From Cohnella laeviribosi DSM 21336 (GTDB lineage: Bacteria; Bacillota; Bacilli; Paenibacillales; Paenibacillaceae), in contig NZ_KB899817.1 of assembly GCF_000378425.1 (NCBI RefSeq), positions 62,001 through 126,000 on the forward strand: a stretch of DNA of 64,000 bases, read 5' to 3'. Position numbers and translations under genes: made by a program. The notes beneath the pieces are model-generated. The model made no database searches and was not told where the DNA came from. It saw only the letters and a list, made by a program, of their open reading frames with translations. Every line of letters starts with the position of its first letter. Position 1 is the first letter of the stretch. Shown here piece after piece: positions 1 to 64,000 of this stretch.

Positions 1-206
1 TTGTCCTCTTTTGTATCCACCTTCATTTTTTTATTTGTACTGCGCTTTTATGGTGGAATGGCAAATACTGAATTGCCGACATTTAAGCAAACGGTTGCGC
101 ATTCACGGCCCGATTCGGAATGGTTTCGCGTGAATCCATCGAATTGCAAGATCAAAAGACGGCGCTTCAAAAGGACGATCGGAAGCCAAAAGATAGATGT
201 GAACGT

Positions 207-455
207 TGTGGACAGTCCTGTGAATGAATTGTTGACAAACCGATTGGCAGTCAATATCCCCTGTGAATACTGTGGGTATTGGGGATAAATCTAACCATTT
301 TGATTTCGGTAAACTGAATTGCGTGAAAAATCAGAGCGATTGCTCACAATTTTCGCTGTTTTTTTGTGGACAATGTGGATGTTGTGGATGAACGCCTGAG
401 CGTCCCAAATGGAGCTGAGGATTCTTCTGTGGATATTGTGGAGAAATGTGGGTAA
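207..455. repeat. Cluster of DnaA-box-like nonamers in a gene-poor stretch
   Basis: Bases 1-603 hold no gene I can support. They contain repeated TGTGG-type nonamers: 207-215 TGTGGACAG, 219-227 TGTGAATGA, 262-270 TGTGAATAC, 271-279 TGTGGGTAT, then two tight triplets at 365/374/383 and 428/437/447 with 9-10 bp periodicity. The closest to the reverse-complement DnaA box (TGTGNATAA) is TGTGGATAT at 428-436. Seen directly: the words and their spacing. Inferred: possible DnaA titration or regulatory site. The triplets could also be part of a decayed reading frame (Val-Asp repeats on the plus strand). Confidence 0.4.
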
Positions 456-603
456 ATATGCGGAGTCCTTGAAAATGCTTGACTTTCTCGAAATATGGCT
501 GATTTGTTTCGGTTACAGCTCTGTACCAATATGTTACACTAAGAATATGACAAGCTTGTATTCAGCTTGAATAGCCATGGTACGCTAATAAAGGGAGACA
601 AAA

Positions 604-1764
604 ATGGATAAAAGAAGGGTTCTGCTATTTAAAGGGCAAAGTCAATACGATGTTCTTCGCTTTTTTACCGACGAATTGAATTCCGCGTTTCAAAAGTTAG
701 GATTACCTACCGTAGTGATCGATCTACTTTCCCCGAATTTTAATCAACAGCTGTTATCTGTTCTGCAAGAAGGGAACTTACTTTTCGCTCTAGGGTTTAA
801 TGCTGTCGGTCAAGAACTGCAAGTAGAGGGGAAACCGCTATATGACCTGATGAAGGTACCCTATGTCGCGTTTTACGTCGACCATCCGGTGTATCAAATC
901 CCTCGAATTCAGTATTCCATGAGATATAAGATATCTTCATTTGTTGATAAAGGACATTTGGATTTTGTCAAAAAATACATATCTCCTAAATTGTTTACCG
1001 TCTTCATCCCTCATGGCGGGTCAGTCGCAGCAACGGACAAAAACTCGATTTTACCGTTGAGCAAACGCACGGTGCCTTTATTTTTTGCGGGATCGTATCG
1101 AGATCCCGATGAGTATCTCCAATCGTTGAATATTTCCGAGGATATTGCCCTATTTATTCGATCCATTGCGGAAATCATGCTTGCCAACGAAAAATGCAAT
1201 ATTCAAACCGCATTGGAATTATATTGCAACACAATTGGAGTTGAACTGACAACTGATTATTTCCCATTAATACAAGTAGCGGATTATTATTTTCGTTTAG
1301 TTAAACGAAAACTAATAATCCTTTCACTGGAAGAGGTCGGGCTTATCGTGTGCGGAAACGGTTGGGAACAACTAAAAAGTAGAAAAACCAAGCTACAGAT
1401 CATGCCTCCCAAATCCTATTCCGATATTTTGCACATCATGGGCAATACCAAACTCTTTTTGTCCATTGTTCCCACTTTTACAAAAGGTTCTCACGAGCGT
1501 GTATTTTCAACGATGTTATCCGGGGCGGTTAGCTTGGCGGACAAGAGCGAATACATGGAGCAGACCTTTATAAGCGGTACCCACTATTTAGGATATGACT
1601 CGTCTGTTGCGCTTCCGGACTTGGTTGCTAAAACACTGGAGCAAGATGCGTATCTCGAAAAAATAGCAATGGCCGGCCAAACACTAGCAGAGACTCAACA
1701 CCGCTGGGAAAATCGGGCTGTTGATATTCTTAAAGCCGTTAATCAGTTTTTGCAGCAAATATAA
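604..1764 (+). CDS. CgeB-like glycosyltransferase, GT1-fold C-terminal domain
   Basis: A 386-residue cytoplasmic protein and the only supported plus-strand gene. The start is an ATG preceded by AAAGGGAGA five bases upstream. The C-terminal third (about residues 265-380) resembles the glycosyl-transferase group 1 / CgeB family: a nucleotide-sugar-site-like stretch with HERVFSTMLSGAVSLADKS followed by the terminal helices typical of GT-B enzymes. The N-terminal half has an alternating beta/alpha pattern with AFYVDHP and FIPHGG, as in CgeB-type proteins. It is convergent with prfB and separated from it by a shared terminator. Substrate and acceptor are unknown. Flagellin or spore-coat glycosylation are possible family roles but nothing in the context decides. 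Lower GC than the prfB-secA side. Confidence 0.7.
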   Translation: MDKRRVLLFKGQSQYDVLRFFTDELNSAFQKLGLPTVVIDLLSPNFNQQLLSVLQEGNLLFALGFNAVGQELQVEGKPLYDLMKVPYVAFYVDHPVYQIPRIQYSMRYKISSFVDKGHLDFVKKYISPKLFTVFIPHGGSVAATDKNSILPLSKRTVPLFFAGSYRDPDEYLQSLNISEDIALFIRSIAEIMLANEKCNIQTALELYCNTIGVELTTDYFPLIQVADYYFRLVKRKLIILSLEEVGLIVCGNGWEQLKSRKTKLQIMPPKSYSDILHIMGNTKLFLSIVPTFTKGSHERVFSTMLSGAVSLADKSEYMEQTFISGTHYLGYDSSVALPDLVAKTLEQDAYLEKIAMAGQTLAETQHRWENRAVDILKAVNQFLQQI

Positions 1765-1784
1765 TTATGCAAGTCGGTTAAACG

Positions 1785-1817
1785 GAAAGCTTCCGCCGCT
1801 TAGCGGCGGAAGCTTTC
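1785..1817. terminator. Bidirectional intrinsic terminator between the glycosyltransferase and prfB
   Basis: A perfect 15-bp inverted repeat (1785-1799 and 1803-1817) around a 3-base TTA/TAA loop lies between two convergent genes. It is followed by TATTT on the plus strand and by GTTTAA on the minus strand. The stem is very stable and the U-tracts are weak on both sides, which fits a two-way terminator. Confidence 0.85.
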
Positions 1818-1829
1818 TATTTGCACCCT

Positions 1830-2949
1830 TTATTCCACAGGCTTTTGAATCTGGCTGCGCAGGTAGCCATCGATGAAGGCGTCGATCTCGCCGTCCATGA
1901 CAGCCTGGACGTTCCCGGTCTCGACATTGGTGCGATGGTCCTTGACCATGCTGTACGGGTGAAAAACGTAAGAGCGAATTTGGCTGCCCCAGGCGATATC
2001 CATCTGCTCGCCGCGAATGGCGGCCAGCTCCTTCTGCTGCTCCTGAATCTTCATCTCGTACAGCTTCGACTGGAGCATCTTCATGGCGCGGTCGCGGTTC
2101 TGAATTTGCGAGCGCTCCGTCTGGCAAGCGACGACGATGCCGGTCGGAATATGCGTAATCCGGACGGCGGACTCCGTCTTGTTGATGTGCTGTCCACCCG
2201 CGCCGCTGGAACGGTAGGTGTCGACCTTCAGATCCTCCGGGCGGATTTCAACCTCGAGATCGTCCGGAATTTCCGGCACGACGTCGCAGGAGACAAACGA
2301 AGTGTGCCGCCGGCCCGAAGCGTCGAACGGGGAAATGCGGACGAGGCGATGGACGCCCTTTTCCGCTTTCAAGTACCCATAGGCATTATGGCCGCGGACC
2401 ATGATCGTGACGCTTTTAATCCCCGCTTCGTCGCCCGGCAGATAGTCGAGCACCTCGACCTTGAAGCCGCGCTTCTCCGCCCAGCGCGTATACATGCGGT
2501 ACAGCATCTGCGCCCAATCCTGCGACTCGGTGCCGCCGGCGCCGGGGTGCAGTTCCAGAATGGCGTTCGCCTTGTCGTACGGTTGGTTCAGCAGCAGCTG
2601 AAGCTCGAAGGAGTCGACTTTGGACACGAGCTGTTTTACGCTGGCGGTGAATTCCGCCTCCATCGCCTCGTCGGACTCCTCCTCCAGGATCTCCAGCATC
2701 GCTTCAAGGTCCTCCTGCTCGGACGTAAGCGCCTGGAACTGCTCCACTACGCTTTTGACGGCGTTCAATTCGCCGATGATCTTCTGCGCCTTCTCATTGT
2801 CGTCCCAGAAATCGGGAGCCGACATCTTCTCTTCGTAGTTCGCGATGATTTCCAGCTTCAGATCTAAGTCAAAGAGACCCCCTGAGCGTTTGGAGTCGCT
2901 TCGCGGCTTCGCGAAGATCTTGCTTAACGGATGCGTCGATCGTAGACAT
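1830..2949 (-). CDS. prfB: Peptide chain release factor 2, expressed through a programmed +1 frameshift
   Basis: RF2 reads UGA/UAA stops and triggers peptide release. The full 372-residue protein is split between two frames. The ATG is at 2949-2947 behind AGGTGA; 26 codons are read up to CTT, followed by an in-frame TGA (2871-2869). Skipping one T gives GAC and the frame that runs to 1830. The classical signal is intact: an internal Shine-Dalgarno AGGGGG, then TCT CTT TGA C. The downstream part shows the RF2 stop-recognition tripeptide SPF and the catalytic GGQ in [14 protein letters not shown]. Annotating only the ATG at 2825 loses the first 41 residues. prfB follows secA after 18 bp, the usual Bacillus order. 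The frameshift gives autoregulation by RF2 level (known for the family). Confidence 0.97.
2863..2884 (-). promoter_or_regulatory. prfB: prfB programmed +1 frameshift site
   Basis: On the minus strand the site reads AGGGGG TCT CTT TGA C. An SD-like hexamer lies three bases before the slippery CTT codon, next to an in-frame UGA in the poor C context. This is the same arrangement as in most bacterial prfB genes. When RF2 is scarce the ribosome slips to GAC and finishes the protein. Confidence 0.96.
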
Positions 2950-2967
2950 GTTGAATCACCTCAGAAG

Positions 2968-5487
<2,520 letters not shown>

Positions 5488-5527
5488 AATAAACCCCTTC
5501 CCATTTTAGGGTATGGCGTATCTTATA

Positions 5528-5556
5528 ATTTTAGCAGTTCCAAAGAAATGGGGCAA
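5528..5556 (-). promoter_or_regulatory. Probable sigma-A promoter of secA-prfB
   Basis: Minus strand TTGCCC, 17 bp, TAAAAT. It lies about 40 bp upstream of the secA start codon and downstream of the hpf terminator, the position expected of an independent secA promoter. Confidence 0.6.
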
Positions 5557-5648
5557 GAAAGGAAGTAAGGCAGTTGCTGGTTAAACCGCAGGCGGTTGGC
5601 AGCCCGGGGGCGGCAGACGAACGCTTGCGTGCAAGACCGAAAACAGGG

Positions 5649-5682
5649 CAATCAAAAAGAGCCCCCCGGCCATCCGGGGGAC
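5649..5682 (-). terminator. Intrinsic terminator of hpf
   Basis: On the minus strand CCCCCGG, ATGG loop, CCGGGGG is followed by CTCTTTTTGATT, just after the hpf stop codon. Confidence 0.88.
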
Positions 5683-5697
5683 CCGCATCCTATATGG

Positions 5698-6258
5698 TCA
5701 GGCTTCGGCTTGAATCAATCCGTACTTGCCGTCATTGCGCCGGTAGACGACGTTTACTTCCTTGGTATCGACATTGGAGAATACATAAAAGTTGTGACCG
5801 ATCATATTCATCTGGAGAATGGCTTCCTCCACGTCCATCGGCTTAAAGGTAAAGGCCTTCGTGCGAACGAGCTCGTATTCTTCCTCGTCGTCGGGCGCCA
5901 TCGTGGAAACGCCGCCGTTGATATCCTCTTCCCGGAACATCGCACGAGCCGAGCCGGACTGGCGCAGCTTGCGGTTCACCTTGGTCTTATGCTTGCGGAT
6001 CTGGCGTTCGAGTTTGTCCACGACCATGTCGATCGAAGCGTACATGTCGTCGCTTCTCTCTTCCGCCCGAAGCAGCACATTGGCGAGCGGAATGGTGACC
6101 TCGATGACATGGCGGCCTTTCGTGACGCTCAACGTAACGTTGACAGCGGTTTGGGGAGGCGTTTCAAAATACCGTTCAAGGCGACTCAGCTTCTTCTCGA
6201 CGTAATCCTTGAGAGCTTCGGTGACTTCCATGCGCTGACCGCGAATGTTGTATTTCAT
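5698..6258 (-). CDS. hpf: Long-form ribosome hibernation promoting factor
   Basis: Binds the 30S decoding region and drives formation of inactive 100S ribosome dimers in stationary phase (family knowledge; B. subtilis YvyD). The 186 residues match the long form. The N-terminal RaiA/S30AE domain (about 1-95) starts MKYNIRGQRMEVTEALKDYVE, then a linker, then the C-terminal dimerisation domain (about 125-183) with KAFTFKPMDVEEAILQMN and YRRNDGKYGLIQ. A good ribosome site (AAGGAGGGG, six bases spacing) supports the start. It sits between csp and secA as in related genomes, with its own promoter and terminator. Confidence 0.97.
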   Translation of the reverse strand: MKYNIRGQRMEVTEALKDYVEKKLSRLERYFETPPQTAVNVTLSVTKGRHVIEVTIPLANVLLRAEERSDDMYASIDMVVDKLERQIRKHKTKVNRKLRQSGSARAMFREEDINGGVSTMAPDDEEEYELVRTKAFTFKPMDVEEAILQMNMIGHNFYVFSNVDTKEVNVVYRRNDGKYGLIQAEA

Positions 6259-6284
6259 TCGGCACCCCTCCTTTGGATGCCTAT

Positions 6285-6314
6285 ATCATACCATATGATG
6301 GAGTCCCATTTCAA
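6285..6314 (-). promoter_or_regulatory. Probable sigma-A promoter of hpf
   Basis: Minus strand TTGAAA, 18 bp, TATGAT, about 27 bp before the hpf start codon. In B. subtilis hpf is also under stress sigma factors. I saw no convincing sigma-B or sigma-H site here. Confidence 0.55.
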
Positions 6315-6430
6315 AGAATAACCGCTTACATTTTTGAATTTTTTGAAAACTTGGCTCATAATCTTCACAATTGATATAACGATAGAACCCTCTTCATCCA
6401 TTAACTGGAATATATTGTTCATCTGCGCAC

Positions 6431-6455
6431 AAAACCCCGGATTTCTCCAGGGTTT
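6431..6455 (-). terminator. Intrinsic terminator downstream of csp
   Basis: On the minus strand AAACCCUGGA, GAAA tetraloop, UCCGGGGUUU form a 10-bp stem with one G-U pair, followed by UUGUG. It lies about 70 bp after the csp stop codon. Confidence 0.65.
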
Positions 6456-6525
6456 CGGGTGGCCGGCAAATCGTTAAAAGTCAGCCGACAATACTATTGT
6501 TAGCGGCGCTTAAAACGCCCCATGA

Positions 6526-6729
6526 TTACAGTTTAACGACGTTTGCTGCTTGCGGGCCTCTGGCGCCTTGCACAATGTCAAATTCGACGGATTGGCCTTC
6601 TTCAAGGGACTTGTATCCGTCCATTTGGATAGCGGAGAAATGAACGAATACGTCGCCGCCTTGTTCCGTTTCGATAAAACCGTAACCTTTTTCCGCGTTA
6701 AACCATTTTACTTTACCTTGCATTCGCAT
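6526..6729 (-). CDS. Cold-shock protein, CspA/CspB family
   Basis: A 67-residue single-domain OB-fold RNA chaperone. It carries both RNP motifs, KGYGFIE (RNP1) and VFVHFSA (RNP2), and the usual opening [12 protein letters not shown]. The chosen ATG (6729) has AAGGGA five bases upstream. A more upstream in-frame ATG at 6756 would add nine residues that the family lacks. A strong sigma-A promoter sits 55 bp upstream, giving a 5' leader of about 45-50 nt in which cold-regulated folding would act (inference). It lies directly downstream of the legionaminate operon but is separately transcribed. Confidence 0.95.
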
Positions 6730-6783
6730 AACATTCCCTTCATATTCATTTGACAATGGCGATTTGGCCTAGCCCACACCCCG

Positions 6784-6812
6784 AATATACAACAGGAAAA
6801 GTATGGTGTCAA
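6784..6812 (-). promoter_or_regulatory. Strong sigma-A promoter of csp
   Basis: Minus strand TTGACA, 17 bp, TATATT: a perfect -35 and a 5/6 match at -10, located between legF and csp. Confidence 0.85.
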
Positions 6813-6832
6813 TGGATTTGTTGAAAGCGGTG

Positions 6833-7534
6833 TCAGCTTGTCTGCTGTTTCATCTGACGGCTCAAAAATTCAGCCCACATGAAGTCCAGCGGAGTGTCGA
6901 TATCGAGCGAACGATCCTTGGGCATAACGTAACCGTGCGTATCGGTATGGAAAAAGGACCTGGTTTCCATGACCGTTGCGCATGAGGATACATAAACCGC
7001 GCCGTTTAATACAAATACTTTGGAAGCCTCTTGTCTGCTCAGCGCGATTTCCGTTTCCGCAAGGACGGATTGAATGGCCCCCCTCTCCCCGAGCGTAAAC
7101 ATCCAGGACAATGGTTTATCCGCTTCCACCAAGGAAACCACGCTCGTTGCACCGGAAGACACATAGGCTTCAAGACAACGGTCGATATCCTCCGCCGAAC
7201 GAAAAGGAGAGGTCGGCTGCAGCAGTACGACCAGGTCGTATTCGCCCATTTCTTGGATGGCATGAATAACGGGCTCAATGCCCGGCGTATCGTCCTTGGC
7301 CAGCTCCGAAGGGCGCATAAACGGAACGTTCCCGCCCCATTGCCGGGCGACCTCCGCGATTCTGGGGCTATCCGTCGATACGACGCAGGCGTCGATGTAG
7401 CGAGACTGGCCGGCGGCTTCGAGCGTCCATGCCAGCAGCGGCTTCCCTCCCAGCATTCGGATATTTTTGTCCGGAACCCCTTTGGAACCACCTCTTGCCG
7501 GTACTACCGCCAGCACTGTACGTCCATCGATCAC
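6833..7534 (-). CDS. legF: CMP-legionaminic acid (acylneuraminate) cytidylyltransferase
   Basis: Activates the nonulosonic acid with CTP to the CMP-sugar used by the glycosyltransferase (NeuA/LegF/PtmB family). The 233 residues open with VLAVVPARGGSKGVPDKNI, the family's CTP-binding signature, and carry LLQPTSPFR and the C-terminal PKDRSLDIDTPLDF metal/sugar region. The start is a GTG whose last bases overlap the ptmE stop (GTGA), so translation is coupled. It is the last gene of the operon that starts at 16215. Identification as legionaminic rather than neuraminic or pseudaminic acid rests on the neighbours (legB, legC, legG, ptmE), not on this protein alone. Confidence 0.9.
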   Translation of the reverse strand: MIDGRTVLAVVPARGGSKGVPDKNIRMLGGKPLLAWTLEAAGQSRYIDACVVSTDSPRIAEVARQWGGNVPFMRPSELAKDDTPGIEPVIHAIQEMGEYDLVVLLQPTSPFRSAEDIDRCLEAYVSSGATSVVSLVEADKPLSWMFTLGERGAIQSVLAETEIALSRQEASKVFVLNGAVYVSSCATVMETRSFFHTDTHGYVMPKDRSLDIDTPLDFMWAEFLSRQMKQQTS

Positions 7535-8580
7535 AGCTTGGCCTCCTCATAATCGTTGACCGCCCGCTCGTAGTCATCCATTCGGCCGATATCCATCCAA
7601 TATTCCCGAATCGGATATGCCGTTGTCGGCTCTTGGCGGTTAATTAACGTTTCAAATAACGAAGGCATATCATAATAAGAGGCTTTAGGGATCAAATCCA
7701 GCACTTCCGGGTTGAGAATATAGATTCCCCCGCTTATAAAAAACCGTTGGACAGGCTTCTCCTCAATCGCACAGAGACGGTTCTGGTTTACTTTTACAAC
7801 CCCATACGGAATCTGGTACTCGTACTCCCTTACGCACATTGTGGCCTTGGCGTTATTCTCATGATGAAACTGAAGCGCCTGGACAAAGTTGATCTTGGTC
7901 ATTAAATCGCCGTTCATCACGATAAACGGATCGCTCGGCTTCTCGGGCAGCAAGCTTAGCGCCCCTGCGGTTCCCAACCGCATATTTTCATGCAAGTAAC
8001 GGATTTCGACTCCCCACCGGCTCCCATTGCCAAAATGTTCGATGATCATTTCCGCTTTATAATTGACGGAAATATAAAAACGGTAAAAGCCTTGAGCGAT
8101 AAAGTTCTCGAGAATAAGTTCCAGAATCGGTTTGGAGCCGACTTTGAGCAGCGGTTTCGGGCAATTGTGGGTTAACGGAGCCAGCCTTGTTCCAAGTCCG
8201 CCGGCCATCAAGACGACCCAGTTGTCGTTTTTCTTTACTTGCAGATAATCATCCAGAAAAACAACATCCACCACAACGCCGTTTTCATCAACGATCGGAA
8301 GCTGGTGCAATTTTCGAGCTTTCATGAGCGCGATTAATGTATCGCGGCTTTCTCCGATGGTGGCCACAACCGGATTTCGATTCATGATCAACGAAACCGG
8401 GACATCGAGCTTTTCCCCTCTCAGAATTCCTCTGCGAATATCGCCGTCCGTAATCGTCCCGATCAAGACCCGGTTTGAATCGACCACCAGCACAATCTGC
8501 TTGGCGCCCTTGTCCATAACCTCCATCGTCTTTAAAATGGTGGTTTCGGCTGTAACCAGCAGCGATTCCCAATTTTTCAC
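7531..8580 (-). CDS. ptmE: CBS-domain sugar-1-phosphate nucleotidyltransferase (PtmE type)
   Basis: The 349-residue protein has a tandem CBS pair (about residues 1-115: TITDGDIRRGIL, QLPIVDENGVVVDVVFLDDY) followed by a nucleotidyltransferase domain starting at WVVLMAGGLGTRLAPLT with PKPLLKVGSKPILE and VMNGDLMTKI. The same architecture is found in Campylobacter PtmE, which makes GDP-glucosamine to feed a GDP-linked legionaminic acid route. The start is a GTG behind AAGGGGGG, overlapping the previous stop by GTGA. An open frame continues 56 codons further upstream but that part lies inside the acyltransferase gene and is Arg-rich nonsense, so it is excluded. The CBS pair suggests adenylate-ligand regulation (inference). 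Confidence 0.85.
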   Translation of the reverse strand: MKNWESLLVTAETTILKTMEVMDKGAKQIVLVVDSNRVLIGTITDGDIRRGILRGEKLDVPVSLIMNRNPVVATIGESRDTLIALMKARKLHQLPIVDENGVVVDVVFLDDYLQVKKNDNWVVLMAGGLGTRLAPLTHNCPKPLLKVGSKPILELILENFIAQGFYRFYISVNYKAEMIIEHFGNGSRWGVEIRYLHENMRLGTAGALSLLPEKPSDPFIVMNGDLMTKINFVQALQFHHENNAKATMCVREYEYQIPYGVVKVNQNRLCAIEEKPVQRFFISGGIYILNPEVLDLIPKASYYDMPSLFETLINRQEPTTAYPIREYWMDIGRMDDYERAVNDYEEAKL

Positions 8581-9218
8581 GACTGTCCCCCCTTTGCTGG
8601 AACGCCAACGACCGTCATTCGGTCCATAACGTCGCTTATGACGACAGCGCCCGCGCCGACCGTAACGTCTTCGCCGATGTTGACCCCCTGAATAACCGTT
8701 GACCTTGCGCCGATAAATGCGTTTTTCCCGATCCGGGCCCCTCCGCAAATGACGGCTCCGGGAGCAATATGGGCACCGCCGGCGATTTCCGCATGGTGTT
8801 CAATAATAGCCCCCGTATTAATCAACACATTGGGACCAATCGAGGCGCCCGTCTGAATAATCGATCCTGCCATTATCTGCACGCCGCTGTCGGGGCTGAT
8901 CCGAACATTTCCGGCAATAATGGCGCTTGGATGAATCAAATTGATAAAGCGGTAACCCAAGTCCCGATAGTTTTGAAACAGGGAGCTTCTGCGGCGATCC
9001 GATCTGGTCATGCCGAGGCCATTCACCAGCCGAACCTCATCCGGCTTGTAGGTTTGACAAAAGACGTCATCATTTCCCAGCCATCGCAAATTTTCCACAA
9101 GGCTTTGCGATTCACAGGAAACGTAGCCTTCGATGTTGTAATGGAGCAGCCTCAAGCAATCTGCAACGACGGAGGCGTGGCCTCCGCCTCCCAAAATGAC
9201 AACCGATCGATTCTTCAC
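8577..9218 (-). CDS. PglD/NeuD-family acyltransferase with left-handed beta-helix
   Basis: The 213 residues comprise an N-terminal Rossmann-like domain (VVILGGGGHASVVADCLR) and a C-terminal hexapeptide-repeat beta-helix (about 95-205: HPSAIIAGNVRI, IGPNVLINTGAIIEHHAEI and on to VGVPAKG). His in EHHAEI is the usual catalytic base of this family. In this operon it most likely acetylates the 4-amino group of the sugar nucleotide (the LegH step); O-acetylation of the finished nonulosonate (NeuD role) is the alternative. The start is a GTG preceded by AAGGGAG inside the tail of legI's leader. The in-frame upstream ATG at 9287 would overlap legI and has no ribosome site. Confidence 0.82.
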   Translation of the reverse strand: MKNRSVVILGGGGHASVVADCLRLLHYNIEGYVSCESQSLVENLRWLGNDDVFCQTYKPDEVRLVNGLGMTRSDRRRSSLFQNYRDLGYRFINLIHPSAIIAGNVRISPDSGVQIMAGSIIQTGASIGPNVLINTGAIIEHHAEIAGGAHIAPGAVICGGARIGKNAFIGARSTVIQGVNIGEDVTVGAGAVVISDVMDRMTVVGVPAKGGQS

Positions 9219-9234
9219 CGTAACGACCGCTCCC

Positions 9235-10314
9235 TTAAGGCTCAATTTTCTCGTATTGCCGATACGGGCGATTTGCCGGTTTGCCAATCAGTTCCCAATA
9301 TCGCATGGCGGATAAACCGTCGCCGGGCCGCATAACCGCCAGATTGTCTTCGGAATAAAGCTCTCCTTGCCGAATAGGGGTCTTGGCCACGATGCTTTTG
9401 CGAGCCGGAAGCCGGTTGCGAATTTCGGAAGGAGTCGGCAGTTTCACCGGCATTCCCAATGCGGTCTCGACTTCACGGATCCCTTTGACCATGGCCGCAA
9501 GTTCATGCGGCTCCAGCGAACTGGTATGATCCGGTCCGGGCAGTCGCCGATCCAGCGTAAAGTGCTTCTCGATGACGACAGCTCCGCGCGCAACCGCCGC
9601 TAACGGGACAGCGATTCCTTCGGTATGATCCGAATAACCGACAGGCAACCCGAACGCAGCCGCCATCGAGTCCATGCTGCGCAGGTGAACCTCTTCTAAA
9701 GGGGCAGGATATTCGGAAGTGCAGTGCAGCAACGTTACCCGATCCCGCAGAACGGCTTGTCCAGCCGGAGAAACAAAGGCGTTTAACAGCGACTCCCGAT
9801 TGGGATAACCGTCAGCATGCAGATACCCGTAAGCAAGAATCATCAACGCTTCTTCAATCTCGCTCAATGTCGCCATCCCGGTAGATAGAAGAATAGGCAG
9901 CCCTGTTCGTGCCGATGCCAAAAGAAGCGGACCGTTCGTAATCTCGCCTGACGGCAGCTTCAAACGCCGAACGCCGCAGCGTTCGGCAAGAAACGATAGA
10001 CTGTCCGTGTCGAACGGAGTCGACAAAAATTCAATTCCATATTTCCGGCAGTGCCGCAACAAAGCGAAATGAGCTTCTTCGTCCAGCTCCAACCGTTTCA
10101 ACATGTCAAACTGGCTTTCAGCCGACGAGGTCGTCAGCTTTTGATAGTCCGCTTTGCCGGCCTCAGGGGTTACCAGCCGTTCGGCTTTGAACGTTTGAAA
10201 TTTCACCGCATTCGCGCCTGCTTCGGCCGCCTTTTCGACGAGTTGCAACGCCAGGTCCAGCGAGCCGTTATGGTTGACTCCCGCTTCGGCAATGATGTAG
10301 ACGGAGGAAGTCAT
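9235..10314 (-). CDS. legI: N,N'-diacetyllegionaminate synthase (NeuB family)
   Basis: Condenses a 6-deoxy-diamino mannose-type sugar with phosphoenolpyruvate to the nine-carbon acid. The 359 residues comprise an N-terminal NeuB TIM barrel (YIIAEAGVNHNGSLDLALQL, AVKFQTFKAERL, LPSGEITNGPLL, GYSDHTEGIAVPLAAVARGA, IEKHFTLDR) and a C-terminal SAF/antifreeze-like domain (about 290-355, ARKSIVAKTPIRQGE). The ATG at 10314 has GGAGG seven bases upstream and overlaps the legG stop as ATGA. The assignment to legionaminate over sialate is by operon content. Confidence 0.92.
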   Translation of the reverse strand: MTSSVYIIAEAGVNHNGSLDLALQLVEKAAEAGANAVKFQTFKAERLVTPEAGKADYQKLTTSSAESQFDMLKRLELDEEAHFALLRHCRKYGIEFLSTPFDTDSLSFLAERCGVRRLKLPSGEITNGPLLLASARTGLPILLSTGMATLSEIEEALMILAYGYLHADGYPNRESLLNAFVSPAGQAVLRDRVTLLHCTSEYPAPLEEVHLRSMDSMAAAFGLPVGYSDHTEGIAVPLAAVARGAVVIEKHFTLDRRLPGPDHTSSLEPHELAAMVKGIREVETALGMPVKLPTPSEIRNRLPARKSIVAKTPIRQGELYSEDNLAVMRPGDGLSAMRYWELIGKPANRPYRQYEKIEP

Positions 10315-11498
10315 TGTTCCGCCTCCTTCGAATACGTACACATGTCTGTCTCGTAAAAGGATTTGATCAATATCCCATCCAGGCGCGCCGTTTTTAAAAT
10401 ACGCTTAATCGCAGGCGCGGTATTTCCTTGTCCGTATAACGATTCGCAATTCGCAAGAACGTCTTGAAAAGCGGGAGACAGCCCCTTTTTTATCGCGTTT
10501 ACGATTTCTTCGCTGGATTCTCCGCAGTCAATAATAGAAGGCCCTTTAACCCTTCCCTGCTGGCGCGACCCGATATTTACAGTCGGCTTTTTGAACATTG
10601 GCGCTTCGATAATGCCGCTTGATGAATTGCCCACGACCACGTCGACATGTTGGAGGGCGCTTAAATATCTGACCTGTCCCAATGAAACAAAAGCAACAGC
10701 CCGTTCCCGGTTTGCTGCCACATACTCGTCAATCATGCGAGCCATATTGCGGCCATCCGGATCGGAATTCGGTTTGGTGAAAATAAGGTGCGCATCCGGA
10801 AATTGATCAAGAGCATCCAGAAGCTGCTGCATATATTCAACGGATGAAACGCTTGACAGCGTTAGCGGATGATACGTAACGAGAAAGCAGCGCTCTCCCA
10901 ATTCAAAGGAAATCGATTTCTCGAATTGTTCTCTATTCAGTAACGGTAATTTGCGGATATGATCAAGCCCGATAGCGCCGACATGAAATACGCGGTCGGG
11001 ATGCTCGCCCAATTGAATCACTCTCTGGCGATAGGTTTCCGTTGCCGTAAAATGCAAATGCGACATTTTGGTTATAGAATGCCGAATCGCCTCATCGATG
11101 GCTCCTTCCGTGCTTTCTCCTCCATGCAGATGAGCGATGGGAATACGCGCAACCATTGCCGCTTGAGCCGCTACCATAATCTCATAACGATCGCCAAGCA
11201 CAACCACAATATCCGGGCGTAGGCGTTCGAATACATCCGCAAAGCCGATCAGGCCAACCCCCATCGATTTGGTGATGCCGGCCGGCGTATCGCTGGAAAG
11301 CAGCATCTCTACTTTCGCATCGATAGGGAACCCGTCTTTTTCGATTTGCTGATAGGTAAGACCGAATTCCGGCGACAGGTGCATGCCGGTGACCACAAGC
11401 TGCAGAACCAAATCGGCGTCCTCTTGTATCTCTTTCAGAAGCCAATACAACAGACCGTATTCAGCTCGTGAACCGGTCACGACACATATTTTCCTCAT
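10311..11498 (-). CDS. legG: Hydrolysing NDP-sugar 2-epimerase (NeuC/LegG family)
   Basis: Removes the nucleotide and inverts C2 to give the free manno-configured diamino sugar that legI uses. The 395 residues have a GT-B-like epimerase fold with TGSRAEYGLLYWLL at the start, VLGDRYEIM, HLHGGESTEGAIDEAIRH and GNSSSGIIEAP, all characteristic of NeuC. The 20-30 residue C-terminal extension after KTARLDG is not typical. ATG/TGA overlaps occur at both ends (legC upstream, legI downstream), showing tight translational coupling. Confidence 0.92.
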   Translation of the reverse strand: MRKICVVTGSRAEYGLLYWLLKEIQEDADLVLQLVVTGMHLSPEFGLTYQQIEKDGFPIDAKVEMLLSSDTPAGITKSMGVGLIGFADVFERLRPDIVVVLGDRYEIMVAAQAAMVARIPIAHLHGGESTEGAIDEAIRHSITKMSHLHFTATETYRQRVIQLGEHPDRVFHVGAIGLDHIRKLPLLNREQFEKSISFELGERCFLVTYHPLTLSSVSSVEYMQQLLDALDQFPDAHLIFTKPNSDPDGRNMARMIDEYVAANRERAVAFVSLGQVRYLSALQHVDVVVGNSSSGIIEAPMFKKPTVNIGSRQQGRVKGPSIIDCGESSEEIVNAIKKGLSPAFQDVLANCESLYGQGNTAPAIKRILKTARLDGILIKSFYETDMCTYSKEAEQ

Positions 11499-12685
11499 AG
11501 CTCCTCCCGAATGATCGAAGGTCCGCTCGGCAAGTTGATCACTTTTCCTTCAAGCTCCATCGTCACGGTCAACTCCATTCGAGGGCAATCGGCGTACATG
11601 GGAAGAAGATGAAGCGGAGTCCAAATCGGCCTTGTCAAAAAACCATGTTTATTGGTCTCTTGCAAAATCTCATCCCGCAACTGCATATCAGGCTCATTCA
11701 GGATAATCGCATTCAGCCAGTAGTTGCTCTCCGCATGTTCAGGCTCGCTAAAGAAGGAAATGCCGCTCACGGCTTTAAATCCTTCCCTGTATTTCTCTGC
11801 AAGCTTGCGCTTGCGAGCCAGAAACTCGGGAAGCTTCTCCAATTGCGCACAACCTAATGCCGCATTGATATTCGGCATCCGGTAGTTATACCCGATCCGA
11901 TCATGCTTGTACACCCATGGGTGCGGGAGCTTCGCCGTGGTCGTCAGATGCTTAGCCATTTCGGCCAGCTTCTTGTCCTGAGTCAGAATGGCTCCGCCGC
12001 CTCCGGTCGTCACCACCTTGTTGCCGTTAAAGCTTAACGCGCCAAACCGGCCGAAGGTGCCCGTATGTCTGCCTTTATACTTGGAGCCCAGAGATTCGGC
12101 CGCATCCTCGACGACCTCCAGGCCATATTGCTGACACACATCCAGCAGCGCATCCATATCGACGGGATGGCCAAAAGTGTGCATCGGCACAACGGCCCGG
12201 ATGCGTCGGCCCGTTTTCCGATTATAGAGCCCCTTGTCTCCTCTGCGCTCTCCGATTTCTTGCAAATAATCATGAAGACGTATAGGATCCAGCCCTAACG
12301 TTAAGCGATCCACATCCACAAAGTGAGGGACGGCTTGGCAGTAAGACACCGCGTTGGCGGTTGCCACAAACGTCAGGGAAGGGATCAGCACTTCTTCTCC
12401 CGGTTCAACGCCTGAAAGCAACAAAGAAATATGCAGCGCGGCAGTTCCGTTCACGACCGCTACCGCATAACCGGAGCCTGTGTAAGCAGCCAGATCGTTT
12501 TCCAAACGCTCGACAAAACGTCCTACGGATGAAACCCATCCCGTATCCAGGCATTCTTTAACATAAGCCCATTCGTTCCCTGAAAACTCAGGTTCGTGCA
12601 ACGGCAACGTGTGTCCGCTATTTCCCGTCACTTGTTTGACAATCTCGGCAATTTCCGCTCCCAATGAGCGTTTTTCCGTCTTCAT
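11495..12685 (-). CDS. legC: PLP-dependent sugar aminotransferase (DegT/LegC family)
   Basis: Adds the 4-amino group to the 4-keto sugar nucleotide made by legB. The 396 residues are of DegT/DnrJ/EryC1 type: substrate loop TGWVSSVGRFVERLE, VNGTAALHISLLL, EDAAESLGSKYKGRHTGTFGR, and the PLP-binding Lys in LSFNGNKVVTTGGGG. The start is chosen at MKTEKRSLG, which has GAGGAG nine bases upstream. An ATG ten codons earlier, overlapping the legB stop, lacks a ribosome site. Confidence 0.9.
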   Translation of the reverse strand: MKTEKRSLGAEIAEIVKQVTGNSGHTLPLHEPEFSGNEWAYVKECLDTGWVSSVGRFVERLENDLAAYTGSGYAVAVVNGTAALHISLLLSGVEPGEEVLIPSLTFVATANAVSYCQAVPHFVDVDRLTLGLDPIRLHDYLQEIGERRGDKGLYNRKTGRRIRAVVPMHTFGHPVDMDALLDVCQQYGLEVVEDAAESLGSKYKGRHTGTFGRFGALSFNGNKVVTTGGGGAILTQDKKLAEMAKHLTTTAKLPHPWVYKHDRIGYNYRMPNINAALGCAQLEKLPEFLARKRKLAEKYREGFKAVSGISFFSEPEHAESNYWLNAIILNEPDMQLRDEILQETNKHGFLTRPIWTPLHLLPMYADCPRMELTVTMELEGKVINLPSGPSIIREEL

Positions 12686-12714
12686 AAGGCTTGGCTCCTC
12701 TGAAGCATTCATCA

Positions 12715-13722
12715 TTAAATGTTGTACCGATCCGATTTATATCCGGCCAGATTGGCCGGATTCGTGAACCATTCGATCGTCTTGGCCAATCCTGCCTCGA
12801 ATCCTTTTTCCCCGCCATATGCCGGCTGCCAGTTCAATAATTCACGGGCTTTACGGTTGTCCGCCCACAGGCGCTCGACTTCGCTTTTCTCGGGACGCAG
12901 CCGGACTTCATCCGTTTCAATCTCCAGTTCCGCATTCATCAATCTGGCAATCAAGCGCGCGGTATCGCCGATCGAGATTTCAAAATTGCTTCCTATATTA
13001 ATCTCTTCGCCGATGGAGCGGCTCGACTCCAGGAAAGAAATGAAGCCTTGAACCGTATCCTCGACATAATTGAAATCCCGCGTTGGATGAATGGCGCCTA
13101 ATTTAATCTTCCGATTTCCCTGCGCCAATTGCGTAATAATGGTCGGAATGACCGCCCGCGCCGACTGACGCGGACCGTAAGTGTTAAAAGGACGAATAAT
13201 GCCGACAGGCAGGCCGAATGAACGATAAAAGGCCAGCGCCATTTGGTCGGCGCCAATCTTGGACGCGGAATAAGGGGACTGCCCTTGCAGCGGATGCCGT
13301 TCATCGATCGGCACATATTGAGCCGTCCCGTATACCTCGCTTGTGGAAGTATGAACGATCTTGGCTACGCCCAATTCCTTGGCCGCTTGCAAGACATTTA
13401 AAGTTCCCTTTATATTCGTGTCCACATATGTATCGGGAGAATGATAGGAATAAGGTATCGCGATAAGCGAAGCGAGATGCAGCACCGCATCGCACCCCTG
13501 CATGGCACTGCGCACGCCATGCGGATCGCGAACGTCGCCCGCAAACACCTCGAAATGACCGCGCACATCCTCCGCGCAACGATCCAACCAGCCCCATGAA
13601 TTAAAGGAATTATACAGTACGAAGGCGCGCACATCGTAGCCGCGGCGCACAAGCGCCTCCGTCAGATGAGAGCCAATAAAGCCGTCGGCTCCCGTTAATA
13701 AAACCTTGCGAAATTTAGCCAT
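12715..13722 (-). CDS. legB: Nucleotide-sugar 4,6-dehydratase (LegB family)
   Basis: First committed step of the pathway: 4,6-dehydration of an NDP-N-acetylglucosamine (GDP form in the characterised Campylobacter route). The 335-residue extended SDR has NAD-binding GADGFIGSHLTEAL, catalytic HTSTSEVYGTA with YSASK (Tyr-x-x-x-Lys), and RPFNTYGPRQSARAVIPTII. It starts with an ATG eight bases inside the end of maf, behind GGGAG. Gene order legB-legC-legG-legI-acyltransferase-ptmE-legF runs in biosynthetic order with overlapping or near-overlapping ends. Confidence 0.9.
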   Translation of the reverse strand: MAKFRKVLLTGADGFIGSHLTEALVRRGYDVRAFVLYNSFNSWGWLDRCAEDVRGHFEVFAGDVRDPHGVRSAMQGCDAVLHLASLIAIPYSYHSPDTYVDTNIKGTLNVLQAAKELGVAKIVHTSTSEVYGTAQYVPIDERHPLQGQSPYSASKIGADQMALAFYRSFGLPVGIIRPFNTYGPRQSARAVIPTIITQLAQGNRKIKLGAIHPTRDFNYVEDTVQGFISFLESSRSIGEEINIGSNFEISIGDTARLIARLMNAELEIETDEVRLRPEKSEVERLWADNRKARELLNWQPAYGGEKGFEAGLAKTIEWFTNPANLAGYKSDRYNI

Positions 13723-15619
13723 TGCTCAAACTCCCAATTTGGTTATCTTGAAGACGTTTCTCACGAAATATTGGGTCCTCCATTAATTCTTGGAATCTTG
13801 TTATAAGTAACGAGGTTACTTCCTCCCATGAGCGCATCAAAGGCTCGAAAAGTTCCAATAGCTTTGACACCTTGGATGGCAAATGAATATCCTCCTTCAT
13901 TTGATACCAATGTCTTTCCATGTAGTTCAATTCACGCTGCAAAAAGAATCCATGAACGTATTTAAACGACTCATCATCAATGATTGTTTTCCATATATCC
14001 TCAAAATTGATGAGCCATTGGCGAAGTTCCTCATCGTTATAGTTATCCAATTTTCCTCTAACGGCGTTTACATGTTTCTCTAATTGCTCAAATTGCTCAT
14101 CAAACCTTGGCAATTCTTCATAAAACTTAACTACTCGATTTATTATACGGCTACGGCGTTCTTCCGGATAAGGCTTAAGAAGCCGATTGATCTTTTGGAT
14201 AAACCAGCCATCACCTAAGTCTACCTCCTTCCGTTCTTCAAGCAATTGCTCCAAGGTTTTTAGCTTGGTTCCTTTAATCGCAGCCCCGACGCGCGAAGCA
14301 TTATAGAAAGCGTAATCGGAATATTCATCAATCAACCGCTCAATTCCCTCTCTGAGGACGTTCATCGATTGATTTGTCCGATTTTGCGAACCTGAAACAT
14401 TGTCAACCCATTCTGTGAATTGCTGCATTTCCAAAGCAAGTGCCTCTGGGTCACGATGAACGACCCCGTCTGCATAGTATTGATCACCCGGAAATGAAAA
14501 GTCTTGCCCAATCAGCACTAATTCTCTGCATCCCAAATAGATGGCCGCTTGAATAGCCGTACCGCTAACCGTTCCTGTAGATTGAAAGACAGGATCGATT
14601 TCAGTCAATTGCATAAAATATGCAGTCGGCGTATCCGTATTAAAAAACGCATGCATTAAATAATTATATTTTTTACGCAGAATGGATGAATGAACATCTG
14701 GAATATACAGTAAAGGAACGTTTTCCAAATCCAGTGGTTCAAATGCTTTGAAGTTATTTTCCGATGGGTCCATCACCACTACTATATCCGGTTCGATCTT
14801 ATATTTTAACAACGCTTGCACGCTTGTTCCCGCAGCGATAATCAGCGCACGATTTTTCAAGCGCCTCAACGTTTCCGCTTCCATGCCAAGCGAAGGTCCC
14901 GATCCAACAATGATCGCAGGCATTTCACTGCAGCAGTCCCGTAATTCCTTTATTGAAGGCGTCTCAATATTAACCGGTAAATTTAAAATTTTGTTTCTTG
15001 CCCAGTCATGCCGAAAATGGGTTAATGTCCTCAAAGAGCTAGCAAAAGATTTCGTCACTTCTTTAAGCACTTGACGGTAATTCAGAATCGTATCCGGAAA
15101 TAGATTCCGGTATGCAGGCATTTCCAACACAGCGACCTGCTCATCGGATTGGGCAAAAAACTGAGCTAAAGATTCATATTGTACGATAGATTCTTCGCCA
15201 ATGCCAAAAATTGCAATACGTTTATTTCCAAGAATATCTCTTAAGTCACGATACTCCAATGCACAAAGAAACATATCGATATGGGGCTCATGCACAAAGA
15301 CTCGTTTATCAGGATAGGCTTTTAAGAATGCTTCAAGATGATAACCGAAACCAAATCCATATAATATGACATCTTGCATTTCATTCACTTGCTTAGATAT
15401 AGAAAGGGCCCAACGTTCGGCCTCCAGCTTTGGATCATATCGGCTATATACAGAGCGAAGCTTTCCATCTTCTGCACGTATTGAAACAATTGCATCTCCA
15501 TGTTTGGATGACTCCGTTACATAACGTTCCCGATTATAAGAACGATTAAGTACTAGTTTGTAGATTTCGGGATATTGTTCTCGCAAAAACAACAGATTAT
15601 CGGCGGCGAATTTTCTCAT
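13715..15619 (-). CDS. maf: Maf motility accessory factor, flagellin nonulosonic acid transferase
   Basis: The 634 residues belong to the Maf/MptE-like (DUF115) family, which in Campylobacter, Helicobacter, Aeromonas and Geobacillus transfers pseudaminic or legionaminic acid to Ser/Thr of flagellin. The central domain shows AIIVGSGPSLGMEAETLRRLKNRA and AAGTSVQALLKYKIEPDIVVVMDPSE, then FQSTGTVSGTAIQAAIYLGCRELVLIGQDFSF. The N-terminal part has VILYGFGFGYHLEAFLKA and VHEPHIDMF. The ATG overlaps the upstream stop (ATGA). It is flanked by flagellin and the legionaminate genes, so the donor is probably CMP-legionaminic acid and the acceptor Hag. It is lower in GC than the leg genes after it. Confidence 0.93.
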   Translation of the reverse strand: MRKFAADNLLFLREQYPEIYKLVLNRSYNRERYVTESSKHGDAIVSIRAEDGKLRSVYSRYDPKLEAERWALSISKQVNEMQDVILYGFGFGYHLEAFLKAYPDKRVFVHEPHIDMFLCALEYRDLRDILGNKRIAIFGIGEESIVQYESLAQFFAQSDEQVAVLEMPAYRNLFPDTILNYRQVLKEVTKSFASSLRTLTHFRHDWARNKILNLPVNIETPSIKELRDCCSEMPAIIVGSGPSLGMEAETLRRLKNRALIIAAGTSVQALLKYKIEPDIVVVMDPSENNFKAFEPLDLENVPLLYIPDVHSSILRKKYNYLMHAFFNTDTPTAYFMQLTEIDPVFQSTGTVSGTAIQAAIYLGCRELVLIGQDFSFPGDQYYADGVVHRDPEALALEMQQFTEWVDNVSGSQNRTNQSMNVLREGIERLIDEYSDYAFYNASRVGAAIKGTKLKTLEQLLEERKEVDLGDGWFIQKINRLLKPYPEERRSRIINRVVKFYEELPRFDEQFEQLEKHVNAVRGKLDNYNDEELRQWLINFEDIWKTIIDDESFKYVHGFFLQRELNYMERHWYQMKEDIHLPSKVSKLLELFEPLMRSWEEVTSLLITRFQELMEDPIFREKRLQDNQIGSLSNG

Positions 15620-16215
15620 ATGTTCACCTTTGACTGAATAGATCGTTCGAATTGCTGGAATAGCTCGCCGATCTCATACTTAATCAGGTCTCCGGCTGCT
15701 ACGTGTTCTTCCTCCGCTAAAACCTGTTCCAACTCGGATAAAAGGTTGGGCAGATGCTCAACAAATAAGGAAATATCATGAAAAAGAGGGTTGATTTCTT
15801 GCGCTCTTCGTAACTGCAACAATATAATATTCGCTGCTTGGTTAACCCATCCAATGCCTTCAAGCAATTGTGAAAACAAATTCCAATCTTGCTTCTCCAT
15901 ATCTCCGTAAAACAAATCGGATATCGATTCAATGGCCCGATTGACGCGCGGCAAATACTTATATAACTCCTGAATCATATCCTTCACAAAAACGTCTCCG
16001 TTAATAGTTTCGATTCTGACCTCCCGAATCTCGGCAAGGTTTTGCTTAAGTACCGTCTCGTAATGATCTCGATATGAATTTCCATCGATAATCACTTCTT
16101 GAACAATTTCATTTTCCGCATACAAGGAAGAAAAAATTTGATTTATCTTCTGCTCGCGGTCATGAACGTCCAATGCGCTAAAATCGGAAACATTGCCTAA
16201 ATAGGTAACAATCAT
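15616..16215 (-). CDS. Uncharacterised 199-aa protein, first gene of the maf-leg operon
   Basis: I do not recognise a characterised family. The sequence begins with a short beta-rich part (MIVTYLGNVSDFSAL, EIVQEVIIDGNSYRDHYE, REVRIETINGD; about residues 1-75), followed by an all-helical, acidic part with two amphipathic repeats (MIQELYKYLPRVNRAIESISDLFY, LFQQFERSIQSK). No signal peptide or membrane helix is seen. It starts with ATG, AGGTG eight bases upstream, right after a sigma-D-type promoter, and ends in an ATGA overlap with maf. The position suggests a chaperone or specificity partner of Maf or flagellin (inference only). Confidence 0.85.
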   Translation of the reverse strand: MIVTYLGNVSDFSALDVHDREQKINQIFSSLYAENEIVQEVIIDGNSYRDHYETVLKQNLAEIREVRIETINGDVFVKDMIQELYKYLPRVNRAIESISDLFYGDMEKQDWNLFSQLLEGIGWVNQAANIILLQLRRAQEINPLFHDISLFVEHLPNLLSELEQVLAEEEHVAAGDLIKYEIGELFQQFERSIQSKVNI

Positions 16216-16257
16216 GAAATCAGCACCTGTCCTCTAATTTACACTTCTATAGCTTAA

Positions 16258-16284
16258 ATATCGGCAAAATTCGATAATAATTGA
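16258..16284 (-). promoter_or_regulatory. Sigma-D (sigma-28) type promoter of the maf-legionaminate operon
   Basis: Minus strand TCAA, 15 bp, GCCGATAT. The -10 equals the B. subtilis sigma-D consensus and the -35 matches TAAA at 3 of 4 bases. It starts directly after the T-run of the hag terminator and ends 42 bp before the start codon at 16215. Confidence 0.75.
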
Positions 16285-16318
16285 ATAGAAAAACTCCTCA
16301 TCCAACCGGATGAGGAGT
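16285..16318 (-). terminator. Intrinsic terminator of hag
   Basis: On the minus strand ACTCCTCATCC, GGTT loop, GGATGAGGAGT is a perfect 11-bp stem followed by TTTTCTAT, 21 bp after the hag stop codon. Confidence 0.96.
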
Positions 16319-16339
16319 AGGAATTATATCCTGTTATTC

Positions 16340-17170
16340 TTAGCCCAGCAGTTTGAGTACGTTTTGCGGCAAAGAGTTTGCTTGCGCCAGCATTGCCGTA
16401 CCCGCCTGAACCAGAATTTGTTGTTTCGTGAAGTTCGTCATTTCTTTTGCCATATCAGCATCACGAATGCGGGATTCGGAAGCGGACAGGTTTTCAACGT
16501 TTACGCCAACATTGTTGATCGTGTGTTCCAGACGATTTTGTACAGCACCCAACTTAGCACGGCGAGAGGAGACTGTGGAAATCGCAGACTGCAGGATAGA
16601 CAATGCAGATGCCGCACTTCCGCGCGTACCTACACCAACCTTATCAAGAGCGAGGTTGGCAAGGCTCAGGGCGCTACCCAAATCCGCAGTAATCGTAGTG
16701 CCTTTCTCCCACCCAACTTGGAAAGTCAAAGATTTACTACCGGTGCCACTTCCGTTCAACACTGCAATTCCATTAAACTTCGTCGTTTTAGTAATGTTGC
16801 TAATTTCCGCCTTAAGTTGATCCACTTCAAGCTGGATTTGAGAACGGTCTGCATCCTGCAGCGTGTCGTTCGCCGCTTGCGTAGCAAGCGTGTTCAGACG
16901 TTGCAGCATCGAGTGAACTTCCGTCAGTGCGCCTTCAGCCGTTTGGATCAGCGAGATGCCGTCTTGTGCGTTAGCCAACGCTTGGTTGTAGCCGTTGATT
17001 TGGTAGCGCAGCTTCTCGGAAATCGCAAGTCCTGCGGCGTCGTCAGCCGCACGATTGATGCGGAGACCGGAAGACAGCTTCTCAGCCGTTTTGGCCAGTT
17101 GCGTGTTGTTGTAGCTCAGGTTGCGGTTCGTGTTGATCGCACTGACGTTCGTGTTAATGAACATTCCCAT
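16340..17170 (-). CDS. hag: Flagellin
   Basis: Filament subunit, exported by the flagellar type III apparatus. The 276 residues form a short flagellin: N-terminal D0/D1 coiled coil (MGMFINTNVSAINTNRNL, KLSSGLRINRAADDAAGLAIS), a small variable centre (about 130-190, rich in Ser/Thr/Gly, candidate O-glycosylation sites for Maf), and C-terminal D1/D0 with QNRLEHTINN and QILVQAGTAMLAQANSLPQNVLKLL. The start is the ATG nine bases after GGAGG. The in-frame ATG three codons earlier overlaps the ribosome site itself and is rejected. It has its own sigma-D promoter, a CsrA-type leader hairpin and a strong terminator. Confidence 0.98.
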   Translation of the reverse strand: MGMFINTNVSAINTNRNLSYNNTQLAKTAEKLSSGLRINRAADDAAGLAISEKLRYQINGYNQALANAQDGISLIQTAEGALTEVHSMLQRLNTLATQAANDTLQDADRSQIQLEVDQLKAEISNITKTTKFNGIAVLNGSGTGSKSLTFQVGWEKGTTITADLGSALSLANLALDKVGVGTRGSAASALSILQSAISTVSSRRAKLGAVQNRLEHTINNVGVNVENLSASESRIRDADMAKEMTNFTKQQILVQAGTAMLAQANSLPQNVLKLLG

Positions 17171-17179
17171 ACTGTTCAT

Positions 17180-17215
17180 CCTCCATGATCGTATTGAGTA
17201 CCGCTTCCTTGCGGT
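17180..17215 (-). promoter_or_regulatory. Candidate CsrA-binding leader of hag
   Basis: In the hag 5' leader the minus strand forms ACCGC-AAGGAA-GCGGT, a 5-bp stem (17211-17215 with 17200-17204) that presents GGA in a six-base loop. A second GGA lies in the Shine-Dalgarno GGAGG (17180-17184). CsrA is known to bind paired GGA sites, one in the ribosome site of hag, in B. subtilis. The genes for CsrA and its antagonist FliW are in this window. Confidence 0.7.
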
Positions 17216-17224
17216 CTATTCCAT

Positions 17225-17251
17225 ATATCGGCAGACGCTACGACAAATTAA
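17225..17251 (-). promoter_or_regulatory. Sigma-D promoter of hag
   Basis: Minus strand TTAA, 15 bp, GCCGATAT: an exact sigma-D -10 and a 3/4 match at -35, 54 bp before the hag start codon. It is the expected class-III flagellar promoter. Confidence 0.88.
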
Positions 17252-17272
17252 ATACTTTCGGAAAAATTTTTT

Positions 17273-17683
17273 CTATTTTTTTTCGTCGAAATAGTACGAA
17301 ATCCCCGGGTCCTTTCCCATATGATAATAAGACTGCATGATCTTGATCTGATCCCGGGTTTGGCGAAGCTCCGTCCCCACGGACGAGTACTGCTGCCGAA
17401 TGATTTCCGTGCTCATTCGATTCGCTTCGAGGGCCTGTTCTGCCAAAGATTGAATATGCTCGCGGCATATTTCCTGAAATCGCTCGACTCCGACGAGCGA
17501 TTTCAAACGTTCTCCATCCTCCGTCGCGAGGCGTTGCCGCTGATCCCATTGACTGGCGAGCTCCGCAAAGTCGTCCCAGTCCACATCCGTCTGCTGCAGC
17601 AGACGATGCTGATCGCGGGCGATTTGAAGAAGCTTCGCATAATGCTCTTCCCACTCCCGGATCAATGATTGCAGCTCAGCCAT
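17273..17683 (-). CDS. fliT: FliT-like flagellar export chaperone
   Basis: A 136-residue, almost wholly helical acidic protein encoded after fliS, the position of fliT (FliD chaperone) in Bacillus. The N-terminal part (LQSLIREWEEHYAKLLQIARDQ) and the pattern of heptads through residue 120 fit the four-helix FliT family. Sequence identity in this family is low, so the call is mainly by length, fold pattern and position. It overlaps the fliS stop by eight bases, implying coupled translation. No clear terminator separates it from the hag promoter, so some read-through into hag is possible. Confidence 0.75.
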   Translation of the reverse strand: MAELQSLIREWEEHYAKLLQIARDQHRLLQQTDVDWDDFAELASQWDQRQRLATEDGERLKSLVGVERFQEICREHIQSLAEQALEANRMSTEIIRQQYSSVGTELRQTRDQIKIMQSYYHMGKDPGISYYFDEKK

Positions 17684-18065
17684 GTCCGACCGAAACCTCC
17701 CGGCCGATCTGATCCCAGGCGGACTTGATCTCTCTCAGCAGATCCGCCACTTCGGCGAGAGGCTCTTTTTGTTTTTTCACATTTGCCTGCACCAGACGAT
17801 TCAGCATATACAAATAGAGGCTTTTCAGGTTAGACGCAATGGCCCCGCCTTGTTCCTCGTTCAAGCAGGCCAACAGCTCGGAGACAATATCCTGAGCCCG
17901 CACAATCCGTTGATGCGCTTGGCCTAAGTCGCCGTTGTCCAACGACGTTATGGCTCCGGTCAGATTTTGAATGGCGCCTTCATAAAGCATTTGGATCAGC
18001 CGGTGAGGCGAGGCCGTTTCATATTTGTTTCTGCGATAAGTTTGATACCCCGTCTGATTGATCAA
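17676..18065 (-). CDS. fliS: Flagellin export chaperone FliS
   Basis: Binds the C-terminal D0 of flagellin, keeping it unfolded for export; in Bacillota it also releases FliW from Hag. The 129 residues include the conserved YRRNKYETASPHRLIQMLYEGA and the ALSYINKDLL-like LYLYMLNRLVQAN region. The start is TTG (18065) with AAGGAG eight bases upstream; no ATG or GTG fits. It follows fliD by 30 bp and overlaps fliT. Confidence 0.96.
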   Translation of the reverse strand: MINQTGYQTYRRNKYETASPHRLIQMLYEGAIQNLTGAITSLDNGDLGQAHQRIVRAQDIVSELLACLNEEQGGAIASNLKSLYLYMLNRLVQANVKKQKEPLAEVADLLREIKSAWDQIGREVSVGHG

Positions 18066-18095
18066 AGTTTTCGCTCCTTACCCTAAAATAAATGA

Positions 18096-19571
18096 CTACG
18101 AATTTTTCGAGTACATTGCGGAAACGACGCCATTCATCCAGCTTTGCTGGCTTTGAAGCGTTGAAAGGGCCGTTTCCATTTGGGCAAACTTTTGTTTCAG
18201 CGCAGCTTCCTTGACGTCCAGACGAATTTGCATTTGTTCCATTTGATCGGTTATAAACGAAATTTCGGAATCATAGCCTTCGATTTTCGTTTTTAGAATG
18301 CCGTTTGAAGCACTGGACCAATTAAACAAGTTGTCGCTAAAAACGCGCGCGATCCCTTTCGATGTATCGGCTTCGTCATTGGCCAACAGCTTGTAAACGG
18401 CATCCGGGTCTTTTTTTAGAGCTTCGATGAACTTGTTTTTATCAAAAGACATCTTGCCCGTCATTTCGCTGGCCGACGTAGCCCCTTTATCGACTTCCAG
18501 ACCGATTTGGAATAAGTACTTCAGACTAAGATCGGATTTCCCGTCGGCTTTCGTACCCGCCTGAAGATTGACCCAGTTCCCCAGACTGGACAGAAGACTA
18601 TTTAATGTGGAATCGGCCGAAAGCGGGGTCCGATAATTGGAATCCGTAAACGACTTGGCCGAATTCACTGCATCAATAACGGCATTATAGGCATCGACAA
18701 AGGCGGATATCAAGCCTGCGACAGCTTCCGTATCGGTATCGACGGACACGGTTGTGGTGCCCGGCGCAACCAAAGAAAAGGAGACGTTCTCAATGACGCC
18801 TGCGACCGTATTGCTGCTGGAAGTGACAGTGACGCCGTTCACCGTAAAGTTTGCATCCGCCGCCTCTTGAACAACATTCTTTAGATTATTGCCAGCATCC
18901 ACTAATCCCAGCTTCTGCAAAGCAATGGAATCTCCGGTTATGCCATATGCCCCGGATCCTACTTTAATCGAATTTCCCGCGCCCGTATTTTTAGATGACA
19001 AAACGAGACTGACTTCAGTATCGCTTGTCTGCAAAAGGGATGCTGTCAAGTTGGCGCTGCCGGCATTAATCGCATTTTTAAGACTCGTCAAAAAGTCCTT
19101 ATCCGTGGCAGCGTCCGCAGCAAGTTGGCCCACATTAATCGTAACGTCATCGATCGTAATCGTCGCATCCGAGGCGATTCCGGCTTTCACGCTCGTACCG
19201 CTGCTGTTGACCGAATCCGTCCGAATAATGTGGTTTTGCGCAATATTGTTCACGACCACTTGATACGTTCCCTTAGCTGCGCCGGCTGAGCTAGAGACGT
19301 TCAGCACCTTCGTATCCGAACTGGTCGCCGCCGTCTTGGTCAGGTTGGACATGTACAGCAAATCGCTCGCCGCCGTACGCAGCGCGCTTACTTTCGTGTT
19401 CAAGGTGCGGAACAGCGACTGGATTTTGCCGTAATCGTTCTTGCGATTTTCCAAGGTGGTATAATTGGTTTTGTCGGAAGCCATTAAAGCCGAAATCAAC
19501 GTGTCCGTATCCAATTTGGAGAACAAGCCCGTCAAAGAAACCGAACTGGTGTTGACGCTGCTGACTGCCAT
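18096..19571 (-). CDS. fliD: Flagellar filament cap protein FliD (HAP2)
   Basis: Caps the filament tip and promotes flagellin folding. 491 residues. The FliD N-terminal domain (about 1-110) opens SLTGLFSKLDTDTLISALMASDK; the C-terminal domain (about 240-485) has LISAFVDAYNAVIDAVNSAKSF, PLSADSTLNSLLSSL, MSFDKNKFIEALKKDPDAVYKLL and a long terminal coiled coil. The middle (110-240) is the variable outer domain, Thr/Ser-rich. The ATG has a GAGG ribosome site. It sits between flaG and fliS in the standard order. Confidence 0.97.
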   Translation of the reverse strand: MAVSSVNTSSVSLTGLFSKLDTDTLISALMASDKTNYTTLENRKNDYGKIQSLFRTLNTKVSALRTAASDLLYMSNLTKTAATSSDTKVLNVSSSAGAAKGTYQVVVNNIAQNHIIRTDSVNSSGTSVKAGIASDATITIDDVTINVGQLAADAATDKDFLTSLKNAINAGSANLTASLLQTSDTEVSLVLSSKNTGAGNSIKVGSGAYGITGDSIALQKLGLVDAGNNLKNVVQEAADANFTVNGVTVTSSSNTVAGVIENVSFSLVAPGTTTVSVDTDTEAVAGLISAFVDAYNAVIDAVNSAKSFTDSNYRTPLSADSTLNSLLSSLGNWVNLQAGTKADGKSDLSLKYLFQIGLEVDKGATSASEMTGKMSFDKNKFIEALKKDPDAVYKLLANDEADTSKGIARVFSDNLFNWSSASNGILKTKIEGYDSEISFITDQMEQMQIRLDVKEAALKQKFAQMETALSTLQSQQSWMNGVVSAMYSKNS

Positions 19572-19604
19572 CTAGATTACCTCCTCTTTTGACCCTGACG
19601 GATC

Positions 19605-20000
19605 TTACAATTTCTTATCCATGAACAAGCCGATCATGTCCCGCATCTTAATGGACAAATCGATCAGGAATTCCGGCGGCATGCTCGCCACCACCTCTTG
19701 CGATTCTAAGTCGATCACTTCGACATAGGTTTGTTTGGCTTCTTCGTTATACCGGAAGCGGATTTGCTTCTCATAGGGTACCAGCGATTCGTTTACCTTT
19801 TTGAGTTCTTTTTCCAAACGTTCCTTGTCTTCATCCGAAAGGCTTTTGAAATCGAACTTGTTTTCCTTTTTGTTGTCGACAGTCCAATCTTCGCCCTGTT
19901 TTTTGGCGCTTTCGATCGATTTGAACGTTTCCTGGGATGCGGATCTGGCTGTATGCAGTTCGAAAGCGGAAATTCCATCTGCCGGTTGAACCCCGCTCAT
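19605..20000 (-). CDS. flaG: FlaG family protein
   Basis: The 131 residues have a low-complexity charged N-terminal half (about 25-85, predicted helical) and the compact FlaG domain at the C-terminus (IRFRYNEEAKQTYVEVIDLESQEVVASMPPEFLIDL). FlaG homologues influence filament length or are of unknown role. The ATG has AGGTGGG six bases upstream. Placed between csrA and fliD, equivalent to B. subtilis yvyC. Confidence 0.93.
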   Translation of the reverse strand: MSGVQPADGISAFELHTARSASQETFKSIESAKKQGEDWTVDNKKENKFDFKSLSDEDKERLEKELKKVNESLVPYEKQIRFRYNEEAKQTYVEVIDLESQEVVASMPPEFLIDLSIKMRDMIGLFMDKKL

Positions 20001-20011
20001 GTAGATCCCAC

Positions 20012-20260
20012 CTAATCCTTTTTATTGAATTTGTCGAACTTTTCCAAAAAGTGAATCAGTTGCTGGCCTTGTACGGCCGGTTGCCCCGCGAGCATATTTT
20101 CCTGACGGATGCTTTCGTACAATTCCTTGCGCAAAATCTGAACGTTGGCAGGAGCCGTGAATCCAAGCTTGACCGTCTCGCCTTCGACGGCCAAAACCTG
20201 CACCTCGATCTGATCCCCCAGCTTCACGATCTCTCCCACTTTTCGTTTAAGAACCAGCAT
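20012..20260 (-). CDS. csrA: Carbon storage regulator CsrA, translational repressor of hag
   Basis: RNA-binding dimer that blocks flagellin translation until FliW sequesters it. The 82 residues carry the canonical MLVLKRKVGEIVKLGD start and the RNA-binding LGFTAPANVQILRKELYE. The tail (55-82) is longer than in E. coli CsrA, as usual in Bacillota where the extension binds FliW. It begins 14 bases inside the fliW gene, so the two are translationally coupled. Confidence 0.98.
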   Translation of the reverse strand: MLVLKRKVGEIVKLGDQIEVQVLAVEGETVKLGFTAPANVQILRKELYESIRQENMLAGQPAVQGQQLIHFLEKFDKFNKKD

Positions 20261-20711
20261 CCGCCGCCCCCTCCTTACTGGCGCGAATAAGAGGATGCCG
20301 GATAGGCAGCTCCTGATCGTGAATGATAAATTGAACGCCCGACCGATGCGCCGGGGACAGCAAAACCGGGGCCTTCAAATTGACATAAACCTGGTCCTCG
20401 ATCACATTGACAATCAGCCAAGTCTCGACTTCCTCGGGGCGCTCCACCCCCAACAGTTCGGCCGTTTCGTCGTCAATGTGAAAGCCGTAATTGTCCACAA
20501 CTTGCGCCGCAGGAATGACGATGAAGCTGATCTGGGCATCGAGAGCATGTAAAATCGAAAAAGGGAAATTGTCAAGCTGGATGAGCGCATAGCGCCGGAT
20601 CTCCTGAAGACCGATAATCCCTTTTTCAAACCTGTAAATCTGCTCCTCGCTTATTTCCAGCGTTCCGTATCTTTCGCTATGAAAAGTCAAGGATTGTCGG
20701 CCTTGTGTCAC
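20247..20711 (-). CDS. fliW: Flagellar assembly factor FliW
   Basis: Antagonist of CsrA; it is itself titrated by cytoplasmic flagellin, which closes a feedback loop on hag translation. 154 residues, full FliW domain: the opening GTLEISEEQIYRFEKGIIGLQEIRRYALI, SILHALDAQISFIVIPA and the C-terminal NLKAPVLLSPAHRSGVQFI. The start is a GTG with GGAGG 11 bases upstream. Between yviE and csrA, as in B. subtilis. Confidence 0.97.
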   Translation of the reverse strand: MTQGRQSLTFHSERYGTLEISEEQIYRFEKGIIGLQEIRRYALIQLDNFPFSILHALDAQISFIVIPAAQVVDNYGFHIDDETAELLGVERPEEVETWLIVNVIEDQVYVNLKAPVLLSPAHRSGVQFIIHDQELPIRHPLIRASKEGAADAGS

Positions 20712-20735
20712 GCTTTCCGCTTCCTCCCGTAAAAC

Positions 20736-21206
20736 TCATTTTCCTTGCGGAACGCCAATTACGATCGTTCTCATGTTAAAGTCGATTTCCGGCGGATGTA
20801 CGCGAATGTCGATTTTCGCCGGCTGCCGCGGCAAAGCCGCAAGAACGACTTCCCGGTTCGAGTTGCGCATGTAGGTCTCAAAAGCGATTCGGCCGTAGAC
20901 ATTGCCCGGCTCCTTGTGAATGTCCCGAATGCGCCGGCCGTTATGGACCTTGTCGCTGATTCCCTGGGCATAAGTCTTTTCCGCTCTGTCCTTGATTTCC
21001 CGAAGGAAGGTGGAAGGACGCAGCACTCCCAGGTCCTCCCACACCCGCGTCATATCGATATCCATTTCGGCCGTATGAAACCGGATTTTCAAATCGGGAG
21101 GGGTATACCGAACGTTGGACTCCGACGGTCTGGATACCTGCCGCACGCGGGCTTGGACACGACTTACAAATTCGTCGCTCACCCGGATTCCCGCAATTTT
21201 ATCCAT
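20736..21206 (-). CDS. yviE: YviE/DUF6470 family flagellar-operon protein
   Basis: A 156-residue protein of unknown biochemical function that regularly lies between flgL and fliW in Bacillota. Two repeats of an aromatic/acidic beta motif are visible: PPDLKIRFHTAEMDIDMTRV near residue 45 and HPPEIDFNMRTIVI near the C-terminus. The middle carries many basic residues. No signal peptide. ATG with GGGGAG eight bases upstream. The identification rests on position plus these motifs. Confidence 0.85.
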   Translation of the reverse strand: MDKIAGIRVSDEFVSRVQARVRQVSRPSESNVRYTPPDLKIRFHTAEMDIDMTRVWEDLGVLRPSTFLREIKDRAEKTYAQGISDKVHNGRRIRDIHKEPGNVYGRIAFETYMRNSNREVVLAALPRQPAKIDIRVHPPEIDFNMRTIVIGVPQGK

Positions 21207-21235
21207 CGCCTCGTCTCCCCCCTTCTTCTGCGGAA

Positions 21236-22126
21236 TTATTTGATATAGTCAACCAGCGACACTCTCATAATTTGCGCGCCGGTCGCCAGCGCCGCCTGGA
21301 AGACGTTCTGCTTCAACTGCAGTTGCGTAATGGCGTCCGCATAGTCGACGTCGGCCACATTGGACCGAAGCGTTTGCAAGTTCACGATGTTCGACTCGAT
21401 GCGGCTCTCCATTAAGGTAAAACGGTTGGCCCTGGCGCCGATTTCGGCGCGCTGTACGGAGAAGCGGTCGGATGCGGCCAGAATTTTGTCGACATCGTCG
21501 TCCAGAGCGCTCGTGTTGTTGGTTTCCAAATGATCGATCAGATTGTCGAAGATTTTGAAGACATTGTCGTCGCTTCCGGCCTCGCCGAAAATTTTCTCTC
21601 CGGTAATGCTGACCGGCACTTGGACCAGGGGGCTGACGTTTAACTGGAACACACCGGGATCCGTCGACTCGTTCGCCGCGTTAGCCGAAGTATAGGGAGG
21701 CTGATCGGTTTTTTGCCCGTTAAACAGGTATCGTCCATTATACGTGCTGTTGCCGATCAAAACCATCTGTTCCCGTAGCTGCCTGATTTCCGCCGCGATC
21801 GTCTTCCGTTCCTCGGGAGTTATCGTGTCGTTGCGCGCCTGCAGCGTCAGCGTATGCGCCCGCTTCAGCAGATCGTCCGCCTGTTGCATAAGCGAATCCA
21901 TCGTATTCAGAATGCCGCTGCCGGTTTGTGCATTGGTTAAATACTGGTCGCTGCGGTTAAGTTCCGTATCGTACCGCATGACATAAGCGATTCCGACGGG
22001 ATCGTCGCTCGGTTTGCTGATCCGCTGGCCGGTCGCCAGCTTGTTTTGCCAATCGTAGATTCCCGTCTGGGTATTGCGCAAATTCGTCAGCAGCTGCGTG
22101 TACTGCATCGTACCCGTAATACGCAT
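21236..22126 (-). CDS. flgL: Hook-filament junction protein FlgL (HAP3)
   Basis: Joins hook to filament. 296 residues. Flagellin-like N-terminal helix (MRITGTMQYTQLLTNLRNTQTGIYDWQNKLATGQRISKPSDDPVGIA) and C-terminal helix (VADVDYADAITQLQLKQNVFQAALATGAQIMRVSLVDYIK) frame a short central domain. ATG with AGGAGGGTGG upstream. Follows flgK after 12 bp. Confidence 0.97.
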   Translation of the reverse strand: MRITGTMQYTQLLTNLRNTQTGIYDWQNKLATGQRISKPSDDPVGIAYVMRYDTELNRSDQYLTNAQTGSGILNTMDSLMQQADDLLKRAHTLTLQARNDTITPEERKTIAAEIRQLREQMVLIGNSTYNGRYLFNGQKTDQPPYTSANAANESTDPGVFQLNVSPLVQVPVSITGEKIFGEAGSDDNVFKIFDNLIDHLETNNTSALDDDVDKILAASDRFSVQRAEIGARANRFTLMESRIESNIVNLQTLRSNVADVDYADAITQLQLKQNVFQAALATGAQIMRVSLVDYIK

Positions 22127-22138
22127 TTATCCACCCTC

Positions 22139-23719
22139 CTACAAACCGACGCGGCCCGTTTGGTTAATGATCCGGTCGAGCATTTCGTCGATGGTCGTCA
22201 TCGCCCGGGCAGCCGCGTTGTATGCGTGCTGAAACTTGATGACATCGGTCATTTCCTCGTCCAGCGAAACTCCGCTCACTTCCTGCCTGCGGGTATCCGC
22301 CGCGTCCACCAGTTCCTGCTGGTTATTCATGTTTCGAAGCGCATTATCCGCGGTCGATCCCAATTGGCTGGTTACGGCGCGGAAGTAGTCGTCGATCGTC
22401 CCCGAGGTCAGATTCGTAATGCTGGCGGAGTAGGCGAACGACTTGTCCCGCAAAGTCGTAATCGCGTAGGCGATATCCCCGTTGCCCTTGATCGTCCTTT
22501 TCGTTCCGTCGGCCAAGGTCTCGTATCTGCCGGAAGCGGCGATTTTGCTTGTGTCGTCGGCAATGACGGGATTCAGCCGGATGTTGCTCATATTGAAATC
22601 GGTGCTGCCGTCCGAAGTCGTGAAGAAGTCGATGCCTGCGGGCGTCGGATCGGAGGTTCCATAACCGAGTCTATGAAGGCCATTAATGCCGTTTACGGTC
22701 AGCTCGACGGAGGAGACGATTTTGGAACCGGCGGGAATGATCGTTCCGGCGGGAATGACCGTTCCGTCGTCCAGCGTTACGTCGTTATTCGCCGTCAACG
22801 GTTGGGAGGTCGTATAGCCGTTGGCCAGCGTTACCGTGACGGCTCCGCCAACCAGGGTCTTGACCAGCGCGTTCAGCTCGTCACGGATTTGCGCGATATC
22901 CGCCTTCGCCTGCACGTATCCGGCCAGCTCTCCGGAAGTCGCGTTCGCCGCGATGTCCGCCGTTACCGTGGCGGCCTGGTCGTTGGCCACGACCTGCGTC
23001 CCGGCGATGCTCAACGTAAAGTCGCCCGCCGGCGTTTCGGCATATTCGATGTTTACGATCGAAGACAATTGATCCAGCAGCACGTCGCGTTGGTCGCGAT
23101 AGTCGTTCGCGTTGGCGCCGAGCGACTCGGCTCTGCGGATGTAGTCGTTCAACTGCGCGATATTGGCCAGCATCGTATTGACCGCGGATACCTTGGTGGC
23201 GATGCTGCTGTCGATGTCCCGTTCCAGGGCGGTAAGCGACTCGTCGACTTGCTTGAACGTATCGACCATGTTGGTCGCTTTGGCGATGACGTCGACCCTG
23301 GCGCTGAGCAGCGTCGGGTCCCGGTTCAGCACTTCCCAGGAGTTCCAGAAATCATCTATAACGCCGCGAATCCCGTCGTCCGACGGCTCGTTCAAAATCG
23401 CCTGAATGGAGTCCAGGTTGGCGTTGCGGATCTTCCAGTAGCCCAGTCCCTGGTTTTCGCGCCGATACTGCGTGTCCAAATAATTTTCGCGGATGCGGGT
23501 AATGCTGTCCGCCTGCACGCCGGTGCCGATTTGCCCGACCGTCGTGCTGCGCTGCATGCCGACCGCTTCCTGAGGACGGGTAGCCGACAGGTTCACGCGC
23601 TGTCTCGTATAGCCGACCGTACTGGCGTTGGCGATGTTGTGCCCTGCGGTCTGCATTGCCAACGTTTGCGTCAGCAGAGCGCGCTTGGTCGTCTCAAGAC
23701 CCAGAAATGAAGATGGCAT
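22139..23719 (-). CDS. flgK: Hook-filament junction protein FlgK (HAP1)
   Basis: 526 residues. The N-terminal FLG_bbr-like domain (FLGLETTKRALLTQTLAMQTAGHNIANASTVGYTRQRVNLSATRP), a long helical FlgK core with NRDPTLLSARVDVIAKATNMVD, a variable beta domain (about 265-420), and the C-terminal EEMTDVIKFQHAYNAAARAMTTIDEMLDRIINQTGRVGL are all present. Secreted through the flagellar export gate with FlgN as chaperone, which is encoded just upstream. Confidence 0.97.
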   Translation of the reverse strand: MPSSFLGLETTKRALLTQTLAMQTAGHNIANASTVGYTRQRVNLSATRPQEAVGMQRSTTVGQIGTGVQADSITRIRENYLDTQYRRENQGLGYWKIRNANLDSIQAILNEPSDDGIRGVIDDFWNSWEVLNRDPTLLSARVDVIAKATNMVDTFKQVDESLTALERDIDSSIATKVSAVNTMLANIAQLNDYIRRAESLGANANDYRDQRDVLLDQLSSIVNIEYAETPAGDFTLSIAGTQVVANDQAATVTADIAANATSGELAGYVQAKADIAQIRDELNALVKTLVGGAVTVTLANGYTTSQPLTANNDVTLDDGTVIPAGTIIPAGSKIVSSVELTVNGINGLHRLGYGTSDPTPAGIDFFTTSDGSTDFNMSNIRLNPVIADDTSKIAASGRYETLADGTKRTIKGNGDIAYAITTLRDKSFAYSASITNLTSGTIDDYFRAVTSQLGSTADNALRNMNNQQELVDAADTRRQEVSGVSLDEEMTDVIKFQHAYNAAARAMTTIDEMLDRIINQTGRVGL

Positions 23720-23792
23720 TGGGCAACGTCCTTTCCCCGAATAGGATGGTTAGCATTCGATGATCAAGTTTTGTTATGCCTTTCGTTATGCG

Positions 23793-24290
23793 TCATGCCT
23801 TGAAGTCGTACAGCCCGTTCCGGCTCGTCGGCGCGGGCGTCTGGGAGGGGGCCTGGTAGACGGCCTGTTCCGGAACGCCCGTCAGCAAGTCCAGCGACAG
23901 TTCAACGAAGTCGAGCGCTTGCCTCGTCAACGCCTGGTTCAGATCGTTGAGCTCCCTCAGCTTTGCGGCCTGCTCCAGCAATCGGTCGATCCAACCTTCA
24001 ATGGCGGTTTTGTCTTCCGGACTGGTGACCATCCTTGCCACCTCGGTCAGCGTAAGAGGCTCTCCGCGGCTGATGCCTAAAGCGCGCTGAAACGCGAGAA
24101 TCGCCTGCGTCCGGGCGTGCTCCGCTTCGGACATTTTTTTGAGCAGCCTTGACTCCTTCGCCATTACCAAGGTCAGCTCGTTCAATTGATTCTGAACGAT
24201 GCAGTCTTTCTTTTGCTTGGCCAAGTCGATCAACGCTTCATACAGCTCGTGCGTCAGTTGAAGAGATTCCTGAAGCTCCCGTAGGCTCAC
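23793..24290 (-). CDS. flgN: FlgN-family flagellar export chaperone
   Basis: Chaperone for FlgK and FlgL. The 165 residues are helical and acidic, opening with LRELQESLQLTHELYEALIDLAKQKK, ending with a disordered Pro/Ser/Thr tail after residue 145. The GTG at 24290 lies six bases after AGGGGG. The in-frame ATG two codons earlier directly abuts that ribosome site and is less likely. Between flgM and flgK. Confidence 0.9.
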   Translation of the reverse strand: MSLRELQESLQLTHELYEALIDLAKQKKDCIVQNQLNELTLVMAKESRLLKKMSEAEHARTQAILAFQRALGISRGEPLTLTEVARMVTSPEDKTAIEGWIDRLLEQAAKLRELNDLNQALTRQALDFVELSLDLLTGVPEQAVYQAPSQTPAPTSRNGLYDFKA

Positions 24291-24303
24291 GCGCATCCCC
24301 CTG

Positions 24304-24576
24304 TCATTGTCCCCTCAGAAACGGAAGCAGCTTCTCGGCGATTTTGCCTGCGTCCAAATAGTACGTTCCGGAGGAAACCTCCTTCTTCAGCATCTCGATC
24401 CGCTTGGCGCGGTCGATCTCTTTCAGGTTCCCTTGCGCTCCCAACAATTCTTTCGCTTCTTCGGAGATCTGCACCTCGTCCTTGCGGCTTCCTCCCGAAG
24501 CGCTGCGGGTACGGGCGTCGTAGGTCGTATGATAATGGTTGAACAACGCAATGCGCTGCGATTCGTTGACTTTCAA
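24304..24576 (-). CDS. flgM: Anti-sigma-D factor FlgM
   Basis: Holds sigma-D inactive until the hook-basal body is complete and FlgM is exported. The 90 residues carry the disordered N-terminus and the C-terminal FlgM helices (RKDEVQISEEAKELL, DRAKRIEMLKKEVSSGTYYLDAGKIAEKLL). The start is taken as TTG at 24576, five bases after GAGGTGA, giving MKVNESQ as in other FlgM. The GTG three codons earlier is part of the ribosome site. It has its own sigma-D promoter, overlapping a terminator. Confidence 0.93.
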   Translation of the reverse strand: MKVNESQRIALFNHYHTTYDARTRSASGGSRKDEVQISEEAKELLGAQGNLKEIDRAKRIEMLKKEVSSGTYYLDAGKIAEKLLPFLRGQ

Positions 24577-24602
24577 ATCGATCACCTCAAGTGCGGATCC
24601 GA

Positions 24603-24641
24603 AAAATAAAAAAACCGATAATCTTATAGAAGTATTATCGG
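24603..24641 (-). terminator. Intrinsic terminator after yvyF, overlapping the flgM promoter
   Basis: Minus strand CCGATAAT (24641-24634), 11-base loop, ATTATCGG (24622-24615), followed by TTTTTTTATTTTT. It can stop transcripts arriving from yvyF. Transcripts that start at the overlapping sigma-D promoter begin inside the loop and lack the 5' arm, so they should escape. Confidence 0.75.
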
Positions 24642-24661
24642 TTGGGCATTCTTAAATTTTA
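24635..24661 (-). promoter_or_regulatory. Sigma-D promoter of flgM
   Basis: Minus strand TAAA (24661-24658), exactly 15 bp, ACCGATAA (24642-24635): perfect -35 and 7/8 of GCCGATAA. The predicted start, about 24628, is 50 nt before the flgM start codon. Its -10 is also the 5' arm of the terminator at 24603-24641. Confidence 0.85.
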
Positions 24662-24708
24662 ATAGATGCATGAAAAGCCTTGCAAATCTCGTACGGCAGG
24701 ACGAACGG

Positions 24709-25122
24709 TCAGCGGTCTTTGGGCCAGTTGTTGATCTGGTAGGCGCTCTCGGATCGTGCATGATCGCTCTGGCGGTCCGACGATTTCCCCTCGCTGGCCA
24801 GGCGAACCTGTTTGCTCAGTCGGGTCCGGCAGTTATCACACATATTCCCTTCCCGAATCAGCACGCCGCATACTTCACACGGATAGGACATGTTCGGAGC
24901 GTTGTAAAGCGATATGCGCCCTTCCTTGATGAACTTGGTAATCTGCCTGATCGTGACTCCCGTCGCATCGGACAATTCCGTGATCGTGGCGCCTCTATGT
25001 TTGCGCAGATATTCTGCGCAAGCCTCGTATTCTTTCTCAATGACCTTTACGCAGCTGGGACATATATCTCGAAAATGGCGGGCAAACAATTTTCCGCAGC
25101 GGGGGCAATTCGCCAGTTCCAT
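24709..25122 (-). CDS. yvyF: YvyF/TIGR03826 flagellar-operon zinc protein
   Basis: 137 residues with two zinc-type Cys clusters: CPRCGKLF...CPSC near the N-terminus and CEVCG...CDNC around residues 82-99. Between them lies a small helix-turn-helix-like segment (TITELSDATGVTIRQITKFIKEGRIS). A regulatory role is often assumed but unproven. The start ATG at 25122 has GGAGGGG eight bases upstream. A longer frame to 25182 has no ribosome site and is not conserved in type. Between comFC and flgM as in B. subtilis. Confidence 0.9.
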   Translation of the reverse strand: MELANCPRCGKLFARHFRDICPSCVKVIEKEYEACAEYLRKHRGATITELSDATGVTIRQITKFIKEGRISLYNAPNMSYPCEVCGVLIREGNMCDNCRTRLSKQVRLASEGKSSDRQSDHARSESAYQINNWPKDR

Positions 25123-25194
25123 TTCAATGACCCCTCCAGTCTCGGCGACAGCGACGCGATCGCATAGGCCACCTCTCGACAATGCTTATACTAA

Positions 25195-25222
25195 TATTTA
25201 CAAGAAAATGCCATGATGTCAA
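25195..25222 (-). promoter_or_regulatory. Possible sigma-A promoter of yvyF
   Basis: Minus strand TTGACA, 16 bp, TAAATA. The -35 overlaps the comFC stop codon. It would give yvyF a leader of about 65 nt. Confidence 0.45.
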
Positions 25223-25983
25223 GAACGGGCCCACAACAATCCGTAAATTTTACAGGAAGGGTAGGCTTTTCGTATGACGTACGCGCATTCGTTTATCGTG
25301 CTTCCGGTCGTATAAATATCGTCGACTAATATAATATTCCGTTCCTTGCCGTCGTCCAGCAAAGCGACCGGACCGGCTGCGGCAAAGCTGCCTCTCATGT
25401 TTTCAAGCCGGTCGCCCCGGCCTTTAAAGCTTTGCTTGTCCGTATGGCGGACGCGCCGGAGGAGCGGCAAATAGGGGATTCGGTACCACCGGGCGATCCG
25501 CAAAGCCATGCGTTCCGCCTGGTTGAATCCCCGTTCCCGAAGGCGCTCGTCGGCAAGCGGAACGGCGGCCACCGCGAAGGCCGTTACCCGGCTCAACAGC
25601 CGTTCCGCCGGCAGCGCCAGCATCGCCGCCAGGACAGGCTCCAGCCGTTCAAGGCCCCGATATTTGTACAGCGCCAGCCAGTCCCGCATGACCGCGTCGT
25701 AACGAACAGCGGCACGGCAGCATTGAAAATGCCGGACGGAGCGGCGCAGACAATCGCCGCAGCGGTCGGGACGGCCGCAAATGGAGCAGGCCGCAATGTC
25801 GATCCAGGGGATGGCGCGCATGCAGTCGCCGCATAAGGACGATAAGGCTTGCCGTGCGGCGGCATGCCGAATGGGAACGGGCAGCGGAGGCGCCCCGTCG
25901 CGGCGGTCCCGCCCGCAGACCGGGCAGCTGCCGTTGTGCGGGCTAAACCAGCGGTACATGCGTTCAAGCCATTCCCCTTTCAT
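25219..25983 (-). CDS. comFC: ComFC, phosphoribosyltransferase-fold competence protein
   Basis: Needed for DNA uptake and transformation, partner of ComFA. 254 residues. N-terminal zinc clusters (CPVCGRD, CGDC, CSICGRPDRCGDC; about residues 18-80) and a C-terminal PRTase domain with FNQAERMALRIA, RVRHTDKQSFKGRGDRLENM and the PRPP loop ILVDDIYTTGSTINEC. The ATG at 25983 overlaps the comFA stop as ATGA and has GGAGG ten bases upstream. The open frame continues 69 codons upstream inside comFA but without family similarity. comFB is absent between them. Confidence 0.94.
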   Translation of the reverse strand: MKGEWLERMYRWFSPHNGSCPVCGRDRRDGAPPLPVPIRHAAARQALSSLCGDCMRAIPWIDIAACSICGRPDRCGDCLRRSVRHFQCCRAAVRYDAVMRDWLALYKYRGLERLEPVLAAMLALPAERLLSRVTAFAVAAVPLADERLRERGFNQAERMALRIARWYRIPYLPLLRRVRHTDKQSFKGRGDRLENMRGSFAAAGPVALLDDGKERNIILVDDIYTTGSTINECAYVIRKAYPSCKIYGLLWARS

Positions 25984-28247
25984 CCCGGCGTCTCCTCCAA
26001 AAACCCAAGTTTGCGGGCCAAACGGTTCATCGAACGGATCTGCATTTTCGCGCGCTTTTGAGAGCGGGTGACATATGCGGAGCAGAAAAAGACGCGCCCC
26101 TTCGGGTCCTCCGCCGACCGGCCGGCCCGCCCCGCCATCTGAACGAGCGCCGCATCGTCGAACATCGCATGGTGCGCATCGAGAATGCAAACGTCGCTGC
26201 GCGGTATCGTCACGCCTCTTTCCAGAATCGTCGTTGTGACGAGAACCCGCAGCCTGCGATTGCGGAAATCCGTCACCTTATTCCCCCGATCCGGGTCCTT
26301 GGACGACGTGCCGCCGATCGCCTCCCGGGAAAGTCCCCAATCGCCCGCGTGCCGCCTGAGCAAAGCGACGATCGGTTCGACGTGCCGTATGTACGGGACA
26401 AAAATGAACAACTGCGCGCCCCGGCGCACCGACTCGTGCGCCAGCTTGCGGAGCGCCGCCGGAACGCGGCCCCGGTTCACCCATTTGGCAATGGGCGGAA
26501 CCGTCAAACGGGCCGGCACCGGAAGAGGGCGGCGATGGAAGCGGACCGGCACCCGCGCGCACGGCAGGCGCCCGCTTCTGGCTTCCCGCTGCATCGCATG
26601 CGGAGGGGTAGCGCTTAGAAAAACGGTCGCCCCCATCCGCCGCTGCGCCTTCATCGCGGCATAATGCAGCATCGGATCGTTATGGTACGGAAACGCATCC
26701 AGCTCGTCGATGAGCACCAGATCGAACGCTTCCTGGAAACGGAGCAACTGGTGCGTGGTCGCCAGCGTCAACGGCGCGTTCGACCAGCGATCTTCGCTGC
26801 CGCCGTACAGAACGGCCAGCTTCGTGCCGGGAAAAGCCTTGGCAAGCCGGGGCGCCAGCTCCAGCACGACATCCCGCCGGGGCGTCGCGACCAGCGCCCT
26901 TCCTCCCCGGCTCAGCACTTCCTCCAGCAGCGGGAAAATCATCTCGGTTTTGCCGGCGCCCGTCACCGCCCAGAGGAGAAATCTCCGCGAAGGCGGCTTG
27001 CCAAGCTCCCGGTTCGCATGCGGCACCAGGCGAAGCAAGCAAGCCGGCAGCCGCCGGCGAATGCGATCCGGCAGCCGTCGCCCCCACGCGCGCGACAATC
27101 GGCCCGACAAGCCGTGCTGCTCGCCGGCAGAAGCGCGTTTGGCTTGCCTGCGCTCGTCGCGCCCCCGCCCGCCGCGATCGCCGACTTCGCGAAGGAATCG
27201 TACGGCGGCTTCGGAAGCGCGCAGCTGCGGCTGACTGAGTCCCCAGCGGTCCACAAACAGCGGGGACCCGGAATCGCCGGCGTCATGGGGCGGATGACCC
27301 AAAGACGCCATCTGTGCCGGGCCTGCGACAAGCAAGCCGCACGCCCGGCTGCGCCCCATCGTGATGCACGCCTCGCAGACGGCGCACGAATCGCTGCCGC
27401 ACGAAGCGCACGCCGAGCGGCGCATGCGGTTCTCGCCGCTCCCGCAGCGGCGGCAGCGAAGCCCTCGCCGCCCGCGGGGCGGCTCGATTGCAGCGGCAAG
27501 CCTTGCCTCGCCCAACAAGGCGGCGAGCTGCAGATGGCGCAGCGCGTCGCCGCTATCCGCCTGGGACAGCAGGCCGAGCGCTTCGTCCAGCAGCAGCGAA
27601 CGTCCTTCAAGCTGCCTTCCCGCCTGCCTTGCGGCCCGTAGCAGCTTAGCCGCTTCGTCCCGATGCCAATCCGCCCCGGCCCCGACACCTCCGTTGCCGC
27701 ATCCGGGTGCATATCCGCCGCTGAACCCGCTTTCGCCTCCATCCCCGCCTGCTTTCGCGTTTCCGCCTCCGCATCCATTTCCGTCGGCGTCCCCGTTCCC
27801 GCCGCCGCATCCACCGCCGTTCAAGCGTCTCCAATCCGCAACCCTCAGCGCGTCGACCGCAACAGAATGGGTGCGGTGGCCGGCATTCGCGCGCGTTCGG
27901 AAACCCCAGAGAGCCAACCGCCCCCTCTTTTTCCGCAAAGAATCGTTTCCCTGTCCCGGTCCCGCCGCTTCCTGCAGAAGCCGGCTCGCTTCTTCCGGGC
28001 TCACCCGCTGCGCGCCCATCCGCTCCATCCGCTCCTTCAAGCGCTCGTACACCGCTTCCGCCGCCCCCAGCGGCAGCATCGGGCGCAGACGGCACAGCCA
28101 TTGCGCTCCCGCATGCGGAATGGGCGCCCTTTCCGCCAACCGGAACCACTCGTGCATCCAGAACATCAGATCCGTCTCCCAAGAAACCGTCCAGAACGGA
28201 TAGGCGCGCCCTTCATCCGTTATCGCGACATAAACGACCGCTTTCAC
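25980..28247 (-). CDS. comFA: ComFA, DEAD/DEAH-type DNA-uptake ATPase with Gly/Cys-rich insertion
   Basis: Motor helping pull single-stranded DNA into the cell during transformation. 755 residues, clearly longer than B. subtilis ComFA. An N-terminal domain (1-140), a low-complexity Gly/Asn/Asp insertion with several Cys (about 143-192), a multi-Cys zinc region starting CRRCGSGENRMRRSACASCG near 265, then helicase domains: Walker A AVTGAGKTEM (427-436), DEAD-type DELD (514-517), SAT in VFLSATPPH, and QMAGRAGR in domain 2. GTG start with GAGGGGG eight bases upstream; the longer frame to 28409 covers a terminator and is rejected. Confidence 0.93.
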   Translation of the reverse strand: MKAVVYVAITDEGRAYPFWTVSWETDLMFWMHEWFRLAERAPIPHAGAQWLCRLRPMLPLGAAEAVYERLKERMERMGAQRVSPEEASRLLQEAAGPGQGNDSLRKKRGRLALWGFRTRANAGHRTHSVAVDALRVADWRRLNGGGCGGGNGDADGNGCGGGNAKAGGDGGESGFSGGYAPGCGNGGVGAGADWHRDEAAKLLRAARQAGRQLEGRSLLLDEALGLLSQADSGDALRHLQLAALLGEARLAAAIEPPRGRRGLRCRRCGSGENRMRRSACASCGSDSCAVCEACITMGRSRACGLLVAGPAQMASLGHPPHDAGDSGSPLFVDRWGLSQPQLRASEAAVRFLREVGDRGGRGRDERRQAKRASAGEQHGLSGRLSRAWGRRLPDRIRRRLPACLLRLVPHANRELGKPPSRRFLLWAVTGAGKTEMIFPLLEEVLSRGGRALVATPRRDVVLELAPRLAKAFPGTKLAVLYGGSEDRWSNAPLTLATTHQLLRFQEAFDLVLIDELDAFPYHNDPMLHYAAMKAQRRMGATVFLSATPPHAMQREARSGRLPCARVPVRFHRRPLPVPARLTVPPIAKWVNRGRVPAALRKLAHESVRRGAQLFIFVPYIRHVEPIVALLRRHAGDWGLSREAIGGTSSKDPDRGNKVTDFRNRRLRVLVTTTILERGVTIPRSDVCILDAHHAMFDDAALVQMAGRAGRSAEDPKGRVFFCSAYVTRSQKRAKMQIRSMNRLARKLGFLEETPG

Positions 28248-28303
28248 CGCCCAGTCCCCCTCGTTTTTCGAAATAACCGGATCACCGGCGCCCGGACCAT
28301 CGA

Positions 28304-28352
28304 CAAAAAAAGCACACCCGCGCGCGGCCAACCTGGCCCGCAAGGTGTGCTT
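28304..28352 (-). terminator. Intrinsic terminator upstream of comFA
   Basis: Minus strand AAGCACACC (28352-28344) pairs with GGTGTGCTT (28318-28310), enclosing a GC-rich 25-base loop and followed by TTTTTGTCG. It ends transcription from the degU side, so comFA must be served by a promoter in the next 55 bp or by read-through. I could not identify that promoter or a ComK box. Confidence 0.75.
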
Positions 28353-28440
28353 CACCCGAACTGATGCAATTGTTAAAAACAGTATACTCCCATTTGCGCC
28401 AAAACACAATCCGGCCTGCCCTCACGCCCTGGCCCCGTAC

Positions 28441-28488
28441 CAACCTACGTGCCAACCTGCGTGCCAACCTGCGTGCCAACCGACGCGC
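28441..28488. repeat. Four 12-bp tandem repeats
   Basis: The unit CAACCTGCGTGC occurs four times head to tail (copies 2 and 3 identical; copy 1 has one change, copy 4 three) in the 290-bp gap between comFA and the 144-aa membrane protein. Apart from this and the terminator I see nothing in the gap. Confidence 0.85.
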
Positions 28489-28539
28489 CTCCCAACGCGC
28501 AAATCCACGCGCCTGCCTTGCGCACCCCAAAAGCCAAGT

Positions 28540-28974
28540 TCAGCGCGGAAGCAGCCGCAGGTGCTCTTCGTTCGACAGGTTCACCCACACCAGCCGGCGC
28601 TGCGGCGGAATTCCAAGCGGCAGGCGCTCCATAGCCGCCCCCCCTGCCTGACCGCCCTTTTCGACGGAGGAGGACCATCCGCGAACAACGCCGACCCCGC
28701 CGTCCGTGCGCGAGGCCAGAAGCGAAGCGATTTTGCCCGTGTCGTCAACCGAAGACGGCTCCAGCACGATCGTAATCCCGACCTCGCGGCCGGTTCTCCA
28801 CGCAAAATGCCGCAACGCCCTCACATATCCCTCTATCTGCATCTGATGATTGCCGGCAACGAGTACAAAATGGCTTTCCTTCTCCCCGGCCCCGCCCTTG
28901 CGGGCGCTCCACCAACGGACGCAGCAGGCCGCTGCCGCATAGGCGGCGACAATCCATATCAGATCGACCATCAT
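28540..28974 (-). CDS. Small membrane-anchored protein of unknown function
   Basis: 144 residues: an N-terminal transmembrane helix (VDLIWIVAAYAAAACCVRWW), then a soluble domain beginning KESHFVLVAGNHQMQIEGYVRAL and continuing with EVGITIVLEPSSVDDTGKIASLL, an alternating beta/alpha pattern reminiscent of a reduced nucleotide-diphospho-sugar-transferase-like fold, but without a clear catalytic motif. I have no firm family name. The ATG at 28974 is eight bases after GGAGG; a GTG at 28977 is also possible. It lies between degU and comFA, and ends before a terminator that separates it from comFA. Confidence 0.72.
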   Translation of the reverse strand: MMVDLIWIVAAYAAAACCVRWWSARKGGAGEKESHFVLVAGNHQMQIEGYVRALRHFAWRTGREVGITIVLEPSSVDDTGKIASLLASRTDGGVGVVRGWSSSVEKGGQAGGAAMERLPLGIPPQRRLVWVNLSNEEHLRLLPR

Positions 28975-29033
28975 CACGCTCGCCTCCCCGCAGAATAACG
29001 GCTCATGTCCGAAGCCTGATCATTCTTTGTGAT

Positions 29034-29047
29034 ACAGCATATGCTGT
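29034..29047. other. 14-bp perfect palindrome downstream of degU
   Basis: ACAGCATATGCTGT is a perfect dyad in the 300-bp gap between degU and the 144-aa membrane protein, upstream of the latter. It could be an operator or chance. The rest of the gap holds only the degU terminator. Confidence 0.35.
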
Positions 29048-29158
29048 CGGGAAAAGTCAGGTTCCGTTCGCCGCCGGAAGGCGAAGCAATGCCGCAATGG
29101 CGGAGAACCTCAGAAAGCGTTTGCAAATCTGCCGACCCGAATCCGCGGCTTTCACAAC

Positions 29159-29184
29159 CAAAAATAAACCGCCCGAAGGCGGCC
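29159..29184 (-). terminator. Intrinsic terminator of degSU
   Basis: Minus strand GCCGCC, UUCG tetraloop, GGCGGU followed by UUAUUUUU, 90 bp after the degU stop codon. Confidence 0.88.
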
Positions 29185-29275
29185 TGTTTCGTCGCTAACC
29201 GGTTAACCGGCGCCTTTCGAACGGATCTTCGAACGCTATCGCATACGGCGGGCATCCCAACCAGATTATGTAAAC

Positions 29276-30001
29276 TTACAGCGTTACCCAACCGTATTTG
29301 ATCGAATTGATGACCGCCTGCGTGCGATCGTCGACTTCCATTTTCTGCAAAATGCTGCTGACGTGATTTTTGACCGTCTTTTCGCTGATGAACAGGTTTT
29401 CCCCGATGGACTTGTTGCTCTTGCCTTCTGCCATCAGCTTCAGCACTTCCGTTTCACGCCGCGTCAGCGGATTGTTGCCGTTCATCGCGAACTTCGTCAC
29501 CGTCTCCCGGCTTGCCGCAGCGCCCGATGCCGCTCCGATCTCGTCGAGGTACGTCATTCGGCGCAGTTGGTTGATCAGCTTGCCCGTCACCTTCGGATGG
29601 ATGTAGGCATGCCCCTCCGCCACGGTGCGAATGGCATTGACGAGCGCTTCGGCCTCCATGTCCTTGAGCAGATAGCCCGAAGCTCCCTTGCGCAGCGTCT
29701 CGAACACGTAGCTTTCGTCGTCGTGAATGGACAGAATGATGACCTTGATATCGGGGAAAATGTCCCGCAGCCGTTCCGTCGCCACTACGCCGTTTTCGAC
29801 CGGCATGTTGATGTCGAGCAGCACCACATCCGGCTTCGTCCGGTTGCAGAACTCCAACACCTGAATGCCGTCGCTGCACTCGCCGATTACCTCCAGGTCG
29901 GATTCCATATTCAGAATTCGTTTCAAGCCTTCCCGAAACAACTGGTGGTCATCGGCAAGCAACACTTTGATTTTGCGGTTTTGCGTTTTATTTTCCATCA
30001 T
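29276..30001 (-). CDS. degU: DegU, NarL-family response regulator
   Basis: Controls secreted enzymes, competence and motility in Bacillota. 241 residues. Receiver domain (about 10-125) with acidic LLADDHQLFREGL, phospho-Asp in PDVVLLDINMP, and switch residues LSIHDDESYV and LKD; then a linker and a LuxR-type HTH (LTRRETEVLKLMAEGKSNKSIGENLFISEKTVKNHVSSIL). The start is the ATG seven bases after AAAGGAG, 14 bases inside degS. Another 14 upstream codons are open but belong to the degS tail in another frame. Confidence 0.98.
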   Translation of the reverse strand: MMENKTQNRKIKVLLADDHQLFREGLKRILNMESDLEVIGECSDGIQVLEFCNRTKPDVVLLDINMPVENGVVATERLRDIFPDIKVIILSIHDDESYVFETLRKGASGYLLKDMEAEALVNAIRTVAEGHAYIHPKVTGKLINQLRRMTYLDEIGAASGAAASRETVTKFAMNGNNPLTRRETEVLKLMAEGKSNKSIGENLFISEKTVKNHVSSILQKMEVDDRTQAVINSIKYGWVTL

Positions 30002-31166
30002 AGCCCAACTCCTTTCGCAGCTCTGCTTGAATCGGAACTTCAATCGTAATCGTGGTACCTTGTCCGACGCCGGATTCGAAAGAAATCTTCCCCTGAAGCA
30101 GGTCGACTCGCTCCTTCATTCCGATCAGACCGAACTTGGAATGGGTTCGCGCCCTCGACTCTGCAACGTCGACATGGAAACCGACGCCGTTGTCTCGAAT
30201 GGTAAGCCGAATCATCTCCTCCGAAAACACAATTTCGAGCGTCACAAGAGACGCCTCCGCATGCTTGTATGCGTTATTGAACGCCTCCTGAACCAGGCGG
30301 AACATCGCCGCCTCGAACGCGGATGGCATGCGTTTCTCTCTGCCGATTACGTCGAACTTCGTCCGAATGGACGTCCGTTCCTCGTAATCCTGGACGAACT
30401 TGCGCAGCGTAGGAATCAGACCGAGATCGTCCAGCGTCATGGGGCGTAGGTTAAAAATGATTTTGCGAATCTCGCCGAGATCGTTGCGGAGCTGATGCTT
30501 CAGGTCGATTAACTCGCCGCGCACGACTTCCATATCCTGCATCCCGAGCATGCGTTCCGCGATTTCGGTGCGCAGGACGAGATTGGCGAGCGACTGGGCG
30601 GGTCCGTCGTGGATTTCCCTCGCGATCCTCTTGCGTTCTTCCTCCTGGGCCAAAATGATCTTGAGTCCGATCAGCTGACGGTTTTTGCTCGATTCCAAAA
30701 TGCGCGTCACCTGCGACAGATCCCCCGACAGATAGTCCAGAACCACGTTCATCTGCGAGCCGATCGCCTCGGCCCGCTCGATGGAACGCTCGACTTTGCG
30801 GACGCGGCTCTGCAGCTCGCCGCGCCGCTTCTTCAGGTAGTTCTCTTTCTCCCGGTAAACCATTAGATCCAGCAGCAGGTTGGTCGCCTTTTCGTATGCG
30901 GATTTGATGTCCTTCTCGGTGTAGCGCACAAAGTCGCGGCTTACTTCCGCAAGCCGAACCCGGGCCAGCCGGTAATCCCGTTCCAGCCGGTCGACCGTAT
31001 CGATGACCCGGGTCGTCTCCTCCAGCACCTGTTCGAGCTCCCGCTCCAGCGATTCCAGCTCCATCCTGGCCGATTCGCCTATTTCAAACACTTGCATTTT
31101 GCTGTCTTCCATTACCTTGACGGCATTCTGGATGACACGGTCAATCTGGTCCACAGTATCTTCCAC
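29988..31166 (-). CDS. degS: DegS, cytoplasmic sensor histidine kinase
   Basis: Phosphorylates DegU. The 392 residues lack membrane helices, as in B. subtilis DegS. N-terminal sensor coiled coil (about 1-175), HisKA_3 with phospho-His in AREIHDGPAQSLANLVLRTE, and HATPase domain (VQEAFNNAYKHAEASLVTLEI, IRDNGVGF, FGLIGMKERVDLL). GTG start with AGGGGG ten bases upstream. Overlaps degU, so kinase and regulator are translationally coupled. Confidence 0.98.
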   Translation of the reverse strand: MEDTVDQIDRVIQNAVKVMEDSKMQVFEIGESARMELESLERELEQVLEETTRVIDTVDRLERDYRLARVRLAEVSRDFVRYTEKDIKSAYEKATNLLLDLMVYREKENYLKKRRGELQSRVRKVERSIERAEAIGSQMNVVLDYLSGDLSQVTRILESSKNRQLIGLKIILAQEEERKRIAREIHDGPAQSLANLVLRTEIAERMLGMQDMEVVRGELIDLKHQLRNDLGEIRKIIFNLRPMTLDDLGLIPTLRKFVQDYEERTSIRTKFDVIGREKRMPSAFEAAMFRLVQEAFNNAYKHAEASLVTLEIVFSEEMIRLTIRDNGVGFHVDVAESRARTHSKFGLIGMKERVDLLQGKISFESGVGQGTTITIEVPIQAELRKELGYDGK

Positions 31167-31324
31167 GAATCCATTTCCCCCTGCGCCATCCCTGGCAACT
31201 GCCCGCGCGCCAACTTATGCCCGCGCAGCGACCGCCCGCTCCCTGACTTGGAAAAGGGGCTCGCTTCCATCATATCATATTTTATGGGGTTAGAAAGCCG
31301 GATATGGGACTTTGGACCGAAAGA

Positions 31325-34015
31325 TTAACGAATTGTAATGCTTTTGTCCGCCGCGTTCCAGTCGACTTTCTGGCCCAGTTGCTCCGAAACGACCCGGATC
31401 GGAACGAGCACGCGTCCGTTGCGGATGATCGGGGACGTCTTGGTCGCGATGCGGACGCCGTTTGCGATCAAGTCGGGTTTTCCGGGCCACAATTCGAGCA
31501 TCCGGTCGCCGCGCAGCACCGTCACCCGCTTGAGCGTAGCCTCCCAGTCGGCGCTGCCGCCAAGCGATTCGGAGACAAAGCGAAGCGGCAAATACGTCGC
31601 TCCGTCAATCGCGATCGGGGCGGTGTCCAGCGTAACGGCCTTGCCGTTAACGGTCGCCTGCTTGCTGTTCAGCGTCAGCTTGATGCTTGCCGCGCTGCCG
31701 AAGGACGTTCCGGCCGCCGTCTGCAGCTTCAGATCGTCGAACGCGACCTCGCCCTGCAGAGCCCGTTCGTCCTGGTCTTTGGCCAGGTTGACGACGTACA
31801 GTTTCGTCAGCTTCGCCGGATACGTCAGTCCCGCCGACGCCAAATCGACCTTCAACGTTTTCCAGCCCGTCCAGTCGATCTTCGAAGCGAGCGTGACATA
31901 GACCTGCTTGCCGCTTGCGTTCAGGAATTCGGCCCGTAGCCAGTTGTAGCTGTTATCGCCCAGCACGTCCAGCGATAACGTACTCGGATTGCCGTCGACG
32001 GTAATGCCCGCGCCGCCGTTCAGCACCGCGTAGGCGAAGCGGTCGCCCGTTCCGTTTGTAAAATCGTATTTCAGATCGAGCACCTGCGAGGACTCGCGGC
32101 CCGCCATTCCGGTCACAAGCGAAGCCGTTCCCTGCGTCTCGGCCGGCAGCCCGCTGAAGCCGATGTTGTACGCGACGTTCTCGAAGTTCTCCAGTGTCTT
32201 CTCCGCCCCCACGGCAAGCGGCACGACCGTCGAGAACCCGTCGTACCGGGCGATCGCATAGCCGATCTTCGTATCCTTGCCGACGCTCTGCACCGTAATG
32301 TTGCCGCCTGCCGCATTCGCCGCAAAGCCGCGGAACTCCCACTTCAGCGAAGACGCCGGCACCGTCACCTCGCTGCCGTCCGCAAGCTGCGCCTTTACCG
32401 GCACCGAAATCGTCACGCCGTTTGCAAGCACCGTCGTGCTCGGCGATGCGGTCAGCCGGTTGATCTCGCCGCCTCCGACGACGTGAATCCCGATCGAGTT
32501 GCTGGCGCTGCCCGCCTTCACCGTAATCGTGCCGTCGCCGGGCTTGGACGCCGTGAACACCCCGCCCTTGAACGTGCCGACGCCGCCGCTCGCCGACCAG
32601 ACCGGCGTCAGCCCGCCGGGGTCGATCGGGTTGTAATACGTATCGTAGGCCTTGAGCGCGTATGTCGCCTGCTGGCCGATGAACAGCGTCTTGGCCCCGC
32701 TAGCCACGATCCCCTTGACGGAGCCCTGCGGAGCCAGCGTGAAGACGCCGATGCCGTTAGCCACAAGCCGCTGCGTCGTCCCGTACGACGTCGGATGCGT
32801 CAGCTTCACGTCGAATTCCCCGAGAGGCCGCGACACCATCGTCGTCGAGCCGCCCCCGTCCAGGTTGACCGCCTTGTAGGCGCCGAGCTGAATGAGAATT
32901 TGCTGCAGTTCGCTCAGCGTCACGCCCTTGCGGCTTCCGTTCTCCTCCACCGTGACCAGGTAAACGGTCTTGCCGTCCGCCGAATAGCCGACGGCCGTGC
33001 GGGCGCGGTCGGCGTTGCCGCTCAGGCCGCTGATGTCGCGCGAGAACGGAGCCGCCTTGCCGCCATCGACCAAAATCGTGTGCCCGCTCACCATCATCTG
33101 GAACGTCGTCGGATCGTAGCTTTTCCCGTTGGTCAGCGAGGTAAGAGAGGAGGTCACCGTCACCTTCTGCCCTACGGTCAGGCTCTTCTTGATGAATTCC
33201 GCCGCGTCCTTATGCCCGCGCAATATGTAACCGTTCGCCGGAATCGGCGTTGCGATCGCCCGATCGACGGCGACCTCCTGAACGACGCCGTCGACAACGA
33301 GCGCTTCGGTCGGCGTCGTCCCGCTGTTCTTCGGACGCTCTTCCCCGGTCCAGGCGCTCGTATACATGTATAGCGCGTTGACATGGCTGTAGCCGTTGTC
33401 CGGCTCCGTTCTGTAGGCGCTTTTGTTGATGCCGGTCAGAGGAAAAGAACTTCCGTCCCCGGCGTAGACCGTTCCGCTGAACGCGAACTGGTCGATGATC
33501 GGCTTCTTGTCCTTGGTCACGCCGAAAGCATACATGCCGATCAGCTTGGACGTGCTCGTCACCAGCTGACCGCTTGTAATCTGCGCGCCCAGAGGCGCGC
33601 CTTCGCTGCCGGAGGACGTGTTGAAGACGTCGCCGTTGATGCCGGCTACCGCTCCCGTCTCTTTGGCCATGGCGCCTACGGACTGCCGGGCCGTGACGCT
33701 GCCGTTCTTGCCGCCGAGCGCATTCAACTGGACATACGGATTGGTGAGGTCGATGGCGAGGACGTGAACAAGCTCCGTGCTTTTGGTGGAATCGGAGGGA
33801 ACCCATCGGTAATCGATTTGGCGCGCTCCGGAGGTTACGATCGTCTCCGACTGCTTGACCAGCTTGTACGTCACCGTCGCGGCCGCTGCGAGCGGCGGTT
33901 TGGCAAACGGCCAGGCCGTACCGACCGGTCCGACCACTGCGGACAGCGCGATAGCCCCGGACAAAACCGGAATCCAAATCTTGCGATACAGGTTGGAATT
34001 CGATTGAAAAGCCAT
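31325..34015 (-). CDS. Secreted phosphodiester glycosidase with stalk (Cu amine oxidase N-terminal-like) domain
   Basis: 896 residues. Signal peptide (KIWIPVLSGAIALSAVVGPVG, AAAA cleavage region about 45). A NAGPA/exopolysaccharide phosphodiester glycosidase domain (about 80-410) with AGINGDVFNTSSG, VSGHTILVDGG, RTAVGYSADGKTVYLVTVE and the signature KAVNLDGGGSTTMV. Two Ig/Big-like segments (about 420-590), a carbohydrate-binding-like region (600-760), and a C-terminal stalk domain repeat with YLPLRFVSESLGG and VLVPIRVVSEQLGQ. Acts outside the cell, probably on a wall- or matrix-linked sugar phosphodiester; the true substrate is unknown. GGGAGA five bases before the chosen ATG; 18 upstream codons lack a ribosome site. 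Confidence 0.9.
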   Translation of the reverse strand: MAFQSNSNLYRKIWIPVLSGAIALSAVVGPVGTAWPFAKPPLAAAATVTYKLVKQSETIVTSGARQIDYRWVPSDSTKSTELVHVLAIDLTNPYVQLNALGGKNGSVTARQSVGAMAKETGAVAGINGDVFNTSSGSEGAPLGAQITSGQLVTSTSKLIGMYAFGVTKDKKPIIDQFAFSGTVYAGDGSSFPLTGINKSAYRTEPDNGYSHVNALYMYTSAWTGEERPKNSGTTPTEALVVDGVVQEVAVDRAIATPIPANGYILRGHKDAAEFIKKSLTVGQKVTVTSSLTSLTNGKSYDPTTFQMMVSGHTILVDGGKAAPFSRDISGLSGNADRARTAVGYSADGKTVYLVTVEENGSRKGVTLSELQQILIQLGAYKAVNLDGGGSTTMVSRPLGEFDVKLTHPTSYGTTQRLVANGIGVFTLAPQGSVKGIVASGAKTLFIGQQATYALKAYDTYYNPIDPGGLTPVWSASGGVGTFKGGVFTASKPGDGTITVKAGSASNSIGIHVVGGGEINRLTASPSTTVLANGVTISVPVKAQLADGSEVTVPASSLKWEFRGFAANAAGGNITVQSVGKDTKIGYAIARYDGFSTVVPLAVGAEKTLENFENVAYNIGFSGLPAETQGTASLVTGMAGRESSQVLDLKYDFTNGTGDRFAYAVLNGGAGITVDGNPSTLSLDVLGDNSYNWLRAEFLNASGKQVYVTLASKIDWTGWKTLKVDLASAGLTYPAKLTKLYVVNLAKDQDERALQGEVAFDDLKLQTAAGTSFGSAASIKLTLNSKQATVNGKAVTLDTAPIAIDGATYLPLRFVSESLGGSADWEATLKRVTVLRGDRMLELWPGKPDLIANGVRIATKTSPIIRNGRVLVPIRVVSEQLGQKVDWNAADKSITIR

Positions 34016-34151
34016 TTCTTTCTCCCATATTGTAAAATTTACTCGAAAGACCCTGGACTTAACGCCCATTTCTCTCTATTAATGTAGACTCTATTGAAGG
34101 CGAAAAGTTACATTCGATTAAAAGATTTATAGCAAAAATATTTTACCGCCC

Positions 34152-34214
34152 AAAAGAAAAAAGCCGTCCAAAACCGGGAAAACGCGCCGGCCAGGATCAG
34201 CTCCGATACGGCTT
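34152..34214 (-). terminator. Intrinsic terminator of manC
   Basis: Minus strand AAGCCGT (34214-34208) pairs with ACGGCTT (34167-34161), with a long, partly structured loop between, followed by TTTTCTTTTG. Starts 21 bp after the manC stop codon. Confidence 0.72.
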
Positions 34215-34235
34215 CGAAATGAATCCGCCTTCTTT

Positions 34236-35603
34236 TTATTCTATAAGCTTGCACACTTCGTTCCAATCGGTATGCAGCCGGACGATATCCTCGTCGAGAA
34301 TTTCGCTGCCGTTCTGCACTTCGATAAATTCCAGCTCGGTGACCGCCTGAATGCCGTGCTTTGCGCCGGCCGGAATATGCAGCACGTCGCCCGATTTCAC
34401 CCGGCTCAGGCTGCCGTTCAGCACGAAATCGCCCTCGCCTTTGATAATCGTCCAAACCTCGTTGCGCTTGTTGTGGTAGTGGTAGCTTAGATTTTTGCCG
34501 GCCGCGATTCCGACCCGCTTCGTCAATACTTCATACTTCTCTTCCGTTACGGCGTAGTCCAGAATCTTGTACCAGCCCCAGCGCCGCTCCTCGTACATCG
34601 GCCTTTGGTCGAAATCGATGCTGTCTTTGATCCTCGGGCTCGCCTCTTTGTCCGCTACGAGAATGCCGTCGGGACTGGCCGCCACCACGGCGTTGCTTAA
34701 GCCGAGCACGACAATCGGGATGTCCAGTTCGTTGACGATATGCGTGTTGCGGCTATGCTCATCGATCTTGCCTTTGCCGATCAGGTTGTCGGACAGCTCT
34801 TCCGTGAGCGTATTCCACGTGCCGAGATCCTTCCACTGACCCTCGTACGGAACGACGACAATCCGCTCGCTCTTCTCCACGACTTCGTAGTCGAAGCTGA
34901 TTTTCGGAAGACGTTTGTATTCCCGGGCCAGTTCGTCGTAATCCAGCGGCAGCCCTTTGCCGCGAAGGATCGAGACGAGCCTGCCCAGCCTGAACGCAAA
35001 AACGCCGCAGTTCCAGAGAGCGCCTTGTTCGATCAGATCAGCCGCTTTGGCCTGGCTCGGCTTCTCCTGAAACCGGACGACATCGGCGTACAGCCCATCC
35101 GGACCCGTGCTCCCGGGAACGATGTAGCCGTATTTCTCCGAGGGAAACGTCGGTCTGACCCCCATCAGCGCAATGTCCGCATCGGAGCGGTTCAACGCTT
35201 CGTCCAGCAGCTTCAACCGCTCAAAATAGGCTTCCTCCACGTAAGGATCAACCGGCAGCACGATGACCGTCTCGTCCAGTCCGGCCTTTTGCTCGGAATA
35301 AAGATACGCCGCGGCCAGCGCGATAGCCGGGAACGTATCCCTTCGCTCCGGCTCGACAATCAGCGGCACTTCGGCATGAAGCTGGTTATGGATCATCTCC
35401 ACCTGCGACTTGCTCGTGGCGATGTGCGTCACGTCCGAGAGACCCACGCTTTTCAGCTGCGCCCATACCCGTTGAATCATCGATTTCTTCGGTTCATTCG
35501 CCCCGCCCAACACCTTAAGAAACTGCTTGGACCGGGAATCGCTGGACAAAGGCCAGAGCCTCTTGCCGGAACCGCCCGACAGCAGTACGATTTTCATATC
35601 CAT
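34236..35603 (-). CDS. manC: Mannose-1-phosphate guanylyltransferase with C-terminal cupin
   Basis: Makes GDP-mannose for glycans; the cupin half often has phosphomannose isomerase activity or is regulatory. 455 residues. Nucleotidyltransferase signature LLSGGSGKRLWPLS (NTP-binding), LPVDPYVEE, FQEKPS, WNCGVFAFR; the cupin (about 355-440) has SYHYHNKRNEVWTIIKGEGDFVLNG and HIPAGAKHGIQA. Start at the ATG seven bases after AAGG (MDMKIVLL); the ATG two codons later is also possible. Monocistronic: it lies between two terminators. GDP-mannose may feed the nearby polysaccharide cluster (inference). Confidence 0.93.
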   Translation of the reverse strand: MDMKIVLLSGGSGKRLWPLSSDSRSKQFLKVLGGANEPKKSMIQRVWAQLKSVGLSDVTHIATSKSQVEMIHNQLHAEVPLIVEPERRDTFPAIALAAAYLYSEQKAGLDETVIVLPVDPYVEEAYFERLKLLDEALNRSDADIALMGVRPTFPSEKYGYIVPGSTGPDGLYADVVRFQEKPSQAKAADLIEQGALWNCGVFAFRLGRLVSILRGKGLPLDYDELAREYKRLPKISFDYEVVEKSERIVVVPYEGQWKDLGTWNTLTEELSDNLIGKGKIDEHSRNTHIVNELDIPIVVLGLSNAVVAASPDGILVADKEASPRIKDSIDFDQRPMYEERRWGWYKILDYAVTEEKYEVLTKRVGIAAGKNLSYHYHNKRNEVWTIIKGEGDFVLNGSLSRVKSGDVLHIPAGAKHGIQAVTELEFIEVQNGSEILDEDIVRLHTDWNEVCKLIE

Positions 35604-35689
35604 AACCACACCTTTTTAGTTATGTCCTATATATATTTGAATGTCGTTCCGGCGAATATCAGAACCATTGTAACGAAACATTTGTTTTT

Positions 35690-35741
35690 GTTCAAAAGAA
35701 AAAGCTGCCCGCAGCAGAGAAACATAGCCGCCTGGCAGCTT
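35690..35741 (-). terminator. Intrinsic terminator after the stalk-domain gene
   Basis: Minus strand AAGCTGCC (35741-35734) pairs with GGCAGCTT (35709-35702), followed by TTTCTTTTG, 20 bp after the stop codon at 35762. Confidence 0.82.
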
Positions 35742-35761
35742 ATCACGTCTCACCGGTAGGG

Positions 35762-36739
35762 TCACGTCAGGGATTCCGCCATTTCCCTATACCGTTTCAA
35801 TTCAGCTTCGAATTCATCCCGATACGTTTGAATCACATCGGTACTGTAGCCGTTCGCCTTGAGCTTCGCCTCGGTGTTGCTGATGATCGACTCGAATTGG
35901 GCCGTGCAGGAGGCGAGCGCCGCTTGCCCTTGGGCGATAAGCGCCGCTTTCTTGTCCGGATCGGACTCGCTCAAATATTGCAAGCCGAGATTCATCGCCG
36001 TCGCTTGGCACGATGCCTTCAGTTTGCTCAAGCTGGCATAAGCTTGGGCCTCGATCTCCTCCTGCGTCTGCTTTCCCGTATTGCCTCCGGATGCGCCGCC
36101 TCCCGTCGAACCGGTGCCCGAGCCGGCGTTGCCGCCATTGCTGCCGGAACCGCTGCCGCCGCTCGATCCCTGCTGCGCTTCGCGGTACGCTTTGGACTCC
36201 CCGCTAACGGTCTTCGTCTTGGCATCCCAGTTGATGGCCGTGCCGACCGACTCCGACATAAAGCGAACCGGCACATAAATCGTTCCGTCCTTCGCGAAAA
36301 CCTTCTGGCCGGCCGGTAGCTGCTTCTCCTTTCCGTCAAAAACAAACTTGGCGTTCGTGAACGTCACTTTGACGGTCGCGGCAGAAGCTGTAGACGAGCT
36401 TCCGCTTTTCGCCGCGGCTGCCGCATTCATCAAATACTCCTTCAGCACCACCGCCTCGGATGACGTCGGCTCCGACACCCTTACCGTGCTCGTTTTTGCA
36501 TCCCACACCACACTCTTCTGCAGCGCATACGACACAAAACGAATCGGTATGTATACGCGCTGCTCATACGTAAACGCCGTCTGCCCAGCAGGCAGAGCAA
36601 GTTCCTGTCCGTCGAACTTCATCTTCACCTGCAGCGTACTGACCGTCGTTGTGGAAGCCGCTGCGAAGGCGGAGAACGGCAAGGCCACCGCCATCAGCGC
36701 GACCATGGCCATCGTCAGCATGATCTTAAGTCTTTTCAT
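35762..36739 (-). CDS. Secreted stalk-domain protein (two Cu amine oxidase N-terminal-like repeats)
   Basis: 325 residues. Signal peptide (LKIMLTMAMVALMAVALPFSAFA). Two stalk domain repeats, each with the VYIPIRFVSYALQKSVVWDAKT / IYVPVRFMSESVGTAINWDAKT pattern (about 35-95 and 120-180), a Gly/Ser-rich flexible linker (about 190-225), and a helical C-terminal domain with two Cys (ASCQATAMNL, AALASCTAQF). These repeats occur in many Paenibacillaceae wall proteins; no catalytic function is implied. ATG six bases after AGGTG. Lies 22 bp after the Ser/Pro-rich membrane protein gene, so the pair is probably an operon. Confidence 0.85.
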   Translation of the reverse strand: MKRLKIMLTMAMVALMAVALPFSAFAAASTTTVSTLQVKMKFDGQELALPAGQTAFTYEQRVYIPIRFVSYALQKSVVWDAKTSTVRVSEPTSSEAVVLKEYLMNAAAAAKSGSSSTASAATVKVTFTNAKFVFDGKEKQLPAGQKVFAKDGTIYVPVRFMSESVGTAINWDAKTKTVSGESKAYREAQQGSSGGSGSGSNGGNAGSGTGSTGGGASGGNTGKQTQEEIEAQAYASLSKLKASCQATAMNLGLQYLSESDPDKKAALIAQGQAALASCTAQFESIISNTEAKLKANGYSTDVIQTYRDEFEAELKRYREMAESLT

Positions 36740-36761
36740 TATTTGCACCTACTTTTTCGGG

Positions 36762-37484
36762 TTAGTTGCTTAAATCTTCCTTAAGAGACTCCTCATAGCT
36801 CTTGCCTTGGCTTAACCCATACTTCTTGGCAATGGCGATAAGCTCGTTATACTCGTCTTCCGTCAGCTTCTGGAGAATGAGCTCTTTGGCCTCTTTCTTT
36901 TTCTCCACCGTCAGCCCGCCAGTCGCAAGCTGCTGAAGCGTCTTAATGTCGCTTGGGCTCAACCTTTTCAGCATAACGGCCATAGCCTTTGTTTTCTCGG
37001 AAAACGAGATGCTTTCTTTTACCTCTTCGGCCTTTTCTACGGATATTTCCGGATTGTAAGTAGAAGAAGGCGAAGGCGTTAGTGACTGGGATGGCGATTC
37101 TCCGGAACCAGATTTCGCAGCGGTCTTCGAAGACTGCGAAGCTTGTCCTGCATCTTTCGCTCCTGCCCCTGACGAATTACCAGACGGCTTCGCTTCTTCC
37201 GTTGTCGAAGACGGCGACGCGGATGCTTCGATCGAAGGATTCGGCGTCAAAGGAACCCCGCTTGACGGAGTTGCACTTGCACCGCTTTCAAGGCTTGCCG
37301 TACCCGATGGCGAAGGCGAAGCGGAAGCAGATTCCGCCGGTTCCAAGTCTATCGAATCAGCTAGCGAATCCAACACTTTATCGGCTGCATAGTTGATCGC
37401 GAAGTATCCCCCGACGCAGACAATGATTGCAAGAGCTCCTACGATGGAACCTATCCATATAAGTAGTTTCTTTTTCCTTTTCAT
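36762..37484 (-). CDS. Membrane-anchored Ser/Pro-rich protein, unknown function
   Basis: 240 residues: basic N-terminus and a single transmembrane helix (LLIWIGSIVGALAIIVCVGGYFAI), a long Ser/Pro/Ala/Thr-rich extracellular linker (about 48-145), and a compact helical C-terminal domain (about 150-240; MAVMLKRLSPSDIKTLQQLATGGLT, LTEDEYNELIAIAKKYGL). No family recognised. The linker looks suitable for spanning the wall. AAAGGGTG precedes the ATG. It heads a likely two-gene unit with the stalk-domain protein. Confidence 0.8.
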   Translation of the reverse strand: MKRKKKLLIWIGSIVGALAIIVCVGGYFAINYAADKVLDSLADSIDLEPAESASASPSPSGTASLESGASATPSSGVPLTPNPSIEASASPSSTTEEAKPSGNSSGAGAKDAGQASQSSKTAAKSGSGESPSQSLTPSPSSTYNPEISVEKAEEVKESISFSEKTKAMAVMLKRLSPSDIKTLQQLATGGLTVEKKKEAKELILQKLTEDEYNELIAIAKKYGLSQGKSYEESLKEDLSN

Positions 37485-37688
37485 ATTTTCACCCTTTCAC
37501 AGGAAACTTCCTTTATTATCCTTTAAACGCTTTTCATTCAACGTTTGTTGCGATATAACTACATTTTCGCTTCACTCGTATTCAGTCACCCGTATCATTC
37601 TTTGTTCCTACAAGCGTATGAGCATCGACTTCACGGATTTAAGTGCAGTGGTGATTATGGCCTTTTAATTTATCATTTTATTACACAT

Positions 37689-38180
37689 TTATCCTTTATT
37701 CTTTGTAATTCTTCTCAAACCGCCAAGCATCCCGGCACATGCGATAATATCTCGTTTTGCGATCCAGCCAAGCTCCTTCTTTGCCTTTGAAACATCAGCA
37801 GTAGCAATGAAGCAATATCTCCTGGTCTGCGTTCTACGATCTCATATGGCACTATAATGCCATGCGCTTTTTCAAAAGCCTTTACCAACTCGAGTACACT
37901 AGTACCTCTACCAGCCCCCAAATTCTAGATATGTATTCCTTCTGCGAGACGATCCAATTCTGCAACATGCCCCTCTGCAAGATCCATCACATGGATATAA
38001 TCGCGAACACCTTGCCGCCCACTGTTAGGTAGTTATTTCTGAATATTCATATTCTTAATCTTCCAATTTCCCCTTAGTCACCTGAGTTATATACGACATG
38101 AGATTATTGGGAATTCCGTTCGGCACTTCACAAGATGATCTCCAATTCTACTTCATAAGTTGCATTGATAATATAGAATA
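37689..38180 (-). pseudogene. Decayed UDP-glucose 4-epimerase (galE) remnant
   Basis: Pieces of GalE can be read on the minus strand in shifting frames: a weak match to RYFNP...GRIGE (38180-38137), PNGIPNNLMSYITQVTKGKL (about 38123-38064), GVRDYIHVMDLAEGHVAELDRLAEG (about 38014-37940), then [21 protein letters not shown]...[14 protein letters not shown] and, in another frame, [12 protein letters not shown] up to a TAA at 37689. In-frame stops interrupt it (for example TAG at 37927-37925 where GalE has Gln before NLGAG), and a frameshift lies near 37805. The first half of the gene is missing. The remaining stretches 37485-37688 and 38181-38274 show nothing else. Confidence 0.88.
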
Positions 38181-38274
38181 AATTGATCATCTGTTTTATT
38201 TTTTTCAAAGGTCTTCACCTTACTGTTGCAAAATTATCAGCCGTAATCACAGTATGCACGGGTAATTAACATCA

Positions 38275-39300
38275 TTACTTCACTTTATAAAACTCCACAT
38301 ACCAATTCGCAAACTTTTGTAATCCTTCTTCGATCGAAGTCTCCGGCTTAAATCCCACTGCTTTTTGTAATAGTTCAGTAGATGCATAAGTAGCTGGCAC
38401 ATCCCCAGGCTTGATCGGTTCAAAAATTTTTTCGAATTGTACTTTTCTGCCTAAGGCTTTGCTTAACGCGTTCTCTAGTGTTTTGATAAATACCATAAGT
38501 TTTACAGGACTGCTGTTTCCAATATTAAAAATTTTATGATGAACATCGCCCACAGGTGGATTGCCTAAAAGACGTTCGACTCCCTCAATGATGTCGTCAA
38601 TATAAGTAAAATCACGATATTGATCGTTATCCAAATCGCCATTGTTAAATATCTTAATCGGCTCACCAGCAAAATACTTATCAACAAATCCAAAATAGGC
38701 CATATCAGGTCTTCCCATTGGCCCATAAACTGTAAAGAACCGAAGCCCTGTTGCTGGAATCTTATATAAATGGCTATAAGTATAAGCCATTAATTCATTT
38801 GATTTTTTGGTAGAAGCATAAAGCGATACTGGATTGTCCACAAAATCCGTTTCCTCAAATGGAACCTTTTTGTTCGCTCCATAAACAGAACTTGATGATG
38901 CATATACAAGATGATCAACCGGATAATTTCTACAAGCTTCGAGAATGTTATAGAAGCCAATGATATTACTCTGAATATATACATCAGGATTCTCTATTGA
39001 ATATCTTACCCCGGCTTGTGCAGCAAGATTTACTACTACATTGGGCTTATATTCTTTAAAGACGTTCATAAGCATTTCCTTATCGGAAATATCACCTTTA
39101 ATAAAAGAAAACTTCTCATAGGGTTCCAGTTGTTCCAAACGAGCATATTTAAGGTTTATATCATAGTAGTTATTGAGATTATCAACACCAATTACCCGAC
39201 AGCCCTGTTCTAGTAATCTTCTAGATAAGAAATATCCGATGAATCCTGCTGCACCAGTGACAAGATATGTTGTACTGGAATCAAGAGTTTTGTAGTTCAA
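38275..39300 (-). CDS. UDP-glucuronate 4-epimerase-like SDR
   Basis: Probably interconverts UDP-glucuronate and UDP-galacturonate for the EPS repeat unit. 341-residue extended SDR: YLVTGAAGFIGYFLSRRLLEQG (NAD), catalytic VYASSSSVYGANK with YASTK, and the CapI/LspL-type FFTVYGPMGRPDMAYFGF. The start is TTG at 39300, ten bases after AAAGGAG, 20 bases inside the end of ugd. The adjacent Ugd supplies its substrate, which supports the glucuronate assignment over plain GalE. Confidence 0.88.
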   Translation of the reverse strand: MNYKTLDSSTTYLVTGAAGFIGYFLSRRLLEQGCRVIGVDNLNNYYDINLKYARLEQLEPYEKFSFIKGDISDKEMLMNVFKEYKPNVVVNLAAQAGVRYSIENPDVYIQSNIIGFYNILEACRNYPVDHLVYASSSSVYGANKKVPFEETDFVDNPVSLYASTKKSNELMAYTYSHLYKIPATGLRFFTVYGPMGRPDMAYFGFVDKYFAGEPIKIFNNGDLDNDQYRDFTYIDDIIEGVERLLGNPPVGDVHHKIFNIGNSSPVKLMVFIKTLENALSKALGRKVQFEKIFEPIKPGDVPATYASTELLQKAVGFKPETSIEEGLQKFANWYVEFYKVK

Positions 39301-40651
39301 GATTTCTCGACTCCTTTACAGATTCTCTAGTCGAAGGTTTTCGTCCAATCGAGTGATACTCCACTCCTGCTTCTTGCATTTCTTGAACGCTATATATGTT
39401 CCTGCCGTCATACACTAATGGAGTTCTCATTAACCTTTTATAAGTTTCAGGCGTTACTGCTTTTATTTCTCCCCATTCAGTAAAAATAAAGCAGACATTT
39501 GCCCCTTCCAAAGCTTGTTCTATATTCGAAACATAGGTGATGCTGCCTTTGCCATTTTTACCTTCTGGGTATACTCTAGCGAAGTTATTCACTCCAACAG
39601 GATCGTATGCATATATATCTGCACCTTGTTCCAATAATAATGGCACATTATCAAGAGATGGTGCTTCTCTTAAGTCATCTGTTCCGGGCTTAAAGGTTAG
39701 TCCCAACACTGCGACCTTAAGCCCGTTAAAAGTTATCAACCTTTTGCTAGCCTTTTTATACAACATTGTCTTTTGTTCTTTATTTACATCAATAGCAGCT
39801 TTAACCGTTTTAAGCTCATAACCGTTCTGTCTAGCTATGTACTCCAGCGCCTTGGTATCTTTAGGAAAGCACGAACCTCCAAAGCCAATTCCTGCATTCA
39901 AAAACTTACTTCCGATCCTCTCATCGTACCCCATTCCTCTTGCAACGTCTTGAATATCTGCCCCAACTAATTCGCAAAGATTGGCAATGTCATTCATATA
40001 GGAAATTTTAAGAGCGAGGAAGTTATTAGATGCATATTTGATCATCTCTGCTGATCTTCTATTTACAGAAACAATAGGCAGATGAAATGGCTCATAAATC
40101 CTCATAAGCGTCTCTTCTGCCCACTTACTTTCAGTACCAATTATAATTCTTTCCGCTTGCAGAGTATCACGAACGGCTGATCCTTGCGCCAGGAACTCCG
40201 GGTTTGAAGCTACTTCAACCTTTACATCGTTCACTAAAAAGTCTTTAATAAACTGTTCTACTTTATCATTTGTTCCAACCGGAACTGTTGATTTTACTAC
40301 CACGAGGCAGTCTTTTTCAACGGATTCGGCAATTTGCCGAGCAACTGTTGCTATAAACGAAAGGTTAGCCGAACCATCCGGTTGTTCAGGGGTACCTACA
40401 CCTATAAAGATGGCGTCAGCATCCTTGTATGCTGTTCTGTAATCTGTTGTATAATCAATTCTTCCAGCAGCATAATTCTTCTGCATCAACTCTTCCAAAT
40501 CAGCTTCATAGATTGGGGAGATACCTGATTTCATTAAATCAACTTTCTTTTTGTCTATATCGACACAGATAACTTGATGGCCAACTTCGGCAAAGCACAC
40601 ACCTGCAACCAAACCAACATAACCAGTTCCTGCAACTGCTATTTTGAACAT
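39281..40651 (-). CDS. ugd: UDP-glucose 6-dehydrogenase
   Basis: Two-step NAD oxidation of UDP-glucose to UDP-glucuronate. 456 residues. Rossmann start KIAVAGTGYVGLVAGVCFAEVGH, VKSTVPVGT, NPEFLAQGSAVRDTL, catalytic Cys in GFGGSCFPKDTKAL, and C-terminal VLGLTFKPGTDDLREAPS. The ATG is seven bases after GGAGG; six codons upstream are open but without a ribosome site. First gene after a 354-bp gap, with a possible promoter there. Confidence 0.96.
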   Translation of the reverse strand: MFKIAVAGTGYVGLVAGVCFAEVGHQVICVDIDKKKVDLMKSGISPIYEADLEELMQKNYAAGRIDYTTDYRTAYKDADAIFIGVGTPEQPDGSANLSFIATVARQIAESVEKDCLVVVKSTVPVGTNDKVEQFIKDFLVNDVKVEVASNPEFLAQGSAVRDTLQAERIIIGTESKWAEETLMRIYEPFHLPIVSVNRRSAEMIKYASNNFLALKISYMNDIANLCELVGADIQDVARGMGYDERIGSKFLNAGIGFGGSCFPKDTKALEYIARQNGYELKTVKAAIDVNKEQKTMLYKKASKRLITFNGLKVAVLGLTFKPGTDDLREAPSLDNVPLLLEQGADIYAYDPVGVNNFARVYPEGKNGKGSITYVSNIEQALEGANVCFIFTEWGEIKAVTPETYKRLMRTPLVYDGRNIYSVQEMQEAGVEYHSIGRKPSTRESVKESRNLELQNS

Positions 40652-40789
40652 AGAAATGCCTCCAATCAAAATAATAAAGATAAAAAGAGTTCTTTATGCT
40701 AAGTAATTTACCACCCTCAATCGGAAAACAACCTTAAGCAGGATTTATTTTAATTTTAGACACATCCGTTATCGCAACTATAACAGCAT

Positions 40790-40818
40790 TTTCTAAACTT
40801 CCTTTATCTTTCTGTCAA
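40790..40818 (-). promoter_or_regulatory. Possible sigma-A promoter of ugd
   Basis: Minus strand TTGACA, 17 bp, TAGAAA, in the 354-bp gap (40652-41005) between wzx and ugd. The gap is AT-rich and otherwise shows no gene or clear terminator. Confidence 0.45.
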
Positions 40819-41005
40819 TACTCATGTAGTCTTAGATTTTCATTCCACCCCCGTACAGAACCGTGCTATTTATGTAATTTGATTTAAGTCAATATTTTTA
40901 ACTACGTCTTTTATTACTTGAGTTCATAAATCAAATAATGTTGGATGCCTCTACTTTTGTCTAATGTAGTAGATAACATTAGGTTTAGCCAAGATTTTGC
41001 TATCT

Positions 41006-42388
41006 TTATAATAACTTCTTTATACCTATTCTAAACATTTCTATAGGATTTGTATTTAATAATTTCATCACTTTGTATGGCCATATCCAGTTATTATAAG
41101 CAATTTGAGCGATAAATTGCCCTACAATCAATCCCCAGATACCTATAGTAGTTGTTTTAATAAGTAGGATTGAAAAAATAATGCCTACAAAACTGGAAAT
41201 TAAAAAAGGTTTCATATACGGCACTCGATTTGTATTAGATATAAACGATGCATAAAAGGAATGATGTTTGAGCAAAAAATCATATACTGCAATACCAAGT
41301 AATATTGGTATACTAAATAACATATTAGGATTTAACAACTTAAGTATAGGAATACCAATTACTAAAAGGACAATTATGCAAACCCAAAATAAGACACAAT
41401 ACACAGTCATGGCGATTGACATTAATTTTTTTAGATCATCTTTTCGATTATTAATGTATGCAGCTTGAAGAGAAGGTTGATATGTGGTATATAATGCACC
41501 AGATATAGTTGATATAGCTGTAATAAGCTGAACTGATATTGAATATATTCCTGTTGTTGTTAAACTAAAGTATATGGAAGAAATAATAACAGAAGCCTGA
41601 CTTGTAAGATATCTAGAAATAGAAACTACTCCATCTCTCCACGCGTTATGCCATACTATATTAAAAGTTTCTTTAATATCTGATGCCTTAACAATTGTAG
41701 GATCATTTTTAATACGCGAACCGATATTTTCAAACTCATAAAACGCCTTTTTTGACAAGAAACGGTAAATTAAACCATATCCCAAATATGCTAAGGAAAC
41801 AGCACTCAAATGGAACTCTAAAAATAACAGTATAATAGAAATAATAATTTGAAATATTCTTGAGATTATTGTTGCTTTGTTACTCTGTGCAATAGCACCA
41901 ACCCCTCGTAAAAAAACAGTATAATAACCATAATAAAGATTAAGAAAAACTGCTAAAATATAAATACCCCATGCGACAATATAATTGTATCCACTCATAT
42001 TACTAGATACTTTGAGTATATAGATAGTTCCTATTGTTATAAGTACAAATACCGCTAATACAGAGATAATTAGATAAATTTTTTTACAGGTAAAAATCAA
42101 TTTCTTTAATAACCCTATGTTGGGTTCATGATTATTAACAATAGAAACATCTATTTTATTCAATTTAATGGCACCACTCCAGCAGTAAGTCACATTTCTT
42201 GCGAGAGTAGGATTAAAACCAAAATCAAATAAAGTGACTATCGCTCCAATACTTAAAAACACGTACCATAACCCTAATTCTTCTCCATCAAGAAAGTAAA
42301 TCATAAACGGTAACAAAAAAAAATTTGCCCCTAGTGATATAAGCGTCCCAATATAATTCCATATAATATCACTTTTTCTTGCTTTCAT
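41006..42388 (-). CDS. wzx: Polysaccharide repeat-unit flippase (Wzx, MATE/PST family)
   Basis: 460 residues with about 12 hydrophobic segments spread over the whole length, opening KSDIIWNYIGTLISLGANFFLLPFMIYFLDGEELGLWYVF, characteristic of O-antigen/EPS flippases, including the FDFGFNPTLARNVTYCWSGA loop. Moves undecaprenyl-linked repeat units across the membrane. AT-rich. Overlaps the preceding glycosyltransferase gene by 20 bases. Confidence 0.88.
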   Translation of the reverse strand: MKARKSDIIWNYIGTLISLGANFFLLPFMIYFLDGEELGLWYVFLSIGAIVTLFDFGFNPTLARNVTYCWSGAIKLNKIDVSIVNNHEPNIGLLKKLIFTCKKIYLIISVLAVFVLITIGTIYILKVSSNMSGYNYIVAWGIYILAVFLNLYYGYYTVFLRGVGAIAQSNKATIISRIFQIIISIILLFLEFHLSAVSLAYLGYGLIYRFLSKKAFYEFENIGSRIKNDPTIVKASDIKETFNIVWHNAWRDGVVSISRYLTSQASVIISSIYFSLTTTGIYSISVQLITAISTISGALYTTYQPSLQAAYINNRKDDLKKLMSIAMTVYCVLFWVCIIVLLVIGIPILKLLNPNMLFSIPILLGIAVYDFLLKHHSFYASFISNTNRVPYMKPFLISSFVGIIFSILLIKTTTIGIWGLIVGQFIAQIAYNNWIWPYKVMKLLNTNPIEMFRIGIKKLL

Positions 42389-43436
42389 TAATTTTTACAC
42401 CCTCAAATGTATCAATAAATTTTTTTATTATTGTATTCTTTTCATGACATTTCTTAAAATTGTAGAAATCATCTTCAACCTCTTCGTTATATTTTAGTTC
42501 CAGCACTTTTTCGAAAAATTCATTTACATTATTAATTCCAATGCATATATTCGGGTATTTTTTTTCATATTGATTCACAATAGGGACTTTATTTGCTATA
42601 ACAATCTTGTGATTTGAAAGTGCATCATACATAACGCCGCTAACCCGATAAATAAAATTATCAGGTAATGGGATAAAAACCACTTTGCACTTTTTAAAAT
42701 AACTATCGTACTCTTCTTTTGGTAAAAAACCATTTATTACTTTCAAATTTCCATTATCAAATTGGTACTTCTTAGAACGTAAAACAACTTGCAGATTAGC
42801 ATTTTTTAAATAACCATTTTTTCTTTCTTCATCAATTATTTTTTTTATAAAACTCTCATCATTACTATTACTCAATCCGATACAATCATATATTATTTCA
42901 TTTCCATTTGAAGTTTCGGAATCAAAAACCGGATGCGGGATAACATGAACAAGTTTCTCGTTAACTCCTATTTCTTTTATTAAATATTCTTTAAAATAAT
43001 CCTCAAAAACTATATGATTTACCTTGTTCATATAGGTTTTAAAAATTATTTTTTTTATTTTGTTATTTAACTCATCAATATTTTTATGATGTAGAATAAA
43101 AAAACTATTCGATCCTGTTAATAACCGTCCAAAGGCAAAACTTACTGTATCAAAAGTCAAAACAAATTTTAGACTATCCTTGCTATTAGAAACTATTTTT
43201 CTAGTTTTCAGCATAGAATTAAAAGATTGAAATTTTCTACTCAACATATTCTTTCCATCATTTCTTGCAACGATCTCTTCAATCTCAACACATGCCAAGT
43301 TATTTTCATACCCTGAATAATAATCTTTTTTAGTTATCACTTTTGTTTGACCTACGCTTGATAAGCACTCGATAATTTTACAATATAAACTAACATGATT
43401 CTGAGGGAATAAATAATCTAATATTAAAATCTTCAT
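42369..43436 (-). CDS. Glycosyltransferase, GT-B fold (family unsure)
   Basis: 355 residues. MKILILDYLFPQNHVSLYCKIIECLSSVG at the N-terminus, IPHPVFDSE in the middle and a C-terminal half with KKCKVVFIPLPDNFIYRVSGVMYDALSNHKIVIANKVPIV, the acceptor/donor-loop pattern of GT-B transferases. No family signature is strong enough to give a sugar. The ATG at 43436 is eight bases after GAGG; eight codons upstream overlap wzy. Lies between wzy and wzx. Confidence 0.78.
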   Translation of the reverse strand: MKILILDYLFPQNHVSLYCKIIECLSSVGQTKVITKKDYYSGYENNLACVEIEEIVARNDGKNMLSRKFQSFNSMLKTRKIVSNSKDSLKFVLTFDTVSFAFGRLLTGSNSFFILHHKNIDELNNKIKKIIFKTYMNKVNHIVFEDYFKEYLIKEIGVNEKLVHVIPHPVFDSETSNGNEIIYDCIGLSNSNDESFIKKIIDEERKNGYLKNANLQVVLRSKKYQFDNGNLKVINGFLPKEEYDSYFKKCKVVFIPLPDNFIYRVSGVMYDALSNHKIVIANKVPIVNQYEKKYPNICIGINNVNEFFEKVLELKYNEEVEDDFYNFKKCHEKNTIIKKFIDTFEGVKINESKKK

Positions 43437-43456
43437 TAAAACTACCTCGTAAACGT

Positions 43457-44959
43457 TCAATTTTTTTGAAGTATACTTTGATTATTTGTTTTCTGGAAAA
43501 CATTTCTCTCTATATCTAAATCCATCAAACCAATAATCAATGAGGTTATCCCAATAATTGAAATCGTTATCGAATATGCATAAAAAAAGACAAACCAAAT
43601 GCCACCAATCATTAACCAGGGTGATTTATGTATTTTAGTGGCGATAATCTTAAACATCCAAAAAAAGAATATAAGCCCAATTAGACCATTTGTTAGGTAC
43701 AAGGTGTTTAATGTTTCATGTAAAACATAATATAGTCCATTTTCAATTTGCCATTTAGAGTATGTGAATTCATCTACATCTGTAAATAAAGATAAATGAT
43801 CTTTTATAGTTCCTAGATAACCTTTCCCCTCCAGAAAAAACCAAGGCTTTTTAAAATATTCAATAGTTATATTTAAAAATTGTGAAATTCTAATTTTAGG
43901 GGAACTCGGCATATTTTCTAACCAACCATTACCAAATAAAAACATAGAAGTAGCCTGATCTAATTTTGTAGATAATAAAAAATTATTGCTTGATAAGCTT
44001 GGAATAATGATATTCACTGTGAAATAGACAATAAATAAAATCCCCATAAATGTGAACCATGAAATCATATACATTTTTTTTCTAAGTTGGATAGTTAAAA
44101 TCAAAATCGGTATTATCATTGCAACAATCAGCATTTTCCCGTTTGTGTTATAAGTTATTCCCAGTAGAAAAATCGTTCCAGTAATTATCGCTAAAATAAT
44201 TTTTTCATGTTTTTTATAGTCAGAATAGAAAGGGAGCAGAATCGTACAGAATAACAACATAATAATGTTGCTTACTTGTAAAGAATCCAACCCACCACGG
44301 TTCCCATAATTCTGAAATAATAGTGATGTTACAAGGTTAATTGAAAGACTAATAACAATTGCCAATAGACATTGCTTGATTTCATCAATTCGGTTTATAT
44401 TTAGTTTAATTATAGTGTAAATAACAATTGCTTCAGCAGCAACAAAAAGAAATATATAACTAGCGTCTACAAACATTCCAATGTTTGTAATACTTTCTTG
44501 AATATTATTATCGTTAATAAGTAAGTTGAATAATCCCATAATAAATGCAATAGGAGTAATTATATATACACCTTTAATAAACTTACCAATAAATCCTTTT
44601 GATCTGAAAGGATGCTGAAGCTTTCCTGTTAAAACCAATTTTATCAAAGGCAACAAAATAAAAATAGCACCCAGATTCACGCCTGCTATTCTAAATGCCT
44701 TAAAGCCATAAAATACATCTGTACCTACGAATGTAGCTGACTCCAAACTCGTACTTAGAAAAATAATATAATAGCATAGGTACTTAACATCTTGTCCTAG
44801 CATCAAACACTTAATTAAGACTAACGATTGTATAACAGTTAAAAATAACATGATAGCAAAATTATTATAATAAAAACTATTTAACAAACTAACTACAATT
44901 GCTATGATTATATATTTTACATTAAATATGTTTCCATTATGTTTTTCTGATATGTTCAT
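43457..44959 (-). CDS. wzy: Polysaccharide polymerase (Wzy/O-antigen ligase-like)
   Basis: 500 residues with about ten to twelve transmembrane segments and one large extracytoplasmic loop (about 325-405, containing LFGNGWLENMP and LEGKGYLGTIKDHLS, a position typical of Wzy active loops). Identity of Wzy proteins is always low, so the call rests on topology and on being next to wzx and glycosyltransferases. Polymerises lipid-linked repeat units outside the membrane. AGGAAG lies 12 bases before the ATG, rather far. Confidence 0.8.
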   Translation of the reverse strand: MNISEKHNGNIFNVKYIIIAIVVSLLNSFYYNNFAIMLFLTVIQSLVLIKCLMLGQDVKYLCYYIIFLSTSLESATFVGTDVFYGFKAFRIAGVNLGAIFILLPLIKLVLTGKLQHPFRSKGFIGKFIKGVYIITPIAFIMGLFNLLINDNNIQESITNIGMFVDASYIFLFVAAEAIVIYTIIKLNINRIDEIKQCLLAIVISLSINLVTSLLFQNYGNRGGLDSLQVSNIIMLLFCTILLPFYSDYKKHEKIILAIITGTIFLLGITYNTNGKMLIVAMIIPILILTIQLRKKMYMISWFTFMGILFIVYFTVNIIIPSLSSNNFLLSTKLDQATSMFLFGNGWLENMPSSPKIRISQFLNITIEYFKKPWFFLEGKGYLGTIKDHLSLFTDVDEFTYSKWQIENGLYYVLHETLNTLYLTNGLIGLIFFFWMFKIIATKIHKSPWLMIGGIWFVFFYAYSITISIIGITSLIIGLMDLDIERNVFQKTNNQSILQKN

Positions 44960-44994
44960 TTAAATTTACTTCTTCCTTTTCTAAAATAACTTAA

Positions 44995-46176
44995 CTAAAG
45001 AAGTTTATTATCATATACAAATTTTTGTAATGTTTCACTATAATTCAATCTATTTAGAAGGTTCTCTCTTTTATCATCAATTTCTTTTTTACCTCTACTT
45101 ATATAATCAAGTATTTTTTCTTTATAATTATTAAAATCAATAATTATCCCTAGACCGAATTCCTCTACTTGTTTGGCTACATCAAATACATATGGCGTAG
45201 TGATTATCATCATTCCACTTTGTACATATTCTAAAAATTTATTTGGGTATGCAACATTATTCGTCACAAAATTTTCGCGAATTAAGAAGGCGAAATCACC
45301 AGCACACAATATGTGATTTACTTCATTTGCATTAACACTATCTGTAAGAATATCAGAGCAATTATTAATCATAGGTTTTATTTCTTCTATATTATGGGAT
45401 AGTATCAACATTTTAGACTTTTCTGGAATATCCGATTTTATACTCAAAAAAATTTTAATTGATTCATTAATACATTGCCAAGGAGAAGTACCACCAGAAT
45501 AAATGAACAATAATTCGTCTGGTTCTATATTATATTTCGTTCTATATTTTTCCCGATTGAACAACCTTTTCTCTAAGCTATAATTATTTTCTATATAGCA
45601 GGGAACAACATAATGTTTAAAGTTATTTAAATGATACTCTTTATTAAGATATTCTGCTAATGCATTAGAAACAACTAAGGCACCGTCCAATTGGTTTAAA
45701 TATTTTGATTCACTGTACTTAATATAGCTATACATCAATGTCCTATATATTTTCTTTATTAAATTTCCTTTATTGAACTCTAATAACTCTTCTTTTGCAC
45801 TGTGAATATCTGCTACTATAGGGATATCGTTATTTATTTCTTTTATGAATGGAGCAAGTGAAAATGTTCCAATTCCTGAAAGAATAACGCATTTGTAATG
45901 ATTATTTATAAATAATCTGGAAAGTAGTTTTTTACTTTTATTAAAGGCATTATAAATACTTACAACATTATAATTATTACATGGAATAACTGTTATAGTG
46001 CTACCACTCCCTATTTCTTCATTTTTTGAGTTAATCTTTTTTCTATTGTTAATTGCTATAAAGTCGGTTACAACATTCCAATTTTCATATAATGCTTTTG
46101 TACGATTTTTTATTAACCGCAATTCACCACAGGTGTTAAATATATTTCTCGTGGTAATAAAAAGAATTCTATTCAT
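44995..46176 (-). CDS. GT4-type glycosyltransferase
   Basis: 393 residues. N-terminal MNRILFITTRNIFNTCGELRLIKN, then VVSNALAEYLNKEYHL, a second Rossmann domain opening LFIYSGGTSPWQCINESIKIF, and the C-terminal PNKFLEYVQSGMMIITTPYV, equivalent to the PxKxxEyl donor motif of GT4 enzymes. Donor and acceptor unknown. The 194-bp gap before it (46177-46370) shows no gene; it holds a short direct repeat ATGCGTCT twice. Confidence 0.85.
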   Translation of the reverse strand: MNRILFITTRNIFNTCGELRLIKNRTKALYENWNVVTDFIAINNRKKINSKNEEIGSGSTITVIPCNNYNVVSIYNAFNKSKKLLSRLFINNHYKCVILSGIGTFSLAPFIKEINNDIPIVADIHSAKEELLEFNKGNLIKKIYRTLMYSYIKYSESKYLNQLDGALVVSNALAEYLNKEYHLNNFKHYVVPCYIENNYSLEKRLFNREKYRTKYNIEPDELLFIYSGGTSPWQCINESIKIFLSIKSDIPEKSKMLILSHNIEEIKPMINNCSDILTDSVNANEVNHILCAGDFAFLIRENFVTNNVAYPNKFLEYVQSGMMIITTPYVFDVAKQVEEFGLGIIIDFNNYKEKILDYISRGKKEIDDKRENLLNRLNYSETLQKFVYDNKLL

Positions 46177-46370
46177 AACTAATCTCCTGAAATAAGTTAT
46201 TTAATGCTACAAGGCACATAAATTTCCTCTAAAAAAGATTTAATTACTATGCGTCTATGCGTCTAAATTCCCGTTCTACTTTTTGTGTGGATCAAAATCT
46301 GAAAGAATTGCTCCATGCACCAACCCTACATGTCTTATCCCTTATCACCGTAAATTTGGTCATGAACAAT

Positions 46371-47474
46371 TCAACAACATATTTGTTTAATTTTTTTCAA
46401 ATAAGCATCAACAACTATATTTCTATCAAATTCTCTCTCGACTTTTGATCTTGAATTTTTTCCCATTCGTCTTTTCTCTTCGTATGGTAATTCCAAAAAT
46501 TTTTCTATTTTCAAAATTAAGCTGCTGGTGTTTTGGGGTTCAAATAAAAAACCATTCTCGTCCTCGTTGATTGTTTCTCTACAGCCAGGTATATCAGAAG
46601 CGATAAGAACTCTTCCCATTGCTGCAGACTCAAGCAAAACATTTGACATTCCTTCTCCACCATGCGATGGCTGAATAACACATTGTGTCTCCTCAATAAA
46701 AGGTTTCACATTACTTTGATACCCATAATACGAGATGAAACCTTCGTCTTCATATCTTTTAATTATTTCACTATAATGAGATTGTGTTTTCTCCACATAA
46801 CCAATAATGTTAAATCGTGCCTCAGGATATTTGGTTTTAATTATTTTAGCAGCTTCTAGGTATTCATCTATCCCCTTATCCTTCATTATTCTCCCAATAT
46901 ATAAAAAAGTAGGCGTTCTATCTGATGGAAATGGTTTATAGGCAAATTCGCTTAGATTTACCCCTGAACCCGGAAGAAGCTCGTAATTATTTTTAATTAT
47001 TTTTTTTTCTAACAGAGCATTCAAATCAGACTTATTTTGAAAAAATATACAAAATGATCGCTTTAGACTTACTTTATATAGAAAGGTAAGCAGATTCCTA
47101 AATAAAACACTTTTTTTAAGAAATCCACTTCCTAAACCTGTAATATTATTGATATAGGGAATTCTAAGTAATCGGCAGGCTATTCCGCCATATAAATTGG
47201 GTTTTATCGTATACGCAAGAACAACATCTGGTTTAATCTTATTTAATAAACGAATATAATGCAGGAGTAATTTTAAATCTTTGACAGGATTAGTGCCTCT
47301 ACGATCAACCTGAGTTTCTGTAACCCTACACCCCCATTTTATCAACTCATTAATTCTATTACCTATGGGAGTTGAAATATGAATTTCGTGTCCTTCCTCT
47401 AATAATCTCAAAATGATCTCTTTACGAAAGTTATATATATATGTGCTATCATTTCCCAATAGCAGTATCTTCAT
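46371..47474 (-). CDS. GT4 glycosyltransferase (PglA/CapM-like)
   Basis: 367 residues. MKILLLGNDSTYIYNFRKEIILRLLEEGHEIHISTP, PNLYGGIACRLLRIPYINNITGLGSGF, GRIMKDKGIDEYLEAA and the donor-site PSHGGEGMSNVLLESAAMGRVLIASDIPGCRETI, all hallmarks of GT4 retaining transferases acting early on the undecaprenyl-linked sugar. Overlaps the SDR gene by 26 bases. The trio sugar transferase, SDR epimerase and this GT4 recurs in Firmicute surface-glycan clusters. Confidence 0.9.
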   Translation of the reverse strand: MKILLLGNDSTYIYNFRKEIILRLLEEGHEIHISTPIGNRINELIKWGCRVTETQVDRRGTNPVKDLKLLLHYIRLLNKIKPDVVLAYTIKPNLYGGIACRLLRIPYINNITGLGSGFLKKSVLFRNLLTFLYKVSLKRSFCIFFQNKSDLNALLEKKIIKNNYELLPGSGVNLSEFAYKPFPSDRTPTFLYIGRIMKDKGIDEYLEAAKIIKTKYPEARFNIIGYVEKTQSHYSEIIKRYEDEGFISYYGYQSNVKPFIEETQCVIQPSHGGEGMSNVLLESAAMGRVLIASDIPGCRETINEDENGFLFEPQNTSSLILKIEKFLELPYEEKRRMGKNSRSKVEREFDRNIVVDAYLKKIKQICC

Positions 47475-48375
47475 TTTTGTGGCTCCACCTTGACTCTAGA
47501 TTCATATTTCTGAGTTCAGAATTAATAATGGATTCTTTGAATTCTGTAATGCAATAATTAAAATTCTGATGTGATGATAGTTCCTGATTATAAGTTAAAT
47601 TACCGAAAACTTTATTGAAAATTTCAATTCTATTTTTAAAAAGATTCATTATCTTGGAAAGTAAAGTCGAAAAATAAATTCTTTTAGAATTCACTTTAGC
47701 TATCAAATCTATCAAATCTTTAATGTTTACATATTCTTTATTTTGAGGGAAAAATAAACCTTGCGCCTGTGTATCAATTATGAGCCTGATAAACTCCGTT
47801 AAATTGTCAATATAAATCATGCTGCGTTTATTTTCATATTCGGGAAAAACTAATGATCTTTTCACCAATTTGCTCAGTCTCGCATAATTCCCTGGACAAT
47901 CTGGACCATAAACCATTGGAGGTCTTACTATTGCAACTTTAAAATCTCGCTCATCCATAATTTTTTTTAGTTCAAACTCTGCAGCAAGCTTGCTTTTGCC
48001 GTAAAGTGTGTTAGGATTACATGGTGTGTTTTTATCGATAATAACTTCTGCTCCTATTTTGCCATCAAGTCCATATACAGACATACTACTTAGAAAAACA
48101 AAATGTTTTACGCCCGAACTTTTCGCTTTTAATGCAAGTGCTTTCGTTAAATCTCTGTTGACCAAATAAAAAGTATTCCTTGAGTTTGAATTCTCCTTTT
48201 GATGTACAATGGCAGCAACATGAATAATAGAATCGTATATCGAAAGATCTTTTTGCTTCCAAACATCATTCTTTAAACTAATATTGTCAACTTCATATCT
48301 ATCTGGCCATTGATTTAACCATTGTTTTAACTTTAACCCAATATAGCTTTTCTCACCAGTTATGAGTATTCTCAT
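47449..48375 (-). CDS. NAD-dependent nucleotide-sugar epimerase/dehydratase (SDR)
   Basis: 308 residues. The N-terminal RILITGEKSYIGLKLKQWL lacks the first Gly of the usual GxxGxxG pattern (GEKSYIG), yet the catalytic VFLSSMSVYGLDGK with YGKSK, and RPPMVYGPDCPGNYARL are present. Probably makes the sugar nucleotide used by the initiating transferase (UDP-GalNAc/UDP-GlcNAc epimerase type) but the substrate cannot be read from sequence. Overlaps its neighbours at both ends. Confidence 0.82.
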   Translation of the reverse strand: MRILITGEKSYIGLKLKQWLNQWPDRYEVDNISLKNDVWKQKDLSIYDSIIHVAAIVHQKENSNSRNTFYLVNRDLTKALALKAKSSGVKHFVFLSSMSVYGLDGKIGAEVIIDKNTPCNPNTLYGKSKLAAEFELKKIMDERDFKVAIVRPPMVYGPDCPGNYARLSKLVKRSLVFPEYENKRSMIYIDNLTEFIRLIIDTQAQGLFFPQNKEYVNIKDLIDLIAKVNSKRIYFSTLLSKIMNLFKNRIEIFNKVFGNLTYNQELSSHQNFNYCITEFKESIINSELRNMNLESRWSHKNEDTAIGK

Positions 48376-48970
48376 AAATCTTGTCTGCCCCTTCTTTTAT
48401 TCCCTCACTTTTCGCAACAGCTAATACGGTTTTCAGGAGTATTTTCAAGTCAAATTTTAAGCTTAAATTATTATAATACTCACTATCATATTGAACCTTT
48501 AAATCGATAGAAATCTCATCTCTGCCATTTATCTGTGCCCATCCTGTAAGCCCCGGGTTAATACTATTGACATTGTACTGATCTCTTTTATTTATTAAGT
48601 CGAATTGATTCCATAATGCAGGTCGTGGACCTACAAAACTCATTTCACCTCTTAATATGTTTACTAACTGGGGAAGTTCATCTAAGCTTGTCTTTCTTAA
48701 GAAGCGACCTACTCGAGTAATATATAATTCTGGATTAACTAACATATCTGTTGGAGTATCTTTCGGAGCATCAATGTACATTGTTCTAAATTTAAGGATA
48801 TTAAATTCTTTCTTTTCTTTCCCCACTCTTTTTTGCTTAAATAAAACGGGTCCATTTGAATCAACTTTAATGAGTAGTGCTAAAATAAGTAATAAAGGAG
48901 AGGTAAGTATCAGTAGAAACAAGGAGAGAACAAAGTCAAGAACACGTTTTACCTTAATATATGAAATCAT
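48353..48970 (-). CDS. Initiating undecaprenyl-phosphate sugar phosphotransferase
   Basis: 205 residues, the catalytic-domain-only form of the polyisoprenyl-phosphate hexose-1-phosphate transferase family. One membrane helix (VLDFVLSLFLLILTSPLLLILALLI), then LFKQKRVGKEKKEFNILKFRTMY, TSLDELPQLVNILRGEMSFVGPRPAL and NPGLTGWAQINGRDE with the catalytic Asp-Glu dyad. Places the first sugar-1-P on the lipid carrier. Start at ATG 48970 (GTG one codon earlier possible); GGGGA is the ribosome site. Confidence 0.94.
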   Translation of the reverse strand: MISYIKVKRVLDFVLSLFLLILTSPLLLILALLIKVDSNGPVLFKQKRVGKEKKEFNILKFRTMYIDAPKDTPTDMLVNPELYITRVGRFLRKTSLDELPQLVNILRGEMSFVGPRPALWNQFDLINKRDQYNVNSINPGLTGWAQINGRDEISIDLKVQYDSEYYNNLSLKFDLKILLKTVLAVAKSEGIKEGADKIYENTHNW

Positions 48971-49000
48971 CACAAAGCATCCCCAATTACTATCATGGTC

Positions 49001-50821
49001 TTACGAAACATACTCCAAAATCGGCACCAAGTTCTCGATCGCATCCTTGACCGCTTTCGGTTCTTCGCCAAGTACCCTTTCCAGCCGGGCGAACTCCAGG
49101 TCCAGTTCCTTCTGGCTGATGATGCTTGGCTTGCCGATGTAAATTCGTTCGTGCTGGGTCTTGGTTGCACCTTCTTCGGCCGTGAGCAGCTCTTCGTACA
49201 GCTTTTCTCCTTCGCGTATGCCCGTGAATTGGATATCGATATCCACATAAGGCTCGTAGCCGGAGAGACGGATCAAGTCCTCGGCCAGCTTGAGGATACG
49301 GACAGGCTCACCCATGTCGAGGATGAAGATTTCTCCGCCCTTCGACAAGGCGCCTGCCTGGATAACAAGCTGAACGGCCTCCGGGATGGTCATGAAATAG
49401 CGGACCATGTCCGGATGGGTGACGGTTACGGGGCCGCCGCTGGCAATTTGCTTCTTGAAGAGCGGAATGACGCTTCCGCGGCTGCCTAATACATTGCCGA
49501 AACGGACGGATGCGAATTTGGTTTTGCTTTGGGCGTTTAAGCTTTGCACATACATTTCCGCAATACGCTTGGTAGCCCCCATAATGCTGGTCGGATTGAC
49601 GGCTTTATCGGAAGAGATGAGGACGAAACGTTCCGTGCCGTATTTGTCCGCGCAATCGGCGACGTTCTGCGTGCCGAACACGTTGTTCTTGACGGCCTCG
49701 GACGGATTCTTCTCCATCAGCGGAACGTGCTTATGCGCAGCCGCATGGAACACGACATGCGGTCTATGCTGCGCAAATACGTTATCCATTCTCTTCCGGT
49801 CTTGTATGTCGGCTATAATCGGTTCTATATGTAAATGCGGATGAGCACGCCTTAATTCCATTTCTATATTGTAAATGCTGTTCTCCCCATGACCGAGGAG
49901 AAGAAGCTTGGAAGGGCGGAACGGCGCAATTTGCCGGCACAGCTCAGATCCGATCGAACCGCCAGCTCCCGTAACCAGAACGACTTTGTTCTGGACATAC
50001 TCGGCGATCCCCACCAGATCGGTCTTGATCGGGTCGCGCCCAAGCAGATCCTCCACATCCACGTCGCGCATGGTGCTGAAGGAGATTTTGCCACTGATCA
50101 TGTCATGAATGCCGGGGATGATTTTTACTTTTGCGCCTGTTGAAATACAAATGTTAATAATTTCGGAAACAACCGCCTTTGGGGCGGAAGGAATGGCGAT
50201 AATGATTTCTTTGATCCGATGCTCGACGACGACAGATTCGATTGAATAGCGATCACCTAACACCGGCAGATGAAAAGCGGTAAGAAAATGCTTTTGAGGA
50301 TCGTCATCGATAAATCCGACAAGCTTCCGATCGCTCATGGTCGAACTCATCAACTCTCTGGCAACCAACATACCGCAATCGCCGGCTCCAAAAATGAGTG
50401 TCGGAATCTTGTTATCTCGGTCCGCCTTTTTCTTTCTGCCCAAGATACGCCAGAATACACGCACGCCGCCCATTAAGAGCAGTTCCGTTTCCAACGTACG
50501 GATCGCAACGCTAAGCGGAACTCGATTGTCCATGTATAAAAGAGTGATCAGATAGGAGACGCCCCAACTGATCACAATCGCTTTACACATGGAGAGCAGG
50601 TCTCCTATACTCGCATACTGCCACATGCTGCGGTACATCCCCAGGTACAGCATGACAAGCAAACAAAGAACGGAGGATATCAGGCTGTATTCAAAAAATT
50701 GGCGAAGGTAGTTGCCGGGAACATAACCATCGAATCTGAAGAGGTACGCCGTAAAGCTGCTAAACCAAACAATTAGCAGATCGACAACGAACAATACGAC
50801 CAATTTTTTCTTGACAGCCAT
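49001..50821 (-). CDS. Membrane-bound nucleotide-sugar 4,6-dehydratase (PglF/CapD family)
   Basis: 606 residues. Four N-terminal membrane helices (about 10-125), a CoA-binding-like Rossmann domain (TLIFGAGDCGMLVARELM), and a C-terminal SDR domain: VVLVTGAGGSIGSELCRQIAPF, AHKHVPLMEKNPSEAVKNNVFGT, catalytic LISSDKAVNPTSIMGATKR (Met in place of Tyr, normal for PglF/WbpM). Likely makes UDP-4-keto-6-deoxy-GlcNAc for a bacillosamine- or QuiNAc/FucNAc-type first sugar. GC-rich like the flanking chromosome, unlike the genes that follow, and so marks the edge of the AT-rich island. Confidence 0.95.
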   Translation of the reverse strand: MAVKKKLVVLFVVDLLIVWFSSFTAYLFRFDGYVPGNYLRQFFEYSLISSVLCLLVMLYLGMYRSMWQYASIGDLLSMCKAIVISWGVSYLITLLYMDNRVPLSVAIRTLETELLLMGGVRVFWRILGRKKKADRDNKIPTLIFGAGDCGMLVARELMSSTMSDRKLVGFIDDDPQKHFLTAFHLPVLGDRYSIESVVVEHRIKEIIIAIPSAPKAVVSEIINICISTGAKVKIIPGIHDMISGKISFSTMRDVDVEDLLGRDPIKTDLVGIAEYVQNKVVLVTGAGGSIGSELCRQIAPFRPSKLLLLGHGENSIYNIEMELRRAHPHLHIEPIIADIQDRKRMDNVFAQHRPHVVFHAAAHKHVPLMEKNPSEAVKNNVFGTQNVADCADKYGTERFVLISSDKAVNPTSIMGATKRIAEMYVQSLNAQSKTKFASVRFGNVLGSRGSVIPLFKKQIASGGPVTVTHPDMVRYFMTIPEAVQLVIQAGALSKGGEIFILDMGEPVRILKLAEDLIRLSGYEPYVDIDIQFTGIREGEKLYEELLTAEEGATKTQHERIYIGKPSIISQKELDLEFARLERVLGEEPKAVKDAIENLVPILEYVS

Positions 50822-50843
50822 TTTGACATGCCTCCGAAATGCG

Positions 50844-51536
50844 TTATGAATTGGTATTGCCGTAATAATAATAATAATAACCTTCGCTTTTTTTGCGTTT
50901 TACATTGTTCAGGACTACACCCAACAACTTGGCACCCACTTTAACAAGCCCTTCTTTGGCTTTTAAAGCAATTTCACGTTTCACCTTGCCCTGATCCAAA
51001 ACCAAAACAACCCCGTCGCATCGCGTCGACAACAACTGGGCATCGGTTACGGCCAAGGTAGGAGGAGAGTCGATCAGAATGACATCAAATCGTCTGCGCA
51101 GCTCGTCGATCAAGTTCGACATTCTTTGGGAAGCCACCATCTCTGCGGGATTAGGCGGAATCGGGCCGGATGTGATCACGGACAGCCCGGGAATTTTGGT
51201 AGGCTGAATCGCTTCATCCACCGTGCACTGCTGCGATAGAATAGACGACAACCCTCGCCTGTTGGAAACCTCGAATGTGTGATGCTCTATTGGCTTTCGC
51301 ATATCGGCGTCGATTAACAGCACTTTACGTTCCGCTTGGGCGTAGGCGACGGCCAAATTGCCGATTGTCGTCGATTTTCCTTCGCCGGGGCCAGCCGATG
51401 TCACCATGATGACTTGCATTTTTTGATCGACGGAAGAAAAATCCACATTGGTACGCAGTGAGCGGTAAGCTTCCGAAATCGGCGAACGGGGATTCGTGTG
51501 GGTAATGAGGTTACGTTTATTTGCCGGTCGTGACAC
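50844..51536 (-). CDS. CpsD/CapB-type tyrosine kinase (BY-kinase catalytic subunit)
   Basis: Regulates chain length and export of the polysaccharide by cyclic autophosphorylation. 230 residues. Walker A TSAGPGEGKSTTIGNLA, Walker A' VLLIDADMRKP, Walker B VILIDSPP, and a C-terminal tyrosine cluster of six Tyr encoded by a perfect TAT repeat (50863-50880 on the plus strand reads TAA six times). GTG start at 51536, eight bases after AGGTGA; a GTG four codons upstream overlaps that site. Overlaps its membrane activator gene by 20 bases. Confidence 0.95.
   Translation of the reverse strand: MSRPANKRNLITHTNPRSPISEAYRSLRTNVDFSSVDQKMQVIMVTSAGPGEGKSTTIGNLAVAYAQAERKVLLIDADMRKPIEHHTFEVSNRRGLSSILSQQCTVDEAIQPTKIPGLSVITSGPIPPNPAEMVASQRMSNLIDELRRRFDVILIDSPPTLAVTDAQLLSTRCDGVVLVLDQGKVKREIALKAKEGLVKVGAKLLGVVLNNVKRKKSEGYYYYYYGNTNS
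50863..50880. repeat. Trinucleotide microsatellite in the kinase tyrosine tail
   Basis: Plus strand TAA six times; on the coding strand it gives the uninterrupted Tyr codons of the kinase autophosphorylation cluster. Slippage by whole units would change the number of tyrosines without a frameshift. Confidence 0.9.
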
Positions 51537-52287
51537 GGGAAAGCTCACCTGCCTGTTTTAAAGATACGGATTTGCTCGGTTGGGCCTCAACCTCGTTCGG
51601 GTCCATCCTAGCAATCATCGCCAGCGTCGGGAGACCGAGGACTTGCTCAACGTCAGCTTCCGTCTTGATCGTGTCATCCAGATATTCCAACAGGAACACA
51701 ACCCCTACGGCAAGCATAAACGAAACGATAAACGCAATGACGATATTAAGCATCACATTTGGCGACACAGGACTTGGAGGCTGAGCCGGCTCGAGCTTGG
51801 CTTCGTTCAGAATCGAAACGTTCTGCACGCTGAACAAACTCGGAATCTCCTGTTTGAACACTTCCGAAACAGCGTTGGCGATTTGAGCCGCCTTCCGGTA
51901 AGAAGGATCGCTTACGATAACGGTCATGACCTGTGTGTTATTGACTGAACTGACCTTGATTTTTTTCATCAATTGCTCGGAAGTCAGCCCGAATTCCGGA
52001 TAATTCGCTACGACCTTATCCAGAATAGCAGGTGTCTTGATAATCTCTTTGTAAGTGTCGATCATCTTGATATAAGTGTTCACTTCATTCAATTCCAATT
52101 GCTGCGTAATCGAGCTGTCCGATGATCGATTGACAATGATCTTGGTAGAGGCTTCGTAAATCGGCACCATAACAAATTTGCTGTATACTCCTGCCGTAAT
52201 CGTCACGATCAAAACAAAACTGACGATCCACCAGATCCTTTTCCGGATGATTCGGAAGTAATCGCGGAGATCCAATTCATTAGACAC
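51517..52287 (-). CDS. Wzz/CapA-type kinase activator and chain-length modulator
   Basis: 256 residues. Two membrane helices (about 20-40 and 180-200) flank an extracytoplasmic helical domain (YEASTKIIVNRSSDSS, VMTVIVSDPSYRKAAQIANAVSEVFKQEI); the PPSPVSPNV proline-rich motif precedes the second helix, as in Wzz/YveK. The cytoplasmic tail binds and activates the kinase next door. GTG start six bases after GGGGGAG. First gene of the EPS operon; I found no convincing promoter upstream. Confidence 0.95.
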   Translation of the reverse strand: MSNELDLRDYFRIIRKRIWWIVSFVLIVTITAGVYSKFVMVPIYEASTKIIVNRSSDSSITQQLELNEVNTYIKMIDTYKEIIKTPAILDKVVANYPEFGLTSEQLMKKIKVSSVNNTQVMTVIVSDPSYRKAAQIANAVSEVFKQEIPSLFSVQNVSILNEAKLEPAQPPSPVSPNVMLNIVIAFIVSFMLAVGVVFLLEYLDDTIKTEADVEQVLGLPTLAMIARMDPNEVEAQPSKSVSLKQAGELSRVTTGK

Positions 52288-52370
52288 GTCATGCTCCCCC
52301 CATGCTGTTTGCTCTTCTTAGGTTTCTTCAGCTAGTACGCTAGATCATGATCGCCCCCTTCCAAACGATG

Positions 52371-52406
52371 AACATCCTCCCCCCACCGAGATGAGAGGAG
52401 GATGTT
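52371..52406. terminator. Hairpin between the SLH gene and the EPS operon
   Basis: AACATCCTCC and GGAGGATGTT form a 10-bp perfect stem with a 16-base loop, 33 bp after the SLH gene stop codon. No T-run follows on the minus strand (TTCATCG). It may terminate the SLH transcript or be a leader element of the EPS operon. Confidence 0.45.
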
Positions 52407-52438
52407 ATACTGTGTGGAATAGGATTAGGGATTATGTC

Positions 52439-54607
52439 TTACGCCTTAGCATTGAGGGCGCGATAGACGATAACGGCTGCTTCCGCACGGCTTGCATTGT
52501 CGTTCGGGTTGAATTTGCCGTTCGTGCCGATCACGATGTTTTTGCTCGCCGCAAACGCTACGCCCGCTTTGAGGGACGAAGGAATCTTGCTTGCATCCGA
52601 GAAGTTGGCCAGCGCTGCATCGACATCCTTCACTTCGGAGAAGCCTTTCGTCACTTGCAAAGCGCGAGCGATCAACGTTGCAATCTCGGCGCGGGAGATC
52701 GGCGCATTCGGATCGAACTTCGTCGCGGAGCGGCCGTTGATAATGCCTTTTTCAGCCGCTACGGCAACGTACGGCGCATACCAAGCATTCGGGTTTACAT
52801 CCGTAAACTTGGTCGAAGTTACATTCGGATTGTCAAGATCCAGTGCGCTCACGAGAATCTTCGCGAATTCGGCGCGGGTTACGTTCGCTCTCGGATCGAA
52901 CCTGCCGTCGCCGCGGCCTTCGATGGCGCCTTTGGCCGCTACGACCTTGATTTGACGGCCGGCCCAAGCTTGAACGGACGCCACGTCTCTGAACGTTACG
53001 TCATTCTCAACCCCGACGTAAGAGGAGAACGTGTAGCGTTGTTCGGTCAGGACGCCATCGCCGTAAACGCCGCCTTCGATCGACAGGGAGCCGTTATCGA
53101 GCTTGGCAACGGACAGAAGCTCCGTGTCCACTCCGGAGGTATTCGTGACCGGAAGTTGAATTTCAACCGGCTCGTTGAACTTGTCGTATACCGTGCCGTT
53201 TACGGACAGGCTGTAGTTGAACACGTCCGTAACCGCCGGACGTCCGCCGGTTTGGGAAGCGGAAGCTGCCGTTCTGTCGATCGTGTAAATGACGTCACCA
53301 CCCAACGTGCTGAGCGGGAACTTCGTCGTTGCACCGCTTACCTTGATCGCGATCCAGCCGAAGTTCAGTTCTTTCGCTTTCGCGCTGATATCTTTAGCCA
53401 GGTTGACCACGCTGGATTTCAGCGTCGTCTTGCCGAGGTCGATAACCAGAGTCGGCTTAGCCAACTTGGCCGCATTGTCGGCGCCGATCGCATCGGCGAG
53501 CGCTGCCTTCAACTGTTCAACGGAGCTGAACAGAGAGCTCAGGTTGGCAAGCGACAGGGATACAACCGCTTTACCGTCGACTTCTTTAACGAGCGAGGAA
53601 GCATCGAATTGAGCCAGCTTGGCAATCGCTTCAGCTGCAATCTTGAGCGCTTGGTCGATCAGAGCTTGTTTCTCGGCGTCGCTTGCGGAAGCAAGTTTCG
53701 CTTTGATAGCGGCAAGTTCTTTCCTGGCGTTGTCGAGAACGTTGTTCGATACGCCAGAGCCTCCGCCGGAAACAGGCGAACTTTTAACATTGATATAGGC
53801 TTCAACGAGCGCTGCCGCCGCCTTGTTGAAATTGGATGCACCTACCGCATCACGGAAATTCGAAACGACTCGAGCAAGATCTTCTTCATTAACTTCGTAA
53901 GCTTTGAGCGCTTTGGCCAGATCTTCATTGGTGTTCAAATAAGCTTTGAATACACGCTTGACGAAGTCGTTTCGAGCTTCATCGTTGTTCAGAAAATCCG
54001 GCAGCGATTGAGACGAGTTGGCGAGTTCTTGCCAAGCAATGGCTTCAATGCCTTTTGCCCCAAAAAGCAAACCGTTCAGATCTTCGACGGTAAGGCCGTC
54101 TACGCCAGCCCCTTGTGCAATCTTGCGAAGCGTAGCGCGAACGGATTCGTTGCTTTGAAGCGCATCGAGTTTGCCTGCTTCCAGTTCAAACGTAAACTTG
54201 GCGAGCGTGGCGAAGACCAGTTCAAGATTCTTTTCATCTTCGCTTGTAAGCTGCAAGCCGGAATCTTCTTTAAATTTGATTTTGTCCTTGACAGGTTTGA
54301 TAATGTCACTGGTCGGAGTTGTCACACCGTCGTAAGTTACATAAGTTACGCTGCTGACACTGTCAAAATAAGCGTAAACGCTATCTGCAACCGATTTAGT
54401 ATAAACGGCTCCGGACGCGCTTAATGCGCTCTTCAACTGGGATGCAAAGAAACCCAACTGCGAACTCGAAATCGACGCCGCAGAGGCTACATTATTCAAC
54501 CCCAGTTTCTGCGCGAGACCTTTGCTGCTGAGCGGAATTCCTGCCAGCGCAGTCATCGCCAAGCTTGCGGCCAGCGTGCCCGCCGTTACTTTCTTTTTCA
54601 AAGACAT
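52439..54607 (-). CDS. Secreted SLH-domain protein
   Basis: 722 residues. Signal peptide (LKKKVTAGTLAASLAMTALAGIPL). A large helical, Ala/Asp-rich body (about 45-535) without a recognised enzyme domain, then three SLH modules at the C-terminus (about 535-722): GAIEGRGDGRFDPRANVTRAEFAK, GIINGRSATKFDPNAPISRAEIA and NIVIGTNGKFNPNDNASRAEAAV. These bind pyruvylated wall polymer and place it in the S-layer or outer wall. Start at ATG 54607 behind GAGGTGA. It lies between the EPS kinase genes and the PHP phosphatase with its own promoter region. Confidence 0.92.
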   Translation of the reverse strand: MSLKKKVTAGTLAASLAMTALAGIPLSSKGLAQKLGLNNVASAASISSSQLGFFASQLKSALSASGAVYTKSVADSVYAYFDSVSSVTYVTYDGVTTPTSDIIKPVKDKIKFKEDSGLQLTSEDEKNLELVFATLAKFTFELEAGKLDALQSNESVRATLRKIAQGAGVDGLTVEDLNGLLFGAKGIEAIAWQELANSSQSLPDFLNNDEARNDFVKRVFKAYLNTNEDLAKALKAYEVNEEDLARVVSNFRDAVGASNFNKAAAALVEAYINVKSSPVSGGGSGVSNNVLDNARKELAAIKAKLASASDAEKQALIDQALKIAAEAIAKLAQFDASSLVKEVDGKAVVSLSLANLSSLFSSVEQLKAALADAIGADNAAKLAKPTLVIDLGKTTLKSSVVNLAKDISAKAKELNFGWIAIKVSGATTKFPLSTLGGDVIYTIDRTAASASQTGGRPAVTDVFNYSLSVNGTVYDKFNEPVEIQLPVTNTSGVDTELLSVAKLDNGSLSIEGGVYGDGVLTEQRYTFSSYVGVENDVTFRDVASVQAWAGRQIKVVAAKGAIEGRGDGRFDPRANVTRAEFAKILVSALDLDNPNVTSTKFTDVNPNAWYAPYVAVAAEKGIINGRSATKFDPNAPISRAEIATLIARALQVTKGFSEVKDVDAALANFSDASKIPSSLKAGVAFAASKNIVIGTNGKFNPNDNASRAEAAVIVYRALNAKA

Positions 54608-54654
54608 CCACAATCACCTCATATGTAGAATTAATTTCAAACCAATTTAATCAT

Positions 54655-54704
54655 ATTATACCAAACTCTATACTAGGATAGCATTTTTAGTAGACAAAGG
54701 TCAA
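54655..54704 (-). promoter_or_regulatory. Promoter region of the SLH gene
   Basis: Minus strand TTGACC (54704-54699), 18 bp, TATCCT (54680-54675), plus a TATAAT at 54660-54655 that lacks a clear -35. The -35 overlaps the stop of the phosphatase gene. The region is AT-rich, as in S-layer gene leaders. Confidence 0.5.
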
Positions 54705-55483
54705 CTTTTCCTGATAAAACGTTCAATTTTTTTCCACAAACTAATGCGATCCCTAGAATGATCCATAAGTCTTATTGTGTGATTATATAATAGGTCTTCA
54801 GCATTTTGTCTAAAATTTTCCTTAAATTTTTCGCCCAGTTTGCTAGAAATGCGGTCGTACGCCTCTCTTAACCGAAATCCGCGAAGGTCTGCATGATGCG
54901 CATCCGAGGAGACGAGATGAACGAGACCGTTTCTGCAAAACGACCAGGCCGCATCCTCAATCTTCTTGCCGAACAGCCCCAGCAGAGAATGCGTGGTTAC
55001 CTGCGCGTACGCCCCGGCGTCTAGCAGTTCCGAAAGGCGCTCCGGATGGCGAATCGCTTCTGCGTTCCGTTCGGGATGGGCAATGATCGGTTTCAGCCCC
55101 AAAATCTTCAGTTCATGGATCAGATCGCGCATCCCGGACGGAATTCGTCCGGACGGCATTTCAATCAGCATATAGGAAGAGCCGGCCAACGTGAGAAGTT
55201 CATTGCGCTGCCAGGCATCCAGTAAGTCATCATGAACCCGGATCTCCTGCCCGCATTCCACTTTCAGCGGTATGCCCTCGGCGGCCAGTCTCTCGCGAAA
55301 AAGCTCCGCTTGCGCCCGCACGGCCTCGGCTTTGTTCAAGTAGACTCCGTTCGCATGGTGCGGCGTAGCGATGACGGTCGTAATGCCTTCCGCCACCGCC
55401 GCCCGCGCCATATTCAAGGTGTCTTCCCATGTCTGCGCGCCGTCGTCCAATCCGGGCAGAATGTGCGTATGAATATCAATCAT
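54701..55483 (-). CDS. PHP-family protein tyrosine phosphatase (CapC/CpsB/YwqE type)
   Basis: Dephosphorylates the BY-kinase and its targets. 260 residues with the metal-binding PHP motifs: MIDIHTHILPGLDDGA, ATPHHANGVY, GQEIRV, PIIAHPERN and SSDAHH. In most Bacillota this gene is adjacent to the kinase; here an SLH gene is between them. The ATG is 21 bp after the end of the large Ig/SLH surface-protein gene, so it may be read from that transcript. Confidence 0.94.
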   Translation of the reverse strand: MIDIHTHILPGLDDGAQTWEDTLNMARAAVAEGITTVIATPHHANGVYLNKAEAVRAQAELFRERLAAEGIPLKVECGQEIRVHDDLLDAWQRNELLTLAGSSYMLIEMPSGRIPSGMRDLIHELKILGLKPIIAHPERNAEAIRHPERLSELLDAGAYAQVTTHSLLGLFGKKIEDAAWSFCRNGLVHLVSSDAHHADLRGFRLREAYDRISSKLGEKFKENFRQNAEDLLYNHTIRLMDHSRDRISLWKKIERFIRKS

Positions 55484-55504
55484 TTCCGGCCTCGCTTCAG
55501 ATCG

Positions 55505-58500
55505 TCAGGATTTCAATAATTCCGCGTACTCCAGCATCCGCTTGACCATGACGGCAGCCTCGGCGCGAGTGGCATTGGCCTTCGGCTTGAACAGGGTCGC
55601 GGATATGCCGTTCATCACCCCCGCTTCGATATTGCCCGCTACCGCGCTGCGAGCCCAGTTGCTTACCGTGCCGCCGTCCTTGAATCTGGACAAGACGGCC
55701 GTGGAGGAAGCGGGCTGAACGCCGGCGTACGTCATGGCGCGGAGCATCATCGTTGCCATTTCCTCGCGGGTGATGGGAGCGTTCGGTTTGAACTTGCCGT
55801 CGGCCGTCCCCTGCACGATCCCGACATTGCTCACTGCGCCGATATAAGCGGCGTTCGCCCCGTTCGCGCCGACGTCGCTATACTTGGCGGCTGCGCTGTT
55901 GTCGCCGGGCAAGCCCAGGCCACGGGCAATGAATTTTGCAAACTCGGCCCGCGTAATGTTCTGGGAAGGCGCAAACTTTGTTCGCGTAGATCCATCCACA
56001 ATAAATTTAGACGCAAGAATCGCGACATCGTTGCGAGCCCAGTGCGAGTTCATATCGGAATAAATCCGATTGGATTTGCCGCTGACCGCAAAGGTACCGT
56101 TGCTTTTCAGTTTGAAGCTGACATTCGCCGAGCTTCCCGTGGCGCTCACGGAGGTTGGCGCATACACGGCATCCCCCAAAACGTTATCCCAGCGCACGAC
56201 CGCGATTTCGGAAGGATTGGCCGAACCGGAAGTAAGCACAAAACTTCTGGTCACGTCCGCATTGTTGTAGCTCGTCACTTCCCGCTGGCGGGTTCCGGAA
56301 ACGACAAACATGGTGAAGTTGGCGGGCGCGGACAGAAGCGTGCCGGCCCGGGAGTTAACAGCCGCGGCGAGCGAGCTGTTGTTCTCCTGTTCAATCGTCA
56401 AATAAAGATACGAGCCGTTGACGTCGCCGCCGATCAGCTTCAGCTCCTGATTAAAGTCGATCGAATTGAGCGGAACCGTGTACGCCAGATTGCCGAATAC
56501 GAGCCGGAACGACGCATTGTTATTCACGGAAGCGCCGCTGATCAAGCCGCGAAGCGGAATTCCGACCATAGCCGCCGGTTCGGAAGCCGGAATTTTGAAG
56601 GTCAGCTGCTGAACGGCCACCTGGGCGGCATTTGACTTTAACATCGCAAAGGACGTGATCAGCTTGTCGGCATCGATCAGGTACCGTTTGCCCGATTTGC
56701 CCGAAGGAGTGGAAGAAGCCACAGCGGAAGCCGTATTCAAAGACAGCAGCAGCCCGCCTTCTCCATCCGTATCCAAATACTCCGGCGCGTTGGAAATCGC
56801 CGACGATTCGTTCGTAACCGCACGGTTGGTGAATCCCTCCATCGTCGTCCCCAGCGCATCCTGCAACGCGATTCCCGAATTGTAATACGTGAGCTTCACC
56901 GTTTGACCGGATGCGACTGCGCTGGCCAGCGTCAGCGTCACTTGCGAGCCCGAGACCGCCACGTTTCGTACGGTCACATAGTTCCCGTTCACTTCCACGA
57001 TGTACTGCAAAGGATACGGGACCGTATTCGCGTTGAGCGCCGCCGAATACGTAAGCGTTAGCGTCGTGCCTTTAACGGTCAAAGAAGTTAATGTCGCGCC
57101 GGTTGACGATCCGACCACGATTTGATAGTTGCTGATCGTAGCCGCCGGATTGCCCGCCAGATCCGTCAACGCAGGCGAGCCCGGCACATAAGTGACTTGA
57201 ACAACCTGATTGGCCGCAAGCGATTTGGACAATGTCAGCTCAACCGTATTGTTGGAGACGGAGACGGATGAAACCGCGACCGAAGCTCCGTTGACCAGCA
57301 CCGAAAAGCTGGACTTCAAGGGAACGCTCGACGCGTTCAACCCCTCATTGAAGATCAACTTCACTTTGTTGCCGGATGCGTTGCCCGAAGACAACACCGG
57401 AGGAACCGTGTCGCTGGTGTTTTGCACGTAAAATTGATTGAAAGCAGCCACGGCGTTGCCGCTCAAATCGACCAGCGGCGACGTTCCCGGCGCATAGCTC
57501 ACCGATACCGCTTCCCCATTGCCGATCGCCGCGCCAAGCGCAAGCGTCACATTCGTCCCACTCACGGTTACGGAGCTTACGCCGCGGGCGTAGCCGCCCA
57601 CATAAACGGTAAACTGGGATGCGGCAGGCGCCGGAGAAGAACTGAGCGACTTGTTGAACGTCAAGGTCAGCGTGCTTCCGCTCACGACTCCGCTCACCGG
57701 CTTGGGCAGCGTCGTGTCCGTCGTATTGGAAACGGCCTGCCCGTTCAAAGCAGCCGCATTGTTTCCGGACTTGTCCCGAAGCGGACGATCGCCGATCGTG
57801 TAGGACAGCTTCACCGTTTGACCGACGGTTACCCCCGATTGAAGAATGAGCCTGACTTGTTTGCCGGACACCGTAACGCCATTTACCTGGCGCGGCACAT
57901 CGTTGACGGTGACATAGAAATTCGATGCGTACGGGACCGAGGTTTCGTCCAGATCCTCATTATAGGTCAGCAGAATGTTGGCGCCTTCGATCGCCGCGGA
58001 CGACAGCGCCGGAGCGGTCTTGTCCGAGCCGATCGTCTGGAAGACCCAGCGGTAATCGTTCAAGATCCCGGGAAAATAATTGCCGGACAAATCCGTAATG
58101 GCATCGGCCGGAATTTGCACGACGTAGCGGGACGCTTGTTTGAAAGGCGTTTCCGGCGTGAGCGTCACCGATTTCGGGTCCGAAGCGTCGGGGCCGAGAT
58201 TCAATACAACCTTGTCCGCACCGTTTTGAAGCAATGCCGTTCCCGTTTTGCCGCTAACAACCTGAACCGGCTTGTTGAACGTCATGCGCAGCACTTCGTT
58301 TTCCTTCACATAATTTACGCCCGACGGCGGAGAAACGCTTACCAACTCCGGAATTTCCGTGTCTTTGGTAATCGTAAAGCGCCATGTCGTCGTATCCGTT
58401 GCCGCAATGCCCGGATAAAAGTTGCCGGAAGCGTCGCTGAACGCCGCACCTTCTATTTGTACGGCATACACCATGTTGGCGCCGAAGGGTTTGCATGGAG

Positions 58501-59185
58501 CAATGGTGATCGTATCGGTCCCGGTTCCCGTAACATTGACCGAGTCGGCCGAGAATTCGCAGAAAGGATTGCCGCTCGACAAGTCCTTGATGACGATCTT
58601 CCCGGTTCCGGGAATGACCGGTTCATTGAATTTGATGGAAAGCTGGGTGCCAAGCGATGTCGCAGTGCCGTTCTGGGCGGGAAAATACGACAATACGTAC
58701 GGACTTCCGGTATCCGTGCCGATCACCTGAAAATTCCACGTCAGCGTATCGGTAATTCCGGCAAATCCGGTGCCTGCGGCATTTTTGAAAGCGCCGGCCG
58801 GCACATTCACATAATAGCTGTTGCCGCCGACCAGCTTGCCCGACGTCGGCGTAATCGTCACGACGCTGGAGTCGTAATTATACTGGATATGGGCGGTGTC
58901 GGTCGCCACATCGTACGTTTCGACCGTTTCAAAGGTCGTCGAATTTTTGATCGTGATCGTTCCGGTTCCCCGCTGTACCGGCTCGTCGAACCGAATCCGC
59001 AGCTTGGTGTTAGCCGGAACCGATGCGGCATCATCCGCCGGCAGCAAAGACACCACCTGCGGGCCTGACGCGGAGGCGATCCGCACTTCCGCTCCCGACG
59101 GAGCGGCGCTGGCCACGGCGGAGGCAAATGGTTGGGCCAAAAGAACGATAAGAAGAAGCCATGAGATGTTTCGTAAACCTTGCAA
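55505..59185 (-). CDS. Large S-layer-type surface protein with Ig-like repeats and SLH modules
   Basis: 1226 residues. Signal peptide (ISWLLLIVLLAQPFASAVASA). Three SbsA-type Ig-like domains (about 40-155, 158-275, 278-395; each with NTKLRIRFDEPVQ-type strands and a TLTWNFQV/TTWRFTI end). Then about five SWM-type repeats (about 395-800) with the ASxFxVxVNG...V.VSG..V.L.L...V..GQ.V.VSYxPG pattern, a variable region (800-1035) and three C-terminal SLH modules (about 1040-1226). Wall-anchored array or adhesin-like protein. TTG start seven bases after AGGAGG, which is decisive. The gap upstream to metK shows no clear sigma-A site. Confidence 0.92.
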   Translation of the reverse strand: MQGLRNISWLLLIVLLAQPFASAVASAAPSGAEVRIASASGPQVVSLLPADDAASVPANTKLRIRFDEPVQRGTGTITIKNSTTFETVETYDVATDTAHIQYNYDSSVVTITPTSGKLVGGNSYYVNVPAGAFKNAAGTGFAGITDTLTWNFQVIGTDTGSPYVLSYFPAQNGTATSLGTQLSIKFNEPVIPGTGKIVIKDLSSGNPFCEFSADSVNVTGTGTDTITIAPCKPFGANMVYAVQIEGAAFSDASGNFYPGIAATDTTTWRFTITKDTEIPELVSVSPPSGVNYVKENEVLRMTFNKPVQVVSGKTGTALLQNGADKVVLNLGPDASDPKSVTLTPETPFKQASRYVVQIPADAITDLSGNYFPGILNDYRWVFQTIGSDKTAPALSSAAIEGANILLTYNEDLDETSVPYASNFYVTVNDVPRQVNGVTVSGKQVRLILQSGVTVGQTVKLSYTIGDRPLRDKSGNNAAALNGQAVSNTTDTTLPKPVSGVVSGSTLTLTFNKSLSSSPAPAASQFTVYVGGYARGVSSVTVSGTNVTLALGAAIGNGEAVSVSYAPGTSPLVDLSGNAVAAFNQFYVQNTSDTVPPVLSSGNASGNKVKLIFNEGLNASSVPLKSSFSVLVNGASVAVSSVSVSNNTVELTLSKSLAANQVVQVTYVPGSPALTDLAGNPAATISNYQIVVGSSTGATLTSLTVKGTTLTLTYSAALNANTVPYPLQYIVEVNGNYVTVRNVAVSGSQVTLTLASAVASGQTVKLTYYNSGIALQDALGTTMEGFTNRAVTNESSAISNAPEYLDTDGEGGLLLSLNTASAVASSTPSGKSGKRYLIDADKLITSFAMLKSNAAQVAVQQLTFKIPASEPAAMVGIPLRGLISGASVNNNASFRLVFGNLAYTVPLNSIDFNQELKLIGGDVNGSYLYLTIEQENNSSLAAAVNSRAGTLLSAPANFTMFVVSGTRQREVTSYNNADVTRSFVLTSGSANPSEIAVVRWDNVLGDAVYAPTSVSATGSSANVSFKLKSNGTFAVSGKSNRIYSDMNSHWARNDVAILASKFIVDGSTRTKFAPSQNITRAEFAKFIARGLGLPGDNSAAAKYSDVGANGANAAYIGAVSNVGIVQGTADGKFKPNAPITREEMATMMLRAMTYAGVQPASSTAVLSRFKDGGTVSNWARSAVAGNIEAGVMNGISATLFKPKANATRAEAAVMVKRMLEYAELLKS

Positions 59186-59337
59186 TTCCGTACCTCCTGA
59201 ATATCGGCTGAACTACCCTCTGCCGGAATCATAAAAATGAACAGAACCGTATGTATTATTTCGGCTTTTTGTCGGGGAATTGTTAGAGGCGAATTTTTCA
59301 GAAGGAAAAAAATTGGCAATTCAGTATCGCGAAAATG

Positions 59338-59387
59338 CAACAAGCCGCTGCCCAAAGTCTTGCGACTTTAGGGGAAGCGGCTTGTTG
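59338..59387 (-). terminator. Terminator-like long hairpin of metK
   Basis: CAACAAGCCGCT and AGCGGCTTGTTG (12-bp outer stem) enclose a second stem AAAGTC/GACTTT with a 4-base loop. It starts 28 bp after the metK stop codon. The T-run that follows is short (CATTTTCG). Confidence 0.78.
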
Positions 59388-59414
59388 GGTATAAAGAAAT
59401 ATTGAACTATCTAT

Positions 59415-60623
59415 TCAGATCAATGCTGCTGCGCCTTGCTTCAAGACGTCAACTTTGTCCAGACGTTCCCAGGGAAGGTCGAGATCGTTGCGGCCGAAGT
59501 GTCCGTACGCAGCCGTCTGGCGGTAAATCGGACGGCGAAGATCGAGCATCTTGATGATGCCGGCAGGCCGGAGGTCGAAATTCGTGCGAATGAGTTCCAC
59601 CAGCTTCTCTTCCGATACTTTTCCGGTTCCGTACGTATCTACGCTGATCGATACCGGATTCGCGACGCCGATCGCGTAAGCGAGCTGGATTTCGCACTTG
59701 TCCGCCAAGCCCGCAGCGACAATATTCTTCGCCACATAACGGGCCGCATAAGCTGCGGAACGGTCCACCTTGGTCGGATCCTTGCCGGAAAACGCGCCGC
59801 CGCCATGGCGGGCATAACCGCCGTACGTGTCGACGATGATTTTGCGGCCGGTCAGTCCCGCGTCGCCTTGAGGACCGCCGATGACGAAACGTCCCGTCGG
59901 ATTGATGAAGTATTTGGTCTCCTGATCCAACCATTCCTTCGGTACGACCGGCTCAATGACATGTTTGCGAATATCGGCTTGAATTTGCTCAAGCGTGATA
60001 TCTTCGGCGTGTTGGGTAGACACTACGATCGTATTCACGCGAACCGGCTTGCCGTCCACGTATTCGATCGTCACTTGCGTTTTGCCGTCCGGACGCAAAT
60101 AGTCGAGGGTTCCGTTTTTGCGCACTTCGCTCAAACGGCGGGACAGGCGATGCGCCAAAGCGATCGGCAGCGGCATAAATTCCGGCGTTTCGTTCGTGGC
60201 AAACCCGAACATCAGCCCTTGGTCCCCGGCGCCGATATCCTCGTTTTCCTGATGGACGTCTTTGCCCTCGCGGGTTTCCAGAGCGGCATTGACTCCTTGC
60301 GCGATATCCGCGGATTGTTCGTTCAAGGAAGTCAAAACGGCGCAGGTGCTGGCGTCAAAGCCATACTTCGCGCGGGTATAGCCAATTTCACGAATCGTGT
60401 TGCGCACGATGGACGGGATATCGACATAATCGGCTTTTGTGCTGATTTCTCCGATAACCAGAACAAGCCCGGTCGCGACCGATACTTCGCAAGCGACGCG
60501 CGCGTACGGATCGACGGTGAGAAACGCATCAAGAACCGCATCGGAAATTTGATCGCAAATTTTGTCCGGATGGCCTTCCGTGACCGACTCGGACGTGAAG
60601 AGATGCCGACCTTTTATCGACAT
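59415..60623 (-). CDS. metK: S-adenosylmethionine synthetase
   Basis: Makes SAM from methionine and ATP. 402 residues. Start region [23 protein letters not shown] with the methionine/ATP site, [12 protein letters not shown], the [23 protein letters not shown]-loop-like motif and [11 protein letters not shown]. The ATG at 60623 is nine bases after GGGGAGG; three codons upstream are open but begin within the ribosome site. Has its own strong promoter and a short hairpin leader. Confidence 0.98.
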
Positions 60624-60644
60624 GATCTTCAACCTCCCCTACAC

Positions 60645-60676
60645 AAAAAATGAACCTTTTCCGGTAGGAAAAGGTT
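60645..60676 (-). terminator. Attenuator-like hairpin in the metK leader
   Basis: Minus strand AACCTTTTCC, TACC loop, GGAAAAGGTT is followed by CATTTTTTG, directly before the metK ribosome site and about 20 nt after the predicted transcription start. No SAM-I (S-box) aptamer fits in so short a leader. Confidence 0.7.
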
Positions 60677-60700
60677 GTTAGACAGACCTTCTGGAATTTA

Positions 60701-60729
60701 ATAATACCGGAATTGTCGAGGCGTGTCAA
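60701..60729 (-). promoter_or_regulatory. Strong sigma-A promoter of metK
   Basis: Minus strand TTGACA, 17 bp, TATTAT: perfect -35 and spacing. It lies just after the SASP stop codon. Confidence 0.88.
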
Positions 60730-60753
60730 TGGAAAGCGCTGAATCCATGCTAC

Positions 60754-61017
60754 TTATAAGATCGTTTGTTGAGCTTGTTGGACCAGGCGTTTTGTAATTC
60801 CACCGCCGACAGATCCCGCTTCCCTTGCCGTCAGATGGCCCAAATACCGGGATCCTCCGGCTCCGTATTGAACGCTGCCCAGTTCTCCGGCAAATTCCGT
60901 ATCCATCGCGCCCGGGCTCTGTCCGAACGGCACTCCCAATTCCGCTGCCACTTCGTACTTCAACTGATTCAGCGCTTTGGCGCATTCCGGGACCAGTTTT
61001 TTGTTTCTGCTCGCCAT
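60754..61017 (-). CDS. Alpha/beta-type small acid-soluble spore protein
   Basis: Saturates spore DNA and protects it; degraded by the GPR protease at germination. 87 residues: LVPECAKALNQLKYEVAAELGVPFG, the GPR cleavage region TEFAGELG, the YGAGGSRYLGHLTAREAGSVGG turn and GGITKRLVQQAQQ. The protein is a little longer than average and has 'YGAGG...' in the middle. ATG nine bases after GGAGG. A CATACTA (61055-61049) upstream fits a sigma-G -10, without a clear -35. Shows that the organism sporulates. Confidence 0.95.
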   Translation of the reverse strand: MASRNKKLVPECAKALNQLKYEVAAELGVPFGQSPGAMDTEFAGELGSVQYGAGGSRYLGHLTAREAGSVGGGITKRLVQQAQQTIL

Positions 61018-61208
61018 ATGGCCGCACCTCCTAGGATGGTTACGGCTTTAGTATGCTCGGAACGGCTTCGGCGAAGGCGTATGACATTATGGATGTTCGG
61101 GCAAAATGTAGCAGGAGCATCCGTCCTTATCCGGGGGCGCTCTGTTCTGTCAGCCTTGAAAAGTAACGATACATACGGATACGGAGGGTTCCGCTCCCCT
61201 AACCCGAC

Positions 61209-62066
61209 TCATGCTTTAAGTTCCTTCAAAAAAGCGCGGAGCGCCTCCCGCCACGGCCGCAAGTCCTTAAACCCGTTCTGCCGGATGGCCGAGTGGTCCA
61301 TCACCGAGTAGGCGGGACGGGGGGCCGGACGCGGAAACTGCTCGGTTGTGCATGGCTCCGTCCGGATCGGGATGCCGCTTTCCTCGAAAATTGCTTTGGC
61401 AAACTCATACCAGGAACAACTTCCGGTATTCGAAGCGTGATATACTCCGTACCTTTCCGTCTGCACCAGCTCGATCAGAAATTGCGCCAAATCATACGTA
61501 TACGTAGGAGAACCGATTTGGTCCGCGACCACGGTCACCGAATCCCGTTCGGACGCGAGCTTAAGCATCGTTTTCACGAAATTGTTGCCGTACTTGCCGT
61601 ACACCCAGGACGTTCGGACAATAAAATAACGGTCGGCAAGCGACTGAAGTAAAATTTCCCCGGCCCGCTTCGACTTCCCGTAAACCGATTGGGGATTCGT
61701 ATTATCGTATTCGTTATAAGGGGCCGCACCGATGCCATCAAAAACGTAGTCAGTGCTAATATAGCACAGCTTAGCTGCCTGCTCGCGGGCCGCAATCGCC
61801 AAATTGCGCGTTCCAAGCGCGTTGATACGGTAGGCCTCGTCCGGCTCGGACTCCGCTTTGTCCACCGCCGTATAAGCCGCCGCATGAATAATCGCGTCCG
61901 GACGAATATCCGCAATCACTTCCCGGCATTGATCCAAATTCGTGATATCGAGCCGATCCCGGCCATATCCGACGATGCGGATCTTTTCCGTTCCCATGCG
62001 AACCAATTCTTGTCCAAGCTGGCCGTTCGCCCCCGTCACGAGCAGCGTGAACGCTCTCTCGTTCAT
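61209..62066 (-). CDS. rfbD: dTDP-4-dehydrorhamnose reductase
   Basis: Last step of dTDP-L-rhamnose synthesis. 285-residue [55 protein letters not shown], catalytic [23 protein letters not shown]. Overlaps the rfbB stop as ATGA. The gap after it (61018-61208) holds only the SASP upstream region. Confidence 0.96.
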
Positions 62067-63085
62067 TGCTTAGCCCCCAGCCGTTCGCCATATTGCTTCT
62101 CATAGTATTGCTTGTAGCCTCCGGAACGAACGTGCTCCATCCATTCCTGGTTATTCAAATACCAGCGAATCGTCTCCACGATGCCGGTCTCGTAATTGAA
62201 CTTCGGATTCCACCCCAGTTCCTTGCGGATTTTGGTCGCATCGATCGCATAACGGCGGTCATGGCCCGGACGGTCGGCGACAAACGTAATCAACGATTCC
62301 GGCTTGTTCAGCTCTTTCAGGATCGTTTTTACCACCTGCAGGTTCGTGCGTTCGTTATTTCCGCCAATATTGTACACTTCGCCCGCGACGCCTTTGCGGA
62401 TCACCAGATCGATCGCGCTGCAGTGATCCTCTACGTACAGCCAGTCCCGGACATTCTGCCCGTCGCCGTATACCGGCAGCGGTTTGTCCTCCAAAGCGTT
62501 CTGGATCATAAGCGGGATCAGCTTCTCGGGGAATTGGTATGGGCCGTAATTGTTCGAGCAGCGGGTGATGTTAACCGGCAGACCGAACGTTTCGTGGTAA
62601 GCGCGAACCAACAGATCGGCGCCGGCTTTGCTGGCCGAATAAGGGCTGTTCGGCGCAAGCGGCGTCGTTTCGGAAAACAGTCCGGTATCGCTCAGCGTCC
62701 CGTAAACTTCATCGGTCGACACCTGAACGAATTTTTGGATTCCGTACTGTTTGGCCAGATCCAGCAGCGTCTGCGTGCCGAGAATGTTCGTTTTCACAAA
62801 CACATCCGGTTCCAAAATGCTCCGGTCCACATGGGATTCGGCCGCGAAGTTGACGACCACATCGACGCCCTCTTCAAATAGCGGCTGCAGCGAAGCGCGA
62901 TCGGTAATATCGACTTTGGCAAACCGATAGTTCGGAAGGCCTTCGACTGCGCGAAGATTTTCAAGATTGCCCGCATAGGTCAGACAATCCACGTTGATGA
63001 CGACATCCTCCGGATGCTCCCTCAGCACGTAATGCACGAAGTTGCTTCCGATAAAGCCGGCGCCGCCGGTTACGAGCAATTTCAT
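62063..63085 (-). CDS. rfbB: dTDP-glucose 4,6-dehydratase
   Basis: 340 residues. [31 protein letters not shown], catalytic [10 protein letters not shown] with [32 protein letters not shown]. The ATG at 63085 is eight bases after AGGGTGA; the open frame extends 33 codons upstream but that part overlaps rfbC and is not family sequence. Confidence 0.97.
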
Positions 63086-63093
63086 CGTTCCAA

Positions 63094-63651
63094 TCACCCT
63101 TCGAATACGAAATTGTTGTCCGCTTCTGACAAGACCGGATGTCTGCCGTCTTTTTCGGAAAGAATCGGAGAGGTCACCGGCCAATCGATGCCAAGCGCCG
63201 GATCGTTCCAGGCAATGCCCCGGTCATGCTCGGGAGAATAATATTCGTCCACCTTATAGAGCACTTCCGTTTGCGGCACCAGCGTGCAGAATCCATGCGC
63301 GAAACCTTGCGGAACGAGCAATTGCCGCTTATTGGCCGCCGACAAAATAAAACCTTGCCATTGCCCGAACGTAGGCGAGCCGCGCCGGATATCGACCACC
63401 ACATCGTAGATGGCCCCGGCAACGACCCGAACCAGCTTCGTCTGCGCTTTCGGGTTCAACTGGTAATGAAGGCCCCGCAGCACCCCCGCTTCCGCCGACA
63501 ACGAGTGATTATCCTGTATAAAATTGAAATGAATGCCGTGTTTCGCAAACGTTTGCGAATTATAAGATTCCATAAAGAAACCCCGGTGGTCGCCGAACAC
63601 AGCCGGCTCGATCAGCAGGACACCGGGAAGTTTGGCTTCCGTAACCTTCAT
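63094..63651 (-). CDS. rfbC: dTDP-4-dehydrorhamnose 3,5-epimerase
   Basis: 185-residue cupin enzyme. [22 protein letters not shown], the substrate/catalytic [20 protein letters not shown] with His-Tyr, [22 protein letters not shown] and [20 protein letters not shown]. Lies 8 bp before rfbB and 32 bp after rfbA. Confidence 0.97.
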
Positions 63652-63683
63652 CGCTCTGCACCGATCCTCTCCAACTCTCCAAA

Positions 63684-64000
63684 TTACAGCTTCAGCTTCC
63701 CAAACTCTTCGCCGAACAGAATGTCTTTCGCCAATTCATTCGCCCTGGCAAGCGAAGCGTGAGTTCCGGCGTCGGTCCACCAGCCTTTAAGGATATCGTA
63801 CTTTAATTCGTTTGCCGCAATGTACGCGTTATTGACGTCCGTAATTTCCAATTCTCCGCGAGCGGACGGTTTAAGCGTCCGAATGATGTCAAACACGCGC
63901 GCATCAAACATATATATTCCGGTTACCGCATAGTTGCTTTTAGGCTCTTGCGGTTTTTCCTCGATCGATACGATCCGATCCCCGTCCAATTCCGGCACGC
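63684..64000 (-). CDS. rfbA: Glucose-1-phosphate thymidylyltransferase, 3' part only
   Basis: The last 104 or so residues of RfbA, cut by the window edge: IVSIEEKPQEPKSNYAVTGIYMFDARVFDIIRTLKPSARGELEITDVNNAYI, then GWWTDAGTHASLARANELAKDI. The catalytic N-terminal half is outside. It completes the set rfbA-C-B-D in one direction. Confidence 0.95.
   Translation of the reverse strand, partial: VPELDGDRIVSIEEKPQEPKSNYAVTGIYMFDARVFDIIRTLKPSARGELEITDVNNAYIAANELKYDILKGWWTDAGTHASLARANELAKDILFGEEFGKLKL

Follow-up and report, generated by a model that had tools for sequence, protein, structure and literature searches.

A sigma-D promoter of flgM overlaps a terminator-like hairpin in Cohnella laeviribosi and related Bacilli

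The window, i.e., the whole stretch of Cohnella laeviribosi DSM 21336 DNA that was analysed, is 64,000 nucleotides long, and the element described here lies on its minus strand in the gap between yvyF and flgM. The genes on that strand are arranged in the order comF-like gene, yvyF, flgM, a gene without a family match, flgK, and flgL. The best named relatives of YvyF are from Cohnella, followed by Paenibacillus, with identities of at most 68%. Judging by eye from relatives, a TTG at 24576 is a likelier start codon for flgM than the listed GTG at 24585; GAGGTGA precedes flgM in many relatives too. Elsewhere in the window (17600-20060, minus strand), csrA is followed by flaG-, fliD-, and fliS-like genes recognised by eye; no flagellin gene was seen by eye in this interval, in contrast to the gene order of B. 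subtilis. The features of the locus are as follows.

24709..25182, minus strand: yvyF, the upstream gene, start codon uncertain (TIGR03826, 137.9 bits; cut-off 124.15)
24658..24661, minus strand: sigma-D -35, TAAA (sequence; family consensus CTATAAA in alignment A3)
24635..24642, minus strand: sigma-D -10, ACCGATAA (sequence; CCGATA does not vary among the 46 rows chosen for A3)
24634..24643, minus strand: 5' stem arm AACCGATAAT, with the -10 inside it (RNA fold and covariation)
24623..24633, minus strand: bulged A, inner stem CTT/AAG, and loop CTAT, with a start-like A at 24627 (fold and conserved A)
24613..24622, minus strand: 3' stem arm ATTATCGGTT (RNA fold and covariation)
24602..24614, minus strand: T-tract TTTTTTTATTTTT, the first two T of which are also paired in the stem (sequence)
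24583..24588, minus strand: likely ribosome-binding site GAGGTG (by eye)
24304..24576, minus strand: flgM, the anti-sigma-D gene (TIGR03824, 41.7 bits; cut-off 40.75; scan from 24585)

Promoters of sigma-D (sigma-28) have the consensus TAAA, about 15 bases, and GCCGATAA. Upstream of flgM, a 15-base spacer separates TAAA (24661-24658) from the -10, ACCGATAA (24642-24635), which matches this consensus at 7 of 8 positions; the -35 and the spacer fit as well. The initial annotation had described this as a sigma-D promoter whose -10 has a downstream reverse complement followed by a T-run, and the coordinates, the fold, and shuffled sequences confirm it: CCGATAAT (24641-24634) is separated by 11 bases from its exact reverse complement ATTATCGG (24622-24615), with the T-tract TTTTTTTATTTTT (24614-24602) directly behind. 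With the inner CTT/AAG pairs included, the stem has 13 bp, one bulged A, and a 4-nt loop; four pairs are G-C, three of them near the stem base, and the remainder are A-U. The -10 is contained entirely in the hairpin (24643-24613), i.e., terminator and promoter share bases. The same -10 also doubles as a weak sigma-A -10 (TTAAAA-N17-GATAAT, 9 of 12 positions; window 24662-24634, minus strand).

The 52-nt fold has an energy of -11.7 kcal/mol (z -3.3; 1 of 200 shuffles equally good) and the bare element -11.2 kcal/mol; in a 131-nt stretch, the same hairpin has a z of just -1.27. Dinucleotide shuffling of the downstream 52 nt produced an exact 8-nt complement plus T-run in 17 of 20,000 trials, and across the 4.48-Mb genome the exact pattern has a single match, compared to zero for the reversed-pattern control. 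The overlap of promoter and hairpin at flgM is thus real and not due to chance. Both the fold and the intrinsic-terminator scan place a stable stem directly against the T-tract, as in intrinsic terminators; the flgM hairpin is absent from the list that a simple terminator scanner returned for the window. Because the stem is only of moderate strength (-11 to -12 kcal/mol), termination may be partial. A known RNA family was rejected, since an Rfam search of the element gave none above the gathering score.

The yvyF-flgM gaps that were compared come from the genus (36 of its 37 genomes), from a search of 118 family genomes, which included 12 genomes of the genus, from 70 other class genomes, and from 80 named loci. 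The 70 class genomes were picked from the 179 of 250 genomes with a yvyF match, as 30 best-scoring loci and 40 regions chosen to spread over families. Promoters were called on sequence alone; ten loci without flgM by profile, one locus without a promoter call (L254), and duplicate gap sequences were excluded before counting. The caller placed a promoter in all 36 genus gaps and in all but one of the 105 distinct family gaps (104); in the remaining one (L159), the profile gave no flgM, yet the covariance model described below matched its genome (G052).

By the intrinsic-terminator scan, a hairpin with the -10 in its 5' arm is present in all 36 genus gaps, 86 of the 104 family gaps outside the genus (87 with L131 added by eye), 58 of 59 named gaps, and 20 of 59 class gaps (22 with L238 and L251 added by eye); in these three added loci, the promoter caller had picked the wrong site. 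Shuffled class gaps gave a terminator-like site of any kind in 56 of 590 trials. A test based on the minimum-energy fold found the overlap in 31 of 36 genus, 92 of 104 family, 55 of 59 named, and 18 of 59 class gaps, versus mean shuffle fractions of 0.076, 0.036, 0.048, and 0.024, respectively; in L019 and L026, the minimum-energy fold preferred other structures. Outside the family, the overlap occurs in 23 genomes from 11 other families of Bacilli, including G188 (L239), which was entered via the same site in L198, and some of these Bacilli have different -10 sequences with 3' arms that match accordingly. The tightest arrangement is that of L021 (G006), where the gap is 70 nt long and the -35 TAAA begins with the yvyF stop codon TAA, so that stop codon, promoter, terminator, and start site are packed into about 70 bases. 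Collectively, comparison rather than experiment supports the interpretation of the element, which is deeply conserved.

An alignment of related yvyF-flgM gaps had been suggested as a check for covariation of the two arms. Across 95 aligned gaps, the ten stem pairs are present in 88.4% of cells, and double-sided changes fill 81 cells versus 16.0 in shuffles, a count that comes from rows chosen for CCGAT pairing; slid controls on the same alignment were far lower, and G-U pairs occupy three stem positions in 16 to 26 of the 95 rows. The CCGAT pairs of alignment A2 are biased because its rows were selected for pairing (family rows with at least four CCGAT bases paired, and 20 class rows picked for a stem and T-run). 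We also carried out an unselected test, in which the 3' arm was located by TCGG alone. Here, 190 of 192 family gaps have a pair between the base preceding CCGAT and the one that follows TCGG, against an average of 160.7 and a highest value of 172 in shuffles; the combinations are A-T (64), G-T (38), G-C (88), T-T (2), and A-C (0). All of these covariation counts are raised by relatedness. Covariation is borne out by this result, and the pattern that would have spoken against the initial interpretation, conservation of the -10 but not of the 3' arm, is reversed in most gaps: the 3' arm is kept and tracks changes around the -10.

Beyond the family, pairing of the base before CCGAT is seen in 19 of 22 gaps, a level also reached by 138 of 2000 shuffles and hence not above them, and the inner two -10 positions are paired in 14 and 18 of 22 gaps, compared to 8.5 and 9.6 in shuffles; inside the family, these inner positions vary too little for a covariation test. 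The variant -10 sequences CCGATGAT, CCGATTAC, and CCGATACA are each accompanied by a fitting 3' arm. On the YvyF tree, the A/G label before CCGAT changes 20 times, and an independent-pairs test of this base against the 3' end gave seven pairs on starred branches, with 2.8 going the same way and 0 the opposite way, too few for significance.

The loop of the hairpin contains a conserved A. Counted from the first C of the -10, an A stands at +14 in 96% of the 199 family gaps, those of the genus among them, and in 91% of 23 hairpin-free class gaps, i.e., those of 39 that lie within the promoter-score limits. The retention of this A in hairpin-free gaps makes it the likely start site of flgM (24627 in the window). 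The first 17 nt of an RNA begun at 24627 are predicted to be free of structure, and, because the start-like A sits in the loop, RNA from the flgM promoter would lack the 5' arm, in line with the earlier proposal that transcription begins within the loop.

To what extent the overlap is specific to flgM was examined at several depths. A covariance model built on 46 gaps, partly from genomes that were later searched, matched 49 of 59 family genomes at one site each, just downstream of yvyF (E at most 0.02), and its matches elsewhere in the 59 genomes had E values of at least 0.17; the flgM matches are expected, because the model was partly built from the searched genomes, and the result lies in the absence of a second strong site. 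The promoter pattern has 21 matches in the C. laeviribosi genome versus 18 in the control; flgM is the only one of the 21 in which all five CCGAT bases are paired and, by eye, a T-run follows, and the other promoters were rejected as overlaps. Exact-pattern matches in the genus number 31, in 26 of 37 genomes (control 2). Eight of the 31 lie away from flgM, and every one was inspected: L057 has a hairpin and a T-run, with no flagellar gene seen; those besides L047 and L057 were dismissed as chance-like. At L047 (G012, from 1501), the sigma-D-like promoter of a fliD-like gene is followed, after the -10, by an inverted copy and no T-run.

At the level of the phylum, the model found 35 places in 249 genomes, and 14 of the 35 (five family flgM sites and nine others) were inspected. 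Among these 14, one further flgM overlap outside the class was found (L406 in G587, minus strand 1560-1490), where yvyF- and comF-like genes could be recognised by eye on the upstream side. Matches were obtained in 243 of 299 genomes, and 71 phylum flgM upstream regions (30 best loci, 40 picked ones, and L406) were compiled, of which the program flagged four; by eye, L406 is a clear overlap and L454 a possible one, and L423 and L446 were rejected.

Seventeen of the 104 family gaps have the promoter without hairpin and T-run, namely those of 7 of 8 g5 genomes, 5 of 10 g8 genomes, and 3 of 3 g9 genomes, plus L166 and L174. In g9 (L069, L078, and L125) and in L174, a separate terminator-like hairpin lies upstream of the promoter. 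In L166 and in the named locus L292, the stem is retained with a poor T-tract. The five g8 gaps each have a terminator-like match downstream of the promoter, which we take as weak chance matches. In g5, the terminator scan found neither the overlap hairpin nor a separate terminator in seven of eight genomes (L124, L136, L137, L145, L153, L162, and L165); L163 retains the overlap. Five of the seven (L124, L145, L153, L162, and L165) have a near-consensus sigma-A promoter, TTGACA-N16-TATAAA, whose -10 coincides with the sigma-D -35; the score of this promoter is not attained in any of 181 hairpin gaps, and five of them fall one short. The loss of the hairpin in g5, which is one lineage, fits a terminator role, because RNA from the sigma-A promoter would carry both arms there.

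In the class sample, the majority of gaps have the promoter without the hairpin. Of the 37 class gaps that lack the overlap, 12 have a separate terminator-like hairpin upstream, a sign that stopping upstream RNA ahead of flgM is frequently called for. The gap of L209 (G176) shows another type of overlap, in which the terminator-like hairpin holds the -35 and the T-run falls in the promoter spacer.

Four gaps (L199-L202), which look B. subtilis-like by their FlgM, share the comF-flgM neighbourhood and also have a sigma-D-like promoter; unlike the overlap described here, they have no overlapping or upstream terminator by the scan (a weak partial match in L199). In B. subtilis, high ComK is reported to drive read-through from comF into flgM, thereby lowering motility (Liu and Zuber 1998, as cited in PMC4793158). 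A strong ComK (PF06338 at E <1e-20) was found in 26 of 80 genomes, and a weak one in a few others. Among 75 tabulated gaps, 33 have the overlap without strong ComK, 26 have strong ComK without the overlap, 16 have neither, and 0 have both; weaker ComK matches (E 2.9e-6 to 8.7e-4) occur in three genomes with the overlap (G175, G190, and G250), and in two of the three the match exceeds the family cut-off. On the YvyF tree, two changes are counted for the ComK label and nine for that of the overlap. The contrast is clear in the counts but is essentially one split of this tree and is not used as independent evidence.

From the anatomy, conservation, covariation, flgM specificity, and loop A that were observed, we infer termination, the start site, and insulation. 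One element would do two jobs, serving as a terminator for upstream RNA and as the sigma-D promoter of flgM, a reading to which we assign a probability of roughly three in four and which agrees with the initial annotation in light of conservation, covariation, and the loop A. When polymerase arrives from comF and yvyF, the transcribed -10 would pair with the downstream arm, and the resulting hairpin and U-tract would stop it before flgM. To sigma-D polymerase, the -10 would be read only as DNA; the transcript would start in the loop, lack the 5' arm, form no hairpin, and continue into flgM. The flgM operon would then be made mainly when sigma-D is active, and the FlgM/sigma-D feedback would be shielded from transcription of the upstream competence operon.

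The overlap might instead merely save space by joining the end of yvyF to the start of flgM, with the GC-rich sigma-D -10 suiting the stem base and insulation not being selected. Very short gaps such as the 70 nt of L021, with the yvyF stop inside the -35, speak for this account, as does the lack of a second strong case by pattern and model in the C. laeviribosi genome or the 59 family genomes. However, 40 of the 50 family gaps longer than 150 nt (genus included) retain the overlap, at lengths of up to 533 nt, and non-overlap class gaps carry a separate terminator in 12 of 37 cases, compared to a terminator-like site of any kind in 56 of 590 shuffled class gaps; we consider economy of space an unlikely explanation. 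It is more improbable still that the hairpin is conditional, with a protein or ribosomes near the yvyF stop codon regulating read-through and letting a share of the upstream RNA into flgM in certain conditions: the moderate stem and the varying distance to that stop codon would allow it, but no Rfam family scored above the gathering threshold. In attenuators and terminator riboswitches, a terminator hairpin likewise lies just upstream of a gene, and the gene's own leader RNA carries both arms. In contrast, the RNA of flgM would carry the 3' arm only, the 5' arm lying upstream of the probable start; provided that the start is in the loop, and with no Rfam family found, this type of control was rejected.

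A hairpin that only labels the yvyF message at its 3' end or stabilises it there, by processing or protection from decay, with little termination, seems very improbable; terminators can stabilise upstream messages (PMC11696848), but the T-tract directly after the stem is conserved (in the nine bases after TCGG, a median of 7 T, and at least five in 182 of 192 family gaps). We give almost no credence to the inverted repeat as a DNA feature, either a palindromic operator or an opposite-strand sigma-D promoter. CCGATAAT and ATTATCGG do form a palindromic pair, but the G-U pairs and bulges preserve RNA pairing while breaking a DNA palindrome, and a -35 for an opposite-strand promoter (offset 14-17) is found in 1 of 192 gaps, for which reason that candidate was rejected. 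A terminator acting at the RNA level is favoured because of the G-U pairs, the adjoining T-tract, and the probable start inside the loop.

A comparable arrangement is that of tufB-secE in Salmonella, where the terminator of the upstream operon overlaps the next promoter (Brandis, Cao and Hughes 2019, as described in PMC7055797), as at flgM; in that description, the overlap matters for expression and fitness and holds the neighbouring operons together (PMC7055797). Compared with tufB-secE as described there, the flgM element differs in that it relies on the alternative sigma factor sigma-D, has the -10 itself as its 5' arm, precedes a gene for an anti-sigma factor, and shows covariation of its arms in several families. 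In E. coli K-12, a sigma-28-like promoter can likewise be read by eye in the flgA-flgM gap, directly upstream of flgM, and no complementary arm with a T-tract was seen by eye after its -10. The initial annotation knew of no description of the overlap. This holds for flgM as far as the titles and opening lines of abstracts in the open-access literature go, a weak negative since subscription papers lie mostly outside it, and no description of a flgM overlap was found in passages of PMC5540618, PMC7446863, PMC12596718, PMC8546547, and PMC8046335; it does not hold for terminator-promoter overlaps in general, given tufB-secE. The kind of element is therefore known, and its sigma-D/flgM form is new relative to the literature so covered.

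If the dual role is real, it would suggest that sigma-28 -10 boxes, whose first bases are GC-rich, lend themselves to such double use. Going further, we tentatively propose, at somewhat less than even odds, that the element is a self-insulating promoter maintained by compensatory change across much of the Bacilli, which would make FlgM almost wholly sigma-D-dependent, and that hairpin loss would open flgM to upstream or sigma-A input, as in the ComK clade and g5. Under this proposal, one hairpin would determine whether motility feedback runs as a closed loop or is linked to other programmes, deciding whether an anti-sigma factor responds to its own sigma factor alone or to upstream genes too, and its presence would be readable from sequence across the Bacilli. 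If true, the element would offer a compact part to both stop and start transcription, a handle on how FlgM feedback depends on read-through, and a natural contrast to the coupling of competence and motility reported in B. subtilis.
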